NCBI RefSeq assembly: GCF_001886855.1
Contig: NZ_CP013197.1
Coordinates: 1,178,001 to 1,242,000, forward strand
Length of the DNA: 64,000 nt
Origin: Spiroplasma citri
GTDB taxonomy: Bacteria; Bacillota_I; Bacilli_A; Mycoplasmatales; Mycoplasmataceae
Direction: 5' to 3'
Shown here: in pieces, positions 1 to 64,000 of the stretch
Position numbering within the stretch: the first letter of the stretch is position 1
Layout of the letters: every line of letters starts with the position of its first letter
Program-made: the position numbers and the translations under genes
Notes under the pieces: generated by a model
Seen by the model: the letters and a program-made list of their open reading frames with translations, nothing else
What the model was told of the DNA's origin: nothing
Database searches by the model: none

Positions 1-1
1 C

Positions 2-412
2 GTTGTAAAAGCATATAGTCAAGAAAAGTCAAAAAATATTTATGACTTAAATATCAAAGCATATCGTTTTAGTGCAAATTGTACTGACCCCATTGTTAAA
101 GTTGGTCTTATTGAAATGTGTGAAATGGAATTAATTGCTTCATTAAAAGGTACAAAACATAATTTTATGTTTAATAATAAAGATGGTTATTTAATGGGGG
201 TTAGCATTGATAGTGATTGAAATAAAGATTATTTTTGGCAAATGGAAGAATATGTCCCGTATGATAAAAAAATATTTCGGTTTTTTCATAAAATATCTGA
301 TTTAAATAGATACCGAATACGGAAAAAATACGATAAATACTTTAATTTAGGTAAACAAAGGTATATAAAAAAAAGTACCTTCCAAATGGAAAGTACCAAT
401 TGTGTAGCATAG
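2..412 (+). CDS. Rep, HUH rolling-circle replication protein, C-terminal part (unit 1)
   Basis: The reading frame is open from the window edge to TAG at 410, with TGA as Trp. The 136 residues match the C-terminal third of the Rep in the next two units, starting just after the tyrosine motif. The N-terminal half with the His-x-His motif lies outside the window, so whether this rep is intact cannot be judged. In the visible part there is no frameshift, unlike unit 2. The stop codon lies next to a hairpin whose loop matches the ORF2 leader hairpin. Confidence 0.85.
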
Positions 413-434
413 TTCCACTACGACCTATACCACA
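401..434 (+). promoter_or_regulatory. hairpin at the rep stop codon, loop core CCACTAC
   Basis: Stem TGTG[TA]GCATAG / CTATACCACA with a two-base TA bulge on the 5' side and one C-A mismatch. The loop holds TTCCACTACGA, the same 11 bases as in the ORF2 leader hairpin 200 bases downstream. The stem is built alike in units 2 and 3 but the loop differs. Candidate Rep nick or recognition site, or an RNA operator. Confidence 0.6.
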
Positions 435-442
435 GTTTTCAT

Positions 443-465
443 TATATATATATATATATATATAT
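443..465 (+). repeat. TA dinucleotide repeat
   Basis: About eleven TA units in the space between rep and the ORF2 promoter. An equivalent run is in unit 2 near 8232; unit 3 has an A-rich stretch instead. No function can be assigned; it would melt easily. Confidence 0.8.
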
Positions 466-531
466 GCAAGAGATTAAGTTTAATAATTTAAAAAATTATG
501 GAATTAATATATTTTATTTTAATTATATTAA

Positions 532-559
532 TTGACATATTGATTTTGTTGTGTAAAAT
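532..559 (+). promoter_or_regulatory. promoter of ORF2/late transcript (unit 1)
   Basis: TTGACA and TAAAAT with a 16-base spacer and an upstream TG before the -10. The same pair and spacing are found in units 2 and 3. The leader hairpin starts 56 bases after the -10 box in all three units. Confidence 0.75.
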
Positions 560-614
560 TAAATTAGAATATTATTTATAACATTTAGTTATATTTAAGT
601 ATTCAAACCAAAAT

Positions 615-638
615 AAAGGTTTTCCACTACGAAACTTT
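615..638 (+). promoter_or_regulatory. ORF2 leader hairpin, loop core CCACTAC
   Basis: Stem AAAG[GT]TTTC / GAAACTTT with a two-base bulge in the 5' arm and loop CACTAC. It is preceded by the conserved block GTATTCAAACCAAAATAAAG and followed by TAAATATAAATAAATG. The same module is in the rep leader of units 2 and 3. The loop matches the hairpin at 401-434 of this unit only. Confidence 0.65.
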
Positions 639-807
639 AAATATAAATAAATGTTTTTATTTTGCATTTATATTTACATTCATTTTGTATTAATTTTTTA
701 TTAAATTAGTTTTTATTTTTTAACATTTATTTTATTAATTTTATTTAAAGTTTTAAACCTTGTGAAACCTTTATTTACATATATGTAAATGAAAGGAATT
801 TTTAGTT

Positions 808-1131
808 ATGTTTAAAGTTTATTTAAGTGATATTAAGTACAATCAAGTTATTAAAGATAAGTCAAATAAAGAAAATTATTATGATGTATATACATTTTTA
901 CGAGTTGAAGGTAAAAAAATAGTTGGTAAAGAATACCAAGATAAATGAGTTCGCAAAGATAGTGAATTTCAAAATAGTTTGCCCGAAATGATTGAAGGTA
1001 GTTTTTATTATGTAGAAATTGGTTTTAACGGTAAAATATCAAAAATATTGCCTTATGAAGAAAATTATAACGAGCAAGATTTTATTAACAAATATTCTAG
1101 TAATTCAGTAATAACAGAAAGCAATAATTAA
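808..1131 (+). CDS. small phage protein ORF2 (possible ssDNA-binding role)
   Basis: 107 residues, ATG preceded by GAAAGGAATT. The protein begins MFKVYLSDIKYNQVIKD, is rich in charged and aromatic residues, has no membrane segment, and ends ITESNN. The unit 2 homologue is nearly identical; unit 3 carries a diverged, frameshifted version with the same C-terminal tail. Its place (second gene, own promoter and leader) matches that of ssDNA-binding proteins in filamentous phages, but I see no sequence motif that proves it, so the role is inference. Confidence 0.7.
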
Positions 1132-1132
1132 T

Positions 1133-1630
1133 ATGTTAAACGATAAGAAATTAAAAAATAGTTGTTATCGTTCACAAAATAAATGTATTAGTAAGGCAAT
1201 TTATAATTTTAGTGAATGTAATAATTTAACACTTATTACTCTTACTTTTAAAGAAAATATTACTGATTTTAAAATAGCAAATTATCAATTTAAGTTATTT
1301 ATTCAAAAAATAAAATATCATTATCAAAGTGATTTAAAATATTTAAAAGTTTATGAATATCAAAAACGCGGAGCAATACATTTCCAGATTATTTTTGATA
1401 AATATATATCAAGTAAAATTATCCGAAAATGTTGAAATTATGGAATAATTAAGAGTTTATCAATAAATAATAAATATATTGATTTTATTAAATATTTTGT
1501 TTATAGGTATATTACAAAACCATTAATTAAAGAAGAAACGCAAAAAGTTTATGATTTAAACATTAAAGCATATCAATTTAGTCGTAATTGTAAAAACCCC
1601 AAAGTAAAAGTTGGTGTTAATTATGAATAA
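1133..1630 (+). CDS. degenerate Rep paralogue with altered HUH motif (unit 1 only)
   Basis: 165 residues, starting one base after the ORF2 stop, TGA at 1433 read as Trp. It aligns with the middle of Rep from the SQxNCIxKAIxNFS segment to the KVKVGV segment, lacking the first ~85 and last ~100 residues. The metal-binding motif reads GAIHFQIIF where full Rep has GAVHFHIIF, so the second His is Gln. The tyrosine region is kept loosely (FIKYFVYRYITK). It overlaps the next gene by eight bases, as if part of the operon. Either a decaying insertion or a shortened Rep that binds without cutting. Confidence 0.75.
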
Positions 1631-1757
1631 ACAACAGTTATGTATGGTTTGTGTTAATGATACTGTTTGAGAAAATGGGTCTCGTTATTGTTGAAATTGT
1701 GTTAATAAAAATGTTGTTTTAATTAATCAATGTTATTCTAGGTTAGATAATGACTAA
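1623..1757 (+). CDS. Cys-rich mini-protein, zinc-ribbon-like
   Basis: 44 residues with two Cys pairs, LCMVC and YCWNC, about 15 residues apart, as in small zinc ribbons. ATG overlaps the stop of the previous gene and its own stop overlaps the next ATG (ATGACTAA). Units 2 and 3 have the same gene starting MQQQLC. Likely a metal-stabilised phage regulator or nucleic-acid binder; the function is not known. Confidence 0.65.
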
Positions 1758-1821
1758 GAAAAAATCAGATTGTTATTTATGTAATAGGCAAGATATTATT
1801 TGTCCTAAACATAAAAAATAA
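1750..1821 (+). CDS. Cys-rich micro-protein
   Basis: 23 residues with CYLCN and ICPKH, a possible CxxC...CxxH zinc site in a very small peptide. It overlaps its neighbours in the tightly packed early operon and is kept in unit 3 with the same sequence, but is deleted in unit 2. Conservation of the Cys residues argues that it is translated. Confidence 0.5.
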   Translation: MTKKKSDCYLCNRQDIICPKHKK

Positions 1822-1822
1822 A

Positions 1823-2050
1823 ATGAAAAAGCAAACTAAGTTATATAAACAAAGATTACAATATTTGGTTAATGTTATTCATCAATGTTTACCTACTAAA
1901 ATACCTTTATTTATGTTAAGAAAAGTAATTAAGTTATATCTTAATCATAATGTTATTGATATTGGTGTTATGGAAGAACAACATTTTAAATTATTAGTGG
2001 AGCAAGTCAAAAATTATATGTTAAATATAGAAAGTAAAGGTGATAATTAA
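1823..2050 (+). CDS. small basic phage protein
   Basis: 75 residues, predicted helical, with a basic start (MKKQTKLYKQRLQYLV) and acidic end. Present in all three units; unit 2 has a divergent C-terminal half. The TAA overlaps the ATG of the next gene. No family recognised. Its steady place ahead of the membrane and coat genes suggests a role in early gene control or assembly. Confidence 0.7.
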   Translation: MKKQTKLYKQRLQYLVNVIHQCLPTKIPLFMLRKVIKLYLNHNVIDIGVMEEQHFKLLVEQVKNYMLNIESKGDN

Positions 2051-2241
2051 TGACCGTAACGACTGTTTTTGCAACAATTATTTTAGTAATTGCAATGTTA
2101 ATGTTATTAGTTTTTTTAACAGTTAATACAATATTTAAGTTTAAAAATAAGTATTTAATTTGTCCGCATTGTTCTAAAAAAGTAGAATTTAAAGAATGAG
2201 GAAAACGAAAAATTAAAAAAGCAGATAAGTCTGTTGAATAA
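2050..2241 (+). CDS. membrane-anchored zinc-ribbon-like protein
   Basis: 63 residues: one N-terminal membrane helix (about residues 4-27), then YLICPHC with a single CxxC, and a basic tail ending KKADKSVE. Conserved in all three units, with two extra residues at the start here. It is the last gene before the coat leader structure. Role unknown; a membrane-bound assembly or control factor is plausible. Confidence 0.7.
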
Positions 2242-2259
2242 GTTAATATCAATGAAATA

Positions 2260-2331
2260 CCTTCGCAAGTATAAAAATTGATTTTAGTTTTTAATGTTAA
2301 TTACTAAAATCAAGGTTAGAGTATGCGAAGG
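2260..2331 (+). promoter_or_regulatory. nested hairpin in the coat gene leader
   Basis: Outer stem CCTTCGCA / TGCGAAGG encloses an inner stem TTGATTTTAGT / ACTAAAATCAA, followed by TTTTATTATT. In unit 2 the outer stem reads CCTTGGCA / TGCCGAGG: the inner C-G pair is flipped to G-C and one pair becomes wobble, so pairing is kept. This compensatory change supports a real RNA structure. Possible terminator, attenuator or processing signal just ahead of the major coat gene. Confidence 0.7.
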
Positions 2332-2617
2332 TTTTATTATTAAATAGAAAGTGTTTTAAGTGAGGTGTTATTAATGAATTTAAATTTATTAACGGGCGAT
2401 GCTGATGTTATTAAGCAAATAGCGGATTTTGCTGCTATTCTTGCTAATTGAGCGATTGCTTTTACTAACTGATTTATTACTTTTTTAGGGTCACATATGT
2501 TATTAATTATTCCGTTAGTTTTAATGTTTGTGGTTTTAGGAATTGAAACAATCAGAAAGTTAATTCACGGATATTAATATTTAATAATAAACTCTAATCT
2601 TGATTTTAGTAATTAAC
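2296..2617 (+). repeat. 26-base inverted repeat bracketing the major coat gene
   Basis: The 26 bases at 2296-2321 can pair with 2592-2617 on the other side of the coat gene, with one wobble pair; in unit 2 the pairing is perfect. The left arm overlaps the 3' arm of the leader hairpin, so the two structures exclude each other. It would loop out the coat gene in the mRNA or in ssDNA. Confidence 0.65.
2374..2577 (+). CDS. major coat protein (capsid)
   Basis: 67 residues, ATG preceded by AAGTGAGGTG. Short amphipathic N-terminus (LLTGDADVIKQIADF), a long hydrophobic stretch (about residues 32-55) and a basic end (RKLIHGY), the layout of filamentous phage major coat proteins, which sit in the host membrane before assembly. 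Strong conservation in all three units and the special leader also fit the most highly expressed phage gene. Coat identity is inferred from layout and place. Confidence 0.75.
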
Positions 2618-2639
2618 ATTTAGGAAAGGAATAAGAAAA

Positions 2640-2798
2640 ATGCAAAGTGTATGAGATTTATATTATGAATTTATGACAATTATTTTTGGAGTTAATCATC
2701 CCGTTATTTTAGATATTGTTATATTTGTTGTATTTTTAATACTTGTTTTTGGTATGTTATTTTTAATTTTAAGTTGTATTTTTAGGTGGATAAAATAA
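2640..2798 (+). CDS. small membrane protein, minor virion or assembly protein
   Basis: 52 residues (MQSVWDLYYEFMTIIFG...), ribosome site AGGAAAGGAA, one strong membrane helix in the second half and a basic end RWIK. The TAA overlaps the next ATG. Conserved in all three units. Likely one of the small hydrophobic minor coat proteins of filamentous phages; not proven. Confidence 0.65.
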
Positions 2799-3007
2799 TG
2801 GACTGAAATACTTTTTTGCAAAGAGTATATCAAGGACTTTTGCAGATTTTTTATTTTATTCCAAAAACTGAAATTGATAACTTTGTTGGTAGTTCTATTG
2901 ATAATATTACTTATTCAGTAATTATGATAGGTATATGATTAGTAGTTTTTTTCTTAATTTGATTATCATTATTTATTTTATATAAAACAATTAGATTGGT
3001 GGTGTAG
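2798..3007 (+). CDS. small membrane protein, possible minor coat protein
   Basis: 69 residues with internal TGA-coded Trp; a soluble N-terminal half (FYFIPKTEIDNFVGSS) and one membrane helix near the end, finishing YKTIRLVV. It sits directly ahead of the Zot-like gene in all units, and the type-II phage has a matching 67-aa gene in the same place at 53808. No family name can be given. Confidence 0.65.
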
Positions 3008-3011
3008 ATAT

Positions 3012-4022
3012 ATGTTTAAAAATTATTTGAATTTATTTAGAAGACAAAAAAATATTAAGTTTTCTTATTGATATGTAAGTTGATTTATGGTAAATATTTT
3101 GTTTTATCTTTTTATTGTTTGTTTTAATTTACAGTTTATATATTTTAGTTCTACATCAGTTATAGATATTATCCTTTTTATTTTTTTAGTAATTTTTGAT
3201 ATTATCTTTTTTTGGTCTTTTTTTAGTGATATTTTTCAAACACGGAAATTAATTAAAATTGTTAAAAGTAGTCCAATATCAATTATTAACGGTCCTTTGG
3301 GTACTGGTAAAACTTTATTGATGACTTATTTATCGCAAATTGCTAAATTTGATAATGTTTATTCTAATTATTTTATTGATGATGAAAAAATTGGAGTTTT
3401 AGGTTTAAACCATTTAAATTTTAAAAATAAAAATTATAAAATACCGCCAAATGATAGTTTAATTTTATTTGATGAAATATTTTTATATATGAATGGTGCT
3501 AAACCGGAAGAAAATAATAAAAAGTTTAGTGGTTTAATTCCATATTTTTTATTATGTCGTCAGTTTGATAATAACATTGTTTTTGCTGGACAACGAATTA
3601 ATCAGAATTGGGTTGAATATAGAGAAATTGCTAATATGATTATTGTTCCTATGCAATGTATTCCACCTAGTATATTTTTTCCTTATTTTAAAATGAAAAT
3701 AGGTTTTTTTGATGATTTAGATGATTATTTAGTATGAAAAACTGAAACGGTTAAACGAACAGCAAACGGAAAAAGAGTTCGTAAAAAATCTAATAAAGAT
3801 ATTGGTATTAATTTTGTTAAGATAAAAATTCCTTTATCTATTGCAATGCAATATGATAGTAAATATTTAAAGTTTGTACGTGATTTAAAAAATGATAAAG
3901 TACCAAGTTATACTAAGCAAAATTGACCTAGTATTGTTAAAAAAGATATTACGCTTAATGAATTACGAGAGATGGGAATGGAACATTTATTAAAGAATTT
4001 AGGAGAGTTAGAAAATGATTAA
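3012..4022 (+). CDS. Zot-like assembly ATPase (filamentous phage morphogenesis)
   Basis: 336 residues with TGA at 3735 as Trp. An N-terminal membrane region (about 25-60) is followed by a P-loop GPLGTGKT at 94-101 and Walker B SLILFDE with D154/E155, then FAGQRINQNWVEYRE typical of the Zot/gene I family, which drives phage assembly and extrusion at the membrane. The ATG at 3012 is used because it follows the previous gene closely and adds the basic stretch FRRQKN. The C-terminal part is basic. Intact in units 1 and 2, frameshifted and cut in unit 3. Confidence 0.85.
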
Positions 4023-4377
4023 TTTACTTGCTAATGATGTATGAAATGATGCCATTAATGTTGTAGTTGATATTTTTATGAAAATAATGGATTGAATGTG
4101 AGCATTAAAATTACCAGGTACAAATATTCCTTTATTTGTAATTTGAGTAATTGGTGGTGTTATAAATGTTATCTTTTTGTTAGTTAATAGTTCTCGTGGT
4201 TTAAGTTCAGTTTCTCGTGCAAGTTTAGAAGCAAGTTCTAATATTGCCAAAGGTGTTAAGGGTACTGTTTCATTTTCATATAAATCTGGTAAAAAAGTTG
4301 GTAATTATGTTGGTACTCGTTCAGCAAATAAAAAGGCAAGAATGTCAGCAAAAATAAATAAGGAGAATGATAAATAA
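4015..4377 (+). CDS. membrane protein with basic tail (unit 1 tail variant)
   Basis: 120 residues; ATG overlaps the Zot stop. One or two membrane helices (about 14-60), then a basic Ser-rich tail. Up to about residue 80 it matches the unit 2 protein; after that the tails are unrelated: here it ends SYKSGKKVGNYVG...KINKENDK, while unit 2 and the type-II phage share another tail. This is a mosaic switch at a domain border. Probably a structural or assembly protein whose tail faces the cytoplasm or DNA. Confidence 0.65.
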
Positions 4378-4613
4378 TGTTAAAGTTAATATTTTTCTTT
4401 GTTATTGGTTTGACTGTTGGGTTTGGTTTTGTTGCTAATATTGTTGTGGCAACAGATTTAGGTTTTTCAACTGTTAAGCATTATTTGGAGTCTGCTAATG
4501 ATTTTTATAAATTAGTGGCACAGTTATTTATTATTGCGACACATCCTATTTTCCAGTTATATATCGCGTTTGGAATTATTATTATGGGTATTAGAATTAT
4601 TTTTATTGTTTAG
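4377..4613 (+). CDS. small two-helix membrane protein
   Basis: 78 residues with helices at about 3-22 and 50-76; TAA/ATG overlap with the gene before. Nearly identical in unit 2, and the type-II phage has a 78-aa gene in the same place (55617). Likely a minor virion protein that partners the adsorption protein, by position; no motif seen. Confidence 0.7.
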   Translation: MLKLIFFFVIGLTVGFGFVANIVVATDLGFSTVKHYLESANDFYKLVAQLFIIATHPIFQLYIAFGIIIMGIRIIFIV

Positions 4614-4625
4614 GGGGTTAAAACA

Positions 4626-6029
4626 ATGCGAAAACGATTATTAGATATATTTATTATTTTTTATTTAATATTTGGTTGAATATTTCTTTTTTGTAGTGTT
4701 ACAACTATAAATTATATTAGTAATGTTTGTAAAGTAGAAACAAGAAATAATGATAGTTTTAGTGATTTAACTTATGCAAAAGCAAATGAGTATGATTTTC
4801 AGTCTACTTTAATGTTGCGACAAGATTATTTTATGCAAGGTTTAGACCCTAGTAATTATGCATTTAGTTTTGGTGTTGAAACTCCTTTTATTCCAAATGT
4901 AAGTGCTGATAAAAATGATAGTAATTATTGATTTAATAAAATTAAAAATACTGTTTGAAATTATTTATTAAGTTGAAATTTAGCAGATATTTCTAAGGGT
5001 TCTTTGGGTAGATTAATAATAGATTATAAAACTCCAAATAAATTGTTAGATATTTTTATTTATAAAAACAATATAAAATATGAATTTACTTTTAATTGAG
5101 AAATTATACAATATTTATTTATGCCAATTATTGCCAATCAGAGTTATAAATATTTTGATATGAATTATTTAGTTTTAAATTTTAATTATAAAGAATTGAT
5201 TAATATGGATATTCTTAAAAAATCTAATAGTAATTATTTTGTTGATGATGTTAAACAAAATTTTTATTCGTTGGATAATTTATTTATAATTTTAGATTAT
5301 TTTTATTCTAATGTTTTAAGAGTTATATTTGATATTTCTAATTTTAGAGAATTTATTTATTTTACATCTAATAATGGTAATTTAGGTTTTGTGTTTTTTG
5401 TAAAAAATGGTTTTTTATTATATCCAAAATCAATGGTTTTTAATATTTTAAGATTTCCTGATACAGATATTTATTATTTAAAACCACAAGTGCAATTATA
5501 TAATGCTTATACGATAAATAGTACTAATGATTATTTTTCTTATTATTCAAATTGAGATTATAAGACTGATATTTTACCTTCTAATAATGATAAATATACT
5601 CAATCAATAAAATTATTAGATATGACAGATAGGTCAAAATATCAAGGTTTTAATTTAATTAGATTTAATACAACCAGATTAACAGAAGATAGGTCTATTT
5701 CAATTAATGGTTTTAATTTTAGTCTTTATAATGCTACTGATTGAAGTGGTGAACTTAATGATGGAAAAATTTGACAATTACCTTATAAAAAAGGTGCTTG
5801 ATACCGTTTAGATATTCATATTGAAAATGCGGCAATTTGGATTGTAAATAATTTGCCTGGTATGAAAGAAATTTATAAATTTGTTAATGGAATAGTACAT
5901 GTGTTTAGTAATGTTTCTGAATTGTTTAATAATATTGGTAATTTGTTTGCTTTTGATATTACATTTAAGATTATGTTAAGTTCTATTTTAGTTTTAGCAA
6001 TGGTTAATGGACTTTTACGCTATTTTTAG
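4626..6029 (+). CDS. minor coat / adsorption protein (gene III-like position)
   Basis: 467 residues with several TGA-coded Trp. N-terminal hydrophobic segment (about 7-30), a long Asn- and Tyr-rich outer part, and a C-terminal membrane anchor in the last 25 residues ending NGLLRYF. This layout and its place as last gene of the late operon fit the host-attachment protein of filamentous phages. Ribosome site GGGGG just upstream. The N- and C-terminal parts are almost identical in unit 2, while short stretches in the outer part differ (near 4980 and 5760). Confidence 0.7.
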
Positions 6030-6057
6030 TAGTAGTAAAATAATGTTGTTGGTAAAA

Positions 6058-6141
6058 AAGTAAGGTGGTGTGGTGGTTTATCCACGCACCACCTTACTTA
6101 AAGGGGTAAAAGTCGCGGAGCGACTTAGGGGCGAAGCCCCT
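6058..6141 (+). promoter_or_regulatory. array of three GC-rich hairpins after the late operon
   Basis: Hairpin 1: AAGTAAGGTGGTG / CACCACCTTACTT, 13 pairs. Hairpin 2: AAGTCGC / GCGACTT, loop GGA. Hairpin 3: AGGGGC / GCCCCT, loop GAA. This is the most GC-rich spot of the unit. Unit 2 keeps all three, with changed triloops (GAA, GGA) and a wobble pair. Could be the transcription end, the complementary-strand origin or the packaging signal; filamentous phages use hairpins for all three. Confidence 0.7.
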
Positions 6142-6177
6142 TTCCTTGATTAAGTAACACAACGGAAGAAACGAAAA

Positions 6178-6205
6178 TTGACAATATAAAAATGATAAAT
6201 ATAAT
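6178..6205 (+). promoter_or_regulatory. cargo gene promoter (unit 1)
   Basis: TTGACA and TATAAT with 16-base spacer, right after the hairpin array and ahead of the cargo gene. The same promoter with the same flanks is in unit 2 at 13648-13675, although the cargo genes are unrelated, so the promoter belongs to the phage backbone. Confidence 0.8.
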
Positions 6206-6232
6206 AAAAATATTAATAAAAAGGTGAATTAT

Positions 6233-6961
6233 ATGAAAAATAAAATATTTTTAAAAAAGAAAAAATGAATAATTTTAATTTGATTATTAAGTTTTTATAC
6301 TTTATCAGTAAAATTTTGAAAAGGTGACGATAATAATGGAAATTATTGAATTTATATGATTGAAATTTTAAGATGATTTAGTGTTTGAGCGACTGTTATT
6401 GCTTTTATTTGAAGTTCATTAAATTTATTTATTTTAAATAATAAAATATATATTAATTGAATTAATAGTTATAATTTTAAAATTTATTCCTCTGTTTATA
6501 ATATAATGGCCGGTATTGTTTTTTGATGTGGAATATTTACTTATGGTTGAAATGATTATATATTTGAGAGGTTAAAATATCCATTATCTTTTTCTGTTAC
6601 TTTATTAGGACACTTAGTTATTCCTATTTTGTTAGCATTTTATTCAATTATTTATTCCGATTACTATGTAATAAACAAAAAATATTATAAAAAAGATTTT
6701 TTTCTAGTATTAGTAGTCCCTAGTTTATATTATTTGTGAATGTTAGTTCGTTCATTTTATTTAATAAAATATATATATAATGGAATTAATCTAAGTAAGC
6801 ATTTAAATTATATCTCACCTTATTGATTTCTTTCTTGATTTATTTATGGTTGAGGTTATTGGTTTGGCGCTATATTATTTTTTATGATTATTACTTTAAT
6901 TTTAACTTTTATTCTTAATATAATTAATAATTATTATATTTTAAAAAAAAATATTTTATAG
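6233..6961 (+). CDS. cargo membrane protein of unit 1 (six-helix type)
   Basis: 242 residues, ATG after AAGGTGAATT, about ten TGA-coded Trp. Around six membrane helices. It shares small signatures with two chromosomal proteins of this window (23178 and 49860): a Ser/Thr-x-x-Asn motif early (WSSLN) and a His followed by Pro in a later helix (GHLVIP). This points to a common membrane family, perhaps the Pr6Pr/FAR-17a-like group. It stands in the cargo slot, where unit 2 has an unrelated secreted protein. Likely a host-derived gene; superinfection exclusion or host-surface change is a guess. Confidence 0.6.
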
Positions 6962-7036
6962 GATTTTTAAAATATTTATTAATTAAATTAACTAGTATAA
7001 CTGTAATAAACATCAACAATAATAAAAATTTAAAAA

Positions 7037-7064
7037 TTAACAATAAACAAGAAATAAATATAAT
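7037..7064 (+). promoter_or_regulatory. rep promoter (unit 2)
   Basis: TTAACA and TATAAT with a 16-base spacer, matching TTGACA-16-TATAAT at the same place in unit 3 (14343) and in the remnant at 21860. The leader hairpin starts 56 bases after the -10 box. Confidence 0.65.
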
Positions 7065-7076
7065 TAATTTAGAATA

Positions 7077-7165
7077 AAAAAAACATTTATCCGAATGTTT
7101 AATGTATTCAAACCAAAATAAAGGTTTTCAACCACGAAACTTTAAATATAAATAAATGTTTTTTT
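7077..7165 (+). promoter_or_regulatory. rep leader: outer stem with U-tract enclosing variable-loop hairpin
   Basis: AAAAAAACATTTAT (7077-7090) pairs perfectly with ATAAATGTTTTTTT (7152-7165). Inside lies the bulged hairpin 7120-7143, loop AACCAC. A rival local hairpin AACATT...AATGTT uses the 5' arm of the outer stem. The U-rich 3' side makes the outer stem look like an intrinsic terminator, so the leader could work as an attenuator switched by a ligand of the inner loop. The same layout is in unit 3. Confidence 0.55.
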
Positions 7166-7192
7166 ATTTTTGTTTTAGAAAGGAAATAAAAA

Positions 7193-8201
7193 ATGAATGT
7201 AAATATTAATCCTTATAATCGTTTAACTGGTGAGATTTTATATCGACCATATATTGATAGTAGTAATTTTGTTAATCAAAAATATTATGTTAAAAAAGTA
7301 TATTATGGTCCTTATATCAAAACAATTGTATTACCCTTAGAATGTATTAATAAATTTGGCAAAGGAAACCCCACAGGTATTAAGAATACTGGTGAAAATG
7401 AAACTAAACTATTAAATAGTCGTGTTCGTTCCCAAGCAAATTGTATTCGCAAAGCAATTCATAATTTTAGTGGTTGTAAAAATTTAGGTTTTACAACTTT
7501 AACTTATGCTGAAAATATGCAAGATATTAAAAAAGCAAATTATCAATTTAATTTATTTATTAAAAAAATAAAGTATCACTTTTCTAAATATAAAAAGAAT
7601 AAATATGAAAATTTAAAATATTTAGTTGCTTATGAATATCAAAATCGCGGAGCAGTTCACTTTCATATTATATTTAGTGAATATATCCCTAATAAATTAA
7701 TAAGAAAGTATTGACCTTATGGATATAATAAAAATTTACCAGTTGAAACCGGTACAAATGAATTTGTTAGTAAATATGTTGCTAAATATATTGTAAAAGC
7801 ACAAAGTGAAGAAAAAAAGTAAAAATATTTATGATTTAAATACCAAAGCATATCGTTTTAGTGCAAATTGTACTGACCCTATTGTTAAAGTTGGTGTTAT
7901 TGAGATGTGTGAAATGGAATTAATTGCTTCATTAAAAGGAACAAAACATAATTTTATGTTTAATAATAAAGATGGTTATTTAATGGGTGTTAGCATTGAT
8001 AGTGATTGAAATAAAGATTATTTTTGACAAATGGAAGAATATGTTCCGTATGATAAAAAAATATTTCGGTTTTTTCATAAAATATCTGATTTAGATAGAT
8101 ACCGAATACGTAAAAAATATGATAAATATCTTAATTTAGGTAAACAAAGGTACATTAAAAAAAGTACCTTCCAATTGGAAAGTACTCCTTGTGTAGCATA
8201 G
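7193..8201 (+). pseudogene. Rep, HUH rolling-circle replication protein, frameshifted (unit 2)
   Basis: Starts MNVNINPYNRLTGEILYRPY after AGAAAGGAAAT. The HUH motif is AVHFHIIF (about residues 150-157) and the tyrosine motif FVSKYVAKYIVKA follows. One extra A in a run near 7811-7818 shifts the frame, so the first part stops at 7820 just after the tyrosine motif; the C-terminal 130 residues are open in the new frame to 8201. The N-terminal product would still hold all catalytic motifs. Rep opens the phage origin by nicking and covalent attachment. A sequencing slip in the A-run is possible. Confidence 0.8.
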
Positions 8202-8223
8202 TTCAACCACGACCTATACCACA
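8190..8223 (+). promoter_or_regulatory. hairpin at rep stop, loop core CAACCAC (unit 2)
   Basis: Same stem as 401-434 in unit 1; the loop holds TTCAACCACGA, identical to the loop segment in both leader hairpins of this unit (7127-7137 and 8421-8431) and different from unit 1 and unit 3. Confidence 0.6.
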
Positions 8224-8330
8224 GTTTCCATTATATATATATATATATATATATGCAAGAGATTAAGTTTAATAATTTAATAAATTTAAAAAATTATGGA
8301 ATTAATATTTTTTATTTTAAGTTATATTAA

Positions 8331-8358
8331 TTGACATATTTATTTTGTTATGTAAAAT
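8331..8358 (+). promoter_or_regulatory. ORF2 promoter (unit 2)
   Basis: TTGACA, 16-base spacer, TAAAAT, as in units 1 and 3. Confidence 0.75.
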
Positions 8359-8413
8359 TAAATTAGAATATTATATATAACATTTAGTTATATTTAAGTA
8401 TTCAAACCAAAAT

Positions 8414-8437
8414 AAAGGTTTTCAACCACGAAACTTT
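8414..8437 (+). promoter_or_regulatory. ORF2 leader hairpin, loop core CAACCAC (unit 2)
   Basis: Stem AAAG[GT]TTTC / GAAACTTT with loop AACCAC, 56 bases after the -10 box. Identical to the rep leader hairpin of the same unit at 7120-7143. Confidence 0.65.
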
Positions 8438-8597
8438 AAATATAAGTAAATGTTTTTATTTTGCATTTATATTTACATTCATTTTGTATTAATTTTTTAT
8501 TAAATTAGTTTTTATTTTTTAACATTTATCTTATTTAAAGTTTTAAACCTTGTGAAACCTTTATTTACATATATGTAAATGAAAGGAATTTTTAGTT

Positions 8598-8912
8598 ATG
8601 TTTAAAGTTTATTTAAGTGATATTAAGTTTAATCAAGTTATTAAAGATAAGTCAAATAAAGATAATTATTATGATGTATATACATTTTTACGAGTTGAAG
8701 GTAAAAAAATAATTGGTAAAGAATACCAAGATAAATGAGTTCGTAAAGATAGTGAATTTCAAAATAGTTTGCCCGAAATGATTGAAGGTAGTTTTTACAA
8801 TGTAGAAATTGGTTTTAATGGTAAGATATCAAAAATATTACCTTATGAAACCGAACAAGATTTTATTAATAAATATTCTAATAGTTCAGCAATAACAGAA
8901 AGCAATAATTAA
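8598..8912 (+). CDS. small phage protein ORF2 (unit 2)
   Basis: 104 residues, nearly the same as the unit 1 protein apart from a three-residue shorter acidic stretch near residue 85 (LPYETEQDF). Ribosome site GAAAGGAATT. No rep fragment follows here, so the Cys-rich gene starts right after the stop, which shows that the extra rep copy in unit 1 is an insertion. Confidence 0.7.
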
Positions 8913-8913
8913 T

Positions 8914-9054
8914 ATGCAACAACAGTTATGTATGGTTTGTGTTAGTGATACTGTTTGAGAAAATGGGTCTCGTTATTGTTGAAACTGTGTTAATGAAAAT
9001 GTTGTTTTAATTAATCAATATTATTCTAGGTTAGATAATGAAAAAACAAACTAA
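8914..9054 (+). CDS. Cys-rich zinc-ribbon-like mini-protein (unit 2)
   Basis: 46 residues, MQQQLCMVC...YCWNCVNEN; both Cys pairs kept. A deletion has removed the next Cys micro-gene, so this frame now runs into the start of the 9038 gene and ends EKTN. Confidence 0.6.
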
Positions 9055-9262
9055 GTTGTATAAACAACGATTGGAATTTTTGGTTAATGTTATACATCAA
9101 TGTTTATCAATAAAAATACCATTATTTTTGTTAAGAAAAGTATTAAAACAATTATTAAAAAAAGAAAATATTGATTTACAAATTCTTACAGAAAAAGAGT
9201 TTTTAATTTTAAATGAAAAATTAAGGGATAAATTTTTAAATATAAAAAGTGAGAATGATTAA
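9038..9262 (+). CDS. small basic phage protein (unit 2)
   Basis: 74 residues; the first ~40 match the unit 1 and 3 proteins (MKKQTKLYKQRLEFLVNVIHQCL) and the rest differs (KKENIDLQILTEKEF), a further mosaic join. It overlaps the gene before by 17 bases and the gene after by 8. Confidence 0.65.
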   Translation: MKKQTKLYKQRLEFLVNVIHQCLSIKIPLFLLRKVLKQLLKKENIDLQILTEKEFLILNEKLRDKFLNIKSEND

Positions 9263-9455
9263 TTTGAGCGATAATGTATTTTCAATGATTATTATATTTT
9301 TATTAGTTATTTTATTATATGCTTATGTTATTTTTTCTGTTTTTAATAAAAAAGAAATTAAAAAGTCAAAATTAGAATTAGAAAAATTAGAACTTGAAAA
9401 TCAAAAATTAAAGTTAGAAATTTTAGAATTAAAAAATAAGGAGAGTGATAATTAA
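9255..9455 (+). CDS. membrane-anchored coiled-coil protein (unit 2 only)
   Basis: 66 residues from the ATG at 9255 (a GTG at 9249 is in frame). One N-terminal membrane helix, then a Lys/Glu/Leu heptad stretch (KSKLELEKLELENQKLKLEI) predicted to form a coiled coil. Absent from units 1 and 3, where the neighbours join directly. Likely an accessory gene inserted in the small-gene operon; function unknown. Confidence 0.65.
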   Translation: MINLSDNVFSMIIIFLLVILLYAYVIFSVFNKKEIKKSKLELEKLELENQKLKLEILELKNKESDN

Positions 9456-9637
9456 TGACGGTTTTTGCAACAATTATTCTTGTAATTACAATGTTTATAT
9501 TATTAATATTTTTAACAGTAAGTACAGTATTTAAAATTAAAAATAAATATTTAATTTGTCCGCATTGTTCTAAAAAAGTAGAATTTAAAGAATGAGGCAA
9601 AAGAAAAATTAAAAAAGCAGATAAGTCTGTTGAATAA
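9455..9637 (+). CDS. membrane-anchored zinc-ribbon-like protein (unit 2)
   Basis: 60 residues, membrane helix followed by YLICPHCSKKVEFKEW and a basic end; equivalent of the unit 1 gene at 2050. TAA/ATG overlap with the coiled-coil gene before it. Confidence 0.7.
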
Positions 9638-9655
9638 GTTAATATCAATAAAATA

Positions 9656-9727
9656 CCTTGGCAAGTATAAAAATTGATTTTAGTTTTTAGTGTTAATTAC
9701 TAAAATCAAGGTTAGAGATTGCCGAGG
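9656..9727 (+). promoter_or_regulatory. nested hairpin in coat leader (unit 2, compensatory changes)
   Basis: Outer stem CCTTGGCA / TGCCGAGG, inner stem TTGATTTTAGT / ACTAAAATCAA. Compared with units 1 and 3 both sides of the outer stem changed together. The arm at 9692-9717 can also pair perfectly over 26 bases with 9987-10012 beyond the coat gene. Confidence 0.7.
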
Positions 9728-9768
9728 TTTTATTATTAATAGAAAGTATTTAAAGTGAGGTGTTATTA

Positions 9769-9972
9769 ATGAATGTAAATTTATTATCGGGCGACGCTGA
9801 TGTTATTAAGCAAATAGCGGATTTTTCTGTTATTCTTGCTAAATGAGCGACTGCTTTTACTGACTGATTTATTACTTTTTTAGGATCACATATGATATTA
9901 ATTATTCCTTTAGTTTTAATGTTTGTGGTTTTAGGAATTGAAACAATCAGAAAGTTAATTCATGGATATTAA
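9769..9972 (+). CDS. major coat protein (unit 2)
   Basis: 67 residues; same layout as unit 1 with changes at the N-terminus and in the helix (SVILAKWATAFTDWF). Ribosome site AAGTGAGGTG. Bracketed by the perfect 26-base inverted repeat. Confidence 0.75.
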
Positions 9973-10034
9973 TATTTAATAATAAACTCTAACCTTGATT
10001 TTAGTAATTAACATTTAGGAAAGGAATAAGAAAA

Positions 10035-10193
10035 ATGCAAAGTGTATGAAATTTATATTATGAATTTATGACAATTATTTTCGGAGTTAATCATCCTGTT
10101 ATTTTAGATATTGTTATATTTATTGTATTTTTAATACTTGTTTTTGGGATGTTATTTTTAATTTTAAGTTGTATTTTTAGGTGGATAAAATAA
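10035..10193 (+). CDS. small membrane protein (unit 2)
   Basis: 52 residues, nearly identical to 2640 in unit 1; one membrane helix and a RWIK end, TAA/ATG overlap with the next gene. Confidence 0.65.
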
Positions 10194-10402
10194 TGGACTG
10201 AAATATTTTTTTGCAACGAGTATATCAAGGACTTTTGCAGATTTTTTATTTTATTCCGAAAACTGAAATTGATAACTTTGTTGGTAGTTCTATTGATAGT
10301 ATTACTTATGCAGTGATTATGATAGGTGTTTGATTAGTAGTATTTTTTTTAATTTGATTATCAATATTTATTTTATATAAAACAATTAGATTGGTGGTGT
10401 AG
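10193..10402 (+). CDS. small membrane protein, possible minor coat (unit 2)
   Basis: 69 residues, nearly identical to 2798 in unit 1. Ends with a membrane helix and a short basic tail just before the Zot-like gene. Confidence 0.65.
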
Positions 10403-10406
10403 ATAT

Positions 10407-11417
10407 ATGTTTAAAATTTATTTTAATTTATTTAGAAGACAAAAAAATATTAAATTTTCTTATTGATTTGTAAATTGATTTATGGCAAATATTTTATTTT
10501 ATCTTTTTATTGTTTGTTTTAATTTACAATTTATATATTTTAGTTCTACATCAGTTGTTGATATTATCCTTTTTATTTTTTTAGTAATTTTTAATATTAT
10601 TTTCTTTTGGTCTTTTTTTAGTAATCTTTTTCAAACGCGGAGATTTGTAAAAATTGTTAAAAGTAGTCCAATATCAATTATTAATGGAGCGTTGGGTACT
10701 GGGAAAACTTTATTAATGACTTATTTATCGCAAATTGTTAAGTTTGACAATGTTTATTCTAATTATTTTATTAATGATGAAAAAATTGGAGTTTTAGGTT
10801 TAAACCATTTAGATTTTAAAAATAAAAATTATAAGATACCACCAAACGATAGTTTAATTTTATTTGATGAAATATTTTTATATATGAATGGCGCTAAACC
10901 TAATGAAAATAATGAAAAGTTTAGTGGTTTAATTCCATATTTTTTGTTATGTCGTCAGTTTGATAATAACATTGTTTTTGCGGGACAACGAATTAATCAA
11001 AATTGAGTGGAATATAGAGAAATTGCTAATATGATTATTGTTCCTATGCAATGTATTCCACCTAGTATATTTTTTCCTTATTTTAAAATGAAAATAGGTT
11101 TTTTTGATGATTTAGATGATTATTTAGTATGAAAAACTGAAACGGTTAAACGAACAGCAAACGGAAAAAGAGTTCGTAAAAAATCTAATAAAGATATTGG
11201 TATTAATTTTGTTAAGATAACAATTCCTTTATCTATTGCAATGCAATATGATAGTAAATATTTAAAATTTGTGCGTGATTTAAAAAATGATAAAGTACCA
11301 AGTTATATTAAACAAAATTGACCTAGTATTGTTAAAAAAGATATTACGCTTAATGAATTACGAGAGATGGGCATGGAACATTTATTAAAGAATTTGGGGG
11401 AATTAGAAAATGATTAA
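10407..11417 (+). CDS. Zot-like assembly ATPase (unit 2)
   Basis: 336 residues, intact with TGA as Trp at 11004 (TGG in unit 1). P-loop GALGTGKT and Walker B LILFDE are kept. Differences from unit 1 are mainly in the membrane region and around the P-loop, consistent with normal divergence of an active gene. Confidence 0.85.
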
Positions 11418-11829
11418 TTTACTTACTGATAATGTATGAAATAATGCGATTAATGTTATTGTTGATATTTTTATGAAAATAATGGACTGAATGTGAGCAT
11501 TAAAATTGCCTGGTACAAATATCCCATTATTTGTAATTTGAGTAATTGGTGGTGTTATAAATGTCATTATGTTATTGGTTAATAGTTCTCGTGGTTTAAG
11601 TTCAGTTTCCCAAGCAAGTTTAGAAGCAAGTTCTAGTTTAGCAAGGGGCGTTAAAGGTAGTGTGTCATCTGTTTTTCAAACTGGGCGCGGTATGCAAAAA
11701 CATTTTGAAGACCGTAAACGATTTAAAAATAATCGTAATAAACAACAATTATCAAGTTTAGCTAAACAAGCAAAAACAAGAGAACAAGGTTTTAAAAGAG
11801 TACATACAACTCAAAGAATAAAAAAATAA
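11410..11829 (+). CDS. membrane protein with basic tail (unit 2 tail variant)
   Basis: 139 residues. N-terminal membrane part as in unit 1; the tail from about residue 80 reads GRGMQKHFEDRKRFKNN...[15 protein letters not shown], unrelated to the unit 1 tail but close to the tail of the type-II phage protein at 55213. Strongly basic, so it may touch DNA or inner virion parts. Confidence 0.7.
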
Positions 11830-11844
11830 GTTGGGGGTCTATAT

Positions 11845-12081
11845 ATGATTAAGTTAATATTTTTCTTTGTTATTGGTTTGACTGTTGGGTTTGGTTTTAT
11901 TGCTAATATTGTTGTTGCCACAGATTTAGGTTTTTCAACTGTTAAGCATTATTTGGAGTCTGCTAGTGATTTTTATAAATTAGTAGCACAGTTATTTATT
12001 ATTGCAACACATCCTATTTTTCAGTTATATATGGCGTTTGGAATTATTATTATGGGTATTAGAATTATTTTTATTTATTAG
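11845..12081 (+). CDS. small two-helix membrane protein (unit 2)
   Basis: 78 residues, almost identical to unit 1. Start ATG follows TTGGGGGTC, a good ribosome site. Confidence 0.7.
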   Translation: MIKLIFFFVIGLTVGFGFIANIVVATDLGFSTVKHYLESASDFYKLVAQLFIIATHPIFQLYMAFGIIIMGIRIIFIY

Positions 12082-12093
12082 GGGGTTAAAACA

Positions 12094-13497
12094 ATGCGAA
12101 AACGATTATTATATATTTTTATTGTTTTTTATTTAATGTTTGGTTGAATATTTCTTTTTTGTAGTGTTACAACTATAAATTATATTAGTAATGTTTGTAA
12201 AGTAGAAACAAGAAATAATGATAATTTTAGTGATTTAACTTATGCAAAAGCAAATGAATATGATTTTCAGTCTACTTTAATGTTGCGACAAGATTATTTT
12301 ATGCAAGGTTTAGAACCAAGTAATTATGCGTTTAGTTTTGGTGTTACAACTCCTTTTATTCCAAATGTAAGTGCTGATAAAAATGATAGTAATTATTGAT
12401 TTAATAAAATTAAAAATACTGTTTGAAGTTATTTATTAAGTTGAAATTCACAAGATATTTCAAAGGTTCCTTTGGGTAAATTAATTATTAATTATGAAAC
12501 TCCAAATAAATTGTTAGATATTTTTATTTATAAAAACAATATAAAATATGAATTTACTTTTAATTGAGAAATTATACAATATTTATTTATTCCAATTATT
12601 GCCAATCAAAGTTATAAACATTTTGATATGAATTATTTAGTTTTAAATTTTAATTATAAAGAATTGCTTAATATCGATATTCTTAAAAAATCTAATAGTA
12701 ATTATTTTGTTAATGATGTTAAACAAAATTTTTATTCGTTGGATAATTTATTTCTAATTTTAGATTATTTTTATTCTAATGTTTTAAGAGTTATATTTGA
12801 TATTTCTAATTTTAGAGAATGTATTTATTTTACATCTGATAATGGTAATTTAGGTTTTGTATTTTTTGTAAAAAATGGTTTTTTATTATATCCAAAATCA
12901 ATGGTTTTTAATATTTTAAGATTTCCTGATACAGATATTTATTATTTAAAACCAGGAGTGCAGTTGTATAATGCCTATACGATAAATAGTACTAATGATT
13001 ATTTTTCTTATTATTCAAATTGAGATTATAAGACTGATATTTTACCTTCTAATAATAATAAATGAACTCAATCAATAAAATTATTAGATATGACAGATAG
13101 AACAAAATATCAAGGTTTTAATGTAATTAGATTTAATACAACTAGATTAACAGAGGATAGGTCTATTTCAATTAATGGTTTTAATTTTAGTCTTTATAAT
13201 GCCACTGATTGAAATAATGAAATTAATAGTGGTGATATTTGAAAAATACCTTATAAAAGTTGTAGTTGATATAATATTGCTTGTCATATTCAAAATGCAG
13301 CAATTTGGATTGTAAATAATTTGCCTGGTATGAAAGAAATTTATAAATTTGTTAATGGGATAGTACATGTGTTTAGTAATGTTTCTGAATTGTTTAATAA
13401 TATTGGTAATTTGTTTGCTTTTGATATTACATTTAAGATTATGTTAAGTTCTATATTAGTTTTAGCAATGGTTAACGGACTTTTACGCTATTTTTAG
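12094..13497 (+). CDS. minor coat / adsorption protein (unit 2)
   Basis: 467 residues, same length as unit 1, N-terminal hydrophobic segment and C-terminal anchor nearly identical. Divergence clusters near 12440-12500 and near 13210-13280 (NNEINSGDIWKIPYKSCSWYNI), the latter in the outer part shortly before the anchor. Such local variation would fit a host-receptor contact. Confidence 0.7.
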
Positions 13498-13526
13498 TAG
13501 TAGTAAAAATAACTTTGTTGGTAAAA

Positions 13527-13610
13527 AAGTAAGGTGGTGTTGTGGTTTATCCACGCACCACCTTACTTAAAGGGGTAAAAGTCGCGAAGCGATTTAGGGG
13601 CGGAGCCCCT
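13527..13610 (+). promoter_or_regulatory. array of three GC-rich hairpins (unit 2)
   Basis: Same three hairpins as 6058-6141. Stem 1 identical; stem 2 loop is GAA with one wobble pair (AAGTCGC / GCGATTT); stem 3 loop is GGA. The loops swapped between purines while stems held. Confidence 0.7.
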
Positions 13611-13647
13611 TTTCCTTGATTAAGTAACACAACGGAAGAAACGAAAA

Positions 13648-13675
13648 TTGACAATATAAAAATGATAAATATAAT
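13648..13675 (+). promoter_or_regulatory. cargo promoter (unit 2)
   Basis: TTGACA, 16-base spacer, TATAAT; identical core and upstream flank to unit 1 at 6178-6205 although the downstream cargo differs. Confidence 0.8.
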
Positions 13676-13728
13676 TAAATTATTGTATTTATTAAATACA
13701 TATAAATAAAATGAAAGGAATATTATAT

Positions 13729-14268
13729 ATGAAAAAAATACTAAGTTTAATCGGAGCAACTACTATAACAACGAGTGGAGGAGCACCTTTAATGGCAATG
13801 ATGCCAAATAATTCTTCTAATTCTACAATTTCTTTTGAAAGCATAAATACAAGTGGAGTAAATAAAATTTTAAAAGATGAATTAATGACTACTATTATTA
13901 CTGAATTCCCTACACAAAATACTAGAAGAACTATAACTAGTTACAATTTTGAACCGTGAGTTCTTTATTTATCAGATAATTCTATGCAACAAATAAATCA
14001 AATTTATTTACATGAAGAAAATTTAAATAACAATATTATATATATAATTAATTTTATAATTTCTAAATTAGTAGAAAATAATGAAGAAACTAATGAGTTT
14101 ATTTCTTTATTAAGAAGAAATAACGAACAATTTTATATATTATTTTTTCAATCACTTAACAGTTTACTTTTAAATGAATATGAATCTTTATTTATAAATA
14201 ATAGAAGTGGTTTATTTTTTTTAATAGAAAATAATGGTAATATAAAGAGCGTTCATTCTCAAACATAA
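13729..14268 (+). CDS. cargo secreted protein of unit 2
   Basis: 179 residues with TGA at 13957 as Trp. The ATG at 13729 is preferred because AAAGGAATATT precedes it and it gives a typical Spiroplasma export signal, MKKILSLIGATTITTSGG. There is no lipobox Cys, so it is probably secreted or membrane-tethered. The mature part is Asn-, Ile- and Glu-rich with long predicted helices; no family recognised. It fills the same slot as the unit 1 membrane protein. Confidence 0.65.
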
Positions 14269-14342
14269 TAAAATTTTTTTAGTTAAAGCAATAAAATTTT
14301 TTTGTTTTTTATTTTATAAATATTTTTAATATATAAAGTAAA

Positions 14343-14370
14343 TTGACAATATTAAAATTAAAAATATAAT
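14343..14370 (+). promoter_or_regulatory. rep promoter (unit 3)
   Basis: TTGACA, 16-base spacer, TATAAT after the end of the unit 2 cargo gene; leader hairpin follows 57 bases after the -10. Confidence 0.75.
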
Positions 14371-14426
14371 AAAAATTAGAATAAAAAAAACATTTATTAA
14401 AATGTTTAATGTATTCAAACCAAAAT

Positions 14427-14451
14427 AAATGGTTTCACTTCACGAAACTTT
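14427..14451 (+). promoter_or_regulatory. rep leader hairpin, loop core CACTTCAC (unit 3)
   Basis: Stem AAA[TG]GTTTC / GAAACTTT, loop ACTTCAC. The outer stem AAAAAAACATTTA / TAAATGTTTTTTT is also kept around it. Confidence 0.65.
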
Positions 14452-14501
14452 AAATATAAGTAAATGTTTTTTTATTTTTGTTTTAGAAAGGAAAACAAAA
14501 A

Positions 14502-15485
14502 ATGAATGTAAATATAAATGCATATAATCGTTTAACAGGGGAAAATTTATATAAGCCCTATATAAACCCAGAATGTTATATTAATGAAAAATATTATGTT
14601 AAAAAAGTATATTATGGTCCTTATATTAAAACAGTTGTTTTACCGTTAAAGTGTATTAATAGTTTTGGCAAAGGTAATTCAACAGGAGTTAAAAATACGG
14701 GTGAAAATGAAACTAAATTATTAAATAGTCGTATTCGTTCTCAAAGAAATTGTATTCAAAAAGCAATTCATAACTTTAATGGTTGTCAAAATTTAGGTTT
14801 TACAACTTTAACTTATGCAGAAAATATGCAAGATATTAAAAAAGCAAATTATTAATTTAAATTGTTTATTCAAAAAATAAAGTATCATTTTTCTAAATAT
14901 AAAAAGAATAAATATGAAAATTTAAAATATTTAGTTGCTTATGAGTATCAAAAACTGGGAGCAGTCCATTTTCACATTATATTTAGTGAATATATCCCTA
15001 ATAAAATAATAAGAAAGTATTGACTTTATGGGTTAAATAAAAATTTACCGGTTAAAAGTGGTACAAATGAATTTGTTAGTAAATATGTTGCAAAATACAT
15101 TGTAAAAGCATACAGTCAACAAAAATCAAAAAATATTTATGACTTAAATATCAAAGCATATCGTTTTAGTGCAAATTGTACCGACCCAATTGTTAAGGTT
15201 GGAGTTATTGAAATGACAAAAGAAGAGTTAAAAATGGCATTATGTGGTGTAAAACATTTTTATATGTTTGCTGATAAACAAAAAAAGCATATGTTAGGTA
15301 TTAGTATTGATAGTGATTGACATAGTGATTATTTTTGACAAATGGAAGAATATGTTCCATATGATAAAAAAATATTCCGATTTTTTAATAAAATAACCGA
15401 TATTGGCATATATAAAGCCCGAAAAAAAATAGATAAATACCTTAATTTAGGTAAACAAAGGTACATTAAAAAAAGTACCTTCTAA
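14502..15485 (+). pseudogene. Rep, HUH protein, broken by a nonsense codon (unit 3)
   Basis: Opens like unit 2 Rep, but codon 118 is TAA where unit 2 has CAA (KKANYQF), ahead of the HUH motif, so the catalytic part is lost. The rest stays open and keeps AVHFHIIF and FVSKYVAKYIVKA, so the change looks recent. The C-terminal region differs from units 1 and 2 (EMTKEELKMALCGVKHFYMF) and ends earlier at KKSTF. Confidence 0.85.
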
Positions 15486-15500
15486 ATGGAAAGTACTAGT

Positions 15501-15532
15501 GTGTAATATAAGCACTTCACAACTTATATCAC
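15501..15532 (+). promoter_or_regulatory. hairpin after rep, loop core CACTTCAC (unit 3)
   Basis: Stem GTG[TA]ATATAAG / CTTATATCAC, again with a two-base TA bulge in the 5' arm; loop CACTTCACAA. The stem sequence differs from units 1 and 2 but pairs better, and the loop core equals the two leader hairpins of this unit. Confidence 0.6.
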
Positions 15533-15610
15533 ATAATTAATTAAAACAAAAAAACAAAAAAAAGCAAGTTGAGGATATAAATTTATTTTTTGCGTTTAAA
15601 TATGTAATAG

Positions 15611-15638
15611 TTGACATATTTATTTTGTTATGTAAAAT
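15611..15638 (+). promoter_or_regulatory. ORF2 promoter (unit 3)
   Basis: TTGACA, 16-base spacer, TAAAAT; the leader hairpin 15694-15718 starts 56 bases after the -10. Confidence 0.75.
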
Positions 15639-15693
15639 TAAATTAGAATATTACATATAGCATTTAGTTATATTTAAGTATTCAAACCAAAAT

Positions 15694-15718
15694 AAATGGT
15701 TTCACTTCACGAAACTTT
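15694..15718 (+). promoter_or_regulatory. ORF2 leader hairpin, loop core CACTTCAC (unit 3)
   Basis: Stem AAA[TG]GTTTC / GAAACTTT, loop ACTTCAC; identical to the rep leader hairpin at 14427. Confidence 0.65.
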
Positions 15719-15875
15719 AAATATAGGTAAATGTTTTTATTTTGCATTTATATTTATATTCATTTTTAATTATTATTTAAATTAGTTTTTATTTTTTAGC
15801 ATTTATGATTATTTAAAGTTTTAAACTATATGAAACCTTTATTTACTTAATTAAGTGAAGAAAGGAGTGCTTTAT

Positions 15876-16254
15876 ATGTATAAAGTATTATTAGCTCAAA
15901 TTGCTTTTAACCATCAAATGGATAGTAAAGAAAAAGATGGTGAAAAAAATGATAATAAAGGTTTATTTTTTGATATCTTTACCTTTATGCAACTTGATGA
16001 AGATGATATGCCAATTCCAGACGAATATATAATTTCGTGGGTTTGAAAAGAAAGTAAATTGGCTAATGAATTACCAGAAATGAAAAAAAGGTAATTATTA
16101 TTTAATTGATATTAAATTTCCGGTTGTCACTGATAGAAAAACGGGAAGAAAATATAACAAAGTAAGTGTTGTTAAAGTTGTTCCTTATGATAGACAACAA
16201 GATTTTATTAACAAATATTCTAATAATTCAGCAATAACAGAAAGCAATAGTTAA
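15876..16254 (+). pseudogene. diverged ORF2 protein, frameshifted (unit 3)
   Basis: Starts MYKVLLAQIAF after AAAGGAG, runs to a stop at 16092 after an A7 run (EMKKR). One A fewer gives a full protein of about 125 residues that ends QQDFINKYSNNSAITESNS, the tail shared with units 1 and 2. The N-terminal 100 residues differ strongly from those units, so unit 3 carries another ORF2 lineage along with its own hairpin loop. Confidence 0.75.
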
Positions 16255-16255
16255 T

Positions 16256-16387
16256 ATGCAACAACAGTTATGTATCGTTTGTATTAATGATACTGTTTGA
16301 GAAAATGGGTCTCGTTATTGTTGAAATTGTGTTAATAAAAATGTTGTTTTAATTAATCAATATTATTCTAGGTTAGATAATGACTAA
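16256..16387 (+). CDS. Cys-rich zinc-ribbon-like mini-protein (unit 3)
   Basis: 43 residues, MQQQLCIVC...YCWNC; both Cys pairs kept, ATGACTAA overlap with the next gene as in unit 1. Confidence 0.6.
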
Positions 16388-16451
16388 GAAAAAATCAGAT
16401 TGTTATTTATGTAATAGACAAGATATTATTTGTCCTAAACATAAAAAATAA
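16380..16451 (+). CDS. Cys-rich micro-protein (unit 3)
   Basis: 23 residues, identical in protein to the unit 1 micro-gene (CYLCN...ICPKH). Confidence 0.5.
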   Translation: MTKKKSDCYLCNRQDIICPKHKK

Positions 16452-16452
16452 A

Positions 16453-16680
16453 ATGAAAAAGCAAACTAAGTTATATAAACAAAGATTACAATATTTGGTT
16501 AATGTTATTCATCAATGTTTACCTACTAAAATACCTTTATTTATGTTAAGAAAAGTAATTAAGTTATATCTTAATCATAATGTTATTGATATTGATGTTA
16601 TGGAAGAACAACATTTTAAGTTATTAGTAGAACAAGTAAAAAATTATATGTTAAATATAGAAAGTAAAGGTGATAATTAA
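16453..16680 (+). CDS. small basic phage protein (unit 3)
   Basis: 75 residues, one residue different from unit 1. Overlaps the next ATG. Confidence 0.7.
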   Translation: MKKQTKLYKQRLQYLVNVIHQCLPTKIPLFMLRKVIKLYLNHNVIDIDVMEEQHFKLLVEQVKNYMLNIESKGDN

Positions 16681-16862
16681 TGACCGTTTTTGCAACAATT
16701 ATTTTAGTAATTACAATGTTAATGTTATTAGTTTTTTTAACAATTAATACGATATTTAAATTTAAAAATAAGTATTTAATTTGTCCGCATTGTTCTAAAA
16801 AAGTAGAATTTAAAGAATGGGGAAAACGAAAAATTAAAAAAGCAGATAAGTCTGTTGAATAA
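16680..16862 (+). CDS. membrane-anchored zinc-ribbon-like protein (unit 3)
   Basis: 60 residues; membrane helix, CPHC and basic tail as in the other units. Trp is TGG here and TGA in units 1 and 2, which shows the two codons interchange. Confidence 0.7.
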   Translation: MTVFATIILVITMLMLLVFLTINTIFKFKNKYLICPHCSKKVEFKEWGKRKIKKADKSVE

Positions 16863-16880
16863 GTTGATATCAATAAAATA

Positions 16881-16952
16881 CCTTCGCAAGTATAAAAATT
16901 GATTTTAGTTTTTAGTGTTAATTATTAAAATCAAGGTTAGAGTATGCGAAGG
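16881..16952 (+). promoter_or_regulatory. nested hairpin in coat leader (unit 3)
   Basis: Outer stem CCTTCGCA / TGCGAAGG as in unit 1; the inner stem has one G-T wobble (ATTAAAATCAA arm), so pairing is kept. Confidence 0.65.
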
Positions 16953-16993
16953 TTTTATTATTAATAGAAAGTATTTTAAGTGAGGTGTTATTA

Positions 16994-17197
16994 ATGAATT
17001 TAAATTTATTAACGGGCGACGCTGATGTTATTAAGCAAATAGCGGATTTTGCTGCTATTCTTGCTAATTGAGCGATTGCTTTTACTAACTGATTTATTGC
17101 TTTTTTAGGGTCACATATGTTATTAATTACTCCATTAGTTTTAATGTTTGTGGTTTTGGGAATTCAAACAATCAGAAAATTAATTCACGGATATTAA
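16994..17197 (+). CDS. major coat protein (unit 3)
   Basis: 67 residues, differing from unit 1 by a few conservative changes (FIAFLG, LLITPLV, GIQTIRK). The last part of the unit that seems fully functional begins here. Confidence 0.75.
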
Positions 17198-17259
17198 TAT
17201 TTAATAATAAACTCTAATCTTGATTTTAGTAATTAACATTTAGGAAAGGAATAAGAAAA

Positions 17260-17418
17260 ATGCAAAGTGTATGAGATTTATATTATGAATTTATGACAAT
17301 TATTTTTGGAGTTAATCATCCCGCTATTTTAGATATTGTTATATTTGTTGTATTTTTAATACTTGTTTTTGGGATGTTATTTTTAATTTTAAGTTGTATT
17401 TTTAGGTGGATAAAATAA
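17260..17418 (+). CDS. small membrane protein (unit 3)
   Basis: 52 residues, one residue different from unit 1 (HPAILDIV). TAA/ATG overlap with the next gene. Confidence 0.65.
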
Positions 17419-17627
17419 TGGACTCAAATATTTTTTTGCAACGAGTATATCAAGGTCTTTTACAAATTTTTTATTTTATTCCGAAAACTGAAATTGATAA
17501 CTTTGTTGGTAGTTCTATTGATAATATTACTTATTCAGTAATTATGATAGGTGTTTGATTAGTTGTTTTTTTTCTAATTTGGTTATCAATATTTATTTTA
17601 TATAAAACAATTAGATTGGTGGTGTAG
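17418..17627 (+). CDS. small membrane protein, possible minor coat (unit 3)
   Basis: 69 residues, nearly identical to units 1 and 2, beginning MDSN instead of MDWN. Confidence 0.65.
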
Positions 17628-17631
17628 ATAT

Positions 17632-17988
17632 ATGTTTAAAAATTATTTTAATTTATTTAGAAGACAAAAAAATATTAAGTTTTCTTATTGATATGTAAAT
17701 TGATTTATGGCAAATATTTTGTTTTATTTTTTTATTGTTTGTTTTAATTTACAATTTATATATTTTAGTTCTACATCAGTTATAGATATTATTCTTTTTA
17801 TTTTTTTAGTAATTTTTGATGTTATCTTTTTTTTGGTCTTTTTTTAGTAATCTTTTTCAAACACGAAAATTAATTAAAATTGTTAAAAGTAGTCCAATAT
17901 CAATTATTAACGGTGCTTTGGGTACTGGTAAAACTTTATTAATGACTTATTTATCGCAAATTGCTAAATTTGATAATGTTTATTCTAA
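17632..17988 (+). pseudogene. Zot-like ATPase fragment (unit 3)
   Basis: Starts as in the other units, then a T-run after GATGTTATC has 8 T instead of 7, which shifts the frame within the membrane region. The P-loop GALGTGKT is still encoded in the new frame. Similarity ends at TATTCTAA, the junction to the tailed-phage sequence. Confidence 0.85.
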
Positions 17989-18198
17989 ATATTCTTTTTG
18001 ATTATTTACACCATAATCATAAGTTTCTTTCATTAATTCTTGAAATATTTTAGTATGTTCTTCACAAGCAGGAACACCAATACCATTTCAATTTTTACTT
18101 ACTTTTTTAAAACACTCTTTTCCATCAATTATCATTCAACAAATATTTTTATCCATTCGCATTTTTTCAACATTTCTTTTAATTTGTTTTTTTGCCAT
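17980..18198 (-). CDS. tailed-phage small protein, 3' end replaced
   Basis: 72 residues from an ATG 5 bases after the terminase stop. Contains ICWMIIDGKECF and GVPACEEH, which could bind metal (Cys, Cys, CxxH). The last few codons and the stop come from the plectrovirus Zot fragment, so the true C-terminus is lost. No family recognised. Confidence 0.55.
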
Positions 18199-18202
18199 AA
18201 TT

Positions 18203-19720
18203 TTAACCTCGCTTTCCAAACTGTTTACTTATTAAAAATGGATTATCTAATGTTTTTATAAAATATTCCATTATATCCATAACAGCATAAGTCATAGCAT
18301 CGAAACCATCATCAAATAATTTATTATCTTCTAATTTATAAGTAGATTTATTTGCTGGCGGTTTTCTTCATTCCATTTTTAACATATCTTTAAATAATTC
18401 TGGTGTTAATCTTTGACTAATTTGTAAATAATTCTTATTTAGCAGGATGATTATAGCATCAATTCTATCAGTTCTATATCATATTTCTTTATTAACTGGT
18501 TTAAATCTTAATCAATTAGCATCAGGGAAAAACTTTCGTCTAATATTATTTAATGTATCAACCTCTACTAAATGACCACCACCAGTATCAACATTTATTT
18601 CTAAACCATTATATAAATCATTTCATTGTGTAGCACATATTATATAAAAATGTACTATTTCATGTAAAACTTTCATTATATCTTTTTGTACCATTTCAGC
18701 ATTACTATGTTTATATTCCATTAATGGTGCCATTTTTTTATAATCTTTATCTATTCCCATTAAAATTGCATGAGTAGCATGTCCTAATGGTGATTCAGCA
18801 TAACCTAAATCTAAACCTGCTCTAAAATTAACTGGTTCAAAATCATATAATTTACTAAATAAATAATTAGCAAAAATACTACCATCTAATGCACCTGGCA
18901 TCCTAATTCCTCAAACCTCATATTTTTTAGGTCATTCTGCTTTTAATTCATATAATTTCATTAATTCATCATAATTTAAATTATCTTTATTAATTAAATA
19001 ATTAGTATAATGATTAATTACTTTTTTATCATATGCTTTTTGACCTGTTTTAGGATCTAAGACTGGCACTATTAATTTAGATATTTGCTCACCATTACTT
19101 TCTAATTCTTTACGATTAAATGGCATTAATTTATTTAAATAATCAATATGATCCTGATAAATACTATCAGGATTAGTACTTGTAATTAATATCATTTTTT
19201 TATAATCACGAACTGCTTGCATAATTGCTTCTTTTTCTGCTTTACTAAATTCATTTGCTTCCTCTAATCAAATAATACATAAATCAGCACCATTTGCTCG
19301 TGCTGTTCCTTTACCTAATACTTGCGATGAATTACTTTTTCTTGCTCCTTGTAATTTAATAAAACTACCATTAGGAAATAATCAAGTAGGTTTATTAAAC
19401 CTAGCATTATATTGATAATGACCACCTTTTCATTTTTTAGTAGGATTAAGAATTAAACCTATTTTATCTAATGCATCTTGAATATCTTGTTGCATTTCAG
19501 CAGTATCAGCACTATTTAATCTAAAACCATATATTGCTATTTTTTTATCTTTATTTGCCAACACACCACAACTTAATAATGCTATTAATTCATCAATAGA
19601 ATATATTTTACCCGCTTTCCGACTACCTGCTAAATTAATTTCATCTGCAATATATTCTGTATTTTTTAATAAACTAACTACTATCTTATTAAGATAGCTA
19701 TATTCATATAACATTGCCAT
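18203..19720 (-). CDS. terL: terminase large subunit (tailed phage DNA packaging)
   Basis: 505 residues with TGA as Trp. A Walker-A-like loop AGSRKAGKIYS is at 31-41, Walker B ends WLEEAN at about 151-156, and the C-terminal nuclease half has GLDLGYAE and the late DDGFDAMTYAV segment common to terminases. It cuts phage concatemers and drives DNA into the prohead. Overlaps terS by the TAATG join. It is intact although the rest of the phage is missing here; matching head genes (portal, protease, capsid) stand at the right edge of the window. Confidence 0.9.
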
Positions 19721-20079
19721 TATATATCTCTTCCTTTATCTATATTAATCACTGGTGGAGCATAATTTATTTCAGTTTCATTTTCACTACCATAATACTG
19801 GGCATATACAGATACACCCCCCTTAGTTTTGTTTAAGAGATGTAATTTTATATCATTTTCTAATATTCGTATTTTCATTTTAAGTTCATTAAATGCTAAT
19901 AAATTAGTGTCTTTTAAGGTATTATATTCATCTTCTTCTAAATTACAAAAGATTAATAAGGTTTCTTTTGTGGCAAGTTTAATATTATTTTCTTTACAAT
20001 ATTCATCAAATTTTGTTAATTTTTGCTTTATTTTTGTTAAATTTGCCATTATTCATCACTTTTTATCTACTTTTGCCAT
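19720..20079 (-). CDS. terS: terminase small subunit
   Basis: 119 residues if started at the ATG at 20079, which has AAAGAGGTA seven bases before it; a later in-frame ATG at 20049 has a weaker site, and the stretch between contains two TGA-coded Trp. N-terminal half is basic and helical, the middle LENDIKLHLL could form a coiled coil. Identity follows from its place directly before terL and its size; it would bind the packaging site. Confidence 0.7.
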
Positions 20080-20139
20080 CTTTTTTACCTCTTTTGTCAT
20101 CACCATTCTACAAAAAAATATAAAAAAGTAAAATAAAAA

Positions 20140-20157
20140 AAGACTTTTTCAAGTCTT
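20140..20157 (-). terminator. intrinsic terminator, reverse strand
   Basis: Reading leftward: AAGACTT, GAAA loop, AAGTCTT, then a run of T. It would end transcripts coming from the right before terS. Confidence 0.75.
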
Positions 20158-20187
20158 CATTTTTAGTAATTTTTAAACAAGAGATTT

Positions 20188-21456
20188 AAGGTTGGATAAT
20201 CCTACTTGTATTAAATTACATCACCATCCTAACATCTTTTAATAAAATGTCAACAAAATTTTAAATTTTATGATAAAAATATTTTCAGAAAGGTTGGTTT
20301 AATCTTATGAACAAGAAAAAATATAAACATTTTAGTCTTGATGAAAGATATAAGTTAAAAGAATATTTAATATCAGAAACATTTAAAAAGAAAAATGGTA
20401 CATCTAATTATTCTAAAATAGCAAAAGTAATGAATAAAAGTCCTAATACTATTAGATTATAGGATCAAAGACTTGGTGAAGAATATAATCCTGAAAAAGC
20501 AAATAATGATTATAAAAAGAAAAGAAAAAAATCTATTAAATGTACTACAATTTCAACAAAAGTTGTAAATTATGTAAGAGAAATTTTAAGTAAAAAAATT
20601 ATTCACCAAGATTAATTATTTATGAATATGAAAAAAAATATAATGAAAAGTTTCCATTTTCACATGTGACACTTTATAAATATATTGATCATAAAGTTTT
20701 TGATGATGAAAATAATGAAATTAAGAAAAAATTACCATTTAAAGGTAAAAAATATAAAACAAAAAAGAGAAAAGATGATCGTGGTCAATTAACTAATATT
20801 AGATTTATTGATGAAGCAGAACATGAAAAGGGAACTTTTGGTTGACTTCAAATGGATTGTATTGTTGGAAAAGAACATCAATCTGCTTGTTTAACTATTA
20901 CCGAAGAAAAAAGTTTATATACGATTTGTTTTAAATTAAATCAACATAATTCAGAAGAGGTTAATAAAGCTCTTAAAAGTATTATTAGAAATAAACTTTA
21001 TAAGATAAATATAAAAGGAATTATTAAAGATCAAGGTAAAGAATTTAGTAAATGAAAAGAAATTGAAAAAATTACTAATGCTAATGTTTATTTTTGTGAT
21101 GCTGGAACTCCGACACAAAAAGCAAAAGTTGAAAGAATAAATAGAGATATTAGAGAATATTTACCTAAAGGAACTGATTTTAATACTGTTACTCAAAAAG
21201 AAATTAATAAAGTTATGAAAATTATTAATGAAAAACCGCGACCGAGTTTAGGTTGATTATCCTCCAAAGAGGTATTTTTACAAAATATTAATATTTAATT
21301 TTTTTAAATATAAATTATATATTTGTAGCAAACTTTTCTTTTTGTCGTGCTTAAATATTAACTCATATTTAAAAAAGTTATTTTTTTTTGAAAAAATATT
21401 GCATTTTAAAATAAAAGGTATAATATCATATTAACAAGGTTGGAATTACCTACTTG
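20188..21456 (+). repeat. direct repeat flanking the IS30 gene (CCTACTTG element)
   Basis: 20188-20208 and 21436-21456 match except that the central TAAT is ATTA in the second copy; both contain AAGGTTGGA and CCTACTTG. A third, inverted core CAAGTAGGTA lies at 24231-24240. The second copy follows a TATAAT box (21419). Could be element ends or a leader motif. Confidence 0.5.
20307..21298 (+). pseudogene. IS30-family transposase (SpV1 ORF3 type), broken
   Basis: Starts MNKKKYKHFSLDERYKLKEYL, the helix-turn-helix start of IS30 transposases. TAG at 20459 and a frameshift near 20610 break the first half; the DDE core is open afterwards: FGWLQMDCIVG, IKDQGKEFSKW, and KAKVERINRDIREYLPKG with the Glu. 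IS30-like transposases are known from plectroviruses and may help integration. Not part of the three units to the left, so it may be the rest of a fourth, lost unit. Confidence 0.85.
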
Positions 21457-21536
21457 CATCTTTACAATACAAAAAAACTAAAAATAATTATTATAATCCT
21501 TAATATCAAAATAAAACGCATATTCAAAATTATTAA

Positions 21537-21833
21537 AACTTATTAATAAAATGAAATAAAGATAATTCCTATATTATTCCTTTTAAAAATATTAAAAATA
21601 TTGTTATTTTAAAAAATAAAGAAAAAATTAGAATAACAAATGCAGGAAATAATTCACAAATATTTTATTATAATATTGATAATTTTATTGAAAAAATAAT
21701 TAATTTTGAAAGAAATAAAAATGCAAAAGCAATATCTAAAATGCAATTTGATACAATTTGCTTATTTCATAAAGAATTATTAAGAAATAAAAATATATAT
21801 AAAGAAAATCATAAACTTAATTTAAAATATTAA
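21537..21833 (+). pseudogene. remnant gene in a plectrovirus cargo position
   Basis: 98 codons open to TAA at 21831, with no start codon; upstream frames are closed. Lys-, Asn- and Ile-rich (KNKEKIRITNAGNNSQIFYY, FDTICLFHKELLRNK). It is directly followed by the rep-type promoter at 21860 and a matching AATAAAAAAGCATTTATTCAAATGTT leader, which place it as the 3' end of a third, different cargo gene. Confidence 0.6.
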
Positions 21834-21859
21834 TTTTAATAAATAAAATATATAGTAGA

Positions 21860-21887
21860 TTGACAATTAAAAAAGAAAAAATATAAT
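21860..21887 (+). promoter_or_regulatory. orphan plectrovirus rep promoter
   Basis: TTGACA, 16-base spacer, TATAAT followed by the start of the rep leader. The leader is cut within AAATGTT by the IS3-type element, so no rep follows. Confidence 0.7.
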
Positions 21888-21926
21888 ATAAATTAAGAAT
21901 AAAAAAGCATTTATTCAAATGTTGAA

Positions 21927-23170
21927 TTAGTCAAGAAAAGTAGACTAATAAAAAATGACTAAAGGTTTAGGTTCCTGTATTCAACAAAACTTAGACCTTT
22001 TAATTTTGATTGTGGTCTAAAATTTATTATAAAAATAAATATACTTAGGTAAATTACTTATAATTCATTTTGTAGTTCTCTTTTTTCTTGAAATTTAATT
22101 TAAAAATTCACTTTTCATTGTACCAAATCATGATTCAGTATGGGCATTATCATATGGATTATCTCATTTAGACATTGATATTTTAATTCCTAAATAATTG
22201 CAAAGTCTTTGATAATTTTGATTTGTCTAATGAAATCCTTGATCAGATTGTAAAATTCATGTTTTAGGTTTACCAGCTTTTATTCAAGCATTAATAATAT
22301 TTTTTAAAACAAAATTAGTACCTAAATTATTACTAATTTGATAGTCCAAAATTTGGTTATTATGAAAATCTTTGACAATTGATAAATAATAAGTTTTTTA
22401 TTAGTTAGCAAATATGTAATATCGGTTCCTAGTTTTTAATTAAGTTAAGTAGCCCTAAAGTTTTGACTCAATAAATTTTCATATCGAAAAGGCCCAGATG
22501 AAAGTTTATATTTGAATTTTTTAATTCTTTGAACAAATTTTAGATTCAAATATTTCATATATCTATATACCATATGGGCTTTTAAAGATAAATTATAGAT
22601 TTTATTAATTATTAAAGTTAGCATTTTATAACCATAAATTTTATTAAATTTCAAAAATGATATTTTAATTAATTTAGCTAATTTTGAATCTCACTTATTA
22701 AATTTTTGCATACCATTGTTAAATCACTTATAATATCCTGATTTAGAAATATTTAAAATGTGAGTTAAATATTTAATCGTGTATTTTTTCTTCAAGGACC
22801 AAACCGCTCAAAATTTCATTTTCTTCGATTTGGTTAAATACTTTTTTATATCTTGTATCATTTCTATATATTTAATTAGTTCCTCTTTACTCATACTATT
22901 AAAATCAATAGTTTTAGGTCGGGCTGGTCTACGATTTCCCTTTGACTGAGGACCCTTTCCAGGAATTAAATTATCTTCATTTGTGATTTTAATTCATCTG
23001 CTTAAAGTTTCCTTTGCAATAGTAAATTTTTTTATTGTATTCATATGCCTATTTTTATGATAGTATTTAATAATTTTTATTTTTTCTTCTTTTGTGTATC
23101 ATTTTCCAATAATAAAAGAACATCTCCTAATAAAATATTACACTCTTTTTAAGAGTTTACTTTATTATAG
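21927..23170 (-). mobile_element. IS3-family element, reverse orientation, decayed
   Basis: Terminal sequences TAGTCAAGAAAAGTAGACTA (left) and, inward from the right, TATAATAAAGTAAACTCTTA form imperfect inverted repeats. The reverse strand encodes an OrfA-like part (WYTKEEKIKIIKYYHKN, a helix-turn-helix) and an OrfB-like part (FLKFNKIYGYKMLTLIIN), with several stops and shifts; the start codon is ATT where the second copy has ATG. Inserted in the plectrovirus remnant on its left, and 8 bases from the stop of the gene on its right. Confidence 0.8.
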
Positions 23171-23177
23171 ATGTTCA

Positions 23178-24158
23178 TTATTTAGTTCCTTTTTGTTCTT
23201 TTCAGTCAGTAATTTCACCGGTGTTTTTGTCAATGGTAGGTATTTGTGGTTCACCAACGCCTTCTCATCTATATAATTCTATATTAGAACTTTGTTCAGT
23301 AATACCAGTACTAACAATAAGCGCCATATTAAGAACAATAATATCAATGATAATATTCAAGACTAAAACAATGATTCCAATAGCAAACCCAGTGATTGTA
23401 ACCTTATTAGTTTTCATTACATATTGGATTGGAACAATTTTAACATTTTTGTTACGATAATAACGGAAATACAATAAATTATTAATGAAAATATAAAAAT
23501 ATTGTAACGAAACTGCAACAACACAAATTACGACTAATGCTGTGGCAACCATAAATTCACCACCAGGTTCAAAATAATTTAAGAAAAAGTATGGAAAAAG
23601 TGTTCTAGGATCTTTACCATCTAAATGACGATAAGTCCCTCGCACTAAAATAACTGTTAAATATGCTACCATATATAACATAATTAATCATAAATATTTT
23701 TTATGATGATCTTCATAATGATAATAACGATCACCAGCTGTTAAAACATAACTTGTAATCATTATAACTGGCATCACTAAATGTAAAATAACTGTTGCTA
23801 CCCAGTGATAAGGACGATATTGTGCCGATTGGTCTTTTTGACCAACAATACCAAGTCAAAAAACTAACATTGTAATTGTAATGTATGTTGTAACTGCTAA
23901 TTGAATAATATAATGTGGCTTTGTATTTTTAAATTTTGATTCAAACAAATATAAGAAAAAATATAGAGCAACAATATAATTAGTTTGCGTTGTAAAAAAA
24001 GAATAATAGCTAGAAATTCTTTCACCATAACCTAAATGCGCAAACTTTGGTTGAGGATAATAAATTGCCATAATTAAATCAAGCAATAAAAATAAACTTA
24101 AAATAATTAAAGCCCCCAAACGTAAATAAAAATGGACGCGAGGATTTCATCTAAACAT
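23178..24158 (-). CDS. polytopic membrane protein (Pr6Pr/DUF1600-like, tentative)
   Basis: 326 residues, ATG with AAAGGAG seven bases before. About eight membrane helices. Notable are FFTTQTNYIV in an early helix and LHLVMP later, the Thr/Asn and His-Pro pattern also seen in the phage cargo at 6233 and the protein at 49860. The C-terminal tail EGVGEPQIPTIDKNTGEITD is soluble. Function unknown; the family name is only tentative. The IS3-type element ends just beyond its stop. Confidence 0.75.
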
Positions 24159-24325
24159 TGCATAACTCCTTTAACATCAAATCATATAATGCATATTCTA
24201 GTCATTTTTTAAATAAAGTACAAGTAGGTATTATTATTTTACTAAATTTAAAGCTATTTTTTAAATTTTTTTGCTTCTAACACCAAAAAGTGATAAAATT
24301 ATAGTTAATAAAAGGAGGATTCAAA

Positions 24326-25156
24326 ATGTTTAATTTTAATAGTGAAAAATTAAACCAGTTGGTTGTAAATTATATTAACTATAGTGTTGACCCAAAGCAT
24401 GATAATGAGCAACAAAAAAATAAACTTGATAGTAGCAATTTCTTTTATCAAATTGATACTCGTCAATTAAAGAATAGTATTAACGGTATCATTAGTTCCC
24501 ATCTAGCAACATCAGAGCAATTTGCAAAAGCTGGTGAAATTATTGATGAATATTATTCAGAAAAAACACCATTTATTTGATGTACAATCACAGTTGATAA
24601 TAACCAAGCAGAACGATCATTTTTTGAAAAAAATGGTTTATCATATTTACAAACTGGAATTGGGATGATGATTGATTTAAAAAAATTTACCACAAAAAGT
24701 GAATTATTAAAAAACGAAAAATTTAATCCAATAACTGATCTAACAATGGTTTGCGAAGAAAAAAAACCAAAATTAGTAACTACAGCAAATCTTAAAATTA
24801 TTAGTGATGCTGATTTACCATTAAAAGATTTACCAACTTCACAACCTAATCCTACATTAGAGCAAGTTAACAATCTTTGCTATGTTGTAACCTTAACTAA
24901 AGATGAAACGCCAATTACAACTGGGATTCTCTTTTTTGAAGCAACAATTGCTGTAATTAGAATTACTGACACTGACGATAATTCGGAAAATAAACAGAAA
25001 ATGTTAATTCATTTATTAAACCAAGCAAAAAAAGCAAATTATCAAACTGTTGGTATTGTGGTACCAGATAACCAAGTTGCTTGGTATCAAAAACTAGGTT
25101 TTGAACCACAAGATTTATATTTTAACACTTATGTAATGCATTACTCACAAGAATAA
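24326..25156 (+). CDS. GNAT-like acetyltransferase, two-part
   Basis: 276 residues with TGA at 24578 as Trp; strong ribosome site AAAGGAGG. The C-terminal ~130 residues look like an acetyl-CoA-dependent GNAT fold: LLNQAKKANYQTVGIVVPDN then AWYQKLGFEP. The first half resembles a weaker, possibly degenerate second GNAT copy (FFEKNGLSYL). Substrate unknown. Ends before a shared two-way terminator. Confidence 0.7.
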
Positions 25157-25172
25157 TTCCTTCTTAATAAAT

Positions 25173-25223
25173 AAAGGGGGGAAAGAAAAAGTAGAATAAT
25201 TCTACTTTTTCTTTCCCCCCTTT
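25173..25223. terminator. two-way intrinsic terminator between convergent genes
   Basis: Near-perfect 25-base inverted repeat (AAAGGGGGGAAAGAAAAAG and its complement) with a one-base centre, followed by TTTT on both strands. The stop codon of the reverse MBL gene lies at its right foot. Confidence 0.9.
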
Positions 25224-25876
25224 TATGTATCTTCTTCTAATGTAATTACTTTTTCAGCAAGAGCGTGTGCCATTCGAAATGTTTTATTATGCCCAGGTAA
25301 CACATGTCATTTTGCATCTAAATTAGTAATGCGACGTAATTCAGTAATAAAATAATTATCATTACACATAGTCCCTGTATAACCAGGACTTGTTTTATCA
25401 GGCATTAAACTAGCACCAGTTGTTACTAAATTTAGAGCTTTAATTCGTAGCATTTGGGTTCCCGCTGTATGACCGGGAATATGAAAAATTTCAATATGAT
25501 AACCTATTTCTTCAACAACAGTATCACCATTTAAAGCAACAATATTTGTTAATGGATAATTAATTCCTGGACCTAAAATTTCGCCTGTTTCATCATCAAC
25601 TTTATGTTGTGACAATAATCGTAAATCAATTTTTTGAATATAAATTTTTAAATCTGGATATTCTTTTAAAACATTATCAAGACCATCGTAATGGTCAATA
25701 TGTCCATGTGTAATAAATAATGCTTTTAAAGTTAATTTTTTTTGTTTAATATATTCAATTGCTCTTTTTGCTGCATTTGATGCATCAATCATAATGGCCT
25801 CATTTTGATTATTAATAATTAAATAAACATTTTGGTTATCATATGTTGCATCTACAAAGTTTTTCATTTTTGCCAT
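25223..25876 (-). CDS. metallo-beta-lactamase-fold hydrolase (glyoxalase II-like)
   Basis: 217 residues from an ATG preceded by AAGGGAG; an upstream in-frame start at 25900 has no such site. Metal motif THGHIDH (H57, H59, D61, H62), then HIPGHTAG and LPGHN supply further ligands, as in glyoxalase II-type thiolesterases. Likely cytoplasmic, acting on a thioester such as an acyl-CoA or glutathione-like substrate; the exact substrate is not visible. Co-oriented with the gene at 25903, 26 bases upstream. Confidence 0.85.
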
Positions 25877-25902
25877 AATTTTTTCTCCCTTGTGAAACAA
25901 TT

Positions 25903-26598
25903 CTATTTATCTGCTTCGGTAAACTCTTCAATAAAATAAGAATTTTTTTCAATATAATTTAATAAATCTTCAATTAAAAATAAAATGTCATTAATATTAT
26001 CATGGCCAAATCCCTTAATTTTATCAATATTCATCATATATAATTTTTGAATTAATTCATGTCCATCATCTTGATGAAGAATTCGATAACCAAATCAACG
26101 AGCAATTCCCAGTGCTGCCCCAACTAAAATATGACTTAAAAAAGGATTAATATTAGAATTAGCAATATGTTCATCATGGAAAGTTTTTCGAATATAATTG
26201 GTTTTAGTTATTTCTGAAATAATTGTTAATAATAAATTAGCATAATCAGTAATAGCAATAATATTTTCCCCATAAGTTTGGATTTCATCATCAATTTTAA
26301 CAAAAACATTCATAATTCCTTTATATAAAGCTTTGAAAGAAACAACATCTTTTAACGCAATATTAGGAATTAAATCTTGATAACGTTCAAAAGCAATTTT
26401 TGTTCCTCATACAGCAGTGGAATAAAAACTTTCAAAAACTTCTTGCGATGGGCGATATCATTTAAAACGTAAAATAATTTTAGGATCAGCAACCCCAGTT
26501 TCATCTGCTAAAACCTTTTGGGTTAAAGCCATTGCTGCTTTATAATTTAAAGTTGCATCCTTTTTCGCTAATATTTTAATTAAATATGTTTTCTCCAT
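25903..26598 (-). CDS. uncharacterised Spiroplasma protein
   Basis: 231 residues, no membrane helix or signal; start MEKTYLIKILAKKDATLNYK after AAAGGATG. Mostly helical, with FESFYSTAVWGTKIAFERY and a Phe/Tyr-rich end. I do not recognise a family. It is probably co-transcribed with the MBL hydrolase downstream. Confidence 0.7.
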
Positions 26599-26730
26599 AA
26601 ATTTTATATCATCCTTTTGCTTTCAATTAATATTATTATAACATTTTTCCCTAAAAAAGTCTTATTAACTAAATAAATCACAACTTAAATTCCTTTAATA
26701 TTAGACTTTTTATTAATAAAGGCAAAGAAA

Positions 26731-26749
26731 AAACCCTTTTTAAAGGGTT
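26731..26749. terminator. two-way intrinsic terminator
   Basis: AAACCCTTT / AAAGGGTTT with T runs outside on both strands; lies downstream of the reverse gene remnant at 26764. Confidence 0.8.
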
Positions 26750-26763
26750 TTTATTGTTTTACT

Positions 26764-27008
26764 TTAAAATCACAAAGAATGAATTAAATTAAATTCAGCA
26801 ATTAATTTTTGTGCTAAATCATTTCATACTACACATTGCACTTCTTCACAATTATCTAAAACTCAAAATTCACATAAATCTCTTATTTGTCGTTCTTTAC
26901 TAGTCACTGTTTTTAATTGTGGTTGTTTTGACGCTAATAAAAACTTTTCATCGTTAATAAATTGTTCATTTTTTTATTAAATCTGTGTTGTGGTTTATTA
27001 TTATACAT
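26764..27008 (-). pseudogene. small broken protein, possible OB-fold
   Basis: Starts MYNNKPQHRFNKK after AAGAAAGGAAGG; an A7 run then shifts the frame, after which the sequence is open: ERQIRDLCEFWVLDN and VQCVVWNDLAQKLIAEF to a stop. The VQCVVWNDLAQKL segment recalls ssDNA-binding OB folds (xxCVVWxKLAE), but the protein is too short to be a full SSB. Two TGA-coded Trp are in the open part. Confidence 0.5.
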
Positions 27009-27136
27009 TCCTACTGCCTTCCTTTCTTATTCAAATGAATATCTAAAATCATAATTTAAATTTTAAAAAGAAAAAAGGAAGATTTATTATATTGTCATAT
27101 GAAAAACAATATTATATCATTAAATTTTTTTAAAGA

Positions 27137-28576
27137 TTATTTTGTAAAAGATTCTCCATTTTCTTTGTTATTAATGCCAACATTATTTTTTTGTTTTCTA
27201 GTATTAAATGTTTGAACACATCATTTTTTTGCATAATAAAGTGGATAACCACTTAGCATTCCGCTTAATACAATTAAACAATTCCATAATTCTCACATAT
27301 TACCGGTATTTTTTGCATAATAATACATTGCTAAGATTGAACCAATAAAAGTAATGAAACAAGAACTTAATGCTAAAATAACTAAGATAATAAAAAGTGG
27401 TTTTCGATATAATGGCTCATGCTTTGGGTCATTAATCCGTAAATAAATTAAACTAAGCATTGTAATAAATTTTAAAACACTAACTGCTAAAATAAAATAA
27501 TTTGTAACATTAAATAATGATGTTCATAAAATATAAATAACTGTTAACAGAACTAAAAATAACATTGCTAAATATGGCATATTAGTTCGTTTTGTTGTTT
27601 TTTGAAAAAAAGCAAAAAAATCTTTTTCTTCACTCATTTTAAAAATTAATCGTGAATGATACACTAAAAATGAATTTAATGAACCCACAAAAATAAAGAT
27701 TGCTAAAATAGAAAACAAATAATTTAAGCCTGGTGGAACTGCCGGATTATTCATAATAGCATAATATCAAACATTATTAAATCCATTTGGTCCTATTCAT
27801 GCTTGTGGTTTATTAATTGTTAATAAACCAATTGCTAAAATGATATAAAGAATTACAATCATAATTGTCGCAATAATCATTGCCCGAGGAATATTTTTAC
27901 GTGGATTAATAACTTCGCCACTAACATAGGTAATTGCTTCCATTCCAGAATAAGCAAACATTGTCATAGCTGTTGCTGGTAGCAATAAAAACGAAGACAA
28001 ATAAATTTGACTTAAATTTTGGTTAATTGTATCATCAGTGAAACTACCTGTATTACCATACATCATTGCAATAATTAATACTAATACAATTGGTAAGCCT
28101 TTTAGTAAGGCAAAAATAATTTGTGAATAACCACTACTTTTTTTAATTAATACTTGCATTAAAACTAAAGCAAATAAAATCAAAATCCCAAACATTTTTC
28201 CATATCATTGATTTTCTAATTTTAGTAATGTCATAACAATATTACCAAAAGCTAAGCAAGCAGTAGCAACTGCTGTTGCACTAACAAACAAAACCATAAT
28301 TCATCCAAATCAAAATGAACAGGCATTTCATTTTGCTCGTTTAATTCAATAATAACTTGTTCCATTTTCAGGATAAGACGTTGCACCTTCTGATAATAAG
28401 AACATTTCTGGCAAAACTAATAAACCACCTAAAATTCAAGCAATAATAATTAAAATTGGATTAAATTGTGCTTGAAAAGCAACTTGTCCAAACGAAACTA
28501 AAATTGAAGAACCTAATGTGGCTGAAATAGCCAAAGCTAGAATTTGTCAAAATCCATATTTTTTTTGTAATTTCAT
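27137..28576 (-). CDS. amino acid permease, APC superfamily
   Basis: 479 residues, ribosome site AAAGGAAATAAT. Starts with a helix carrying ATLGSSILVSFGQ, the APC substrate-binding unwound segment, followed by about 12-13 membrane helices; FAYSGMEAITYVSGEVINPRKNIPRAM is the classic APC helix 6-7 motif. It brings amino acids into a host-dependent cell that makes few. Starts two bases before the stop of the hydrolase gene, so both form one operon. Confidence 0.9.
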
Positions 28577-28578
28577 TA

Positions 28579-29640
28579 TTATTTCCTTTCTTGTTGTGCT
28601 AAAAATGTTTTAATTGCCGCTAAATAACTTTTATGACCTTTTGAAATTGCTTCAACATGTCCTAAATTTAATAACGAGACTAACTGACTTTGCCCCAATG
28701 GTTCTGATGTAATTTTTTGAAGATAAAATTCTTTGCTCATAAAGTAAGGAACAAAATCATCATTAGTACCATGAAAAATTAACATTGGTAAATTTTTTAA
28801 TCGTTTTGGATGTTTTAATAAATTATAATGGCGAAGATTAAAACCAAGTTCTTGCTTAAATTTCTTTCTTAAACCAAAACTAATTAATCATCAACACCGT
28901 TGATAACGATATTCCATCACATACCGAAATTGAACTAATAAGTTACTAAACCCACAATCACTAATCGCTCATTTAACTAAAGGATTTTGGTATCCTTGAT
29001 CTAGTAAATATTTGGTTAAACAAGCCGCACCCATACTATTTCCAATTAGCCCAATTGCATTGAGTGTAAAATTATTTATTAATCATGCAATAACAGCACT
29101 TAAATTTTGCACGTTTAAATAACCAATACCACTATATTTTCCAGCGCTTAAACCATGTGCAATACTATCAAAAGTTAAAACATTATAACCTTGTTGATAA
29201 AAATAATAAACTTGTCGTAAAGCTAAATACTTGTTTTCTGTTCACCCGTGTAAACCAATTACTCACTTTTGAGAATGTGGATATTGCAAATAAAGGGCAC
29301 TAATGGATTCTTGTTGCTGGTTTAAAATCGTTATTGTTTGCATTTGTGCTTCTTCTATTGTATTAAAACAAAAATTTAATTGCTTTAATTCTTTTGCAAT
29401 AAGATCTTGATTATATGCCTCAAAACTATTAAAATCAAAATTTTTTGAATTCATTGTCATCATACCAGTTCGTTGATAAGTTTGAGTAAAATTAAAAAAA
29501 TCCCGCACATATTTTTTTGATCAAAAAATAATAATTGGAAATAATAGAACGGTTAATAATGTTCGTCATCAATTAAAACAAAATTGCCGATAACCATCAA
29601 TAATAATTTTTTTACTTGGTTTTTTTGTAACTACCTTCAT
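28579..29640 (-). CDS. membrane-anchored alpha/beta hydrolase
   Basis: 353 residues. One N-terminal membrane helix (about 24-42), then an alpha/beta hydrolase: oxyanion part IGLHGWTENK, nucleophile GNSMG, acid HGTNDDFVP and LGHVEA for Ser, Asp and His. Probably a surface or membrane-bound esterase or lipase; the substrate is unknown. Ribosome site AAAGGAAAAA. Its stop is next to the start of the permease gene. Confidence 0.85.
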
Positions 29641-29734
29641 TTTTTCCTTTCATTAATGAAACAAGATAATTTATTTAATATATGCTTTTTAATTAAAATT
29701 TGTTATTGTATTAATAATCTTAATATTTGAGACA

Positions 29735-30574
29735 TTACGATAAGAACATTTGTTCAATTACATTAGCAATTCCATCATGGTCATTATCATAAGTCACTAA
29801 ATCAGCAATTGTTTTAACATCAGCAGGAGCATTTCCCATTGCGACACCAACGCCTGCTCATTGTAACATTGCAACATCATTATGTTCGTTACCAAACGCT
29901 AACACATTTTTTGCTGTTAATTGATACTTTTCACAAATTTTGGCAATTCTTGTTGCATTATTAACATTGCAGCTAGTAATTTCTAATGATGAACGATCCC
30001 CTCGGATTTCTTAGGAAATTTCAATCTTTCCTTGTCATTTTGTTACAAACCGATTAACATCGGGGGTATAACTGCTAATATAAATCTTATTAACATTAAT
30101 ATTAAAATCAGTAGAATATAAACATGCCGTTACTTCATCTTTAACTGTGGAGAAACTTGCTAAATAACCTTTTGTTATTTTATCTTCAAATCCTTTACAA
30201 TGTAAAAGCATTTTATTAAATGAAGAATGATCAGCATCAAACATAATTAATGTTTCTAAATCAAGTTCAATAACATCTAAATAAATATCTCGTAATAATT
30301 AGTGATTTAAAAAATCACAAAACAAAATTTCTTTCGTGACATTATTTGTTACAACAGACCCATTTAAACTAACAATAAAATCATTGCTATCAGTTAAACC
30401 TAACTTTGCGGCAATATCCTTACATTGATATAATGGGCCACCAGTTGCAATTACTAATTTAATATCTTTGCTAGCTAATCCTTTTAAAACTTGCAAAGTA
30501 CGCGGGGACATTTCTCCGTTGGAATTTAAAGCTGTTCCATCTAAATCAACAGCAATTAACTTAATATCTGACAT
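29735..30574 (-). pseudogene. Cof-type HAD phosphatase with two in-frame stops
   Basis: 280 codons without any frameshift, starting MSDIKLIAVDLDGTALNSNGE with the DxD motif, and ending GNEHNDVAMLQWAGVGVAMG, the Cof/YidA-type motif IV. TAA at 30299 and at 30011 interrupt it. Two point mutations with no indels suggest recent inactivation. The family dephosphorylates sugar phosphates or cofactors. Confidence 0.85.
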
Positions 30575-30628
30575 AATCTTTTCTCTCCTATATAACATAA
30601 TTCTAATAAAATTTGAATTATGTAAAAT

Positions 30629-30643
30629 GAAGTGCAACAAATC
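30629..30643 (+). repeat. copy of the type-II plectrovirus end sequence
   Basis: GAAGTGCAACAAATC, found also at 31037, 51633 and inverted at 35637, where it marks the edge of type-II plectrovirus sequence. Here it stands alone between a broken HAD gene and an IS30 remnant, so it may be an attachment site or the stub of another copy. Confidence 0.6.
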
Positions 30644-30816
30644 TTTATTAGTTAAATAATATAATAAAAATTACAAAAATCAACCATAAATTTAAAAAAA
30701 TTAAAAATATTTTAATTTTTCTTTTATTTTATCCATATTTAAACACACTAAAAAATAATTTATTAATTTTAATGACATATTTTATAATTTAATATACATT
30801 TTTAAATATTTATTAT

Positions 30817-31029
30817 TTATATATTATGCAAAAACATTTCTTTAGCACTTATTCATTTTAAACACGGTCGGAGTTTTTCATTTTTTCTATTATTAACTAC
30901 TCAATCAATTCGTTTTTGACTAACATTATTAAAATCAGCTCCCTTAGGAAATCAATATCTTAATTCACTATTCATATATTCAATTAAAGGTTTTTGATGA
31001 GGTTTACCAGCATCACAAAAATTGCATTT
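30817..31029 (-). pseudogene. IS30-family transposase, C-terminal remnant
   Basis: About 70 codons: CNFCDAGKPHQKPLIEYMN, LRYWFPKGADFNNVSQKRID, KWISAKEMFLHNI. It aligns with the end of the transposase at 20307, including the last catalytic Glu region. The upstream part is missing where the type-II plectrovirus starts. Upstream 30644-30816 is AT-rich with no gene seen. Confidence 0.8.
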
Positions 31030-31046
31030 TGTAATCGAAGTGCAAC

Positions 31047-31072
31047 AAATCAACTTTGAAAGGAGTTGATTT
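31047..31072 (+). promoter_or_regulatory. hairpin holding a ribosome site (type-II leader)
   Basis: AAATCAACT / AGTTGATTT stem whose loop TTGAAAGG contains the start of AAAGGAG, followed by TTTTT. It may hide the ribosome site or act as terminator. Identical in copy C (51643-51668); in copy B one pair is a wobble. A 37-codon frame with an ATT start (IEKKHYFILRSL...) follows and may be a real small gene. Confidence 0.5.
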
Positions 31073-31292
31073 TTTATTGAAAAGAAACATTATTTTATTT
31101 TGCGGTCCTTAGTAATTAAGTATGGGAAAGATATTGTTATTAATACTGTAAATAAGATAGTAATTAATAATGTAAAAGAAAATGAATAAATTATCCGCGT
31201 AATTTATTAGCGGTAATTTGTTCAATATAGTTTATTTTGAGCGTAGCGAACACGCGAAGCGTGTCGCAATATTTTTAGAGAGGAGATGTAAT

Positions 31293-31442
31293 ATGCCAAC
31301 TTGATTAACGACAATATTTAGTGTTGTTATTGTATTAGCAATTTTTCTTTATTTTGGTTTATTAATTTATCAAAAAATTAAACAAATTCGAGGAAAGAAA
31401 AAAGATAAAAAAGAAATTGAAAGAAAGGAGAGTAATAAATAA
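31293..31442 (+). CDS. small membrane protein, type-II phage (copy A)
   Basis: 49 residues, ribosome site AGGAGATG, one membrane helix then a strongly basic tail ([17 protein letters not shown]). The stop overlaps the coat ATG. Same gene at 51889 and 35395 (reverse). A GAA-loop hairpin (ACACGC / GCGTGT) lies just upstream. Confidence 0.7.
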
Positions 31443-31693
31443 TGTTAGGTATGTATTTAACAACAGCGTTTAATTTTTTAACAGCACCTACACCTAAAAC
31501 TATGACTAAGGGTATGACTGGTATTTGAACGGGTTTGACTAGTGCATTATGAAAAGTTAAAGAAGGTATAACAAATATTTTACCTGAGATAATGGTTTTC
31601 TTAGGTGAAGCGTGAATTATATTAATTCCATTTGCTATATTTTGTATTATTAAAATCTTAAATTTTTTCCGTGTTATGGTTAAAGGATTTTAG
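31442..31693 (+). CDS. major coat protein, type-II phage (copy A)
   Basis: 83 residues. An N-terminal region (TAPTPKTMTKGMTGIWTGL), a long membrane helix (about 52-75) and a basic C-terminus RVMVKGF give the standard filamentous coat layout. Copies B and C are the same apart from K/E at one place. Identity is inferred from layout and strong conservation. Confidence 0.7.
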
Positions 31694-32423
31694 TATTTAT
31701 ATTTATTATTTATCATGTATTTTAACTGTGGCACACTATAATTTTGTTGTTTATTTTTGCACTATACACTGTCTACAAATTTATTTTTAAATAAATTTAA
31801 TTATTTTGGTTATTATTGATAATGTTAACAAGATGAAAAAACTTGTAGGCAGTATATAGTGTAAAAATATCAACTTAATTATATTTAAGGTATTATTATG
31901 CTTTTCTCTCTGTATAAAAATATTTATAAATTTGTTAATTTATTAAAAATTCAAATAATAAATTTAAAAGTTATTATTAAAATTATTATTAGTGAAATAA
32001 TTGTTTTAATTGGTGATACCATTCATGATAATCAAAAAATAGATGGTATCACATTTGTAAAAAATGAATTTATTAAATAGAAAAATGAATTTATTATTTC
32101 TTCAATATTTTATTTCTTCTTTCTATTTAAAATAATTTATACAGAGAGAAAAACATAATAATATCAACTTAATTATAAACTTATGATTTTATATTTTAAT
32201 AACTATTGTTAAAAATTAAATAGTATTTTTCAGTGTGCCAATTTTTATTATTTTTATATTTAACAATGTTTATTAACATTGTTTATTAAACATTAAATAA
32301 ACAATATATTAGCATTATGTATAACATTGTTAATAATCAGTGTTTATTACAATTAAAAAACATTATATAAACATTATTTATAACATTGTTTATTAAACAA
32401 ATATTTAGTTAGGAGACTATATT
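31694..32423 (+). other. type-II intergenic region with nested inverted repeats
   Basis: 730 bases without a convincing gene. 31755-31779 (GCACTATACACTGTCTACAA) pairs imperfectly with 31843-31867. The next repeat, 31891-31918 with 32136-32163, matches in 27 of 28 bases and contains TTTTCTCTC / GAGAGAAAA. Between its arms is a 60-codon frame at 31898 that overlaps the left arm and a hairpin GTGATACCAT / ATGGTATCAC; I doubt that it is coding. From 32268 follow repeats of AACATTGTTTATTAA. Likely replication and control region. Confidence 0.6.
32268..32400 (+). repeat. AACAATGTTTATTAA iterons (copy A)
   Basis: Several direct and inverted copies of ACATTGTTTATTAA and its complement within 130 bases, ahead of the first early gene. 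The same block is in copy C at 52686-52825. This is typical of protein-binding iterons at an origin or operator. Confidence 0.6.
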
Positions 32424-32756
32424 ATGGATATGAAATTTAAAACAACTAAGGAATATAAAAAAATAAAGAGAGATTTTATTAAAGATATTTTTTATTAAGT
32501 TTAATTGTTTTTTTGGTATATTGTTGGTTTTTGTTTTTTAAGTTCTTTTATTTATTTTTCAATATTGAGTTGAAATGATAAAGATTTTTCACACTTTGTA
32601 TTTGCAATTATTATGTCTGTATATGCTTTTATAATTATTATTTTTGTGATTATTATGTATATAAAATATATTTTTGAAATTAAGGTAGAATTTGATGTTG
32701 AAAAAGAAAAATTAAATCAATATTGAAAAATTGAAGAAGTTGATAAAATTGAGTAA
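32424..32756 (+). pseudogene. early membrane protein, broken (copy A)
   Basis: Starts MDMKFKTTKEYKKIKR after TTAGGAG like the 120-aa protein of copy C, then two close TAA codons (after KDIFY) interrupt the frame; the rest is open and ends VDKIE. The membrane part has diverged from copy C (FVFAIIMSVYAFIIIIFVIIM), so the break may be an indel pair. Confidence 0.7.
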
Positions 32757-33147
32757 TTTTGTTAAGAAAAATCAGAATGTAGAAAATTATTTTATTAGTA
32801 AGGAATTTATCCCTTTTACAACAGATAAAGCAAGTTTTATTAATTTACCCAATCATAATCGTCATATTGGGTTTTGATTGAGTAATAAGTTTATTTATCC
32901 GAGTGAAAAACATTCGGAACAAGTAGCAATCGGTTTGATTTATGTTAATTCTTATCCTATTATAAAATATGATGAAAATTTAAAGCGAAATATTTGAAAA
33001 TATTTAACTGGAACAGAATTAATCAATTTATATAATCAATATAAACAAAATTATTTTACTAAAATGAAAAAAGCGTTATTTTTAAGTGAACCTAAAAAAG
33101 TAAAAGCAAATAATAACAATAATAATTTAACAAATTGAACTCAATAA
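32749..33147 (+). CDS. type-II phage early protein, TTG start, altered end (copy A)
   Basis: About 132 residues. TTG overlaps the previous stop (TTGAGTAA) and begins [19 protein letters not shown]; no in-frame ATG is near. Soluble, Asn- and Lys-rich, with [20 protein letters not shown]; no family recognised. The true tail NLTNWSxEK...INDL is replaced after TNW by TQ and a stop, because the foldback junction falls here. Copy C has the natural end but is frameshifted. Confidence 0.65.
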
Positions 33148-33187
33148 TCATATAAACTCATTTAATTTAAATCTTTCAAATCATTAA

Positions 33188-33292
33188 TTAATTCTTGTTT
33201 TTTTCAGCACTTCAATTTGTTAAATTATTATTGTTATCATCTTTTTCCGGTCTTCAAATATCTTTATTTTTATAACACATTACAAAACGCAT
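33188..33292 (-). CDS. small phage peptide with the shared NLTNW tail (copy B)
   Basis: 34 residues, ribosome site GGAGG. MRFVMCYKNKDIWRPEKDD is followed by NNNNLTNWSAEKNKN, the tail of the early protein in copies A and C, one base out of frame at the end. A recombined gene made of a new head on an old tail; may be non-functional. Confidence 0.5.
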
Positions 33293-33420
33293 ATTATTTC
33301 CTCCAAATTTTGTTTGCCTAATGCTCAATGTTCATCTGTAGTATCATCTTTTGAAACTGGATAACTTCTAAGCATTAATTCATTTATTTTGTTGATAATT
33401 TTTTTATTTAACTTTTTCAT
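33280..33420 (-). CDS. small accessory protein (copy B)
   Basis: 46 residues, MKKLNKKIINKINELMLRSY then PVSKDDTTDEHWALGKQNLEEII. Overlaps the next peptide by 13 bases, which supports translational coupling. No family recognised. Confidence 0.55.
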
Positions 33421-33427
33421 TATTTAA

Positions 33428-33673
33428 TTAATCCTCCTTACTAGGTAATTTGTCATATTTAGAACTATCAGATAAAACATAATTTTTTCTTAAAGTATTT
33501 TTTGAACAATTTGATAATATACATTCGTCAACTTTTTCACAATTTATACAAAATAATTGAAAATAAAAATCTTCTTTATATAATATTTGTTGTTTTAATT
33601 CAGTAATTTCATTTTTAAGTAATTCATTTTCTTCTTGTAGTTTTTCAAATTTTATTAATTCTGTTATATTCAT
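33428..33673 (-). CDS. coiled-coil protein with Cys cluster (copy B)
   Basis: 81 residues. N-terminal heptads (KFEKLQEENELLKNEITELK) predict a coiled coil; then FCINCEKVDECILSNC has four Cys that could bind zinc. Overlaps the stop of the gene upstream by 4 bases. A truncated second copy is at 34649-34714. Confidence 0.65.
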   Translation of the reverse strand: MNITELIKFEKLQEENELLKNEITELKQQILYKEDFYFQLFCINCEKVDECILSNCSKNTLRKNYVLSDSSKYDKLPSKED

Positions 33674-33894
33674 TGTTTTTCTTCCTCACTAGCAATATGA
33701 AATAAAGCAACTAGCCATACATAATGCAATTTAGCTTTAAAATTTTGTCTTAATTCTCTAGCAGAACATTCGCTAACAATAAAATCAATTTCTTTTTGTG
33801 TATATCTTTCATCTGAAAAAGACCAATAATAACAATCATAAGGAATATTTAATCCGTCTTCTTGACAATCTTCACAATACTTTCTTTTTCCCAT
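33670..33894 (-). CDS. Cys-rich accessory protein (copy B)
   Basis: 74 residues with KYCEDCQEDG near the start and CYYW soon after, then an amphipathic helix (ELRQNFKAKLHYVWLVALFH). Start overlaps the end of the pentapeptide gene. Possible small zinc-binding protein; function unknown. Confidence 0.6.
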   Translation of the reverse strand: MGKRKYCEDCQEDGLNIPYDCYYWSFSDERYTQKEIDFIVSECSARELRQNFKAKLHYVWLVALFHIASEEEKQ

Positions 33895-34187
33895 TATAAT
33901 TCCTCCTCAATAACAGTTAATTGGTCTAATTGTTGTCGTGTTATTTCAACATCTTGTAATTTAGCCTCTTGTAATTTAGCATCTCGTAAATTAGCAAAAG
34001 ATAAATTAGCCCAACGTAAATAAGTACCTTGTAAATCAACAAAAGATAAATCAGTACCTTGTAATTTAGCATCTCGTAAATCAGCATCTTCTAAATCTAA
34101 TTTTTAATATTGTAAATAATCATTTATTTTTTGTTCTTCAACAGTAACTCCTGTTAAATCTTTAATTAAATCTTGTAATTTTTTCAT
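33894..34187 (-). pseudogene. pentapeptide-repeat protein, one stop codon (copy B)
   Basis: 97 codons: helical start MKKLQDLIKDLTGVTVEEQK, then about ten pentapeptides of the A(D/N)Lxx type (DLEDADLRDAKLQGTDLSFV, NLSFANLRDAKLQEAKLQDV). TAA at 34104 separates the start from the repeats. Pentapeptide proteins form a right-handed beta helix; some mimic DNA and protect gyrase. In a phage accessory region this is a candidate host-modulating protein. Confidence 0.75.
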
Positions 34188-34189
34188 TT

Positions 34190-34260
34190 TATAATTTCTC
34201 CAAATCATTAATTAATTGTTCTTCTTTTTCAACACTTCAATTTGTTAAATTATAAATATT
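34190..34260 (-). repeat. stray copy of the NLTNW...INDL gene tail
   Basis: Encodes (NLTNW)SVEKEEQLINDLEKL and a stop, directly ahead of the pentapeptide gene. It is a third copy of the 3' end of the early gene at 32749/53205, showing that accessory genes were added by duplication of this tail. Confidence 0.6.
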
Positions 34261-34590
34261 TTTATACAGAGAGAAAACCATAATAATACCTTAAATATAA
34301 TTAAATTGATATTTTTACAGTATACACTGTTTACAAGTTTTAAAAAAAGTAAGTGTATTTATAAAAAATATTATAAAAATTTTTGGTTCAAAACTGTTAT
34401 TATTATGACCTTTAATAGAAATATTCTTATTTCTATTAAATCCTACTAAAAAATATTTTTCATAATAGACTCAATATTATGAATAATAAACAATATAGAT
34501 TTATCAACCTTAAAATTATCCCAATATTAAAGATAATAATAAAGTTTATTAAAAAATAAATTTGTAAACAGTGTATAGTGTAAAAATAAA
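34261..34590 (-). repeat. inverted repeats of the type-II intergenic region (copy B)
   Basis: 34261-34288 is the GAGAGAAAA arm of the cassette repeat. 34312-34339 (TTTTTACAGTATACACTG) pairs with 34558-34590. Between the arms are AT-rich bases that match copy C at 52430-52480. No gene seen. Confidence 0.6.
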
Positions 34591-34648
34591 CAATAAAATT
34601 ATTTAATCAAATCACATATAAAAACTATTGTGCCACAGTTAAAATACA

Positions 34649-34714
34649 TTATTCTTTAAGTGCTTCATTTTCTTCTTGTAGTTTGTCAAATTTAATTGAT
34701 TCTGTTATATTCAT
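34649..34714 (-). pseudogene. truncated coiled-coil protein (copy B)
   Basis: MNITESIKFDKLQEENEALKE and stop, the start of a second copy of the 81-aa gene at 33428, cut at the intergenic repeat. A fragment of a related coiled coil (EENEALNSKIRILKKNLEEL) ends at 34920, just ahead of the second pentapeptide gene. Confidence 0.6.
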
Positions 34715-34916
34715 TATTTTTTTCCTCAATAACAGTTAATTTGTCTAATTGTTCTTTTGTGATTTTAATATCTGTTAAATTAGCCCAACGTAAATAAGCA
34801 CAAGATAAATCAGCATCTTCTAAATCTAATGGTTCATTTTCTAAATAATCATTTATTTTTTGTTATTCAACAATAATATCTGTTAAATCTTTAATTAAAT
34901 CTTGTAATGTTTTCAT
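34692..34916 (-). pseudogene. second pentapeptide-repeat protein, one stop codon (copy B)
   Basis: 74 codons: MKTLQDLIKDLTDIIVE, TAA at 34863 (GAA in the first copy), then DLEDADLSCAYLRWANLTDI with only four or five pentapeptides and a C-terminus like the first copy (ITKEQLDKLTVIEE). A shortened duplicate that shows repeat number varies. Confidence 0.7.
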
Positions 34917-34994
34917 TTTATAATTCCTCCAAATTCTTTTTAAGTATTCGTATTTTGCTATTAAGTGCTTCATTTTCTTCTTTAAATATAAATA

Positions 34995-35246
34995 TTAAAA
35001 TCCTTTAACCATAACACGGAAAAAATTTAAGATTTTAATAATACAAAATATAGCAAATGGAATTAATATAATTCACGCTTCACCTAAGAAAACCATTATC
35101 TCAGGTAAAATATTTGTTATACCTTCTTTAACTTTTCATAATGCACTAGTCAAACCCGTTCAAATACCAGTCATACCCTTAGTCATAGTTTTAGGTGTAG
35201 GTGCTGTTAAAAAATTAAACGCTGTTGTTAAATACATACCTAACAT
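34995..35246 (-). CDS. major coat protein, type-II phage (copy B)
   Basis: 83 residues, same protein as copy A, stop TAA instead of TAG. After the gene the sequence leaves the A/C version and enters accessory genes. Confidence 0.7.
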
Positions 35247-35395
35247 TATTTATTACTCTCCTTTCTTTCAATTTCTTTTTTATCTTTTTTCTTTCCTCGA
35301 ATTTGTTTAATTTTTTGATAAATTAATAAACCAAAATAAAGAAAAATTGCTAATACAATAACAACACTAAATATTGTCGTTAATCAAGTTGGCAT
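35246..35395 (-). CDS. small membrane protein, type-II phage (copy B)
   Basis: 49 residues, [20 protein letters not shown] and basic tail, same as copy A; stop overlaps the coat start. Confidence 0.7.
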
Positions 35396-35674
35396 ATTAC
35401 ATCTCCTCTCTAAAAATATTGCGACACGCTTCGCGTGTTCGCTACGCTCAAAATAAACTATATTGAATAAATTACCGCTAATAAATTACGCGGATAATTT
35501 ATTCATTTTCTTTTACATTATTAATTACTATCTTATTTACAGTATTAATAACAATATCTTTCCCATACTTAATTACTAAGGACCGCAAAATAAAATAATG
35601 TTTCTTTTCAATAAAAAATCAACTCCTTTCAGAATTGATTTGTTGCACTTCGATTACATGATGCCTAAATAATG
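35396..35674 (-). other. type-II leader region (copy B)
   Basis: Holds the reverse copy of the ribosome-site hairpin, the 37-codon ATT-start frame, a GCGG/CCGC hairpin and the ACACGC-GAA-GCGTGT hairpin. The phage end lies 24 bases from the stop of the FtsX-like gene, so the insertion spared that gene. Confidence 0.6.
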
Positions 35675-38600
35675 TTAACTTTCCATCATAACAATTTCCT
35701 GAATATTTAATTGATTAATTTTTTTCATTGAAATAAAGTATGAGATAACATATAAAATAATAATTCCTCCCAAGATAATTGGTAATGTAATTAGTCCCGT
35801 TCCAATTGGAACATAGAAATTAAAGAACATTAAAATTCTTTGAGTAATTGTTCATGCCAAACCTCAAGTGATAAAATATCCAAGTAATCAACCAACAACG
35901 GCAAAGGCAATAAAAATTCCTAAAGTTAAATTATTAATTTCTCAGCGACTATAACCTTGTACTTTCATTGTTGCAATAATTTTAATAAATTTTTTAATAA
36001 AGAGGTCAATTGCAAAATATATTGTAATAACTGAAACCATAATGATAATAACAATAAAAATTAAAGCAACTGATAAAGCAACGATAATAACCCGACTCAT
36101 AATTTTGGCTTTAATCCCAACATAATCAGCTGTTAAAACAGATGAACTATAAGAAGTCGTAAAATTATTTAATGATAAATCACCATTTGTTGATGATAAC
36201 GCATAACGATTAATTTGATCAGATGGTTGGAATTCTGTTGTATATTTCCCATTGTATCATTGCATTATATTTAAGTTACCATCAATGTTATTTGTTGGAA
36301 ATGAACTAATTTGATTAGCATTATTGATACTAATAAAAAGGCGTGGTGTATCATAAGTTGCAACACTTTTAGCAATTTTAACTTTAACTGGTTTTTGGGT
36401 TAAAGATGGCGCAGCTTTAATAAAGTTGTTATCAACAGCAGCTTGATATCACGTTGTTGGAATTCCATCAACAAAATCACCACTATATGCTCCACCAAAA
36501 TTAAAATCATATGGTTTAATAACTCAGTATTCTTTATCATCAATTTGTTCTTTTCGAATAATTTTATTTTTTCCAACTGTTGATTCTTCTAATAAAGTCC
36601 GTTGTACACCATTACTCAATGTAATTGTTTTTTTACTTCAAATTGCTTCCATAGCCGAATTCCTTGGAATCCATAATTCAACATTATTTAAATTATGATA
36701 TTCACTCTTTCGATCAGCAGTAACATAATATTTCGTTTGTGAACTTGTATTATAAGTAAAATAACTTTTATCTAATGAATACAAACTTTGATAATTATTT
36801 AGATCTCATCCAGCAGAATTACCATTTAAATTATATTTTCAGTTTTGATATTTTAAATGTGTATTATTGTTAGTAAATTCTGTTCATTCATTCTGACCAG
36901 TATTGTATTGTAATGTTGTTACTTTAGGGGTTAATTCAATTTCTTGCCCAACATTAAGATTTAATTGATGTAATGCGGTAACATTAGCAATTGCGTTAAT
37001 TACTTTGCTATCATTATTTGCTAAAATAGCACGCTCAGTGGATGATAATTTTAGCATTTTTGTATTTGGATTAATTCCATAAACAGGAAATTGATTATCA
37101 TTATACTTCCCATCAAAACTAGTAAAAACATCATCAGTTACTGGATTATAACTCATTGTTTCAAATCCCAATGCAAAATGATTTGCTCGAACAGGATTTT
37201 TATTTCAATCTTCTTTAACTGCAGCTGGGATAATACCATTTGTTGCTTTACTAAAACATGTTCTTCATAATGAAGGATAATCTTCCTGGTCAGTAAATGG
37301 TGGATATGGAATTGCTCCAATTCCCAATGCTTTTGGTAATACGGTACATAAAATTTCTGATACTAAAGCTCGAACACTATCACCAGTCGGAGAATTTTTT
37401 ACTAAGTTATTTAAATAATTAAAAATTCCCAATGATAAATTAGTTCCTGATAAAGTAACAAAATTATAAGATAACATATCTTTTAAGATGCCAGCTACAG
37501 TTGCTTCTTGTTTTACCGCTTTTAATGGTTTAATTGTTGCTCCCCCATCAATACTATAGTAATTTGCTAATGGCGTCATACCACCAATTGGATATAAATC
37601 TTGTTCAATCGGATCAGCCGTCTTAGGTACATTATCAATTCCATTTCATGCATAAGTTTTATAATAAGAAAATGGATTATTACTTATGACATTACTATAT
37701 TTAACTTCACTACCATATTTAATGTTTTTATAATAATTTGTATTAAAATTTTTTGCATAGACTGGCGCTAATAATGAGACAGTCAAAGTAAATGTAACTA
37801 AGGCAAAAATTCCTAAATAAGTAAATGCTTGTTTTAATGACGTTGATAAAACAACCATACGGAAACGTCCAACAAAGGTTTTAAAATGAAAACTACGGAC
37901 AGTGTGGGCTAAACTATTATCAACTTTTAACTTACGCATTGGATGAATTAAGCTTAAAACTTCTGTTTTATTAATTGAAAAATAACAAGTAATAAAAGTA
38001 ATAAATGATAAGAAAATAACGAAGAATCCAATTAAGGAAAACAAAATCATTCAGTTTCAAGTAAAACTTCAATTTATTATAAAAAACATATTAAATAATT
38101 TCACTACAAATAATTGGACGGTAATTCCAGCTAATCAACCGGTTGGTACAGCAATTAAAATACTAACCATTAAAATGCTTCAATATGAGAGAGCAATTTC
38201 ACGTAGATAATAACCAGCAGCTTTTAACATTCCAATTTGTGGTGACTCACGTTTAATCATTTCTTTAATAATAATATATGAAACAGCAAATAGTGTTATG
38301 GCAAAAATAATAATGAAGAATAAACCAATATAAATATAAACATTAATTGTTTTCGCTAGTAAATTATAGCGCCGTGTTAATGAACTTGTTGCTTCTTTTG
38401 ACTCAAAAACACCAATTGAAAGATCATTTCCATGGGCCTTTGAACTTTTGGTTAACATTTGAGTATAAAAATCTAATTGATTGGGATTATTTGCATAATA
38501 TTTTTTAAAAATTGCTAAATTTGCGGCTGGGTTATTTGTTAAACTTTTTAAAAATACTCGTGAATTATCCTTTAAACTAATTAAACCTTTATTATTATCT

Positions 38601-40039
38601 TCTGCTAATAAAGACATTCCATAAGACGATAGATAAATAAGAACATCCGTTTTAAAATCAGGAATAAAATCAGTTTCATAAATAGTTGGATAAATATTTA
38701 AGGTATCACCACCAGTTGCTCCAATTGTAAATGTTCGTTCACCAATTTGGATGTTATCATGCAAATTTTTATGATGTGCTTTTAGATAATTAGGGCTAAC
38801 AAAAGCATAATAATTACTAATTGTTGATTCATTCAATGATGGTCCTGCCCACTCATTAACCTTATCAAAAAGATTTAATTGTTTTTCTTTTAATAAATCA
38901 TGCCATCCAATTACTTTATATTTTAAATTATTAGTAATATCCCAAGTTGTAACTTCTTGTCGCATTGCAACATCAAAATTGCTAACAACTCCTAACATTG
39001 TGTAATAAGTTTGAACAAAATTAAGAAAAGAACTTCGTTCACTATAATTACCAAAAAAAGGAACTTTATTGAATAAATTACCAATAACCATTCGTGCTTC
39101 ATTAATTCCAGTTTGATTTTGTTTATCAATATATTGACATAGTGATTGTGCTAAATATTGAATTCGTGTTTCCTTGTTTCCACTTGCATCAGTTACATTA
39201 AAACGAGTAGCAACCCCAAAACTACCTCGAAGTCCTTCTTGAAATAAAGTATTTTGTGAAATATTTGTTACCACTGTTTTATTGTCTTGTTTCCCCAGTG
39301 TTAAACTAATATCCGGAATATTAAATTTAGTAAAATCATTATCAACTGTTTTTAAATTTCAATCTCAGCGTTCAATTGCTTGCTGGTTGGCATCTGCTTT
39401 ACCATTAATAAAATTAGCAATTTTTGCTTTAATTTCTTCAATCGTTGCATTAGTCTGTTTTTTAAAAAAACTAGTATTAATATAGTCAGTAACAATTCCT
39501 AAAAAGTTTTTATATATTTGCGTTGTATAAAATAGTTTAAAATATTGGTCAGCTAAAGCATTATAGCCCATTGCTCGTAATTTTGCTATTAATGAGTTTT
39601 GATAATTTGGAGCAGTTGTTCGTAATGTTAAATTTAATGTTAAATTAGTAATTGTACCATTAGTTAATTCAAAATTAATATCAGATGGTGATAATGCAGT
39701 AAAAACATCTGTTGCTGCTGCACCAATTGTAATTTTTGGATATGTCAATTTATTATCATTGTTTTCTACTAAAACATATTCTGTATCAAAAGCAAAACTC
39801 GGAGTAATTGTTTGCATATTTGAATTTTCAAAATCCATCGCTGAATAATGAAATGAATAATCATAATCAAAGCTACCATAGCCCATTTGTCGATTTGCTG
39901 ATTGTAAACTAGTGACTGTTGTAAATAGACAAGAAGTAATAATTGAACAAATGAAAATTAAAAGGAGCAATGAAATAAATTGCCCTTTTGCTCTAATTAT
40001 TCCTAAAATTCCTTGCTTCATTAACAATGTTTTTTTCAT
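35675..40039 (-). CDS. giant FtsX-like ABC transporter permease
   Basis: 1454 residues, intact with TGA as Trp. N-terminal membrane helix (about 20-42), a very long outer domain, a first group of helices around 590-700 (ITLFAVSYIIIKEMIKRESPQIG, an FtsX coupling motif), a second outer domain, and a final group of helices ending SYFISMKKINQLNIQEIVMM. This is the MacB/FtsX-type layout, enlarged as in other mollicute surface permeases. Probably works with the lipoprotein upstream in export or surface protein handling. The ATPase partner is not in the window. Confidence 0.85.
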
Positions 40040-40061
40040 GTTTAGCCCTTATATTCTCATT

Positions 40062-42254
40062 TTAATCATTTTCAATTGCATCATAATAACGTTTTCATTG
40101 CCCGCTAATATCTTTTGCAAATCATTGAATATTAGAAATTACTCAATATTGATGACTATCATCACCAGGATTAATGTTCATTCAAGTTACTTTATATTTA
40201 TAGTGCACTTTTTGATAATTATTTCCTAGACCATCATATTTCATAAATCAATCCAAATCCCGATTACCTAATGCATTTAAATAAGCTGCATTTAAATCTT
40301 GATAAGTCTTAATTTCTGATTTTGGAATATATCAGTTTTGATGTAAATCTAAATTAGCAACAACATCAGCATCACCTGTACCTTTATATTCAATGTCATA
40401 AGATAATTTATTTTCTTCTAATTGACCATTGCTAATATTTCAATTTGCTCCTAATAATAAATTATTTGAATATTCATATAAAGCATTATTAATTGCTAAT
40501 AAATCTTTCCGTGTTTCTGAATCTGGATCAAAATATAATTTGTTTAATAATGCTCTTACTGGTTGCGTACTATCATTAAATCATGTGAATGCTAAATCCA
40601 TAAATGAATCTTTTGTTGGTGTAGATGGATCATCACTACCTGTTAATAATTGTGTAATTTTTGTTTGATTTTGTTCTTGGTCAGTTGCTTCTGATCATGG
40701 TAACTTACTAACTTCTGTTAATGCATTGGCACTTTGCAAAATTCCTTTTGATAAGGCAACAGCAAAACGATTAATATCATTAACACTTAAAGTTCCTAAA
40801 CCACCTTCTGATTTTGATAACATCATTTTTGACATTGACTGTAATACTACTTTAAACCCAGGAGTAACTACATTAGCAGCAAGTTTTAAAAAACTACTAA
40901 TTGAATTATTTGCTTCTTCTTGGCATTCGACATCTGCTTTAGTATATAAATCATCAAGATATTCACCAAAATCAGTAAATAATTCAGCTAACGATTTTGT
41001 TGAAGCATCTTTTTTAAACAATAAGTCAACTAATCGTAAGTTTGGTGTTTTACCATTTCACATTGCATCACGATTTTTATATTGACCTTCTGGTTTATTT
41101 AAGTCCAATCCCGGTTGCATTGGTCTTACTGCCAATAAATCACTAAAGACTTGTGATTGCGCATCAAAAAAAACATCAATTTTTTGCTTAATTGCTTGTC
41201 TTTCGGTACTATCTTTCCGTAAAAGTTGCAACGCCTTTGTCACTCCAAATTTTGCAAAAGTATAATTTGCATTTTCTTTCGTTGGATCATTTGGTAATTT
41301 AGGAGAAGCAAAAATCTGATAATAAATAGCTCCTAAAATACTTCCCATAAAAGTTCCATCACTATCTCCTGATAATGCTAAAAATTTATTCAACTGATTA
41401 ATATATGTTTTTGATTGTGAACGGTCTGTAAACATATCAGCCATTGAAATTAACTGTAAAATTATCGATAATTTATCTTGTTCTTCTGATTTTTGTGCTG
41501 TTTTAAATGGTCCTCCCGCCGCAAATTTTTGATTATTAATAATAAAGTTTTGATTTGTGTCAGTATCAAATTTAATATCTTTTGTCGCCATTGGACTATA
41601 ATCCATATTAAAATTATAAAAATATGTTGTTCGTGGCATCTCAAATATTGCTTTATTACATGCATCAACAATGTTTTGATTAATTCTTTTATCATCACAC
41701 TTAGTTGGCAAAATTTCCTTTACAATTGAATAATTTGACAATGGTCCTCCATCATATCAATAGTTTAACATATTACTATTTTTTGTTAAATTAGGAATTG
41801 ATGGTAAAGGGTCTTTATCAGAATAGTCAGAAATTTTTTTCTTAGTTTGTTTTTCCGTATTATATAATTCATTATCCAATAAATTCATATAATCATAATT
41901 TGATGATAAAGTTGTTAATGGCATCCCATTGTTTTTATTTAAATATTTGCCACGATAATAATCAATATCAACAATATTACCATCTTTATCTTTATATGAA
42001 TCAGGTAGGCGCATTAACATTTGTAACATTGAAGGTGTATATGTATTTAAGTTTTCATGTCGATTTGCAATTGTTGCTTTTGTAAATAAAGTTGTTTGTA
42101 AAATTTTTGATTTTAATGGGCCATTAGGTAAATTTTCAACTGATGAATCTTTATATTTATCTTCCGCTGATTTTGCTTTAGTTTTACAACTAGCAGTAAG
42201 AGCTGGTGTTGCTGCTAAAGTTGCCGCTGCTAAAATATTAAGTAACTTTCTCAT
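40062..42254 (-). CDS. large lipoprotein, partner of the FtsX-like permease
   Basis: 730 residues. Signal MRKLLNILAAATLAATPALT with lipobox TASC, Cys about residue 23, so lipid-anchored on the outer face. The mature part has no motif I recognise; it is rich in Asn, Lys and Asp with helical stretches. It precedes the permease gene by 22 bases and follows the membrane protein at 42330, so the three are likely one operon. Substrate binding for the transporter is inference. Confidence 0.8.
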
Positions 42255-42329
42255 TATTATTCCTTCTTTTCTTTTTAATTAATAAATAATTTTAAATCAT
42301 TGAGTTAGTGAAATAAATTAATTCTTATT

Positions 42330-43232
42330 TTATTCTTGAAGAATCCTTCTTCAACCATTAATTTCATTTTTTAAGAATTTATTTGGTAAATTTTCTAAAG
42401 CATTTTTTTCACTAATATTAAAAAAACGAATATTATTTAACAATAATAAAAGTGCAACAATATCAGTTGAATTATCATCATTAATTTGTCATAAATTTTT
42501 CATTGTTTTTTTAACAGTTTTTATTAAAAAAAATAAATCTAATAAACATAAAACTTTAATTATTTTTAAAATAATTTTAAAAAACAATGAACGATCTAAA
42601 ATTTTTAAATCGGCAGACCCATTTTCAAAATTATTAATTAAAATTAAAAAAGTTAAAATTTGGAAAGCAAAATCATGTAAAAATGTTGTTTTTAAATCAA
42701 ATAAATAAATAAATGTGATAATAAAAATAATTGAAATATTTTTTATTAACCATAATACTAAAATATGATTATTATTAACATAATAAATTCAGTTTCATAA
42801 TTGTTTTGTTATTAAAAATGAAAACAACAATGAAAACAAAACTGACATAACTAATTTTAAAATATAGTTTAAAAATTGTTTGTTTATTAAAATAATAATT
42901 GTAATAAAAAATTGTAAAACTAAAACAATGCTAAGATAAATACTAGTATCTGTTTTACTTGCATAAATTTGTAAAAGAATAATTTGTAAAATTAAAAGCA
43001 CAATAAACTCACTAGCAACAAAAGTCGCCATAAAGAAATATCTTGTTGCTAAAGATTTTGTTTCATTCTTTCTAGTGTGAATAGCAAAAAAATATTTTAC
43101 AATCTTTAAAACAAGGTAGCATAAAACAAAATTAGTAAGAAAAATTATTGCAATACGTTCCAATAACGGATTAAAGAAAAATGAAGTTGAATTTACGATC
43201 TTAAAATTTGATCATTCGTGTAATAAATTCAT
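42330..43232 (-). CDS. polytopic membrane protein, first gene of the permease operon
   Basis: 300 residues, ribosome site GAGGAGAG. About six membrane helices in the first two thirds; the C-terminal third is soluble with DIVALLLLLNNIRFFNISEK. Extremely rich in Ile, Leu, Phe and Lys. No family recognised. Co-directional with the lipoprotein gene, 75 bases ahead. Confidence 0.7.
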
Positions 43233-43304
43233 TTTTCTCTCCTCACAAATTTCAATATAATCCGATACTGCTTATTAATTATATTAAAGCAAAAAGATAG
43301 AAAA

Positions 43305-43325
43305 AACAAGATACTAACTCTTGTT
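43305..43325. terminator. two-way terminator
   Basis: AACAAGA / TCTTGTT, T runs on both sides; would end transcription of the lipase gene that once lay to the right. Confidence 0.75.
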
Positions 43326-43349
43326 TTTTTTAAAAAAAGTTGCTGTTAT

Positions 43350-43526
43350 TTAAACAAAAAGACTATTATTATAAAAATTTAAAATATCTTGATAAATCTC
43401 TTTTTTAATTGGTTCATTCAAAATCTCATGACGAGCATTTGGATATAATTTAACTTTAACTTTTTTCCTGCCTTTTTATATAAATCAACAGTTTTCATAA
43501 CCATCTTCTCATATTTTCGTAAATCC
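43350..43526 (-). pseudogene. lysophospholipase C-terminal remnant
   Basis: About 58 codons: VDLYKKAGK, one missing A, then VKVKLYPNARHEILNEPIKKEIYQDILNFY. The ARHEILNE segment carries the catalytic His of monoglyceride or lysophospholipases. The rest of the gene is missing beyond the IS3-type element at its right, which marks the break. Confidence 0.8.
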
Positions 43527-43527
43527 T

Positions 43528-44372
43528 ATAATAAAGTAAACTCTTAAAAAGAGTGTAATATTTTATTAGGAGATGTTCTTTTATTATGGGAAAATGATAC
43601 ACAAAAGAAGAAAAAATAAAAATTATTAAATATTATCATAAAAATGGGTATATGAATACAATAAAAAAATTTACTATTGCAAAGAAAACTTTACGCAGAT
43701 GAATTAAAATCACAAATGAAAATAATTTAATTACTGGAAAGGGTCCTCAGTCAAAAGGAATTCACAGACTAGGACGACCTAAAACTATTGATTTTAATAG
43801 TATGAGTAAAGAGGAACTAATTAAATATATAGAAATGATACAAGATATAAAAAAGTATTTAACCAAATCGAAGAAAATGAAATTTTGAGCGGTTTGGTCC
43901 TTGAAGAAAAAATACACGATTAAATATTTAACTCATATTTTAAATATTTCTAAATCAGGATATTTATAAGTGATTTAACAATGGTATGCAAAAATTTAAT
44001 AAGTGAGATTCAAAATTAGCTAAATTAATTAAAATATCATTTTTGAAATTTAATAAAATTTATGGTTATAAAATGTTAACTTTAATAATTAATAAAATCT
44101 ATAATTTATCTTTAAAAGCTCATATAGTATATAGATAGTAATCCATATGATAATGTCCATACTGAATCATGATTTGGTACAATGAAAAGTGAATTTTTAA
44201 ATTAAATTTCAAGAAAAAAAAGAACTACAAAATGAATTATAAGTAATTTACCTAAGTATATTTATTTTTATAATAATTTTAGACCACAATCAAAATTAAA
44301 AGGTCTAAGTCCTGTTGAACACAGGAACCTAAACCTTTAGTCATTTTTTATTAGTCTACTTTTCTTGACTAA
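43528..44372 (+). mobile_element. IS3-family element, internally deleted
   Basis: Same ends as the copy at 21927-23170 in the opposite orientation. OrfA is open from ATG 43586 (MGKWYTKEEKIKIIKYYHKN...). The DDE part is largely gone: the sequence jumps at about 44141 from the AHIVYR region to the last part. Non-autonomous; the two copies could act as recombination sites. The right end lies 16 bases from the stop of the ABC exporter gene. Confidence 0.8.
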
Positions 44373-44388
44373 TTCAATAAACACTTTT

Positions 44389-46296
44389 TTATTTGCCCTG
44401 GTTACCAGCACGATGAAGGTCACGGAATGGACCATCAATCGCAATTAACTCATCGTACTTACCATTTTGAATAATTCCTTGCCCTTTTCCTAAGACAAAA
44501 ATTTGATCAACATTTTTAATTGTACTTAATCTGTGCGCAATTGAAATAGTTGTTTTACCAACCATAATTTTTTCTAATTCAGCTTGAATTTCTTTTTCCA
44601 CAATATTATCTAAAGCACTTGTTGCTTCATCTAAAATTAAAACTTGTGGATTTTTTAAAATCATTCGGGCAATAACTAGCCGTTGTTTTTGACCACCTGA
44701 TAGCATAAACCCTCGTTCTCCTAAAATAGTATTATAACCATCTTTTCAACCCATTACTAAATCATGTAAGTTCGCTTTTTTACAAGCTTCAACTACTTCT
44801 TCATCTGTTGCATTAAACATTCCATATTTTACATTATAAATAACATCCCCAAATAAAATTTTTGGTTCTTGCTCAACATAACCAACATGTGTTAAATAAC
44901 TTGCTAAGTTTAATTTTTTTAAATTAGTGTTATTAACAACAACTTCCCCACTAGTTGGATCATAGAAACGTAATAATAATTTTGAAATTGTTGATTTACC
45001 ACTTCCAGTTTCTCCAACAAAGGCATAACTTTTTCCTTTTTCAAAAGTCACTGTTGTTTTAGGAAAAATAATAACACCTGGTTTTTCAGGATATTCAAAA
45101 ACAATATCTTTTAAAATAATATCTCCTTTAACTTCTTTTACCTCTGGAACATTACGATTTGGTTCAATTGTTGTATCAACACGAATTAATTGAATAATTC
45201 GTTTTGTTGAAGCTGTTGCACGTGCTAATCCTGGAACTAATCCAGTTAATGTTCAAATTGGAAATGCCAAAGTATTAACACCTGTAATAAAGGCTGGTAA
45301 AATTTTCATAATACGATTAGTATGTTCTGCGCCTTTATTACCATATAAAATGATACTTGCTAAGACAACAATCACTGTTAAACTTAATGCACATAAAATA
45401 ATAATTGTTGTCATTCATGCTTGAATACGATTTAAACGACGATTAACACGGTAATATTCTTTGTGAATTTGTTCAAAACGAACACGTTCATATTCTTCTG
45501 TTCCGGTTGCTTTAATTAGGGCGATTGATGCAATTCGATCGGTCACATCTCCATTAACATCTGTAATTTTTGCACGAACATTTTCTGTTTCTGATGCTTG
45601 TGAACGAAAAGTTACTGCAACAGCAACCATAAATAATGATGTTGAGCCTAAACAAATCAATGCTAATTTTCAATCAATATTTAATAATGAAACTGCACTA
45701 CCAATAAATATAATTGGGATACTGATTAAGTTAGCTGGGGTTAGCTGTGATTCATCCCCAATAACTTGTGTATCATTAATTAATTTAGTCATTGTTTCTC
45801 CAATTTTTTTATCAGAATAATAACCTATGTTTAAATTAACTAAGTTATTTAATACCGCATTACGGACATCGATTTCAATATTCCGCCCTAGCATGCCACC
45901 TACTCGTTCACGAATATTTGTTGTAATTACGGCAATTAATAAGTCCACACCAATGATAATTAATCATATATATCATCGTAATCCTGTTGTTACTGAAGTT
46001 GGATCATCACCAAATTCATATAAAATTTCACTCATTAATTGGTTAATTAAAAAAGTCATTATGACAATTGAAGTCGAACTTAATACTAACGCTCATAAAA
46101 TTGTAAACGAACGTAATAAATAACGACGATAATAAATTGCAACTAACTTAAAAAAACCAATTCGAGGTGTCTTGATTCTTTTCATCATTTCTAATGGCGT
46201 TTCTTGCTTACGAGCTTGATTTTTTTTATGTAATTCATTATAATCTAAATTCTTTTCAATTTTATTAATATCAATTAATTCTTTAATTTTCCCCAT
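44389..46296 (-). CDS. ABC exporter with fused membrane and ATPase domains
   Basis: 635 residues, ribosome site AGGTGAGG. Membrane domain with about six helices (80-370), then ATPase: Walker A GETGSGKS at 428-435, signature LSGGQ at 532-536, Walker B VLILDEATSAL at 552-562 and an H-loop (IAHRLS). MsbA/LmrA-type half transporter, acting as a dimer for lipids, drugs or peptides. An N-terminal cytoplasmic stretch of about 60 residues is longer than usual. Confidence 0.92.
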
Positions 46297-46371
46297 AACC
46301 TCACCTCATTTCTTAAAAAATGCGAGCCTAATTATTTGCTCTCTTATCAATGTATTATATCAAAAAAAAAT

Positions 46372-46401
46372 AAAACTTTTTTAAAATTTTAAAAAAGTTT
46401 T
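46372..46401 (-). terminator. palindromic terminator of the His-rich membrane gene
   Basis: 30-base perfect palindrome (AAAACTTTTTTAAAA and its complement) directly after the stop on the reverse strand, followed by TTTTATTTTTTTTT in that direction. Confidence 0.8.
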
Positions 46402-47328
46402 TTATACATATATTCCATATCGATCAACTAATTGTCTTGTCCGTTGCTCTAGTAACAAAAATAAAGTCGCATTTACAATATACTTAGCCGTAAAAATTCC
46501 AAAGAAAATTCCGATAAAAATTAAAGTATGTTGTCATGACTCAAAAATAGATGCCATACCACTATTATCGTGGTCATGATCATGCCCAGCATGCGCAACA
46601 GTAATTTGGTTAGATCAATCAATTTGATTACTTGTTATATTCCCTGTCGGAACTAACACATTCAAACTATCGTTTAGAGCATGCGCATGGTCAACACCAG
46701 GATGCGTATGACCGATATTTACTAAAATTTTTGCAACAATTAAAAATGAAATTGCTTCAATTAAAGCACATATTGGTACTATAATAACAAATGCCAAGAT
46801 TTTTTTTCCTCATTTAATATTAGCAATTTTATGATGATGATCATGTGCTTTTTTAACATGATGATATTCATGAATAGTATGGTCTTCGACATTTTCTGGA
46901 ACCGTAATTTTATGACAAGCATTAAATAAAATATAATAAACAAATCAAGTTACAAACACAACTAAGATATTAGAAATCATAAAGAATGCCATTTCAAGTC
47001 AAGTATGATGCCCATCAATTAAATTATGAATTCAGGATAATGCAATTCCTTCTAATAAAGCAAATCCTAATCCAACAATTGCAATTGAATAAATAATTAC
47101 TAAAGTATCAAAAAATCGTAAACCAAACGTTGCCCCTCAAGGGGTCGGAACACTAAAAACCTCTAGTAAACTTAATCCAACAGCCATAGCTAAAAAAATC
47201 GCAGAAGCAGCAATTTTAAACGTAATTGATCTTTGATTATATAATTCCTTATGAAAAACTGATTTTTTAATCCGAGTTCAAATCTTATCCTTTTGTACTG
47301 TTAAAAAATCGGTAGTATTTTTTTTCAT
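46402..47328 (-). CDS. His-rich ECF-type membrane protein (S component, tentative)
   Basis: 308 residues, ribosome site AAAGGAAAAA. About six membrane helices; the start (ITFKIAASAIFLAMAVGLSLLE) and layout resemble S components of ECF vitamin or metal transporters. Three His-rich stretches stand out: HTIHEYHHVKKAHDHHHK, GHTHPGVDHAHA and AHAGHDHDHD, as in metal carriers. A zinc, nickel or cobalt role is likely but unproven. The promoter lies within a perfect inverted repeat. Confidence 0.7.
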
Positions 47329-47356
47329 TATCTTTTTCCTTTCTTATTTATAAAAA

Positions 47357-47419
47357 TTATAATTTATTTTTATAAAAAGTCAAGTTTAAATTATGAGTTT
47401 TTATAAAAATAAATTATAA
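47357..47419 (-). promoter_or_regulatory. promoter inside a 22-base perfect inverted repeat
   Basis: 47357-47378 and 47398-47419 are perfect inverted copies, all A/T, 19 bases apart. On the reverse strand TTGACT, 16 bases and TATAAT fall so that one arm covers the spacer and the -10 box and the other lies upstream of the -35. This is the layout of an operator for a dimeric repressor, such as a Fur/Zur-type metal sensor. Confidence 0.6.
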
Positions 47420-47433
47420 CTATCTAAACAAAA

Positions 47434-47460
47434 ATAAAAATAGATTAATATCTATTTTTA
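47434..47460 (-). terminator. rnpB terminator
   Basis: On the reverse strand AAAATAGAT / ATCTATTTT with an ATTA loop, followed by TATTTTTG. Confidence 0.7.
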
Positions 47461-47461
47461 T

Positions 47462-47853
47462 TAGTAAAGTTACAACATCATAACCCACGTTCTGTTTTTA
47501 TTTCTTAAAATAAAATACTAGTTATTTATCTATCAATTATTAAATTGATCCCCTTGTTTTTTCTGCTTCAAAACAAGAAGTTCCCTTACCAAAATTTAGG
47601 TTTCTCGCTTGTGGGGTTTACCCGTTCCATTTTTTAAATTTCTTTAAAAACTCGTTTCTGTGGCACTTTTATAGAAAAAACTCCATATTATTTAATAATA
47701 ACGTAGGATTTTTTTCAGCCGTCATAAGTAACCTTATGCCTAATTTTATGAATTAAATTAGCACAAACACTACAATCATCACAGATTGTGCGAGCGTGGA
47801 GTTTCCTCTATTAACAAGAAGTTAATAGCAACTAGTTCTGTTATAACTCATAT
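47462..47853 (-). ncRNA. rnpB: RNase P RNA
   Basis: The reverse strand shows conserved RNase P blocks in order: GAGGAAACTCCACGCTCGCA, later GAAACGAGTT, GGTAAACCCCACAAGCGAGA, and near the end ACAGAACGTGGGTTATG. Size and shape fit the type-B RNA of Firmicutes and mollicutes. It cuts the 5' leader from tRNA precursors. A TATAAT box lies at 47857-47862. Ends are estimated from the promoter and terminator. Confidence 0.92.
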
Positions 47854-47889
47854 CTATTATACTATATCTTAGAGATTAATTAAATAAAT

Positions 47890-48216
47890 CTAATCGTTAT
47901 TTATTTTTCCTTCTAAGTTATGAATCCGTTTTATTAAATCCGCTTTTGAAAATCCTTCTTCTTCTAAACGAGCTTTTTGGGCTTTTGTTTCATCAAGTTG
48001 AGCTCTTAAAACATCATTTTTATCTTGCAAATCATTTAATTGTTGACGCAAATACTTAATTTCTTTATTAAAGTCATTCGTAATTCCTTCAAAAACGCGA
48101 TAATCTGTCGCAACCATATCTAAGAATGTATCAACTTCATTTGGATCATAACCTTGATAATCAACTTGGAATTCCTTATTAATAATATCCGTTGCTCGTA
48201 ATTTAATTGTTTTCAT
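47890..48216 (-). CDS. gpsB: GpsB/DivIVA-domain cell division protein
   Basis: 108 residues. N-terminal DivIVA membrane-binding part ending FQVDYQGYDPNEVDTFLDMVATDY, then a coiled coil (EIKYLRQQLNDLQDKNDVLR) to the end. The short length fits GpsB rather than full DivIVA. Divergent from recU, as in many Firmicutes, with rnpB next to it. Confidence 0.85.
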   Translation of the reverse strand: MKTIKLRATDIINKEFQVDYQGYDPNEVDTFLDMVATDYRVFEGITNDFNKEIKYLRQQLNDLQDKNDVLRAQLDETKAQKARLEEEGFSKADLIKRIHNLEGKINND

Positions 48217-48284
48217 TTTTTACACCTCTTTTACAAGGAACAAAGTTCATTTTTTGATAATTAATTATTAAAGGAGGAAACAAA

Positions 48285-48796
48285 ATGTATCTACCCAATA
48301 ATCGTGGCATGTTTCTAGAATCTTTACTTAATTATACTATTCAAAAATATTTTGATAATAATACTAGTCTTTTTTTAAACGGCCAGTAAATATTATTCCA
48401 CTTGAAAAATACCAGCATTTAATCACAAAAAGTTATTTTAAAGCAAAAACTGGGTGTGATTATTATGGACTTTATCAAGGTCATTATATTGAATTTGAAG
48501 CAAATGAAACCAATAAACAAAAATTTAATTTAAACAATATTAAGACACATCAATTACAACAATTAGCATTAGTTCATAATCATCATGGCATTAGTTTTAT
48601 TATTATTATTTACTTTTATTCCTATAATCGTTATTTTATTTTATCATATCAAAAATTAACAGAATGAATAAAATTAATGCCAACAAAACAAATACCACTT
48701 TCATATTTTATTGAAAATGGCCATGAGCTTTTTTTAGTTTTTCCTAATTTCCTTGATTTTGAACCAATTCTTAATCAATTAATCAATTATATTTAG
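48285..48796 (+). pseudogene. recU: Holliday junction resolvase RecU, one-base frameshift
   Basis: Strong ribosome site AAAGGAGG. MYLPNNRGMFLESLLNYTIQ is the RecU start; after a T7 run at 48370-48376 the frame must shift to give FKRPVNIIPLEKYQHLITKS, then KTGCDYYGLYQGHYIEFEAN with the catalytic Asp, Glu and Lys region. With 8 T the gene would be 170 codons long. RecU cuts recombination junctions. The end overlaps the convergent dnaD gene by 14 bases. A slip at the T-run could be an error or a real loss. Confidence 0.85.
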
Positions 48797-49331
48797 TTAA
48801 TGATTTTGGTTTATTTTTAAGATAATTATCAATAAACTTCAGCAATTCTTTAAAAGTTAGTTTTGCATTTTGATGATTATTAATAATTAAGGTTAATTGA
48901 AAATCAGAAATTTTATTTTCTAAATAAGTATTTAAAGTTGCTTTTTCGTCTTCATTTAAAGGTTGATGTAAAATTTGATTCACTTGTTCAAATAAAATCT
49001 TTTTTTCAACATTTAATTCTAAGTTTTCAATTGCAATAATAATCTTATTAAAAATTGGTGATAAATCCATTTCTAAAACATCTTTTTTCATTTTAATATC
49101 AATAAAGCCAGCTTGCTTCAAATGATCTAACATCTTTTTTGCTTGGGCTTCACTAAAGTTAGAATGATTTGCAATTTCTAATGGCGTGATAAACCTTTTA
49201 TCAGAAGAAGAACAGTTCATAATCAACATAATTAATACTAACTGTTCTTCTGACAAATTTATTAATTTATAATGACTTAACAAAAAAGGCCACTTATTAA
49301 TACTTCCTTTGTTAAATAAACTATTTAACAT
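48783..49331 (-). CDS. dnaD: DnaD-like primosome protein
   Basis: 182 residues. N-terminal winged-helix part (SEEQLVLIMLIMNCSSSDKR, PLEIANHSNFSEAQAKKML) and C-terminal DnaB2-like part (LNEDEKATLNTYLENKISDF, LTFKELLKFIDNYLKNKP). In Firmicutes DnaD helps load the replicative helicase, and lies near recU as here. Confidence 0.8.
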   Translation of the reverse strand: MLNSLFNKGSINKWPFLLSHYKLINLSEEQLVLIMLIMNCSSSDKRFITPLEIANHSNFSEAQAKKMLDHLKQAGFIDIKMKKDVLEMDLSPIFNKIIIAIENLELNVEKKILFEQVNQILHQPLNEDEKATLNTYLENKISDFQLTLIINNHQNAKLTFKELLKFIDNYLKNKPKSLTKYN

Positions 49332-49354
49332 AACAATTAAATCTTTCGTAATTG

Positions 49355-49639
49355 TTAATTATTGTTTAAATCAGTTTTTAATTGTTTACCTGCTTTAAAT
49401 TTAGCTGATTTAGAAGCTGGAATTTTAATTGTTTCTCCTGTTGACGGATTTCTTCCATCTCTTGCTGCTCTTTCGGTTACAGCAAATTTCCCAAATCCTG
49501 CAATTGAGACTTCTTTTCCAGCAACTAAAGCTTTTTTAATATGATCAAAAACAAAATTTGTAATTTCTTCTGCATGTGTTTTTGATAACACATCAGTAAA
49601 TTTTTCGGCAATTTGCGCTGCTAGTTCTTTTTTTGACAT
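49355..49639 (-). CDS. hup: HU family DNA-binding protein
   Basis: 94 residues, MSKKELAAQIAEKFTDVLSK and the signature GFGKFAVTERAARDGRNPST with GETIKIPASKSAKFKAGK. Dimeric histone-like protein that bends DNA. Ribosome site AGAGGTGT. Reverse orientation, 23 bases ahead of dnaD, so perhaps co-transcribed. Confidence 0.95.
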   Translation of the reverse strand: MSKKELAAQIAEKFTDVLSKTHAEEITNFVFDHIKKALVAGKEVSIAGFGKFAVTERAARDGRNPSTGETIKIPASKSAKFKAGKQLKTDLNNN

Positions 49640-49859
49640 AATTACACCTCTTCTAATAAACCTTGTATAAATTTAGGTTTATATTATCTTACCTAATTTT
49701 TATAAAAATGTATACCTTTTTTAAACAAAAACATTACTTTCATAAAGTTTTCTGCTTTGATAAATCACTTTTAAAATAATCAATGCTACAATATTTATAG
49801 TAGTAATGCAGGATATTAAATTACTACAAAAACTAAAAAACAAGAAGAAATAATTATCA

Positions 49860-50633
49860 ATGATTTTAAAAATAAAATTAGCTTGAAAGCAAATTTATAA
49901 ACTATTTTTTGGAATTGTTGGCCTTGTTATTTTAGGATGAGCATTTATTAATGGGATTTTAAATCAAAATGATATTATAAACCATTATAATGGCGATTAC
50001 ACCGTATACACATTAGATTTTTTTAAAACTTTTACATGCTTATCAAATCTAGGAATCTTATTCTGATTCTTAATTAGTGGGATTCGCCATCATCAAGAAA
50101 ATAAAAATAAAATTCAATCATACCCAGTTGCATTAGCAGCAGCTTGTTATATTACAATTACTTTTATTATTTACAATTGTTTATTATTGCCAACACAACC
50201 TTTACCAGGCAGTCCAATAGGATGGATTACAGCAGTTATTGACCATATAACAAATCCGATTGCATTTGTTATTTACATCTTATTTTTTATGGAAAATAAA
50301 CAAGAAATTAACTTAAAACAATTTTTTAGAAAAAACTTTTGAAAATATTTACTTGTCCTATTAGGATATTGCGCATATGCAATGATTAGAGGAGAATTAC
50401 GTCGTCTTTCTGGTAATCATTTTACTTGACCAGGGAATGAACCAGGAATTATTGAAAATCGATGATATCCTTATTTCTTTTTAAATATCCATACTCCTTT
50501 TTTAGGGATTCCAGGATATGTTTGATTCTTCATTGCTTTTTTTGCCATTTTAGGAATCCTAATTAGTAGTATGTATTTATATAATTATTGTAATAAATTA
50601 AAACAAAATTTTACCAAACATTTCAAGAAATAA
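49860..50633 (+). CDS. polytopic membrane protein (same family as 23178, tentative)
   Basis: 257 residues, weak ribosome site AAGAAGAAAT. About six membrane helices. KTFTCLSNLGILFWF and later DHITNP repeat the Ser/Thr-x-Ser/Thr-Asn and His...Pro pattern of the proteins at 23178 and 6233. Function unknown. Confidence 0.75.
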
Positions 50634-50675
50634 CTATTAATAAAAACTATCATAATAAAAATTATTATGATGATG

Positions 50676-50702
50676 AACTATAAACATAGTTTATAGTTTT
50701 TT
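50676..50702 (+). terminator. intrinsic terminator
   Basis: AACTATAAAC / GTTTATAGTT with ATA loop, followed by TTTT CT TT; ends the membrane protein gene. Confidence 0.85.
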
Positions 50703-50751
50703 CTTTGTATTTTATTTTGTAACATTTTTTAAATCGTTAATTGTTTTTTAT

Positions 50752-51322
50752 TTATAATTGATTTTCAGAAACTATAATCTTAAAATAAAATGTTGCTTGA
50801 GTTTTAACTCAGCAAAAAAGATCTGGATTTGTTAAAATAACTTTAGCTGTAAATTTTGCTTTAATAGTATTATTAGAATATGTTAAATTTAAAATTAACT
50901 TTAAATTTGCTACTTCAGATTCAGCTATAATGTAACCATACTCATAATAAGTTTCTGCTATTTTAGTTTCAAATTGAGTATTATTTATTAATAAAATATT
51001 GGTTTTGCCTTTTATTAAAGGTGAATTAATATGATAATATTTAGAACTATTGTGTCCTTCAACTCAGCTTTGACGACGGTTTTTAAACTCTATAATACTA
51101 AAATATAATACTAAAATATTTATAATTTGTTTCTATTGGTAATGTTTTTGTTCAAGTAAGTATATTTTCATCATAATTTCATCAATAAAAAGCTGTTACT
51201 TTAGTAATTGGTGTTTTTAATTCAAATTCTTCTGTAATATTATTTAATTTTGCAGCAATTGTTAATGGTGCACTAGCAACGATAAAATTAATAATTCCTA
51301 AAAATCCTAAAATTTTTTTCAT
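50752..51322 (-). pseudogene. secreted protein broken by a 13-base tandem duplication
   Basis: Signal MKKILGFLGIINFIVASAPL without lipobox Cys. A 13-base unit (TATAATACTAAAA on the + strand) occurs twice in a row at 51090-51115 and shifts the frame after KYFSIIF. With one unit the protein runs about 185 residues: EFKNRRQSWVEGHNSSKYYH, later LILNLTYSNNTIKAKFTAKV to ENQL. Beta-rich, adhesin-like in feel, but no family recognised. Confidence 0.75.
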
Positions 51323-51626
51323 CTTTGGCCTTTTTCCTTTCCTTAAGATTAATTAATATATGGATTTTTCATAGTTAATTCTTGGTTATAATATATCATA
51401 TTTTAAAGTATAAATTAATAAATGGTTATCTTTCTGTTTAGAACTTACCTAAAACAGACAAAAAAATCATTTGTCAAATTTTTACGAGATAATATTTTTG
51501 GTGTTCACAGCATTATTATTTAAACTACTTGTGAAATAACTTTTTATGAAAAGCAAAAATCTGCTGTGTTTTTGTTTACCATATGTTACCATAAATACAA
51601 ACCTTAAATTATTCAAAATGCATTTT
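51323..51626. other. intergenic region, no gene seen
   Basis: About 300 AT-rich bases between the broken secreted-protein gene and the type-II plectrovirus. A TATAAT-like box on the reverse strand near 51395 may serve the secreted protein. Nothing else stands out. Confidence 0.5.
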
Positions 51627-51888
51627 GTAATCGAAGTGCAACAAATCAACTTTGAAAGGAGTTGATTTTTTATTGAAAAGAAACATTATTTTATTTTGCG
51701 GTCCTTAGTAGTTAAGTATGGGAAAGATATTGTTATTAATACTGTAAATAAGATAGTAATTAATAATGTAAAAGAAAATGAATAAATTATCCGCGTAATT
51801 TATTAGCGGTAATTTATTCAATATAGTTTATTTTGAGCGTAGCAAACACGCGAAGCGTGCCGCAATATTTTTAGAGAAGAGATGTAAT

Positions 51889-52038
51889 ATGCTAACTTGA
51901 TTAACGACAATATTTAGTGTTGTTATTGTATTAGCAATTTTTCTTTATTTTGGTTTATTAATTTACCAAAAAATTCGTCAAATTCGAGGAAAGAAAAAAG
52001 ATAAAAAAGAAATTGAAAGAAAGGAGAGTAATAAATAA
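51889..52038 (+). CDS. small membrane protein, type-II phage (copy C)
   Basis: 49 residues, [20 protein letters not shown] and basic tail; two residues differ from copy A. Overlaps the coat ATG. Confidence 0.7.
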
Positions 52039-52289
52039 TGTTAGGTATGTATTTAACAACAGCGTTTAATTTTTTGACAGCACCTACACCTAAAACTATG
52101 ACTGAGGGTATGACTGGTATTTGAACGGGTTTGACTAGTGCATTATGAAAAGTTAAAGAAGGTATAACAAATATTTTACCTGAGATAATGGTTTTCTTAG
52201 GTGAAGCGTGAATTATATTAATTCCATTTGCTATATTTTGTATTATTAAAATCTTAAACTTTTTCCGTGTTATGGTTAAAGGATTTTAG
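52038..52289 (+). CDS. major coat protein, type-II phage (copy C)
   Basis: 83 residues, one change from copies A and B (TEGMTG for TKGMTG). Amphipathic start, one membrane helix, basic end. Confidence 0.7.
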
Positions 52290-52849
52290 TATTTATTATC
52301 TAAGGCACACTAGTTTTTATGTGAATTGAATAAATAATTTTGTTGTTTATTTTTGCACTATACACTGTCTACAAATTTATTTTTAAATAAATTTAACTAC
52401 TCATTTGGTTATTTTTAGTAGGATTTAATAGAAATAAGAATATTAATAACAGTTTTGAACCAAAAATTTTTATAATATTTTTTATAAATGAATTTATTAA
52501 GTAGAAAAATGAATTTATTATTTCTTCGATATTTTATTTCTCCTTTCTATTTAAAATAATTTATACAGAGAGAAAACCATAATAATATCAACTTAATTAT
52601 AAATTTATGATTTTATATTTTAATAACTATTGTTAAAAATTAAATAGTATTTTTTCAGTGTGCCAATTTTTATTATTTTATATATTTAACAATGTTTATT
52701 AACATTGTTTATTAAACATTAAATAAACAATATATTAGCATTATGTATAACATTGTTAATAATCAGTGTTTATTACAATTAAAAAACATTATATAAACAT
52801 TATTTATAACATTGTTTATTAAACAAATATTTAGTTAGGAGACTATATT
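52290..52849 (+). other. type-II intergenic region (copy C)
   Basis: 560 bases without a gene. Holds the left arm only of the GCACTATACACTG repeat (52356-52378), a lone GAGAGAAAA arm at 52559-52586, and the AACATTGTTTATTAA iterons at 52686-52825. Compared with copy A the stretch between the two repeat systems is deleted or replaced. Confidence 0.6.
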
Positions 52850-53212
52850 ATGGATATGAAATTTAAAACAACTAAGGAATATAAAAAAATAAAGAGAAAT
52901 TTTATTTTTTTGAATTTGTGTTTTGGTTTTTGTTATTTTTTAATTTTCATTTGTTCTGGTTTTTGCATTGATTTTATAATTTTTTCTTTAAATGTAGGAG
53001 ATATTATTTATATTTTAATTTCCTTTTTCTGTTTAATAGCTTCTGTTTCCTTTTTATCATTATTGATTATAGGTCATATAATACAAGTTAAGGAATTTAG
53101 AGTTACAGTATTAAAGAAACAATTATTACCGTTAGAAATTATTAATAATGGAGTATTAGGAAAAGGCACAATGTTAAGGCCAGTAAGACGAGGAGATGAT
53201 AAAATTGAGTAA
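52850..53212 (+). CDS. early membrane protein, type-II phage
   Basis: 120 residues, ribosome site TTAGGAG. Basic start (KFKTTKEYKKIKRN), two membrane helices (about 20-45 and 52-80), and a basic C-terminal part (LRPVRRGDDKIE). Broken in copy A. Overlaps the next gene's TTG start. Function unknown. Confidence 0.7.
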   Translation: MDMKFKTTKEYKKIKRNFIFLNLCFGFCYFLIFICSGFCIDFIIFSLNVGDIIYILISFFCLIASVSFLSLLIIGHIIQVKEFRVTVLKKQLLPLEIINNGVLGKGTMLRPVRRGDDKIE

Positions 53213-53655
53213 TTTTGTTCAGAAAATCAGAATGTAGAAAATTATTTTATTAGTAAGGAATTTATCCCTTTTACAACAGATAAAGCAAGTTTTATTAATT
53301 TACCCAATCATAATCGTCATATTGGCTTTTGATTGAGTAATAAGTTTATTTATCCGAGTGAAAAACATTCGGAACAAGTAGCAATCGGTTTGATTTATGA
53401 TAATTCTTATCCTATTCTTATCCTATTATAAAATATGATGAAAATTTAAAGCGAAATATTTGAAAATATTTAACTGGAACAGAATTAATCAATTTATATA
53501 ATCAATATAAACAAAATTATTTTACTAAAATGAAAAAAGCGTTATTTTTAAGTGAACCTAAAAAAGTAAAAGCAAATAATAACAATAATAATTTAACAAA
53601 TTGAAGTGTTGAAAAAGAACAAGAATTAATTAATGATTTGAAAGACTTAAATTAA
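53205..53655 (+). pseudogene. type-II phage early protein, frameshifted (copy C)
   Basis: Same gene as 32749 in copy A. One base is missing near 53222 (GTTCAGAAAATC), and an 11-base tandem duplication (TCTTATCCTAT) near 53405 shifts the frame again. The natural end [21 protein letters not shown] is present here. Confidence 0.75.
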
Positions 53656-53805
53656 ATGAGTTTATATGATTATTGAGTTCAATTTGTTAGTTATATTATT
53701 GGTTCAAATGCCCCTGATTTTTTATATGTTATATCGTTTGTGTTATTTATTGTTTTATTTTTTGGAATTTTTTTTAAACTTATTCAAAAAATGTGGAGTT
53801 TTTAA
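53656..53805 (+). CDS. small membrane protein, type-II phage
   Basis: 49 residues, MSLYDYWVQFVSYIIGSNAP then one membrane helix and KLIQKMWSF. Its first codons are also found, reversed, at the foldback of copy B. Position matches the 52-aa gene of type-I units. Confidence 0.65.
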
Positions 53806-53807
53806 AA

Positions 53808-54011
53808 ATGCAAAATGATTGAATTAAATTAAAAGAGTTTTTTATTCATATATTTTTGTTTATCGATAAAACGAATGTTGAAAGTATTACAATGTGGAAT
53901 TTAACGCAAAATGAATATTTAACTTTGATGGTTGGTGTTTGAGTTGTGATTTTGTTTTTAACTTGGTTTTTCTTGTGAATGGTTTTTAAAATAGTTAGTT
54001 ATTTTAAATAA
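53808..54011 (+). CDS. small membrane protein, possible minor coat (type-II)
   Basis: 67 residues, MQNDWIKLKEFFIHIFLFID, a soluble middle and a C-terminal membrane helix; same place and layout as the 69-aa type-I gene at 2798. Confidence 0.65.
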
Positions 54012-54027
54012 TTAAATTTTGTTATTT

Positions 54028-54167
54028 TTATGGTTTTCTCTCCCCACAAAATTTTAAAATTTTTTTTTGAATATAATATATATTTTCATTACGAATGCAG
54101 TAATTATTAATATAAATAATGTTCTAAAAAATATTTCTTTTTGATTTGTGGGGAGAGAAAACCATAA
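54028..54167 (+). repeat. perfect 23-base inverted repeat ahead of the Zot gene
   Basis: 54028-54050 (TTATGGTTTTCTCTC...) pairs perfectly with 54145-54167, about 94 bases apart. It shares GGTTTTCTCTC with the cassette repeat of copies A and B, but the next bases are CCCCACAAA here and TGTATAAA there, changed on both arms together. A gene-free stretch lies between the arms. Confidence 0.7.
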
Positions 54168-54205
54168 TAATACTAGTTTAATTATAAATAACTATTGGAG
54201 GTAAA

Positions 54206-55220
54206 ATGAAAAAATTTATATTTTTCTTTAAAAACTATTGTTATATTAGTGGTTCAATGCTTTTGTTTAGTTTAATTGATTTATTACTTTGGATAATTTC
54301 TTTGTATTGTGTTGGTTTAGTATTTTGAATATTATTTGCTTTGCAGTGTATTTATTTTGTGTTATGATTGTGAAAAAATATTTTTTATCAGTTAAACGCT
54401 TTTCGGTTAGTAAATTTTGTTTGAGATAATCCGTTATCAGTTATTATTGGGAAGTTAGGGACCGGTAAAACATTACTTTTAACTTATTTGTCGCAAACTA
54501 TGAAATTATTGACAGATGAAATTTATAGTAATTATCCGTTAGAAGATGATAAAGTTAAAGTTTTAACATTTAAAAATTTAGATTTTACCGATAGAACAAA
54601 ACCGGTTCCCCCAGATGATAGTGTTATTTTATTTGATGAAAGTTATTTGTATATTGACGGAACTAGTCCTCACGATGAGAAAAAAGTTCATAGTGGTAAA
54701 ATACCGTGAATTGTTTTAGCGAGACATTTTGGACATCGTGCGTTGTTTACTGCTCAGCGTGAGGGTATGATTTGAAATAATATTCGCCAGTTATCAAGTG
54801 GGATTATTATTCCAATTTCATTGAAAAAACCCGTTGCTAAAAAAGGTTTAATTTTTTTAATCGTTTCTTTATATTATGCGAATTGGGATTTTCCAAGATA
54901 TAACGGATTATGAAATTTGAAAAACAAAATCAGTAGAACGAACAGCAGAAGGTAAAAGAGCAAAACATAAGTCGGGTATTGGGTTAGGAATTCGGTTTTT
55001 TAAAATAATTATTCCCCTTGAATTCGCTAATAAGCATGATAGTCAATGGTTAAAGTTTGTGCGTGATTTAAAGAATGATGAAATTGTTAATAAAAAAGAA
55101 TATTATTGGTCAGAAATTACAAAGTTAAGTGTTAAAGAACGATTGGAGTTATTTGATATTGATATTTTGAAAAAGAATTTAAAACCTAAAAAAGAGAAAG
55201 GAAATAGTAAAGATGATTAA
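54206..55220 (+). pseudogene. Zot-like assembly ATPase, frameshifted (type-II)
   Basis: About 335 codons. Two membrane helices (15-60), P-loop GKLGTGKT near residue 88-95, Walker B SVILFDES, then ARHFGHRALFTAQREGMIW. The frame changes near 54870-54890; afterwards RIGIFQDITDYEIWKTKSVE and a basic end ...KEKGNSKDD are open. Without repair the product ends early but keeps the ATPase core. Confidence 0.8.
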
Positions 55221-55617
55221 TTTATTAGTTGAAAATAATAATAGTAATTGAGACAAGATTTTTAGTTTTGTTTTTGATATATTTTTGTTTATTTTTGATG
55301 TAATTTGAAATACAAAATTACCGATGACAAATACGTCAATTGCTTATTTTTTAATCTTTTTTATGGTTATTAAGTTATCGATTTATGCAATTCACGGCAC
55401 ATCAACACAATATAATAATTTATTTTCAACAGTTAATAATGGTGTTTCACAAGTATATTCGTCAACTGTACGCGGTGTTTCTGATACTAAACAAGGTATG
55501 CAAAAACATATTAAAGAGCGTAAACAATTTAAAATTAATCGTAATAAAAAACAATTATCAAGTTTAGTAAAACAAGCAAAAACAAGAGAACAATGATATA
55601 GGAGAGTGCATAAGTAA
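55213..55617 (+). CDS. membrane protein with basic tail (type-II)
   Basis: 134 residues, overlapping the end of the Zot gene. Two membrane helices, then the tail [20 protein letters not shown]...[11 protein letters not shown], which closely matches the type-I unit 2 tail (11410) though the N-terminal half is distant. TGA at 55594 is Trp. Confidence 0.7.
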
Positions 55618-55853
55618 TGATTAAATTAGTTTTATTGGTGGCGGCGATTGCGATATTTGGTACTGGTTTTATTACTGTTATTATTAATCAATTTACATCA
55701 GCAAAAAATATTATTATGGATTTATATAATTCTGATACTTGGTTGATTTGATTATTTGGTAGTATGGCAGTTTTGTTTAGTCATCCGTTAATGTTAACGA
55801 TATCAAGTTTATATATTGTTGGGTTTATTGTTTCAAAAACATTGTATAGTTAG
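55617..55853 (+). CDS. small two-helix membrane protein (type-II)
   Basis: 78 residues, [20 protein letters not shown] and a second helix; [16 protein letters not shown] parallels the type-I THPIFQLYIAFGII. Same length and place as the type-I gene. Confidence 0.7.
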
Positions 55854-55864
55854 GAGTTAAGTTT

Positions 55865-56618
55865 ATGAAAAAATCGTTATCTTTATTTGCCATATTTATT
55901 TTAACTTTTTTGGGTTTGGTTATTCCATTTATTACTTTAACGGCGTTTAGACCCTTAAATGAGGAGCATTATACGCTTAAACAAGACAATATTACTGGTA
56001 AAGGTATTAATGAAACTGATTTTATTAATACAATGTTTTTACGCAGTAATTTTTTTTGAAAATTGGTCGGAAACAAATTATTTTATTAATCCAACTTTAA
56101 AAACATCAAAAAATTTATTGTTTAATGATAAATGGTATTTAGATTTTTTACAAGATAGTTATTCAACCGGAGTTGTTTATGATAAACCTAATGAAATATT
56201 TTTGAATTATTATCGACAATGACATAGTTTAAAAAATCGGTATATGGTTGAAAAATTTTATGATGTTAAAAAAGAGAATTTTTTGAATGATTTAACTGAT
56301 TTTATTTATTCTTTTGCTGTAAAATATAAGATGTTTAATGTATCGAAAGAAATTGTGGAAAATATTGACCGCTATAAAGAAAATCATTATCCAAGAGTTA
56401 AATTGAAAGTAGATAATTGAAAATTAATTCTTAATATATCAAATGAAAATTTACAAAAAGAAATTAACATTAAAAATGATAAATGATATATAGTAATAGG
56501 AAGAAACAAAAGATCTAATAGCAATATTTCTTTTTGTAAATTTAATTCAAAATTAGATGTTTTAACTATAATTGGTAATATAACAATTGATAATTATAAT
56601 TATATTACTATGTTGTAA
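55865..56618 (+). pseudogene. adsorption protein, frameshifted and cut (type-II)
   Basis: Signal-like start MKKSLSLFAIFILTFLGLVI. A T-run at 56050-56057 is one base off, shifting the frame at RSNFF; beyond it FENWSETNYFINPTLKTSKN...LKVDNWKLILNISNEN is open. The last codons up to 56616 reach the join with the chromosomal oxidoreductase, so the C-terminal anchor is missing. Confidence 0.75.
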
Positions 56619-57260
56619 AAGAACAACATTATTAATATCAACGCCATTCTTTAACTTATGACTCATTGCCTTAACATCTTTGACTGGTCCAAATAAAGCA
56701 ACTGCTAATTCAACGGGATAAATTAACATATCATATAAAGAACCTTTCCCTAAGGTTTCATCAAAAACAGAATTATATTGGTCTAATAAGACTTCTTTCA
56801 TTCGGCTTGAATACTGATTACAATGAAAACAAGCTAAAAAAGGTTTAATTTTATTCACATTTGTTTGCAAAATTTGATAAGCTGGTAAATGTAAGGGCTT
56901 GAAAGCTTCCATTAAAAAAGATTATTAATTTCTGCTATTTGTTTTAATTCAATTAATTCATGTGCAAAAAAAAGTTGCCGGTTTTTCAACTAAAACATGC
57001 TTCTGTTGTTGCAAAAAATACTTTGCTTGTTGATAATGTAAACCATTTGGTGAAGCAATATAAATAATATCGATATAATCTAAAATATCTTCAAAATTAT
57101 CTACAATATGGACTAATAAATTATTTTTTGAAGCAAAAAATTTAGCTTTTTCTAAACTACGTGAATAAAGGGAAGTAATTTTAACTCCTTGTACATCACG
57201 ACAAGCATCAATAAATTCACTAACAATATTGCCTGTACCAATGGTTCTAATCTTTAACAT
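56612..57260 (-). pseudogene. Gfo/Idh/MocA oxidoreductase, frameshifted and 3'-truncated
   Basis: N-terminal Rossmann part MLKIRTIGTGNIVSEFIDAC, then YIASPNGLHYQQAKYFL and the EKP motif (HVLVEKPA). Runs of T and A near 56930-56970 cause shifts; the next open part is MEAFKPLHLPAYQIL...SVFDETLGKGSLYDMLIYPVE. The end is lost at the type-II plectrovirus join near 56612. These enzymes oxidise sugars or inositol with NAD(P). Confidence 0.85.
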
Positions 57261-57307
57261 AAAAGCACCTCACTATGTACCTTTAATTTTTGTTAATTGT
57301 TGGTAAA

Positions 57308-57703
57308 TTAGTTATTCATATCAACATTAAAAATAATTTCACTTGCTTGAAAAAAGTTACTTTTACGGCTTATAACTGAAACTATATAACGTTTTTGTTG
57401 TGCATCATATGTTCCTTCTAAGCCAAGGCTATTCGAATTAATTTGTTTAAAAGCAGGACCACCTAAAACATTAGTAGCCGCAGCGCCTAATTCATTTTGA
57501 TTTTTAACGGTTAATTTTGGGGATGTTGATGATAATCATTTTTTTAAAGTTGGTCGAAGATCAACATAAGATTTTGTTTCTAAATTACCACACATTACTG
57601 AATTTTTTACTGATTTTGCATTTGGTTTCGCTTCCATTTTCACATAAACTTGATTAAAAGTAAGTTTGTCATTTAAATATTTATCCTCAGTTATTATTAA
57701 TTA
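57308..57703 (-). pseudogene. 5'-truncated protein, probably exported
   Basis: About 130 codons open to TAA at 57308, no start codon or signal; begins after TAA at 57704. Contains VYVKMEAKPNAKSVKNSVMC, LRPTLKKWLSSTSPKLTVKN and GTYDAQQKRYIVSVISRKSN. The last part looks like beta strands of Spiroplasma surface proteins, but no family can be named. Confidence 0.6.
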
Positions 57704-57722
57704 CTCTTTTTTTAATTATAAA

Positions 57723-58292
57723 CTAATTACTATTTTTATCATCATCAAAGAAAGGATTTCGGCTCTTTTTTGTTTGTTGCTCATTTGTTAAAACAGCATT
57801 ATTTTTTTCCTGTTCTTTTGCTCATTGTTCTGAATCTTGTCAATTTTTTTTAACAATAAAAATTCGTTCTTCAACGCGAACAATTGATTCTAATACTGAA
57901 CAAGCAATTGTCCCAACAAAGACCATAGGAAACCATACATATCAAAAAATACAAATTTGGGCTGGATTTAAAACCTTAGTATTAGCTAAAATTAAAAAAA
58001 ATAAACTAATTGCAAAAATTAAATATTGACCGATATAAAAAAACTGCATAAAAATAATATGTTTTCTCAATAATTGAAATGGTGTCTTTTTTAACTCATG
58101 AATACGAACTAAATGATAAATAATAAAAATAATAATAGCAAAGCCAATTAAAACATAACCAATTTTGTGCCCTGTTACTGCTGCAATGTCTCATTTTTGT
58201 AATCCTAAAATTAAAAAAATTAATACTAAAGATGTATATAATATTATATTTGCAACACTAACTAGTGCTTTAATCGATACTACTTTTGTCAT
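57723..58292 (-). CDS. four-helix membrane protein
   Basis: 189 residues. Four membrane helices (about 10-30, 43-62, 80-102, 115-138) and a charged C-terminal tail (KKNWQDSEQWAKEQEKNNAV). No family recognised. It lies 12 bases downstream of rsmE in the same direction, so it may be co-transcribed with it. Confidence 0.75.
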
Positions 58293-58304
58293 CTTTGCAT
58301 TCTC

Positions 58305-59024
58305 CTATAATTCCTTTTCATACATAATCATTGCTAAAAGTGCAACTGATGCGGTTTCGGCCCGTAAAATTCGTTGTCCTAATGAAACAGGATAATAATG
58401 ATATGAAGATAAAACCGCAATTTCATTTGGAGTAAATCCACCTTCAGGGCCAATTACAATTGTAATTGTTTTAAAATCTTGTTGTAAAAACTGTTTTATT
58501 GATAATGTTTCTACAACTTTTTCATAACAAACAAGATTAACATCACTTTGATATTTTTGTAAAACTTTTAAATCACTTTCAACATCATTCACCAATGGCA
58601 CTTGATTACGATAAGATTGTTCCGTTGCTTCCTTACAAATTTTTGTTCAACGTTCAATCTTTTTAAAATTATTTTCACCTTTTAATTGTACCACACAACG
58701 ACTAAACTGAAAGGGAATGATTTCATTAACTCCTAATTCTGTTGATTTTTGTAATAAGTAGTCTCATTTTGTATTTCGAATTAGTCCTGCAATTAATCGT
58801 ACTGTAATTGGACTTTCATGATTTTGTTCTAATTTTTTAATTAATTTAAATGCGTACTTTTGTGGTGATTGTACTTCTAATGTTGTTAAATAATGTTCAC
58901 CATTATAAATACAAATAATTTGGGTTTGATTTCTTAACCGTAAAACTTGTTTAATTTGTTTAACATCATCTTCAGCTAAAATAAAGTAATTCTCTTCTAA
59001 TTGGTTGGCAACAAAACGATGCAT
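58305..59024 (-). CDS. rsmE: 16S rRNA m3U1498 methyltransferase
   Basis: 239 residues. N-terminal PUA-like part MHRFVANQLEENYFILAEDD, then the SPOUT domain with GLIRNTKWDYLLQKSTELGV, IVIGPEGGFTPNEI and LGQRILRAETASVALLAM, all diagnostic of RsmE. Methylates U1498 of 16S rRNA with AdoMet. Its start overlaps the coaE stop. Confidence 0.95.
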
Positions 59025-59599
59025 TATTCATCATCTCCTAATATTTCTTCCATTATTTTATCTAATTTTTGATATAGTTCTGGCAGTGATTTGTTAGTAA
59101 TTATTTTATAATCAGGTTTTATCTGTTTAAAAAAAGTTTCTTGAATTTTTAAAAGCTGTTCTGTTTGGTCTGATGGTTGTTGATCACGAGCATTAATTCG
59201 TGCAATAATGTTTTCTTTACTAGCAGTAATAAATATTTTTGCAGTAAAAGAAAGCGCTAATGTGCTTAAACCAATTGCTTCAACTAAAAAATTTTGGTTT
59301 GGGTTATTATTAATAATTGTGATAATTTGTTGATTAACTTTTGGCCATAAATAATTATTCAACTTATTATTAGCAACAGGATTAGTAAAAATAATTGTTC
59401 GTAAACAATCACGGTTAAGAACACCATCAATAATTATCCCAGGAAAAGTTTGCTCTAAAAAACACAAAACAGTTGGATCTTGCATAATTTCTTTTGCAAT
59501 TTTATCTGCGTTTAAATAAGTGAAATGATATTTATTTTGTAAGTATTCACAGGAACTTGTTTTTCCTGCTCCAATATAACCATAAACACCAATTATCAT
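59024..59599 (-). CDS. coaE: dephospho-CoA kinase
   Basis: 191 residues. P-loop GYIGAGKTS at 7-15, then LNADKIAKEIM and the CoaE-type DPTVLCFLEQTFP. Last step of coenzyme A synthesis. The Asp before the P-loop ATP site (NAD) is kept. Coupled to rsmE by a one-base overlap. Confidence 0.9.
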   Translation of the reverse strand: MIIGVYGYIGAGKTSSCEYLQNKYHFTYLNADKIAKEIMQDPTVLCFLEQTFPGIIIDGVLNRDCLRTIIFTNPVANNKLNNYLWPKVNQQIITIINNNPNQNFLVEAIGLSTLALSFTAKIFITASKENIIARINARDQQPSDQTEQLLKIQETFFKQIKPDYKIITNKSLPELYQKLDKIMEEILGDDE

Positions 59600-59639
59600 T
59601 TATGTTTGATTCCTTTCTAACAATTGCTTGTTACTAAAA

Positions 59640-60326
59640 TTAATTTAAGTTTAATAAATTTTCTGCAATAATAACATCAAAAATAGCTTGTGCAACAGCC
59701 ATTGTTTCCATTGATGTATAGTGAATACCATCATATTTACTTTGATCTTCAGGGTGTGGATTTGCTGCTAATTGTAAATTAACAACAGGAATATTTAACT
59801 TTGCAAAATATTTTTGATAAGCATCTGGTAATGATGTCAACAACTCACCATCATGTAAAGTTAATACTTTTGGTGGACACACCACTAAAACTTGATAATT
59901 AACTTTTTCCTTATTATCTTTATGCAACAATTCCATTTTATTAACCAATTCCCCTAATGAATCAACAATCTTTGTTTCAATTTGATAATCTGGAATTTCT
60001 TTTAATTTTGCATAAGCATCATAACCAAAATAATCATTTGTTCCTAAAAAAATCATAAACAAATCAATTGGATGTGCTTTTTGATATAAAACTGATAAAT
60101 TATCCATTCCATTATCTTGGGGAAAACCAAAATCAATTAATGGTTTAATAATTGTTCGTCCTGGCTGAGCATCAGTTTGAATTTCAATTTCTCTTGTTTG
60201 GTAATATTTTGTTAATAAATTTTCTAATTTTACTGGTCAATTATCTGCATCTGCCATTTTGCCAGTTCCCATAGGTAAGTAACCAAAAGTTAGTGAATCT
60301 CCTAAAGTTGCAATGTTCTTTTTCAT
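59640..60326 (-). CDS. SGNH/GDSL esterase
   Basis: 228 residues. Block I GDSLTFGY with Ser11, oxyanion Asn in FLGTNDYFG, and block V DGIHYTS with Asp and His. No signal peptide, so cytoplasmic. Probably deacylates sugars or lipids. Ribosome site GAGGGTGAGATG region. Confidence 0.88.
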
Positions 60327-60375
60327 CCATCTCACCCTCTCTGTTATACCACTATTTTATCTTACTTCATTATAA

Positions 60376-60729
60376 TTAAGATTTAATTTTTAAAACTTTC
60401 TGGAAAAATAAAATGATTCATGCTAACCCAAATAAACCACGTAATGCATTAGGCAATGTTTGATAAACACGTAAGTATTGTGCTAAAGAATAAAATAAAA
60501 ATAAAAATGCAATAATAAATGAACAAAAAATTCATAACAAAATAATTACAATAATATTTAGTCATTCATTATCATTATTTTGCAATTGCGTGGTAAATTC
60601 AGTTGATGAACGAAAGCGAGTAAAAAAATAAGCTAATGGTCACAATAATAAATATCAAAAATATAAAATTGGAGATAATAACAAAAATAAAATAACTTTT
60701 ATAAAAATAAGGTCCGTTGATTGTTTCAC
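60376..60729 (-). CDS. small membrane protein, GTG start
   Basis: 117 residues with five TGA-coded Trp. Two membrane helices (about 7-30 and 58-82) around a short polar loop. The start is GTG at 60729 (MKQSTDLIFIKVILFL); no in-frame ATG is upstream within reach. No family recognised. Confidence 0.65.
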
Positions 60730-60809
60730 TGTTTTTTCGCTTCTTTCTTTTTTAATTTTATAATTTTCTATTAAATAATGCAATTCAAATTGAATGTGCA
60801 ATCAATATA

Positions 60810-61466
60810 TTAACTATTATTATAAAGTTTTTTTAATGCATATGCAACAGGGGGGAAAATAGCAACAGCTAGCAACATTTCTGGTAAATAATTAGTTGCT
60901 AAAATAATTCAAGTAAAAGTGTGAAAAAAACGTTGTTGATCTGGGTTAGTATAAATTAAAGGACCAATAAAATACATAAAAACTAAAACAAAAATAGTAT
61001 TTAAAGTAGCTGCAGTAAAAGCAATGATAATATTATAAATTTTTAAATAATGTCGTTGGTATCAAGTCAATTCTATAATTTGATTAGTATAAATTTTTGC
61101 TTCAAGTTTAACAGAAGTTTTTGTTAAAAAATAAGCTAAAATACCAACACAAAGTCCCATTAAAACACGTGGCACAACAGAAAACAATGGATTAAGAAAA
61201 ATAAAACTAGTTGGACCTGGTGAAATTAGTGTTTGAATTAATGAAGATAAACCAAAAATAAGACCATAAATTAAACCCACTCAAATTAAATTTAAATTAA
61301 TTGTAATATATAAAGCATACATTCCAATTAAAAAAAAAATATGCATTAAGGTTAAACTAACTGGGCCAACAGTAATATATCCTAATGATGGAACTAACGC
61401 AAACAATAAAAAAATTGCAATAATAATACTATTAATTGTAATCATTCTTGTCGTTACTTTTTTCAT
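60810..61466 (-). CDS. ECF transporter S component
   Basis: 218 residues, ribosome site GGAGGAAT. Six membrane helices; IAIFLLFALVPSLGYITVGP followed by VSLTLMHIFFLIGM is the typical substrate-binding start of S components, and later SFIFLNPLFSVVPRVLMGL is the conserved helix 4 region. Imports a vitamin (pantothenate, riboflavin or folate type) with a shared energising module encoded elsewhere. Confidence 0.85.
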
Positions 61467-61505
61467 TTATTCCTCCAATGATAACTAAAATCATTTAATT
61501 GTGTA

Positions 61506-62093
61506 TTACTTCTTTATATCTCATTTTCATGTTGCTAATTTTTCCTGATCAGCAATCGCAATATATGGCAAATTGCGTAAACGTTCTTGATAATCTAAAC
61601 CAAAGCCAATTAAAAAAGCAGGTGGAACATCAAACCCATATCAATCAGCAACTAAATTGATTTTACGACCAGCTTTTTTATCTAATAAAGTAACAACTTT
61701 CACACTACGTGCTCCTTTCAGATATAAATAGTCTTTAATCATTTTAATTGTTTTACCACTATCAATAATATCTTCGACTAATAAAATATCTCGATTTGTT
61801 ATTGGCATTGGTAAATCAAGTAAAATTTGGGGAGTATCTTTACTCTTAACACCACCAAAATAAGATGAAACAACCATATATTCAGTTTCACATTCAACAC
61901 CAACTAAATGAGCAATAAATTTTGCCATAAAAGGAATACACCCTTTTAATAATCCTAAGCATAAAATTGTATTATCTTTTGCTGGATATTCATTAAGATA
62001 ATAATGACTAATTTGTTGTCCTAATTCAAAACATTTTTCATCAATTTCTTCGGTAGTAATTAAAATTTCTTTTACAAGGGGATGTATCTTCAT
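61506..62093 (-). CDS. hpt: hypoxanthine phosphoribosyltransferase
   Basis: 195 residues. PRPP motif [20 protein letters not shown], earlier [15 protein letters not shown] and VVSSYFGG. Purine salvage of hypoxanthine and guanine, needed in mollicutes that do not make purines. Ends LATWKWDIKK with two TGA-coded Trp. Ribosome site GAGGCAG. Confidence 0.93.
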
Positions 62094-62223
62094 TTTTCTG
62101 CCTCACTAAATATTAATAATTTATTTTAATAATATAATTATAGTATATTGTAATATAATTAATGTTTAATTAAAAGATACTTAATTTTAAAAAATAATGC
62201 GAAAATCTAAAATTAAATATAAC

Positions 62224-62822
62224 TTATTTTATTAACTTTGGTAAATATAATGTTAAAAATTCATGTCATAATTCCCATGCTTTTATTTTCAGAGCATCAC
62301 TTGCTAAAAACCAATATACAAACCCTTCTGCAACAAAATCACCAAGATTATTAAAAGAGTCGCTACTTAAATGAAATAAATTTAAAATTTGTTCTGGGGT
62401 TAAGTCTTGTCCATTTTCAATTTTAATTGTTAAAAAAACTTTAATTTCTTTAATAACATTAACTTGACGACTAAAATTAATATCAACGGTATACCCTAAT
62501 TCATGAAAAATAACATTAAAAATTTCACCAGAACTTCATCAACCATTTCGTCAAGAGTTAACGTTTACTTTATGACTACAAAGCAAAATGTTTTGTTCAA
62601 GAGCAATAGCTTGTTTAAACCCTTCTCGATATGTAAAACCAACAACTGGACCACCATTATTATTAATTCTTAATATTCTAACAAATTCTTTAACAATATC
62701 TTTTGATCAAATATTACTAATAAAATTATAAAATTTTACTAATAGTGTTTTTAATTCTGCTTGATAATCTGGGCAAAAAGTACTAATAACTTGTTGTCAT
62801 CCTTGTCTTGTTTCAGCATATC
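62224..62822 (-). pseudogene. 5'-truncated unknown protein at the phage join
   Basis: About 199 codons ending LYLPKLIK. Open, with several TGA-coded Trp; contains ILLCSHKVNVNSWRNGWWSS, NVIFHELGYTVDINFSRQVN and DFVAEGFVYWFLASDALKIK. The HELGY...DIN stretch and FVAEGF are faintly like zinc peptidases, not enough to name it. The start is missing at the join with the tailed-phage genes. Confidence 0.6.
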
Positions 62823-62889
62823 AAAAATTTATTGAAATTACGGAAAAGTAGATGATGAAAAAAATGGAGAAAACAATGGACAACAATAA
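62822..62889 (+). pseudogene. phage portal C-terminal remnant (tentative)
   Basis: Frame reads FYWNYGKVDDEKNGENNGQQ and stop, overlapping the protease start by 14 bases as portal and protease genes often do. Only the tail is left; identity rests on place. Confidence 0.4.
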
Positions 62890-63424
62890 AATTATTAATA
62901 ATAAAATTACTAAAAAAATTGATTTTAATATAAAAAAATAAAAGAAGATAAATTTAGTACAAACGAAATTATCGGAATAGCAAATAAATATGATGTAGTT
63001 GATTATCACAATGACATTACTGACTACAAAAGTTTTGAAAATGATTTAAAAATGGTAAAACTGTGCCTGTGTTTTTATCTCATAATCACGAAAAAATTTT
63101 GGGTGTTGCAGATTTAGAAAACCGAAAAGACGGATTATGGGCAAAAATTAAAATATATACTAATACTAATTATGGAAAAGAAACTTACGAAATTGCTAAA
63201 CAAATGCAAAAAGATAATAGACCAATGCAGTTAAGTATAGGATATCGTATTTTAAAATCAGAACCAACAGAAATAAACGGCCAAGTTGTTCGTTATTTAA
63301 AACAAATTGAAGTTGACAAAATTTCTTTGGTTCCATTAGGAACAAATCCACAGAGTAAAATACAAGAAATTAAAAATATCAAAGGAGAAAAAAATGGAAA
63401 AAGTAAATTTAAAAGAATTAAATG
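62876..63424 (+). pseudogene. HK97-type prohead protease, frameshifted
   Basis: Start MDNNKIINNKITKKIDFNI. Two A-runs are one base short (after NIKK near 62937 and near 63052). Then VPVFLSHNHEKILGVADLEN carries the catalytic His and QLSIGYRILKSEP the Ser, as in the S78 prohead protease family, which trims the capsid protein during head maturation. The end overlaps the capsid gene start. Confidence 0.8.
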
Positions 63425-64000
63425 ACAAAATTATTGATTCCAACAATGAATTAGAAGAAAAAAAGAACAATTAGAAAATATGGAATTAAAGAAAAATAAT
63501 TTAGCTAATAAAGAATTACAAGAACAAAAAGAGTTATTAACTGCAATTAAAAAATTAAATGAAGAAATTACAGAAAATCAAAAAATAAGAAATGAATATT
63601 TAGAAAAAAATATTAAAAATATTGAAAACGGAAATAGCACAATTTTACAAACATTAAGGGGGCAGAACAAATGGAAATTAAAACTATTTATAATCAAAAA
63701 GATATTTTAGATACAAGAGAATATAAAAATGCATGATTAAAAAATATGCAAAGACAACAATTAACGCCACAAGAAACAAAATTTTTACAAGTTGGAACAA
63801 ATCCAATTGGAAATGAAGATGCGAGTCCGCTTGTATCTACAACAATATGAAAAAATATCTTAAATTAAATTAACTTCTAATTTAATTAATGAAGTAACTA
63901 TTTTAGAACACCGAGGAAAATTAGATATTGCGTATGAAAATAATTCAACAGCTGCTAAATTTGTCACAGAGGGTGAAGAAATAAAAGGAAAAACAGGATT
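63394..64000 (+). pseudogene. HK97-type major capsid protein, frameshifted, cut by window edge
   Basis: Ribosome site AAAGGAGA. MEKVNLKELNDKIIDSNNEL begins the long coiled-coil delta domain (about 100 residues, LANKELQEQKELLTAIKKLN). At least three single-base shifts (near 63460, 63660 and 63862). Then EIKTIYNQKDILDTREYKNA and, near the edge, YENNSTAAKFVTEGEEIKG, the usual capsid start of the HK97 fold. Same tailed phage type as the terminase at 18203. Confidence 0.8.

Follow-up and report, generated by a model that had tools for sequence, protein, structure and literature searches.

Rolling-circle plectroviruses of Spiroplasma appear to encode a small antisense RNA that would act in trans and jointly repress rep and ORF2 by pairing with a leader common to both mRNAs. 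We place the probability of this reading, in which the RNA would serve copy control and probably superinfection immunity, at roughly 0.78 on the basis of sequence comparison. The original prediction had proposed that one attenuator-like leader placed on two promoters gives joint feedback control of Rep and ORF2. Joint control is strongly supported, but the mechanism was incomplete, in that the leader bears the bait of a putative phage-encoded antisense RNA. The bait is the leader's only variable part, 8-11 nt long, and each intact unit has exactly three copies of it, one in the leader of each gene and a third in a hairpin just 3' of rep.

Prophage units of the window

The window, the whole 64,000-nt stretch of DNA analyzed (G000:C1:1178001-1242000), is filled over its first ~18 kb by tandem plectrovirus prophages of the Spiroplasma type, the reading frames of which were translated with UGA as tryptophan. 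The nearest named phage was SVGII3 (Virgulavirus), with a Rep 91% identical, followed by SVTS2 (Suturavirus) at 51%. Features of the 3 units are listed in Table 1. The rep gene of unit 2 is split into ORFs at 7193-7822 and 7806-8201, the frame being broken near 7805-7822 by a frameshift, and rep of unit 3 (14502-15485) is interrupted near 14855, where a stop occurs. Neither of the two rep copies contained entirely in the window has an unbroken frame; the leaders and small-RNA genes of both units remain intact. In unit 1, ORF2 is followed by a second, shorter HUH Rep-like ORF (1133-1630; PF23343, E=1.2e-12), which is nearer to the SVTS2 type.

ORF2 had no match in a Pfam search and matched only a group of unknown function in PHROG. 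Its AlphaFold model was poor (mean pLDDT 52.8), and neither a fold search nor a profile search of PDB sequences gave a convincing match. A role for ORF2 as a single-stranded DNA-binding protein was considered and was unsupported by the Pfam, PHROG, fold, or PDB-sequence profile searches. Unit 3 has a frameshifted ORF2 (15855-16254) that represents a second, divergent type (MYKVLLAQ..., ~50% identical); both ORF2 types are served by one leader and small-RNA system.

Strong conserved hairpins were observed 3' of ORF1 at 6060-6150 and 13530-13612, with arms AAGGTGGTG...CACCACCTT and AGTCGCGGAGCGACT...GGGGCGAAGCCCC. These are candidate replication or packaging signals, and a stem-loop is annotated at the equivalent position of SVTS2 (L032 2190-2265). 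Beyond the prophage array, a rep-type promoter and the start of a leader, both degenerate (TTGACA...TATAAT, GCATTTATTCAAATGTT), lie at 21844-21960 with no bait and no rep.

Table 1. Positions of predicted features in the window, by prophage unit
Feature	Position	Strand	Description or basis
Unit 1 antisense small RNA	367..434	-	sequence and covariance-model match
Unit 1 ORF2 promoter	532..559	+	sequence
Unit 1 bait, ORF2 leader	622..632	+	TTCCACTACGA; matches small-RNA loop at 413-423
Unit 2 rep promoter	7037..7064	+	TTAACA-16-TATAAT; 11/12 consensus positions
Unit 2 rep leader core	7077..7165	+	outer stem arms 7077-7090 and 7152-7165
Unit 2 rival 5' hairpin (AACATT/AATGTT)	7081..7100	+	stem invariant, loop variable across rep leaders
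Unit 2 first leader hairpin hp1 (AAACC/GGTTT)	7110..7127	+	consensus structure; compensatory changes in SVTS2-like clade
Unit 2 bait, rep leader	7127..7137	+	TTCAACCACGA; identical to 8202-8212 and 8421-8431
Unit 2 rep	7193..8201	+	HUH rolling-circle initiator; PF23343 E=4.5e-18, phrog_3419
Unit 2 antisense small RNA	8157..8223	-	hairpin complementary to bait, then intrinsic terminator with U7; covariance-model match E=3.6e-11
Unit 2 small-RNA recognition loop	8202..8212	-	UCGUGGUUGAA; 11 contiguous pairs with both unit 2 leaders
Unit 2 small-RNA promoter	8230..8258	-	TTGCAT-17-TATAAT, 6 nt ahead of hairpin
Unit 2 ORF2 promoter	8331..8358	+	TTGACA-16-TAAAAT; 11/12 consensus positions
Unit 2 ORF2 leader core	8379..8457	+	comparison with other leaders
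Unit 2 bait, ORF2 leader	8421..8431	+	TTCAACCACGA
Unit 2 anti-leader (inverted near-copy of leader), ORF2 5' UTR	8521..8568	+	sequence
Unit 2 hairpin able to cover ORF2 Shine-Dalgarno (CCTTT/AAAGG)	8558..8586	+	sequence and folding
Unit 2 ORF2	8598..8912	+	ORF C of SVGII3 and SVTS2, 104 aa
Unit 3 rep promoter	14343..14370	+	TTGACA-16-TATAAT; sequence
Unit 3 bait, rep leader	14436..14443	+	CACTTCAC
Unit 3 antisense small RNA	15468..15533	-	sequence and covariance-model match; rep and ORF2 of this unit broken
Unit 3 ORF2 promoter	15611..15638	+	sequence
Unit 3 bait, ORF2 leader	15703..15710	+	CACTTCAC

Matched sites and the predicted small-RNA gene

The bait of unit 2, TTCAACCACGA, was found at 7127, 8202, and 8421, with no further copy in the window. 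Units 1 and 3 had the same triple pattern with other sequences. The host genome and four related genomes, together with SVGII3 and SVTS2, were then used as sources of units; all three sites were present in 20 distinct units, which belong to two phage clades. In 18 of these, the loop of the hairpin 3' of rep pairs over 10-11 contiguous nt with both of its own leaders; the 2 units with no full match are decayed or mixed. Mean loop-leader pairing was -15.3 kcal/mol for cognate combinations vs. -6.3 kcal/mol for non-cognate combinations, and the best target of a loop was its own ORF2 leader in 20/20 units and its own rep leader in 18/20. All three sites differ together from phage to phage. Differences within a unit were few (L076, L078, L090, and the second L098).

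Matched copies could also arise in the absence of a regulatory RNA if recombination homogenized the sites, or if the sites themselves served as signals for recombination or packaging. Entire modules of hp1 plus bait have been swapped between units, and the three direct repeats in each genome could recombine. However, the two leaders within L042 and L105 have different hp1 modules but an identical bait, the differences within the four units named above all preserve pairing through G-U, and recombination leaves the strand-specific hairpin, the terminator, and the promoter spacing unaccounted for. We consider this explanation extremely unlikely.

The third copy of the bait belongs to a predicted RNA of ~65-67 nt, encoded just 3' of rep and previously unannotated. 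Its gene consists of a promoter (TTG[CT][AT]T, 16-17 nt, T[AT]TAAT), 5-6 nt, a 10-pair hairpin carrying the recognition loop, and an intrinsic terminator with a U-run. The 5-6 nt between the -10 box and the hairpin fits the usual spacing in mollicutes, in which -10 boxes lie ~6 nt before the start; a TTGACA -35 box is seen in experimentally mapped S. melliferum promoters (PMC5138195). The -35 box of the small-RNA gene is weak, with TTG only, and the small-RNA promoter was not listed by a promoter scan of the region. Depending on the unit, the promoter spacer (e.g., 8236-8252; L032 near 3735-3760) is an AT repeat or a homopolymer T-tract, and its length is 16-17 nt in most units. In SVTS2 and several decayed copies it is 6-12 nt, from which a poor promoter is expected. 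This difference in length could mean slippage (phase variation) or, in old records, sequencing error.

Comparison of loci supported an RNA fold. In the small-RNA hairpin, 98.7% of cells were paired, and 31 cells had double changes compared to a shuffle mean of 11.3, a count reached in 0 of 500 shuffles. Wobble pairs read on the minus strand were 37 G-U vs. 1 A-C in the hairpin and 16 vs. 1 in the terminator, and the minus strand folded more stably than the plus strand in 28 of 28 cases. Wobble pairs in the leaders of the SVTS2-like clade agree with the plus strand as RNA. The G-U pairs therefore assign the RNA strand as minus for the small RNA and plus for the leaders. A search of 6900-8700 against Rfam gave no family above its gathering score, and weak matches to Histone3 and mir-204 were attributed to chance. 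Taken together, these data support the predicted RNA gene, its strand, the matched triple, its specificity, and its conservation, all at the level of sequence.

Searching 60 genomes of the family with a covariance model of the small RNA gave 34 loci in 5 genomes, all of which have this Rep type. Two of the loci, L130 and L137, were new and found blind by the model, and both match their own leaders. In a third clade (G040; Rep ~50% identical), checked afterwards, 4/4 units matched; each had exactly three copies of a unit-specific 8-mer, a minus-strand hairpin, and a T-tract upstream, and the order of the RNA gene and the second leader was reversed in two units. The element was absent from the transposase-type phages R8A2B and C74, which have no HUH Rep. 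Two types of ORF C, scanned against viral contigs, gave no match.

The absence from R8A2B and C74 would also be expected if the three sites, all of which flank or precede rep, were DNA or RNA binding sites of Rep or ORF2, the variable sequence being a determinant of protein specificity as iterons are for Rep. Two pairs of prophages argue against such sites. All three sites are replaced between the adjacent prophages L034 and L033, yet residues 1-298 of Rep have just 2 substitutions and ORF2 has a single one. Residues 299-336 of Rep, whose codons extend into the small-RNA gene, differ at 11 positions in this pair, so it is not decisive alone. The loops of L089 and L090 also differ, with 6 changes in 309 Rep residues, none of them in the last 50, and 2 changes in ORF2. 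Recognition by protein is quite unlikely given near-identical Rep and ORF2 with all three sites different, and it would not explain why the G-U pairs of the small RNA and those of the leaders lie on opposite strands, or the promoter and terminator around the third site.

Leader structure and possible routes of control

The rep and ORF2 promoters of unit 2 were the two top sigma-70 matches in a scan of the region (tied), and these promoters and a common leader block were present at both genes where the original prediction had placed them. The distance it gave from the -10 box to the variable-loop hairpin, 56 or 57 bases with the hairpin as drawn there, was confirmed at ~56 nt. The interval that separates the end of the -10 box from the first hairpin (AAACC...GGTTT) measured 45 nt (unit 2) and 46 nt (unit 3) for rep and 45 nt for ORF2 in units 2 and 3. 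The same layout was seen in the rep leader of unit 1, which is located just beyond the window (G000:C1:1177234-1177404).

The arms of the outer stem, AAAAAAACATTTAT and ATAAATGTTTTTTT, are complementary over 14 bp with no mismatch, as had been claimed. Starts of 14-nt inverted repeats at the outer-stem spacing numbered 35 in the window compared to 0-2 in Markov-1 random windows, a count to which one long hairpin can contribute several starts. Conservation of the stem across 23 leaders is a stronger argument than this chance count. The stem had also been described as terminator-like. A U-rich run does follow it (UUUUUUUAUUUUUG), but it is not a canonical intrinsic terminator because it has just one G-C pair, and a terminator scan of the region did not call it. 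The rival hairpin borrows the 5' arm of the outer stem as described, with AACATT at 7082-7087 pairing with AATGTT at 7094-7099. It is invariant in clade 1 and restricted to rep leaders; AACATTTAGTT stands at its place in ORF2 leaders.

In the SVTS2-like clade, the leader consensus is a long stem (outer plus middle) capped by the small hairpin hp1, with the 8-nt bait bulging out next to it. Of the cells in this structure, 98.9% were paired, compared to at most 54% in slid versions; 5 pairs had double changes, and double-change cells numbered 20 vs. 7.3 in shuffles. Compensatory changes in the outer stem, the covariation on which the original prediction depended, were seen in this clade. The leader of the SVGII3-like clade is almost invariant outside the hypervariable bait, so its stems gain or lose no support there.

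Attenuation in cis alone, with the outer stem and U-run halting transcription and the rival hairpin preventing this, is very unlikely to be the whole function of the leader. It cannot account for 8-11 nt co-varying at three places, one of which is outside both leaders, and the rival hairpin is missing from ORF2 leaders. In its favor, the outer stem and the rival hairpin are real and conserved, and the SVTS2-like clade shows covariation of the outer stem; that stem is not G-C rich, however, and the 3' arm in the L095 rep leader includes the Shine-Dalgarno sequence, which points to translation.

Under control by the antisense RNA, the small RNA would be produced in proportion to phage DNA copy number, and its loop would pair over 10-11 nt with single-stranded bait near the 5' ends of the rep and ORF2 mRNAs. 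The bait would be held in the conserved stem structure, and this loop-to-bulge pairing would alter the fold of both leaders. Pairing with nascent or finished leaders would lower Rep and ORF2 synthesis together. One route may be occlusion of the Shine-Dalgarno sequence, which would involve the outer-stem 3' arm in L095 rep and, in ORF2, the anti-leader that adjoins the Shine-Dalgarno hairpin; the other may be termination at the outer stem and U-run. We infer the transcription of the small RNA, the repression, its level (translation or transcription), and the immunity discussed below.

When the bait was blocked in folding, Shine-Dalgarno exposure changed little. The change was clearest in one ORF2 type (0.2 to 0.1) and nil in most rep leaders. 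Because folding shifts this exposure only slightly, a translational switch in the ORF2 5' UTR between the anti-leader and the Shine-Dalgarno hairpin is something we infer as plausible and do not claim further. The 5' UTR of SVTS2 ORF C has a counterpart of the anti-leader with a different sequence (L032 near 3970-4030); an anti-leader beside a Shine-Dalgarno hairpin was thus observed in the ORF2 5' UTR of two clades, with differing sequences.

Folding does not fix the direction of control, and an antisense RNA could instead activate its targets, or the leaders could titrate the RNA. Activation or titration is unlikely, as repression is the effect of the known antisense RNAs that target replication-initiator mRNAs (PMC4485353) and the C4 RNA of P1/P7 represses ant (PMC12197685).

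Possible immunity types and known antisense systems

Because bait and loop sequences vary between phages, the RNA of a resident prophage is expected to act solely on phages bearing the matching bait, which would provide both copy control and superinfection immunity to the same type. We give roughly even odds to the further proposal that the hypervariable RNA loop defines immunity (incompatibility) types among the rolling-circle plectroviruses of Spiroplasma. The antisense RNA would silence Rep and ORF2 in all phages that share its bait, resident prophages would protect the host even when decayed to the RNA gene only, and escape would take a joint change of loop and bait. The host genome has eight small RNAs with eight different loops, and an intact RNA gene is retained in several decayed units (unit 3 of the window; L087). 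Eight distinct loops and RNA genes that survive decay are, we suggest, the pattern that type-specific immunity would leave. Other genomes, however, carry duplicate loops (L076 = L078; L082 = L085). Resistance of S. citri to SVTS2 was reported in association with integration of viral DNA (Sha et al. 1995, cited in PMC8140453).

Among the closest known systems are the plasmid copy-control RNAs (ColE1 RNAI, R1 CopA, the pT181 and pIP501 antisense RNAs, and pMV158 RNAII). Like these, the predicted RNA is small and structured, has its own promoter and terminator, and has a loop complementary to the leader of an initiator mRNA. In the plasmids the loop sets specificity, and loop changes create new incompatibility groups (PMC4485353). 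Plasmid antisense RNAs are transcribed opposite their target, and target and antisense thus change together automatically. In contrast, the phage RNA gene lies ~1.1 kb from one target (the rep leader) and ~0.2 kb from the other, its complementarity is just 10-11 nt, it has two target mRNAs, and three sites must change together. It falls outside the cis-encoded class because it is encoded away from its targets.

The C4 RNA of P1/P7 and the CI RNA of satellite P4 are cut from the leader of the transcript that they control. CI RNA pairs through seqA, seqB, and seqC, and variation in these gives heteroimmunity. The Spiroplasma RNA resembles both in being a short phage RNA with exposed sequences that would pair, in a type-specific manner, with more than one short site in phage mRNA. 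Pairing at short sites in phage mRNA is also known for C4, where variation gives heteroimmunity (PMC12197685). Unlike C4 and CI, the Spiroplasma RNA belongs to a filamentous phage (Plectroviridae) and has its own opposite-strand promoter, which puts it outside their class, and its own terminator.

In the Ff phages, which are likewise filamentous, gene V protein (a single-stranded DNA-binding protein) represses gene II mRNA. The Spiroplasma phages would share with Ff the post-transcriptional control of a rolling-circle initiator at its mRNA leader; the repressor of Ff is a protein, and the sequence evidence here points to RNA. Searches of open-access literature found no description of an antisense RNA in plectroviruses or inoviruses, or of RNA-based control of replication or immunity in filamentous phages, which is not proof of novelty.

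A separate RNA lock and key appears to exist for every phage type, restricting replication of that phage and probably excluding others of its own kind. The concerted change of three separate sites presents an evolutionary puzzle, and the bait offers a short sequence by which phage immunity types could be read from genomes.
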